Assembly: GCA_001931875.2 (NCBI GenBank)
Contig: MSJH02000481.1
Location: forward strand, 1 to 19,020
Direction of reading: 5' to 3'
Origin: Byssochlamys sp. IMV 00236
Taxonomy: Eukaryota; Ascomycota; Eurotiomycetes; Eurotiales; Thermoascaceae
Length of the DNA: 19,020 nucleotides
The notes beneath the pieces were generated by a model, which did no database searches, was not told where the DNA came from, and saw nothing but the letters and a program-made list of their open reading frames with translations. The stretch's first letter is position 1. The number at the start of each line of letters is the position of its first letter. Shown in pieces: positions 1 through 19,020 of the stretch. A program made the position numbers and the translations under genes.

Positions 1-18
1 TTTTTCATTATTCTCTAG

Positions 19-1146
19 AATATGCTGGTCAAAGTCCTCAACTCTGTTGAATGGAACCAAGTTTATCTTGTATGGAGAAACTATTATGAACAGAGGGGAC
101 ATGCAATTGCATTCCAAACATTCTTTCATCCCAACAACTTTTTTGCACCTGATAGCGACACAGTTGGCATTCCATTAAAACTAGGTTTGAAATTATAAAA
201 ATAGGCAAATTCATGTCTAAACGTGTACATTGACAGGCAAAACGGTAACCGATGAGTATATGGTAATCATGTCACTTCAAATCTATAAGCAACTAGCTCA
301 GCATTTCGCAAGACAATTTCTTGATGCGCCTTTACCTCCATCACTAGATGAGTTAACGATTCATAAATGTGAAGTGATTGAAGCATTCACAGCCACAACA
401 GACACAGTGCTCAATAAATACAAGACAAAGGCAAAGAAGCTAAACAAGCAACATGAGCGTATGCGCAAGGCAAAGGAAGAAGCAGCATTGGCCAAGCGAT
501 TGGTGGAGGAAGGCAAATATGTGTTTATGGCAATTGATTTGGAAGCATATGAGCGGGACCACAGCATCATCTTGGAAATCGGTTGGTCCATCTTTGACTC
601 CCGTACGCGCCGGTTTATGGACCAACATTATTTAATTGATACTTATCAGCATTTAATTAATGAAACCTTTGTGGACGATCAGAAGCTCAAATTTGGCTAT
701 GGTACCTCTGTCTGGTGTTCCTTAAAGCAAGCCCTTGAAGAACTTAAGAAGGACCTCACTTGGGCCGTGGAACGTGATGGAGGCTTTGTTCTTGTCGGAC
801 ATGGACTGGCAAGTGACTTGAAGTATCTGAGGCAACAAAAGTTTATGTGGCCTACGGCAGATGGAGATGAAACAAAAGATGTGGATAACTCAGCATGTGT
901 GGCCATTTTGAATACTGATACGATTTATGGTGCATCCATTAATGATTTACATAATCCACCTTCATTAGGCAAAACACTGGATAACTTTGGAGTCGAGACA
1001 TGGAACCTTCATAATGCTGGTAATTTCTGTTGTATTAATATTATGTAATTAATAATTATTATTGTTTCCTAGGCAACGATGCTCATTATACAATGCTCCT
1101 TCTTCTTATTCTCCTTGGATACGAAAATAATAATACGATTAAATGA
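19..1146 (+). CDS. Gfd2/YDR514C-like DEDDh exonuclease-fold protein (5' partial)
   Basis: Coding exons are 19-184, 237-1019 and 1073-1146, giving 340 residues in the window. Both introns are GT-AG (52 and 53 nt) and both joins keep frame. The exon at 19 is preceded by a pyrimidine-rich TTCTCTAG acceptor with an in-frame TAG, so it is probably internal and the true start lies upstream; the ATG at 22 is the alternative. The N-terminal half holds a K/E-rich helical stretch. The C-terminal half carries all DEDDh exonuclease motifs: AIDLEAYE (DxE, ExoI), GHGLASDLKYL (ExoII Asp) and HNAGNDAHYT (ExoIII His and Asp). The last motif forms only after intron 2 is removed, which supports that splice. The pattern matches the Gfd2/YDR514C C-terminal domain of the RNase H-like fold. 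Substrate and pathway are unknown to me. It is convergent with the zinc-finger gene downstream. Confidence 0.85.
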
Positions 1147-1760
1147 ACCAATGAACGAATTGACTAAACTCACTATTTAATTAATAACTTGCACGCGAAC
1201 TTATTTTATATTTTACCACGTTGTCTGTATCCAATCAGTCAGCATGATTCAATATGATAAATACCAAATAGATTCAATTTGGGCACAGACATTTTGTGTT
1301 ACACCAAGCATGTTCCACGGATACGGCCTGCATCATGATACAAATGTGTCAAATACTTTATAAAAATAGGTAAATTCCTTATTTTAGAATGAAAAAAGAG
1401 CATTGTTATTTTACAAAAAGTCTATAAGTAAAAGAAAAAGGGAAAAAAAAGGGTAATTCATGTCAAATAAATAAAATCATATAAAGAAGGCATAAGGGTT
1501 TTCATAATACATAATAATTTGCGCGCAAAAGTAAAGAGGGCATAATGGCATGAATAAAAGAAAATGAAAAAAAAAATGACATGAATTGAATGGGCAATCA
1601 ATGTGTAAGTATATGTGAAGGGGATATCATTGCAAAAAAAAAAGAAAAAAAAGAGAAAAAATGTAGTCTAAAAAAAGGTGGATGATATGAAGTATAGCCT
1701 CTATAAAGTGTTCACTCCTAAATCGCTTTGTGTGTTGTATATTGGTGTCCATTCTGTTCA
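1147..1760. other. convergent intergenic region, AT-rich
   Basis: This stretch separates the 3' ends of the exonuclease-like gene (plus) and the zinc-finger gene (minus). It is very AT-rich with several A tracts, most densely at 1560-1675. It presumably contains both 3' UTRs and cleavage sites. I see no open reading frame with coding character and no RNA gene. Confidence 0.6.
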
Positions 1761-5538
<3,778 letters not shown>

Positions 5539-8268
5539 TTAAGCACCTGTGCCGTACTTGCTCTTCCACACTTGTTCCATCTTTTCATCAATTCTAGTAA
5601 ACAAATATTCTGCACCACCCAAAACATGACCAGGAAGAATATCCAAAGTGAACTGATCAGGGATATTACGAGCAGGTGCATTCAATTGACGACACATACT
5701 GTCCGAAGTCGCGGGCATAAAGGGTGAAACCAAAGCTGATAGGAGGTAAATCAGGTTAGCGGCAGATGCAACAACAGCGTCACATTTAGGTCGACTTTCA
5801 TCAAATAAGGCATTGCTCAAGTTAGCTTCTTGAAGGTATTGATTACCACGAGCAGAGAGTGCCATGACGGTACCGAGTGCAGCTCGGAGTTTGACAGCTT
5901 CCATTTGCTCAACGAACTGCTTCAAAAGAGCGTTCACATCCTTGAATAAATCTGTTTCTAATTGGCCATTGAAGTCTGTCTTGGGAATAACACCATCGTA
6001 TTTGGCAAAGATAAAACGAATAGCTCGGTTAACAAAGTTACCAAAGTTGTTTAACAATTCACTGTTGTTCTTGGTGATGAATTCGCTCCATGTGAACATG
6101 GAATCGCTGGATTCGGGGCGAACTGACAAAAGATAGTAACGCCAGACGGAAGGAGGAATACCCGTTTCCTTGGCGTTGTTGCCAAACACACCCACGTTAC
6201 GCGACTTGGAGAATTTACCGCCTTCGTAATTGAGATATTCTGAATTGAAATAATTAGCCGTATACTTCACATTAGAATACTGTCTATTTACCACAAGTGC
6301 TGATATGATTCACCTTGGTCCATTTCTCACCAGTACCGATTTGAACACCAGGGAAGATGACAGAGTGGAATGGAACATTGTCCTTACCCATGAATTGGTA
6401 CAACTTGACCTGTTCGGGGTTCTTCCACCACTTTTCCCATTCGTCCGTGTAGTTGGCCGTAATGCTTGGATAACCAATAGGAGCATCGAACCAGACATAG
6501 AACACTTTGTCTTCGTATCCTTCAAGAGGAACAGGCACGCCCCATTTGAGATCACGGGTGATGCATCGAGGCTTCAGTCCTTCCTTTAACCAAGATTCAG
6601 TAATGTGTATACCGTTGGCAGACCATCCACCTTCAGTGCTGGATTGTTTAAATGTCTCTTCAATGGCGGGCTGGAGCTTGGTTAAGTCGAGGAACAGATG
6701 GTTGGACTCCCTCAAGATAGGTCGGTTGCCGTCAAGCTTACAGCGAGGCTCAACGAGCTCAGTTGCATTGAGTAACTTTCCACATGCATCACATTGATCA
6801 CCACGGGCATCCTAATAACAGAATGAGTACCTTTAAAAGAAATGGCAGTTATTGCCTTACATTGTATTGACAAAGAGGGCAGATACCTTCGACGTAACGA
6901 TCAGCCAAGAAGCTTTGATTGGCAAAAGTCAGCTTTTTATAATTATCGAGAGAATGAACTTACCGATGGCATTGTTCACAATACAATTGAGTCATAGATT
7001 CCTTGACAACATTACCATTTGCATAATTCTTCTTAAACATGTCTTGAACGATTTCAGTCTGACGCTCAGTTGTTGTTCTTCCAAAGAGATCAAAGGAAAG
7101 ATCAAACCATTTGTAGACTTCAGTATGAATTGCATTATATTTGTCACAGAGTTCTTTGCATGATACGCCTTCTTCCAATGCCTTTGTTTCAGTGGCTGTA
7201 CCGTATTCATCTGTACCACAAAAGTAAGCTGTGTTGTATCCACGAGCACGACAATATCTCGCAAATACATCTGCACTGAGAGTTGAACCAATGATGTTAC
7301 CCAAGTGAGGAACATTGTTGACATAAGGAAGAGCAGAGGTGATCATGATGTTGCGTGCACCTTCTTTAGGAAGAACTCTATTGTTCCTCAACTATTAGTT
7401 TCCCTTTTCTTCTCCTTTTTATCTTTTTCCTCCCCTTACTTGACGTTTTTATCCACAGACTTAGTAGCGACATTCGTGTTGATCTTTTGAGTTGCAGGAT
7501 TGACTTTTGGCTTGGGAATTTCCTTTGTCACCTTCTTTTCGGCATGACCTTGCTTTTTTGACTTTGTTCCCTTGGAGTTCTGCGTAACAAATGAGTCATA
7601 ACACATCCTGACTTTTTACTATTTATTTACGGACCTGTTCCTTGACATATTCAACTGCTGCGGTTACTTTAGTATTCTTGGAAACAATCTCGAACCAGGC
7701 AGCCAAGAGAGGGTATTTGCTAGGTTCTTTGAAAGAAGCAAATGCTTCGACAAGTGCACCGTAATAGATGACATCCAAAAAGCCAACATCGTCGGATACC
7801 TATGCAAAAAAGGGTGTAAGGGATAAAGAAAATGCTTAAAGAGGATAGATTACCTTGGCAAATAAGTTTCTGTACTTGGCCAGAGTCTCTTCGACTATTT
7901 GGAACGCCTGATCGAGTCTTCGCTTGATAATGAATGGACTAATAACAGTTTCTTCCTTTTCGATCACAGAGGACTGTAAGATAGATTCGAGAGAGACATC
8001 AAAACGAGTGGCGTTCAAGAGATACCTTTTTTTTAATAACAAAAAGAAATGAGATATGTATGACTCAAGGTGCTCAACACACTTACTTGACAGCAGCATT
8101 CGCGTCAGTCAAAGAGATTTCGTCTGATAGGACCAAACTGACGTGTTCACCAGGAACCTCATTTAATTTAATATCCTTTACTTTGGCAGCAATATGAATC
8201 TTTAAGGCATTGGCAAATGGCTTGGTGTTGGGCGCCAGTTTAGGCAAGGTAAGATTTAGTTTAGACAT
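5539..8268 (-). CDS. MES1: Cytosolic methionyl-tRNA synthetase with N-terminal GST-like domain
   Basis: Eight exons on the minus strand: 8268-8087, 8025-7854, 7799-7635, 7579-7440, 7386-6964, 6912-6861, 6811-6292 and 6239-5539, encoding 784 residues. All seven introns are GT-AG (49-61 nt) and phases agree at each join. The enzyme attaches methionine to tRNA-Met using ATP. Residues 1 to about 175 form a GST-like appendage, as in yeast and animal enzymes. A Lys-rich linker follows (about 175-220), then the class I catalytic core with the HIGH-type motif HLGN at 247-250, two CxxC-type zinc knuckles (about 357-405), and the KMSKS-type motif KFSKS at 560-564. The helical anticodon-binding domain ends the protein ([15 protein letters not shown]). 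Similarity to yeast Mes1 is close throughout the core, so the assignment is firm. The gene is complete. Confidence 0.96.
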
Positions 8269-8328
8269 GAAAAAAAAAAAAACAAGAAAAACAAAAAGAA
8301 AAACAACACAAAAGCAGAAGCTCGGGTT

Positions 8329-8336
8329 TATAAATA
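8329..8336 (-). promoter_or_regulatory. TATA-like element of the MetRS gene
   Basis: On the minus strand this reads TATTTATA, about 60 bp upstream of the MetRS start codon, in a short GC-flanked context. Position and sequence fit a core promoter element. No transcription start has been determined. Confidence 0.4.
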
Positions 8337-8362
8337 GGGCAACAAGCCACAGATAACGACAA

Positions 8363-8388
8363 CATCATTTTAAATGATGAGAATCATC
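8363..8388. repeat. overlapping palindromes upstream of MetRS
   Basis: CATCATTT (8363-8370) and AAATGATG (8372-8379) form an inverted repeat with a one-base centre. The last bases join a second inverted repeat, GATGA-GAA-TCATC (8376-8388). The cluster lies about 100 bp upstream of the MetRS ATG. It could be a dimeric transcription-factor site; this is inference from symmetry and position only. Confidence 0.45.
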
Positions 8389-8627
8389 TTGCGGGTGGCG
8401 GAAAGTTTAATATAGAAATATAGTCTCTTTTTAACTTATTTCAGAGTATAATCCGTTTAAGAAGCACGCAAAATAAAACCCGGTACACAAGTCAAAAAGG
8501 GAGACACTGTTAAAATGTATCAACGGCACATAATTTCAGTCAAATTCTATTTTTTTTTGTTTCTCTTTTTCTTTCTTTATAATATTTAAAGTGTTAATTA
8601 AACGCTGAGAGAGGGGAAATAAAATAT

Positions 8628-9022
8628 TTAAGCAGATTTAATCAATTGCTCCAAGGTTCTTTCAATATCTTGTGCTGATGCATTTTGAAGAATGACTTTA
8701 CGTTCAATTCCTTTATCTATAAAAGAAATGAGTCATGATTGTCAATAATACAAAAAATAAACATACCGAAACGAGCAAAAGCACGAGCTTCAACACCACT
8801 AGCTTCACGAATCAAAATGGGAAGTTCAGGATTGGCTTGCTTGATAGTAAGGTAGTTCTTTGCAACAAAGTCGCTACAAGCTGTCAGGTTAATAATTCAT
8901 CTGTTGTGTATGTTTGAAACAATTTCTGCTCATTACCGAAGTCCACTACTGGCAGGCGAGGTTTGGCAGAAATGAAGACGAAGTTCCTTGAGTCCCTTTA
9001 ATTGTGATCTTAATGCAGACAT
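8628..9022 (-). CDS. NDUFA2: NADH:ubiquinone oxidoreductase B8 subunit (NDUFA2 family)
   Basis: Exons 9022-8937, 8873-8767 and 8716-8628 on the minus strand encode 93 residues. The introns (63 and 50 nt) are GT-AG and joins are in frame. This small accessory subunit sits in the matrix arm of mitochondrial complex I. The L51/S25/CI-B8 thioredoxin-like domain is recognised from LKELRLHFCQTSPASSGLRD, then FVAKNYLTIKQANPELPILI and a C-terminal helix ending EQLIKSA. The length is close to the roughly 99-residue human protein. The ATG at 9022 is chosen because the family starts just before the LRE/LRLH strand. The frame stays open upstream, but a splice acceptor-like TTTTTTGTAG at 9078 suggests a 5' UTR intron (9078-9126). 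Only one of the two cysteines of the human protein is present (Cys19; the second is Ala). No targeting presequence is seen, which is normal for this subunit. Confidence 0.93.
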
Positions 9023-9077
9023 TTCGTTAATGTAGGAAAAGAAAACCCTTGGAACCTTTCTCCTCGGTTGTTCGAAC

Positions 9078-9126
9078 CTACAAAAAAAAAGATACAATTG
9101 AATCAGCGACAATTTGATGACGTTAC
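9078..9126 (-). other. probable 5' UTR intron of NDUFA2
   Basis: The minus strand reads GTAACG at 9126, a CTGAT branch-like site, a T tract and TGTAG ending at 9078. The 49-nt size matches the other introns in the window. It lies upstream of the chosen start codon, so coding similarity cannot confirm it. Confidence 0.4.
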
Positions 9127-9223
9127 GAGCGTGTCCAATCAAATGAAACAAAAAGCTTATTTAAAAAAGAATAAACAAAAATTACAAGTATAAAAAAGTA
9201 TTCTAATACACAAAAGATGTTTA

Positions 9224-11325
9224 TTAATTTCTCTTGCGTTTGCCAGCAACTGCAGAACCTTTGAGACGAGAATGGAGGACTTTCTTTTTTTCATCATCAG
9301 GCTTGACCTTATTTCTATTCTTATTCTTAACGTTGGCTGTTTCATAGTAATGGACACCAACTTTCCCTTTCTTTGGAACTTCAGTTTCATTATTATTAGT
9401 TTTGACCTTCTTTGCTGGTTGCTCTTCCACTTCATCTTCTTCTTCCTCTTCCTCTTCTTCTTCATCATTATTACCGCCTTCATCTTCACTCAATTCAAGC
9501 TCACTGTCAATCCCCTGTTCTTCTTCATCTTCTTCTCCTTCGATCACAGGAGCCTTAACGACAGGACCTTGTTCACCAACAACATCTTCGAATACTTCAT
9601 CCCAATCTGTTGTTTGCTTGGCTGCAGACTTTGTTGATTTCTTATTGGCAGCTTCCTCTTCCTTCTTTGCATTTTCTTTAGCGCGTTCTTCTTCAATTAA
9701 TTGAGCATTATTAGCCAAGTCGTCTTCCATGTACTCTGCAGTCACATTGATCTTTCCAAAGATTTGCTCCACGCCCAGCTTGCGTTTCTTCTTTTCTTCT
9801 TCTTGTTCCTCAGTTAAAGGTTCAACAGATTCAGGAGGTGGAGTATAAAAGGGAATACGACCACGAAGCCAGTCATGGAGCACCATGATGGACACGTTAT
9901 GAATATCAGGCTCACCCTTTTTCAGCAATTTACCCGTCTTACGAGCGATCTGTTCGAGGAAATCTGTAGAGTCTTCCCATCCTTGGAGGCCATAAGTTCT
10001 CTTTAGGTATTCAGGTCTCACACGTTCCAAGATGGTAGGAATGGTATCTTCAGGAGAAGCCATCTTTTCTGCACGAACTGAGCCCTTAAGAATGATGTCA
10101 ACTTCTGTATCATCTGAGTTGGGAGGCACCACACCAGGACAGTCAATGAGATAGATACGCTTCATCAATGTGATATACTGCCACACTTTAGTTTCTCCTG
10201 GAATAGGAGCCACGGAACAGACCTTTTTGGATTTTAATGTGTTGATGATGGATGATTTGCCTGTGTTGGGGTACCCAATAAAACCAACAGAGATTTGCTT
10301 TCTGTCACTGTGAAGGGTAGCGAACTGACGTAGGAGTTGAATAAGTGAACCCTTACCGAAGGAGTTGTTGATAGATGCGTGGAAGGCAAGTGTGGGTGCA
10401 GACTGAGAAAGATGGGATACCCAACGAGCTGTTACCCAAGTAGGCACAAGATCACATTTGTTGAGAACAAAGATGAGTTGCTTGTGAGGCTTTTCTTTTC
10501 TAATAAAGTTTTCTACATTTCTACAACGAGTGCCGATAGGATCACGAGCGTCAAGGACGTGAATGATGACATCTGAAGAATCAATAACTTTGTACAATTC
10601 GTTCCAGATACGCTTGGATTGACCTGCTTGAAGATACCAAGCACGACTAGCATCAGTATAATCAGATTCTTTGTTGGCTAAAAGACTTGAATCCTTGTCC
10701 GATTTATAATTTTCTATAAAGAGTATTTAGTTTCTTTTGCTAAATTCATCCCAATTATAAATTTACCATGTGTGTCATCTACTCTAGACATCAACTCTTC
10801 CATAGATCCAATCTCAATCTTGGGCTTCTTTCTTTGCGCCTTTTTGCCAAATGTATTGGAAAATGGATCTGTGTCGAGAATATGCATGCGTGTGTGCTTT
10901 GTAGCGTCTTGCAAAAGTGACATGGGCAGCTTATTTTGTTTTAACAGTACCTGATAAGGATCACTCACTTTGGCACCAAGGTTTTCTCTAAACTGTTCTA
11001 GAGCCTTTTGACCAATGACTCGGGTATTACCTAATACAAGTCAATATCTCCCTTCAATAGAGTCTTACGGATGTTAATTACCAAACCATTTTCTATTAGG
11101 TGCAACTCTAGCAACTTTTGCTTCTGAACTTTGGTATTCGGCAGCTTGAACGATCTTGCCTTGAGAATCTCGAATGGCTTTTCCACCCTTCAGCATATTG
11201 ATGTATTTGATCTTTTTGGCATCTCTGTAAAAGTTCTCTCCCTTTACTCTCATGTTCTTGGCACGATCGTCGCCACCAGCCTTGTCTCTGGTGACTCTCT
11301 GCTTTTCCTTCTTGTATTGTCCCAT
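9224..11325 (-). CDS. NOG2: Nucleolar GTPase NOG2/GNL2 (60S ribosome assembly)
   Basis: Exons 11325-11082, 11030-10767 and 10713-9224 on the minus strand encode 665 residues. The introns (51 and 53 nt) are GT-AG. Nog2 is a circularly permuted GTPase acting on pre-60S particles in nucleolus and nucleoplasm. The permuted motif order is visible: DARDP at about 224-228, NKCDLVP (G4) at 254, GYPNTGKSS (G1) at 316-324, PGETK (G2) at 341-345 and DCPGVV (G3) at 360. The basic N-terminus with WFGNTRVIG, formed across intron 1, is the NGP1NT domain. The start [10 protein letters not shown] follows an in-frame open stretch with no family similarity. The C-terminus has an acidic run (mostly Glu, about 565-600) followed by a Lys/Arg-rich tail ending GKRKRN, a likely nucleolar signal. 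It is longer than yeast Nog2 (486 residues, from memory) and closer to animal GNL2. Confidence 0.96.
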
Positions 11326-11895
11326 TTTTTTAAAAAAAAACTGATCAAGTAAAAGATCAAGATAAAAAAATTTTTGACTTGTGTCTGATTGTGACCCATT
11401 TGAGGTTTGTGTCGGAGTTGAACTTGTTTTTGCGCCACCCAAACTGTTGCAGTAAGGTACAGAGATGATCGCAGAGTTTTCAAGAGACTAAAGATTTTAT
11501 TGGACAAATGAATAAACAAGATCAGTAAACACTTTGACTAGTCTTTATAATATAGAAGGGTGTTTTCTAATTCATTGCGTATTTTTGATGAATAAATTTG
11601 CTCATTGAACATTTAAGAAAAACAGTTTGACTACATTATCATCATTCTTTGTCAATCTTGGTTGTAGAGTTTTGGAAGGATAAAATCCCCAAATAATGTA
11701 CTTTGAGGGAGCCATTAAAACAGATGATATTGGTAGCTCTATTATTAAACGAAAAGCTGATCCTTCAAGAAAAGGCGCTTGTAGTAATTGCTAACGAATG
11801 AATACTACGGAATCTATTGAAGGATAAAATTAATGCTTTAGCCGAGATAAACGTTGTCTTGAGGGTAGAACTGACTAAACTTCATTGTTTAATAG
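11326..11895. other. NOG2 upstream region
   Basis: AT-rich DNA between the NOG2 start (minus) and the unresolved plus-strand coding island. It holds an A/T element described separately. A plus-strand mini-frame at 11696-11794 ends RKGACSNC then stop and resembles the start of a Zn2Cys6 cluster, but is too short to call. A plus-strand acceptor with a good branch site (ACTAAAC, then TTTAATAG) ends at 11895 and suggests an upstream intron of the island. Confidence 0.4.
11364..11375. promoter_or_regulatory. RRPE-like A/T element upstream of NOG2
   Basis: AAAAAAATTTTT lies about 40 bp upstream of the NOG2 ATG. In yeasts the rRNA-processing element (core AAAATTTT) marks ribosome-biogenesis promoters, and NOG2 belongs to that class. 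In AT-rich DNA such a string can occur by chance, and I see no companion PAC site. Confidence 0.3.
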
Positions 11896-11898
11896 GCA

Positions 11899-12576
11899 AT
11901 GCATCCAAAGGCTTCAATGGTAACTAAAAAGTTGCTACGACGGGCTTATTTTGCCTCCAGCCTGTTACCTGAAAGAAACGCACCAGTCGTCAGAGTCGGA
12001 GACAGCCGTACAGGTTACGAGGAACGTGCAACACAGTTCAACTGGAAGCACATTTGATGGCTTATTAACCAAGTTAGTAGTAGTGATCTTGTCGAGATTG
12101 ATAACGACACATATGATATCTGCAGAGGCAATATCTCGTCGAAGATCATGTCGGCCGCTGTTGACAACACGAAGACGCAATTCCACCTTGACGGCACGCT
12201 TGGTTGGGGCACTGTTCCTGGAGATGCAAACCTGTATGTTATACGGAGGCTAGAAGAAATAGAACCGCCTTATATTCCTCGTCGTGTCTGCGCTTGTTAT
12301 TGAGGAACCAACATGCTTCTCAGCCACTATTGGACAACCAAGGTAAGAACAGAAAAAAAACAAAGCTGACCTAATCAACCAAGGTATTGTTAATAACGCT
12401 TTCATTTGAATGTTGTTTCATTTTTATTTTTGTCCACAGAAAACGCTGTTGTGACATATGCTTCAAGGCAAAATAATGAATCTAAAGTAGAGCCTTGGAT
12501 GTCAATATATGAGTATATTCTGTTTATTATATTGATTCAAAATGTGCTTATGGCAATGAATGCATCTTGCAAATAA
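11899..12576 (+). pseudogene. unresolved coding island, probably a degenerate or mis-assembled gene
   Basis: A GC-richer stretch with a plus-strand frame from ATG 11899 to TGA 12301, broken by one in-frame TGA at 12055-12057. Readable parts include LLPERNAPVVRVGDSRTGYE and, after the stop, LGWGTVPGDANLYVIRRLEE. A different frame then runs through a well-formed intron (12343-12439, GTAAGA to CCACAG) into a 44-codon exon whose end is hydrophobic (YEYILFIILIQNVLMAMNAS), stopping at 12574-12576. Joining the parts needs a frameshift near 12290 or a noncanonical intron. The 3' stop sits 11 bp from the end of the convergent minus gene. I do not recognise the family. Opposite-strand frames are also open here (11965-12186, 12015-12212), so strand is not secure. 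A pseudogene, a gene with unusual introns, or assembly errors are all possible. Confidence 0.3.
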
Positions 12577-12587
12577 AAAGAAAAGCT

Positions 12588-13590
12588 TTAAGAAGTTCTG
12601 GGTGAAGAATATCCCATGGGTCTATTTGAGATAAAGAACCCAGAAACAGTATTTAATCTGTCAGATAGTTCATCTCTTCTTTTCAACAAGTCAACGTAAA
12701 GGCGATCAAATTCAAGGTCGCTCATCTCCATGACTTGCATAAAATCTGTAAATTCAGATAGAGCGCAGATAGAGTCTCCAAAGTTGTTTGCCAAGTAAAC
12801 AAGCCGTGTTCTACGATTCACATTAAACAGTGGATGCTGATCCAAATCTGAATCAACTACAATATTTATAGAAATTAGAGTAGACGACATTTGGGAATAT
12901 GCTTACTTACAGTGAATCCTTCTGGAGAGATCCTGTTTTAATTCATTAACCAATCTGTATCCATTGTTTCTCCGGTATAGTTCGTTTAGTCTCCTTGCGA
13001 TGTCTAACATTACCCAATTATACCATGCCATATAAAGTAGTCTTCTTGAGTTGTTATTCAGACCAGATCTACACCATATTTCTACAATGGCGATTTGTAG
13101 GTCCTTTGTCTTTACACCACAAAGCAATATTTCCTAAACAGTGTCTAGTCAGCGCTGACGTTTTTATGCATATATATATATATATATAGCTTACATTTGC
13201 TCTAGTTGTCAACTCAAAAGGTTTAATCATCTCATTCTGTGCAGTAAATACATTGTCTGCCTGTGTGTATTCACAAAGGGAATCCTGAGTGTAATCACTA
13301 AAGAAACTCTCTGATTGAGTATCAAAGTGATCAGCTAATACATAGCAATTAATTGTGAGTAAGAAAGGCGTTACTGGCTGTTTACTTGTGCTACTTTGTG
13401 GATAAACTGATGTAATGCTTTCTTCGCTTCCAGAAAAAAGAGAGACGGTAGCACTAGCGGTACTAGCCTGCTCAGAAAGAGAAGCTAAACATGCAGTGCA
13501 GGAACAGATTAATACCGGAAATGCTTCACGAGATATATTGAAAAAGATACAACTTGAAGCTTCCTCTGAATTTTGTTGATCATTGTCCAT
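12588..13590 (-). CDS. unrecognised 295-residue protein
   Basis: Exons 13590-13195, 13133-12911 and 12856-12588 on the minus strand encode 295 residues. The introns (61 and 54 nt) are GT-AG with in-frame joins, and intron 2 has a CTAAT branch site. The first exon (about 130 residues) is Ser/Thr/Gln/Glu-rich, low in Lys/Arg and apparently disordered, with a short hydrophobic Cys-containing segment near residues 20-45 (FPVLICSCTACLASL). Exons 2 and 3 form a compact-looking, probably helical region rich in Arg, Leu, Asn and Tyr (LLYMAWYNWVMLDIARRLNE, later RRTRLVYLANNFGDSICALS). I recognise no domain or catalytic motif. Consistent splicing and the contrast between the two halves argue for a real gene, probably lineage-restricted. 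Its 3' end nearly meets the plus-strand island. Confidence 0.72.
13170..13188. repeat. (AT)n microsatellite inside an intron
   Basis: About nine AT units lie within intron 1 of the 295-residue gene, a few bases after its 5' splice site on the minus strand. The repeat makes this intron slightly longer than its neighbours. Confidence 0.8.
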
Positions 13591-13993
13591 TGAAAAAAAG
13601 TTAACAAGAGAAAAACAAAGGTTAAATTACTTGCTTAGTTTTTATAATGGTTCATTATATTTTTATCACAAATAGCAGCATTGAACGAGTGTTTAATCTA
13701 TCTGCTACAATGTCCATTTACCTAGGTTACCGTAACTAAGCAATACTGAAGGTGGTAGTCTACACATACATTTACGCTCAACTATACTCTTTTAAACTCT
13801 TTTCAAATTACTCTTTGAATAGTTGCTTATCATTTCGTAAAAATAATCTTTATTTGATATTATATCAACAGCAAAGTACCAAATACATAATGTAAAAGGC
13901 ATTATTTATCATGTCGACAATTGTTGGCTTTTTATCTTCTGGAGCTTCTCTTGGTTACCTTTGTTTCAACAACACCAGCTACTTTTGATTCAA
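13591..13993. other. intergenic region between two minus-strand genes
   Basis: This holds the promoter side of the 295-residue gene and the 3' region of the small secreted protein gene. At 13932-14000 the minus strand keeps an open, basic reading frame that could be an alternative 3' exon of the secreted protein gene. Otherwise I see only AT-rich DNA. Confidence 0.4.
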
Positions 13994-14350
13994 TCACTCT
14001 AGCGTTTCCATTTCTTTTAGACCGCTCTTTTCTACCAGTGCCGTACCCTTTTCTTCCTTGTCTTTATTGCCAGCTCCATGTTTAACCTTGACGTCTTTAG
14101 TCTCGGAAGCATCGAAAAAAATGGTACCACAGATAACACCCTTGACTGATAGGACGGTCGGCAAAACAAAGGGGAATACGAAAGCTTCACGTCTTCTAGT
14201 GTCCTTTTCTTTTGCACAGTAAGAGCTACCAAATGCAACGCCCTTTTTACTATAGCCTTCCATTGAGGAGTCTGCAGGAGCAGCAACGACATCTCGAAGA
14301 GTAAGGAGTATAGTAGCTACAAAGGCGGATAATAAAGCGAGAAGTTTCAT
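13994..14350 (-). CDS. small secreted protein, 118 residues
   Basis: A single open frame starts at ATG 14350. Residues 1 to about 24 form a typical signal peptide: MKLLALLSAFVATILLTL then a short spacer to VVAA|PADSS, with small residues at the predicted cleavage site. The mature part has two cysteines (SYC and VIC), a basic stretch (KDTRRRE), a central hydrophobic segment (FVFPFVLPTVLSV) and a charged Lys/Glu tail. No known domain is apparent. A TATAAAAG element at 14402-14395 (minus) is placed for a strong promoter with a short leader. The frame further upstream (to 14422) lies across the TATA box and is not used. The tail is uncertain: another frame gives a plausible basic C-terminus ending at 13932 if an intron near 14080-14150 is removed. 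A secreted or wall-associated role is inferred from the signal peptide. Confidence 0.7.
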   Translation of the reverse strand: MKLLALLSAFVATILLTLRDVVAAPADSSMEGYSKKGVAFGSSYCAKEKDTRRREAFVFPFVLPTVLSVKGVICGTIFFDASETKDVKVKHGAGNKDKEEKGTALVEKSGLKEMETLE

Positions 14351-14394
14351 TTTGATGAATAAAGTACTTTCTTTGCTGGAGAAATAAGCAGGCT

Positions 14395-14402
14395 CTTTTA
14401 TA
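14395..14402 (-). promoter_or_regulatory. TATA box of the 118-residue secreted protein gene
   Basis: TATAAAAG on the minus strand ends 45 bp upstream of the start codon, a normal core-promoter spacing with a short 5' leader. Confidence 0.6.
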
Positions 14403-15232
14403 GTTTCAGTAGTTAGTCTCACCTTTGCTATTTATAATGGAAGTCAACCGTATTTATTTTTGAAATGTTGCTAGCTTCCAAAGATTGGTTTAATAATAGC
14501 CTTTATAAAAATAACATCAATCATATGAGTATATATAGAATAAGCTCATTGTTTGTATGCTATTGTTCATGATTTTACTATTGAAGGGTATTGACAACTT
14601 TAGATTTTGGCACGCTCCTTTGGGCCTCGAAGCGTACACGTAATGTAATGTTATTTCAATATATCACTTAAACTAGGCATAAAGTGAAAAGATGATTAGA
14701 TGCCTAATGTTATTAGCTTAAGCATTCCCCTTATGTGTTACAGTAAGACAAAAGTATGCAGGAATTATGTGTGAATTATAGTGCGTGTACCAGCTTGGTA
14801 TCTTGCTTTAAGAAATGCGTCATGTTTCAAGGGAGATCAAAAGTACGTGATGAGACTGGTGCTTTTTCTTTTTCGCAAGAAAGAACATAGGCAGGGGACC
14901 ATACATTAAGCTAAAGTATATAACAAAATGTATCAAAAGAAGACACATTCAATTAACTAAATCCAGATGAAGCTCCATCTCTCAAACTCAAGCTAAAACG
15001 ATGTTTGGCTGTTTCTACTACTTCTTTGTATCTTTGTCATGATCTGCTTTACATACATGCTTTCGTGTTAATAGTAAAAGACATTTGAACCTCTTATCAG
15101 AGCATTTACCCCTCTACAGACCCCTTGCCGTTGCCTCCAAGGATCAACCATATGCATTTTTCTCCTTTTTTCGGATCCATTTTCTGCATCATAAACTTTA
15201 CCATAAACCTTGTTAACACCGTCAAAATTCAT

Positions 15233-15240
15233 TATAAAAA
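15233..15240 (+). promoter_or_regulatory. TATA box of the 109-residue secreted protein gene
   Basis: TATAAAAA begins 63 bp upstream of ATG 15296 and is followed by GGGAGC and a short leader ending in AGAAA before the ATG. Sequence and spacing fit a strong core promoter. Confidence 0.6.
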
Positions 15241-15295
15241 GGGAGCTGAAATTGACTTCACTCCATTTTTCATACATTCAAAAAGAATATAGAAA

Positions 15296-15625
15296 ATGCA
15301 AATCAAACTCTTGACTCTCGCTCTCTTTGCTAGCTTCTTTGCTACTGGCTTTACCGCAGCTACTGGCCCTGGTAGTGCTACCGAAGACATAGCACCCATC
15401 TTTGATGGTTTGACAAAAGAACAGAGTGCATTTATCAAGCCAATCGTTGACAGTATGGATATTAAAGCTCCAAACGCAGTGTTTTCCAAGTGTTTGTTTG
15501 ATACTGTTAGCTCCTTGTCTAATGCTCCTGCAGATGGTCAGCCTGTCTCTCCTCAAATTGTGGATAAGTTCTATAGCACGAAGTTACCTGATTTTATTCA
15601 ATGTGTTTACCCTCCCCCCCAATAA
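15296..15625 (+). CDS. small secreted protein, 109 residues
   Basis: A single-exon frame with codon use smoother than its surroundings. Residues 1 to about 21 are a clear signal peptide (MQIKLLTLALFASFFATGFT, then AA at the likely cleavage site). The mature protein is about 88 residues, mildly acidic, with two cysteines (KCLFD near 65, QCVYP near 104) that could form one disulfide, and a Pro-rich end (YPPPQ). Predicted helices around DIAPIFDGLTKEQSAFIKPI and PQIVDKFYSTKLPDFIQC suggest a small helical fold. I do not recognise the family; hydrophobic-surface-binding-like or lineage-specific secreted proteins are possibilities but unproven. A TATA box lies upstream and an AATAAA signal lies 90 bp downstream of the stop. 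A divergent neighbour also encodes a secreted two-cysteine protein. Confidence 0.85.
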   Translation: MQIKLLTLALFASFFATGFTAATGPGSATEDIAPIFDGLTKEQSAFIKPIVDSMDIKAPNAVFSKCLFDTVSSLSNAPADGQPVSPQIVDKFYSTKLPDFIQCVYPPPQ

Positions 15626-15714
15626 TAAACAAAGCAATACTTGTGATGCTAATTATACCTTACATTGGTATTCATGCCTAATGCTCATTTACTGCTTTCT
15701 AAACTGAACAAAGA

Positions 15715-15720
15715 AATAAA
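15715..15720 (+). terminator. polyadenylation signal of the 109-residue secreted protein gene
   Basis: AATAAA lies 90 bp past the stop codon in T/A-rich DNA, before the VPS11 start. Position and strand fit a poly(A) signal. Confidence 0.45.
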
Positions 15721-15854
15721 GAAGGTGCATACTTGTGCTCATAATTTAAACATTACAAAAGCATTATAATCTCTCTACTTTTCATCGCCGTTTAAATTTA
15801 TTGTAAAGCAAAGGGAATTCGAAACGATCTCCGTACCTTTTACTTTTGTCACAA

Positions 15855-18800
15855 ATGTCTTTAAATCAGTGGAGACAATTCAACTTTTTTGATAAGCAGC
15901 AAGTAACAGACTCTAATGATCATGGAAAGACTCCTGCAGTATTTCAAGTACCTTCAAGTCATAATTGAGTAAAAACAAGTTCCCATATAACCATTCATAT
16001 AGAAACATGACCTCTTGGTGTTTACAGCAGGAAGAGGACAAATAGCAGCAGCAGATATCCTTTTAATATACTGATATTATATATAATATGAGCATACAAC
16101 TGATTATCCTTAACTACTACGTTTACATAGTTCAGGCAATGTTCACATTATAGATCGTGCCTTCAAATCCAGAATGTTCATAGCCTATGATGGCGGACGT
16201 GTTACTCATTTAAAGCAGCTTAAGCAAAAGAATATTCTTGTCACGATTGGAGTAAGTTATATCAATGTTTCTGTTGATCGATATCTAACATATTATGCTT
16301 TTTCCCTGTGTGAGAATAGGAGGATGATACACAGTCTGGCATACCCATACTCAAGTTCTGGGATCTGGATACACTAAAGTCAACAGAAGTATCGGATGAT
16401 ATCATTATACCTACACTCTTACGAACCATCAAGATACAACACGGGGGAAAACCATATCCAGTAAGGGATAGCATAAAGTTTGACGATAATGTATCTCACA
16501 AGTCATACAGGTATCTACATTCGTCATCTTGGAAAACATGTCACAGTGTGCTGTTGGGTTGGCTAATGGCGTAGTGATTTCGATACGCGGTGATTTATCA
16601 AAAGATAAGACGGTTAAACAAAAGGTAATCTATGAAGGCGATGAGCCTATCACTGGATTAGGATTTCGTGAACAAACCAAGTCAACTATCTTGTTTATTG
16701 TTACAACCAACAATATCATGTCCTACAACACATCTGCCGCAAAGCCTACTGTGGTAAGCATTTATACAATAGGGTATAGGGTCGTGTCCTGACTTACGGT
16801 ATCTGAATATTATCAGACCATACTTGACGAACAAGGTTGTGGGCTTGGATGTGCAGTCATGAATGATCAGCAAGAAATAGTGATTGGTCGTGATGAAGCC
16901 ATCTACTTTTATGATCCAACTGGAAGAGGACCTTGTTTTGCTTATGATACTCCCAAGTCATCATTAACCTGGTTTAAATCAAATTATCTAGTCATCGTAT
17001 CTCCTCCTGTTACAACATCCTCTGCAGGAACGCGCAGCTCACTTCATTTTAACTCATCGAAAAGGACAATAGCAAGCTCAAATGAACTAACCAAGGTGGC
17101 CATCTTTGATACGGCTAATAAATTTATTGCACATGTAGGCACATTCATGGGTGGTATTCGAGGAATATTTTGTGAGTGGAATTCTATTTGGATTGCTTGT
17201 ACGGATGGCAGGGTAAACTAATGATATGTGGAAAGGGCATCCTTTGTACTAAGAATATATACAGCTTTACCGTTTGGATGAGAAAGATACTCCTACAAAA
17301 TTAGAGATACTATTTAAGTTAAATCTTTATGTCTTGGCCATCAATTTAGCTCACATGCAAAAATATGATGATACCAGTATCGCAGAGATATTCAAAAAGT
17401 ATGGTGACCATTTGTATCAAAAGGGTGATTATGACGGTGCAATGGAACAGTATATAAGAACTATAGGACAATTGGAGCCTTCATATGTGATTCGAAAGGT
17501 GAACAACAACAAAGTGTATTTAGAATGCATAGTTATGCTTATAGAAAATACATAGTTTTTGGACGCTCAAAGGATATACAACTTGACAAATTATCTTCAA
17601 GAACTCCATTCTAAAAGCTTGGCTAATACCGATCATACGACTCTGCTATTAAATTGCTATACAAAACTAAAGGATTTATCTCGACTTGACCAGTTTATCA
17701 AGGTAAATATAAAAATACTTAACAGCACTTCATAGTTACTTATACCATTGATCAGACAGACAACGACCTCAACTTTGATCTTGAAACAGCTATTAATGTC
17801 TGCCGACAAGCAAGTTACTATGATCATGCTGTTTATCTTGCAGAAAAATTCCAAGAGCATGGTATGTACCTTGATATCATAATTGAAGATATGAAAAAAT
17901 ATTCTGCCGCTTTGGCCTATATTCGCAAACTGGGTCCACATGAAGCAGACCGACATTTACAAAGATACAGTAAAACGTTGTTGCTTCATTTACCTGATGA
18001 GACCACTGATGTGCTCTGTGAACTTTGTACTGGCACTCTTGGAAGTGGCATCAACAACAACAGCAACAGTAACGAGTCCCCAACGTCAAGTATTGCTCAC
18101 AACATCACTGCGAAAGCATTATTATCCAATCTTCCGTTTGCAGGCAATGAAACAACCTCACTTCACTCTGAAACGACAGAACAGCGCAAGAACGTGGTAC
18201 ACAGTCGCCTAAGTTATGCACCGCCTTCTCCAAGAAAGTTTATGCCTGCCTTTGTTGATCGTCCAGATCACCTTACTCGATTCTTGGAGACAGTGTTTGA
18301 AAAGTTATGGAGGAATAATGGCGATATAAAGTCGCCTAAAGGTCAAGAAGAACGCAAGTCAATTTGGAATACGCTCTTAGAACTGTATTTGATGAAGTCC
18401 AACAAAGAGTCTCGTCAAAAGGCATTAGCATTGTTGAAGGATGAATCAGTTGATTATGACACCAACCAAGCGCTTGTACTTTGTCAGTTGAAGCAGTTTG
18501 ATGAAGGGATCGTTTACTTGTATGAGAAAACAGGCATGTATACGGATATCTTACATCATTGGATGGAAAAGGAGTCAACAGAACGAGTTATTGAAGGCGT
18601 ACGAAAATATGGGTAAAGGAGCAATGTTAAAGCATGTACACGCTGCTTACTTACTAATGAATCTGCTTTTTAGTCCTAAAGATGCTTCCTTATATCCCAT
18701 GGTCTTATCTTACTTTTCATCTTCACCTGAAGTTTTAGCCAAGTCAAGGCAGGAATTGCTCTCAGTGATGAAGCATATAGATGAAAAGGACCTGTTACCT

Positions 18801-19020
18801 CCCATTCAAGTAGTTCAAGCACTTTCAAGATCAAATGTGGCAAGTATTGGCTTGATCAAGGACTATATTGGTAAAAAGATTGAATATGAGCGAAAGGAAC
18901 TGAAGCAGGTAAGCCAAGGCACTCCAACACTCTTTATGACTAACAATAAATGTAAACATAAAGAATGACGAGTTAATCGAGAGTTATCGTCATGAGACTG
19001 AGAAGCGTAGGAAAGAGATT
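15855..19020 (+). CDS. VPS11: VPS11, HOPS/CORVET core subunit (3' partial)
   Basis: Exons 15855-15947, 16003-16054, 16127-16251, 16320-16460, 16511-16753, 16817-17212, 17265-17498, 17556-17702, 17756-18612, 18674-18908 and 18964 onward give 860 residues in the window. Vps11 is a class C Vps protein that scaffolds HOPS and CORVET tethers in fusion at endosome and vacuole. The start MSLNQWRQFNFFDK is the family N-terminus. An N-terminal beta-propeller follows (FIAYDGGRVTHLKQLKQKNI; SGIPILKFWDLDTL), then an alpha-solenoid with a clathrin-heavy-chain-type repeat from about 350 (YGDHLYQKGDYDGAMEQYI; LPPIQVVQALS). A Ser/Asn/Thr-rich insertion occupies about 573-630. The C-terminal coiled coil begins at the window edge; the RING-H2 domain lies beyond it. 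Nine introns are GT-AG (50-68 nt); intron 2 is AT-AC and described separately. Assignment is secure. Confidence 0.95.
16055..16126 (+). other. AT-AC U12-type (minor spliceosome) intron of VPS11
   Basis: The intron begins ATATCCTTTT, matching the U12-type donor consensus, and ends TTTAC. TCCTTAAC, the U12 branch-site consensus, lies at 16108-16115, with the likely branch adenosine about 13 nt before the acceptor, within the usual U12 range. Removing 72 nt joins ...GRGQIAAA to DSSGNVHIID, the sequence expected of Vps11, through a codon split after its first base (G|AT). No GT dinucleotide occurs between 16022 and 16120, so no ordinary donor can replace it, and read-through hits TGA at 16072-16074. 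It is the longest coding intron in the window and the only non-GT-AG one. Confidence 0.9.

Follow-up and report, generated by a model that had tools for sequence, protein, structure and literature searches.

Gene Model and Host

The window, by which we mean the whole stretch of DNA analyzed here, is contig C480, 19,020 bases in length. Its plus strand carries the VPS11 (PEP5) gene, modeled as 11 exons up to the contig end, whose joined translation of 860 amino acids is free of stop codons; most of exon 9 matches the Pfam family TPR_PEP5_VPS11 (E = 2.5e-37). Nine of the ten introns in this span are GT-AG introns of 50-68 nt. The features of the gene are:

15855..19020, plus strand: VPS11 (PEP5) gene, 11 exons, running off the contig end
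15855-15947, 16003-16054, 16127-16251, 16320-16460, 16511-16753 and 16817-17212, plus strand: exons 1-6
17265-17498, 17556-17702, 17756-18612, 18674-18908 and 18964-19020, plus strand: exons 7-11
15948..16002, plus strand: intron 1, GT-AG, 55 nt, major type, given for comparison
16003..16054, plus strand: exon 2, encoding KHDLLVFTAGRGQIAAA and the first base of a D codon; matched in intact homologues
16055..16126, plus strand: intron 2, a predicted AT-AC U12-type intron, 72 nt, phase 1
16055..16064, plus strand: predicted U12-type donor ATATCCTTTT, matching the donor rule RTATCCTT
16107..16114, plus strand: predicted U12-type branch site TCCTTAAC, branch A at 16113
16125..16126, plus strand: AC acceptor, 13 nt after the branch A
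16127..16251, plus strand: exon 3, the second and third bases of the D codon followed by SSGNVHIIDRAFKSRMFIAYDGG...

For the boundary of exons 1 and 2, acceptors near 16027-16030, paired with a donor at 15948 or 15958, were dropped in favor of 15948-16002, which is supported. Elsewhere in the window, Pfam matches identify a methionyl-tRNA synthetase, an MMR_HSR1 GTPase, a DEDDh_C-domain protein, and C2H2 zinc-finger exons; the coordinates listed for these other genes are 5542-6811 minus, 9227-10726 minus, 224-1045 plus, and 1764-2635 minus.

Among the best 120 of 2271 proteins listed, the closest agreement over 90% of the query is with a model from Rhizopus microsporus var. microsporus, to which the VPS11 product is 98% identical; over 69% of the query it is 99% identical to another R. 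microsporus model. The organism that bears this gene is therefore likely to be R. microsporus or a very close relative.

An AT-AC Intron in VPS11

Intron 2 starts with ATATCCTTTT and ends with TTATCCTTAACTACTACGTTTAC, so that its terminal dinucleotides are AT and AC. U12-type branch sites follow the consensus TCCTTRAC and lie close to the acceptor; TCCTTAAC, at 16107-16114, fits this consensus, is complementary to GUAAGGA in the assembly's U12 snRNA candidate (see below), and places its A 13 nt before the last base of the intron. The motif [AG]TATCC[TC]T has six matches on the two strands of the window, and the one at 16055 alone is followed by CTTRAY 20-110 nt downstream.

The predicted join, 16054/16127, reads GCAGCAG followed by ATAGTTCAGG, and the spliced exons 2 and 3 encode GRGQIAAA-D-SSGNVHIIDRAF in a single frame, a block present in intact homologues. 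Left unspliced, the intron introduces stops into the GRGQIAAA frame. The only GT dinucleotides around the intron are at 16018, 16020, 16121, and 16130. Of single GT-AG models, only 15869-16130 and 15958-16135 were found to keep the frame open from the start codon, and both delete the conserved GRG block. A sequence-only reading of this DNA had proposed a U12-type AT-AC intron at 16055..16126 in the VPS11 gene of a fungus, with consensus donor, branch site, and an AC about 13 nt past the branch A, no GT between 16022 and 16120, and restoration of the Vps11 frame on excision; the gene model, the match to R. microsporus, the three signals, the positions of the GT dinucleotides, and the comparison with intact homologues agree with it throughout. 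We consider it highly probable (roughly 0.94) that 16055-16126 is a U12-type AT-AC consensus intron in the VPS11 frame that is likely removed by a minor spliceosome predicted in the host.

By the mechanism that we propose, U11 would recognize ATATCCTTTT and U12 would pair with TCCTTAAC, leaving A16113 bulged; U6atac would then take the place of U11 at the donor, and U4atac and U5 would complete the catalytic spliceosome. Joining of the exons at 16054/16127 would yield a functional Vps11 of the HOPS and CORVET tethering complexes.

Ten AT-AC Introns in One Assembly

The assembly (47.4 Mb, 840 contigs) was searched with two patterns, whose donors began with RT and thus permitted GT starts. The first, RTATCCTT-N28-58-TCCTTRAC, gave 16 matches against 5 for the reversed pattern, and the second, RTATCCTTT-N20-80-CCTTAAC, gave 13 against 8 for its control. 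Ten matches are common to both, all of them AT-AC and all with ATATCCTTTT...TCCTTAAC, compared with about 0.3 expected for the strict motif pair under a first-order model of window composition. In each, joining at an AC 11-22 nt past the branch A keeps a frame open; the phase is 1 in seven of them and 0 in the other three. Because an alternative AC or AG within 40 nt also keeps some frame open in all ten, the exact acceptor is in every case a choice. Among three of the ten tested for stops between donor and branch site, VPS11 has no open frame on its own strand and DCP2 and LSM12 have one each; since a stop-free frame runs from donor to branch site in these two, stops alone do not exclude retention there.

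Homology backs the join in seven of the ten introns, VPS11 included, and open frames alone in the other three (L003, L009, and L011). The joins spanned by Pfam domains are:

DCP2 box A: domain spans the join, 1.4e-32
RNB: domain spans the join, 1.6e-14
LSM12 LSM domain: domain spans the join, 1.9e-9
Gaa1: domain spans the join, 4e-31

A REC102-like gene (L040, G000:C125:5500-11000) has two AT-AC introns, which start 358 nt apart, and its spliced product aligns with a Blakeslea trispora protein at 45% identity, gap-free at both joins. That Blakeslea protein scores 27.5 bits against REC102 (cut-off 27), and the corresponding R. microsporus model, P0137, has no family match; the gene is possibly a meiotic recombination factor. 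Two further AT-AC introns adjoin Sds3-like exons (22.9 and 23.6 bits, under the Pfam cut-off of 25.4), and L003 is assigned to no gene. These two genes, L042 (C150) and L043 (C394), each have the intron in phase 1 and, by eye, in a similar place, and the intron possibly predates a duplication of the gene.

Several other matches were set aside. Four with GT starts from the first pattern (L010, L013, L015, and L018) all end in TCCTTGAC and were read as coding coincidences, because each falls within an open frame of 202-807 codons on the opposite strand. Two with AT starts (L016 and L017) have longest open frames of 53 and 82 codons. From the second pattern, L019-L021 are one sequence, ATATCCTTTGAAAGC...CCTTAAC, found in identical form on three contigs and probably a repeat. 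That the strict set is entirely AT-AC is the least expected part of the analysis; it derives from ten introns and exact motifs, and GT-AG minor introns with looser signals may also be present.

The assembly itself appears to be mixed. The loci of the ten introns and of the U12 gene have 35-39% GC and lie on contigs of 12-48 kb, and several other loci have 48-55% GC, four of them on contigs of 248-914 kb. By locus, L015, L017, L018, L023, and L046 are examples near 50%, against 35-39%, a Rhizopus-like value, for L001-L009, L011, L012, and L014. A second, diverged VPS11 lies on C622; one aligned piece of it covers residues 23-146 of an intact Glomus model, the AT-AC junction included, and is intronless. 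From the GC split and this diverged intronless copy, it is likely that the assembly holds a second organism whose VPS11 lacks the AT-AC intron.

Components of the Minor Spliceosome

A candidate U12 snRNA gene was found at G000:C170:1789-2015 on the minus strand. It matches Rfam RF00007 at 49.4 bits (E = 2.1e-7), under the gathering score of 53, and aligned with E = 5.9e-8 in a second scan. It contains GAGUAAGGA, for pairing with the branch site, an Sm site AAUUUUUG, and the loop CCUACUUU, and it folds better than shuffled sequences (z = -2.57). Between its Sm site and 3' hairpin the gene (L002 1501-1727 minus) is longer than the Rfam model by about 69 bases.

For U11, U4atac, and U6atac, the assembly gave no Rfam match at E 0.001, with 39-48 of 1031-2958 first-look candidates scored and the control genomes silent. 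A 27-base U6atac pattern had no match in the assembly with up to 3 mismatches, and the single match to a gapped U6atac pattern (L025) was unlike an snRNA on inspection. When the Rfam U6atac search was extended to E 10 it returned 11 matches, the best at 21.2 and 18.6 bits in loci of 45% and 48% GC; matches this weak also turn up in 11 of the 14 control genomes, of which the ones named are prokaryotes. Six of the 11 loci were re-scanned, none was accepted, and we regard them as unconvincing. PF18036, which we take to be the 25K protein family, had no match in the assembly, in a search whose controls were silent too. The earlier suggestion that the intron implies a U11/U12/U4atac/U6atac machinery is thus borne out only in part: an snRNA gene is present for U12, and in searches of limited sensitivity U11, U4atac, and U6atac were not found.

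The failure to find three of the four minor snRNAs is one of two points in favor of the best-surviving alternative, in which the major (U2) spliceosome excises the AT-AC intron, as it does a few AT-AC introns in other organisms; the other is that U2-dependent AT-AC introns exist. Against this stand the exact agreement of donor and branch site with the U12 consensus, the recurrence of the identical pair ten times in the assembly, and the presence of a U12 snRNA gene in the same assembly. To our knowledge, U2-type AT-AC introns are not expected to share the branch site TCCTTAAC 11-22 nt from their ends. We judge removal of the VPS11 intron by the major spliceosome to be very improbable, and removal by the minor spliceosome remains the predicted and likely route.

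VPS11 Models in Relatives

Conservation in relatives was read from protein models, with clade placements assigned from species names. All of the best 120 of the 2271 proteins found were classified by script. For the 34 Mucorales models, in which some species are represented twice, the script scored the AT-AC junction as truncated in 22, deleted in 2, carrying insertions in 2, and intact in 8; reading moved P0017 out of the intact class, so that 27 of 34 are disturbed. Junctions 5, 6, and 7 are intact in 34/34, 34/34, and 33/34 of the same models, and junctions 1, 3, and 4 share the truncation. Among these best 120, the script also scored the AT-AC junction as disturbed in 3 of 4 Umbelopsidales, 16 of 20 Glomeromycotina, 6 of 30 Mortierellomycotina, and 1 of 24 Basidiomycota models, but in neither of the 2 from Basidiobolus nor in the single models from Endogone, Calcarisporiella, and Bifiguratus; three further sequences are intact there. 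Script and reading differ in both directions: two Mortierellomycotina models (P0074 and P0083) were scored as deleted, yet the join reads normally, and P0017 and P0058 were scored as intact, yet carry the H mark described below.

Most of the models checked in close relatives are truncated or garbled at this junction, probably because gene finders do not recognize AT-AC introns. This is not the sole cause: junction 3 is flagged as well in Glomeromycotina (14/20), so this region is either indel-rich or badly modeled in that clade. In two public R. microsporus models the protein begins with MFIAYDGG, in exon 3, past the intron, and the join is not used. The rule that every truncated model starts at the next Met after the intron fits Rhizopus (MFIAYDGG) but not all of them. 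Seventeen of the 34 Mucorales models start near residue 140-148, and because 5 of 6 intact relatives examined have a Met between the AT-AC junction and that start, these truncations are only consistent with the intron and do not prove it.

More specific traces are intron ends that appear to have been translated. Forty-five VPS11 models match a pattern covering the block as far as AD or SD. In five of them (Acaulospora, Racocetra, Gigaspora margarita, and two from Actinomortierella ambigua) IL comes next and the protein departs from the normal sequence; the others go on with RS, SS, and the like. IL is the translation of the donor side of the AT-AC intron, exonic G followed by ATATCCTT. Basidiomycota naturally read ADIHGS at this junction, and DI alone is therefore not diagnostic, whereas DIL is. 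On the acceptor side, four models (Parasitella, Dichotomocladium, Umbelopsis vinacea, and Rhizophagus clarus) have H in place of D before the SSG-type block, which is what one would see if C, the final base of the intron, shared a codon with the exon bases AY; an Actinomortierella model, P0089, is a misfit, with A where H is expected. Nine Mucoromycota models (five with IL, four with H) thus show what look like translated intron ends at one and the same codon, and the intron is for this reason likely to be old. We infer an AT-AC intron at the same D codon and phase in Mucorales, Umbelopsidales, Glomeromycotina, and at least one genus of Mortierellomycotina; judged from these protein models, it has probably held its codon and phase across much of Mucoromycota.

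The relatives also bear on the possibility that exon 2 is skipped in the real VPS11 mRNA by way of a single long GT-AG intron, the AT-AC signals being decayed relics. Two open single GT-AG joins do exist, and the block is skipped in the public models P0007 (Mucor lusitanicus) and P0013, but these differ from each other in their join. The block is kept in intact models from Mucorales, Mortierellomycotina, Glomeromycotina, Basidiobolus, and one Umbelopsis, and a decayed relic would not retain three exact signals. We find skipping of exon 2 even harder to credit than removal by the major spliceosome, and the reading of 16055-16126 as a U12-type intron is preferred.

Public LSM12 and REC102-Like Models

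Similar traces are seen at the sister introns. Fifteen relatives of LSM12 were found and 14 were read. The predicted join is present in five, including R. microsporus P0122, which reads LVLD-CSS, exactly the AT-AC join. Another five (Apophysomyces P0128, Lichtheimia ornata P0129, and P0132-P0134) read through as DIL, again the translation of G and ATATCCTT, and four lack sequence at the join (P0123 from R. microsporus, P0124 from R. azygosporus, P0130, and P0136). At the REC102-like gene, the first join is missing from R. microsporus P0137, which also translates the last part of the gene's second intron and again shows H at its end, before PREF; P0138-P0140 run on into the first intron, giving ISFLLY.

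That the VPS11 signals are a chance resemblance, or an assembly error inside a coding exon, could draw on the fragmented and probably mixed assembly, but is scarcely credible against ten copies where about 0.3 would be expected and against public R. microsporus LSM12 (P0122) and REC102-like (P0137 and P0138) models, from contigs longer than the present ones, that join at, skip, or read into like introns.

Significance and Comparison with Known Systems

For a long time fungi were considered to have almost no minor introns. The ten near-identical AT-AC introns of a single Mucorales genome, which lie in VPS11, DCP2, an RNB nuclease, LSM12, Gaa1, the REC102-like gene, and others, form a compact set on which to test why this subtype might persist longer than the GT-AG one. 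They also offer a possible explanation for the missing N-terminus or conserved block in most of the Mucorales VPS11 models checked, and the DIL and H residues provide a route to missed AT-AC introns from protein databases alone. We put forward tentatively, with the odds somewhat against it as a whole, a broader proposal: that the minor spliceosome of R. microsporus is devoted to a few near-identical AT-AC introns, strict GT-AG minor introns having gone; that the VPS11 member has been fixed at one codon since the Mucoromycota ancestor; and that much of the set is invisible in public annotation, so that published counts are too low.

Minor introns in Rhizopus and Phycomyces are already published (PMC2846911; PMC10639083), and those parts of the two sources that we draw on agree with the statement in the sequence-only reading that the minor spliceosome persists in some Mucoromycotina. 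What is apparently new is the VPS11 locus, its probable deep conservation, the damage to annotation, and the all-AT-AC strict set; a limited library yielded no literature that pairs VPS11 with minor introns, AT-AC introns with Mucoromycota, or minor introns with Mucoromycota gene models.

In the portions consulted, Larue and Roy 2023 (PMC10639083) report 205 minor introns and all four minor snRNAs in Rhizophagus irregularis and include R. microsporus among the species of the Figure 9 legend. They used annotated genomes, allowing that many minor introns may be unannotated, and the word Vps11 does not occur in the main text.

According to the sections of PMC4133162 used here, Lichtheimia corymbifera has four of the five AT-AC splicing RNAs, U4atac being missing, whereas the present assembly yielded U12 only, with its approximately 69 extra bases after the Sm site. 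The same sections describe basal fungal U12 with an atrophied third stem and a U6atac highly divergent in its second half, which fits the weak or missed Rfam matches here. Apophysomyces assemblies are described in PMC5604411 as having U6atac, without U4atac or U12; this is not easily reconciled with functional AT-AC splicing, unless those two snRNAs were missed.

A close likeness is also seen to the U12-type introns of other Mucorales in PMC2846911, the source of the donor rule RTATCCTT, in whose examined parts VPS11 is not named. By two methods, 1 AT-AC and 2-3 GT-AG U12-type introns are given there for R. oryzae, and 8-9 AT-AC and 8-12 GT-AG for P. blakesleeanus. Both of these species thus have both subtypes, whereas all ten strict matches in the present assembly are AT-AC.
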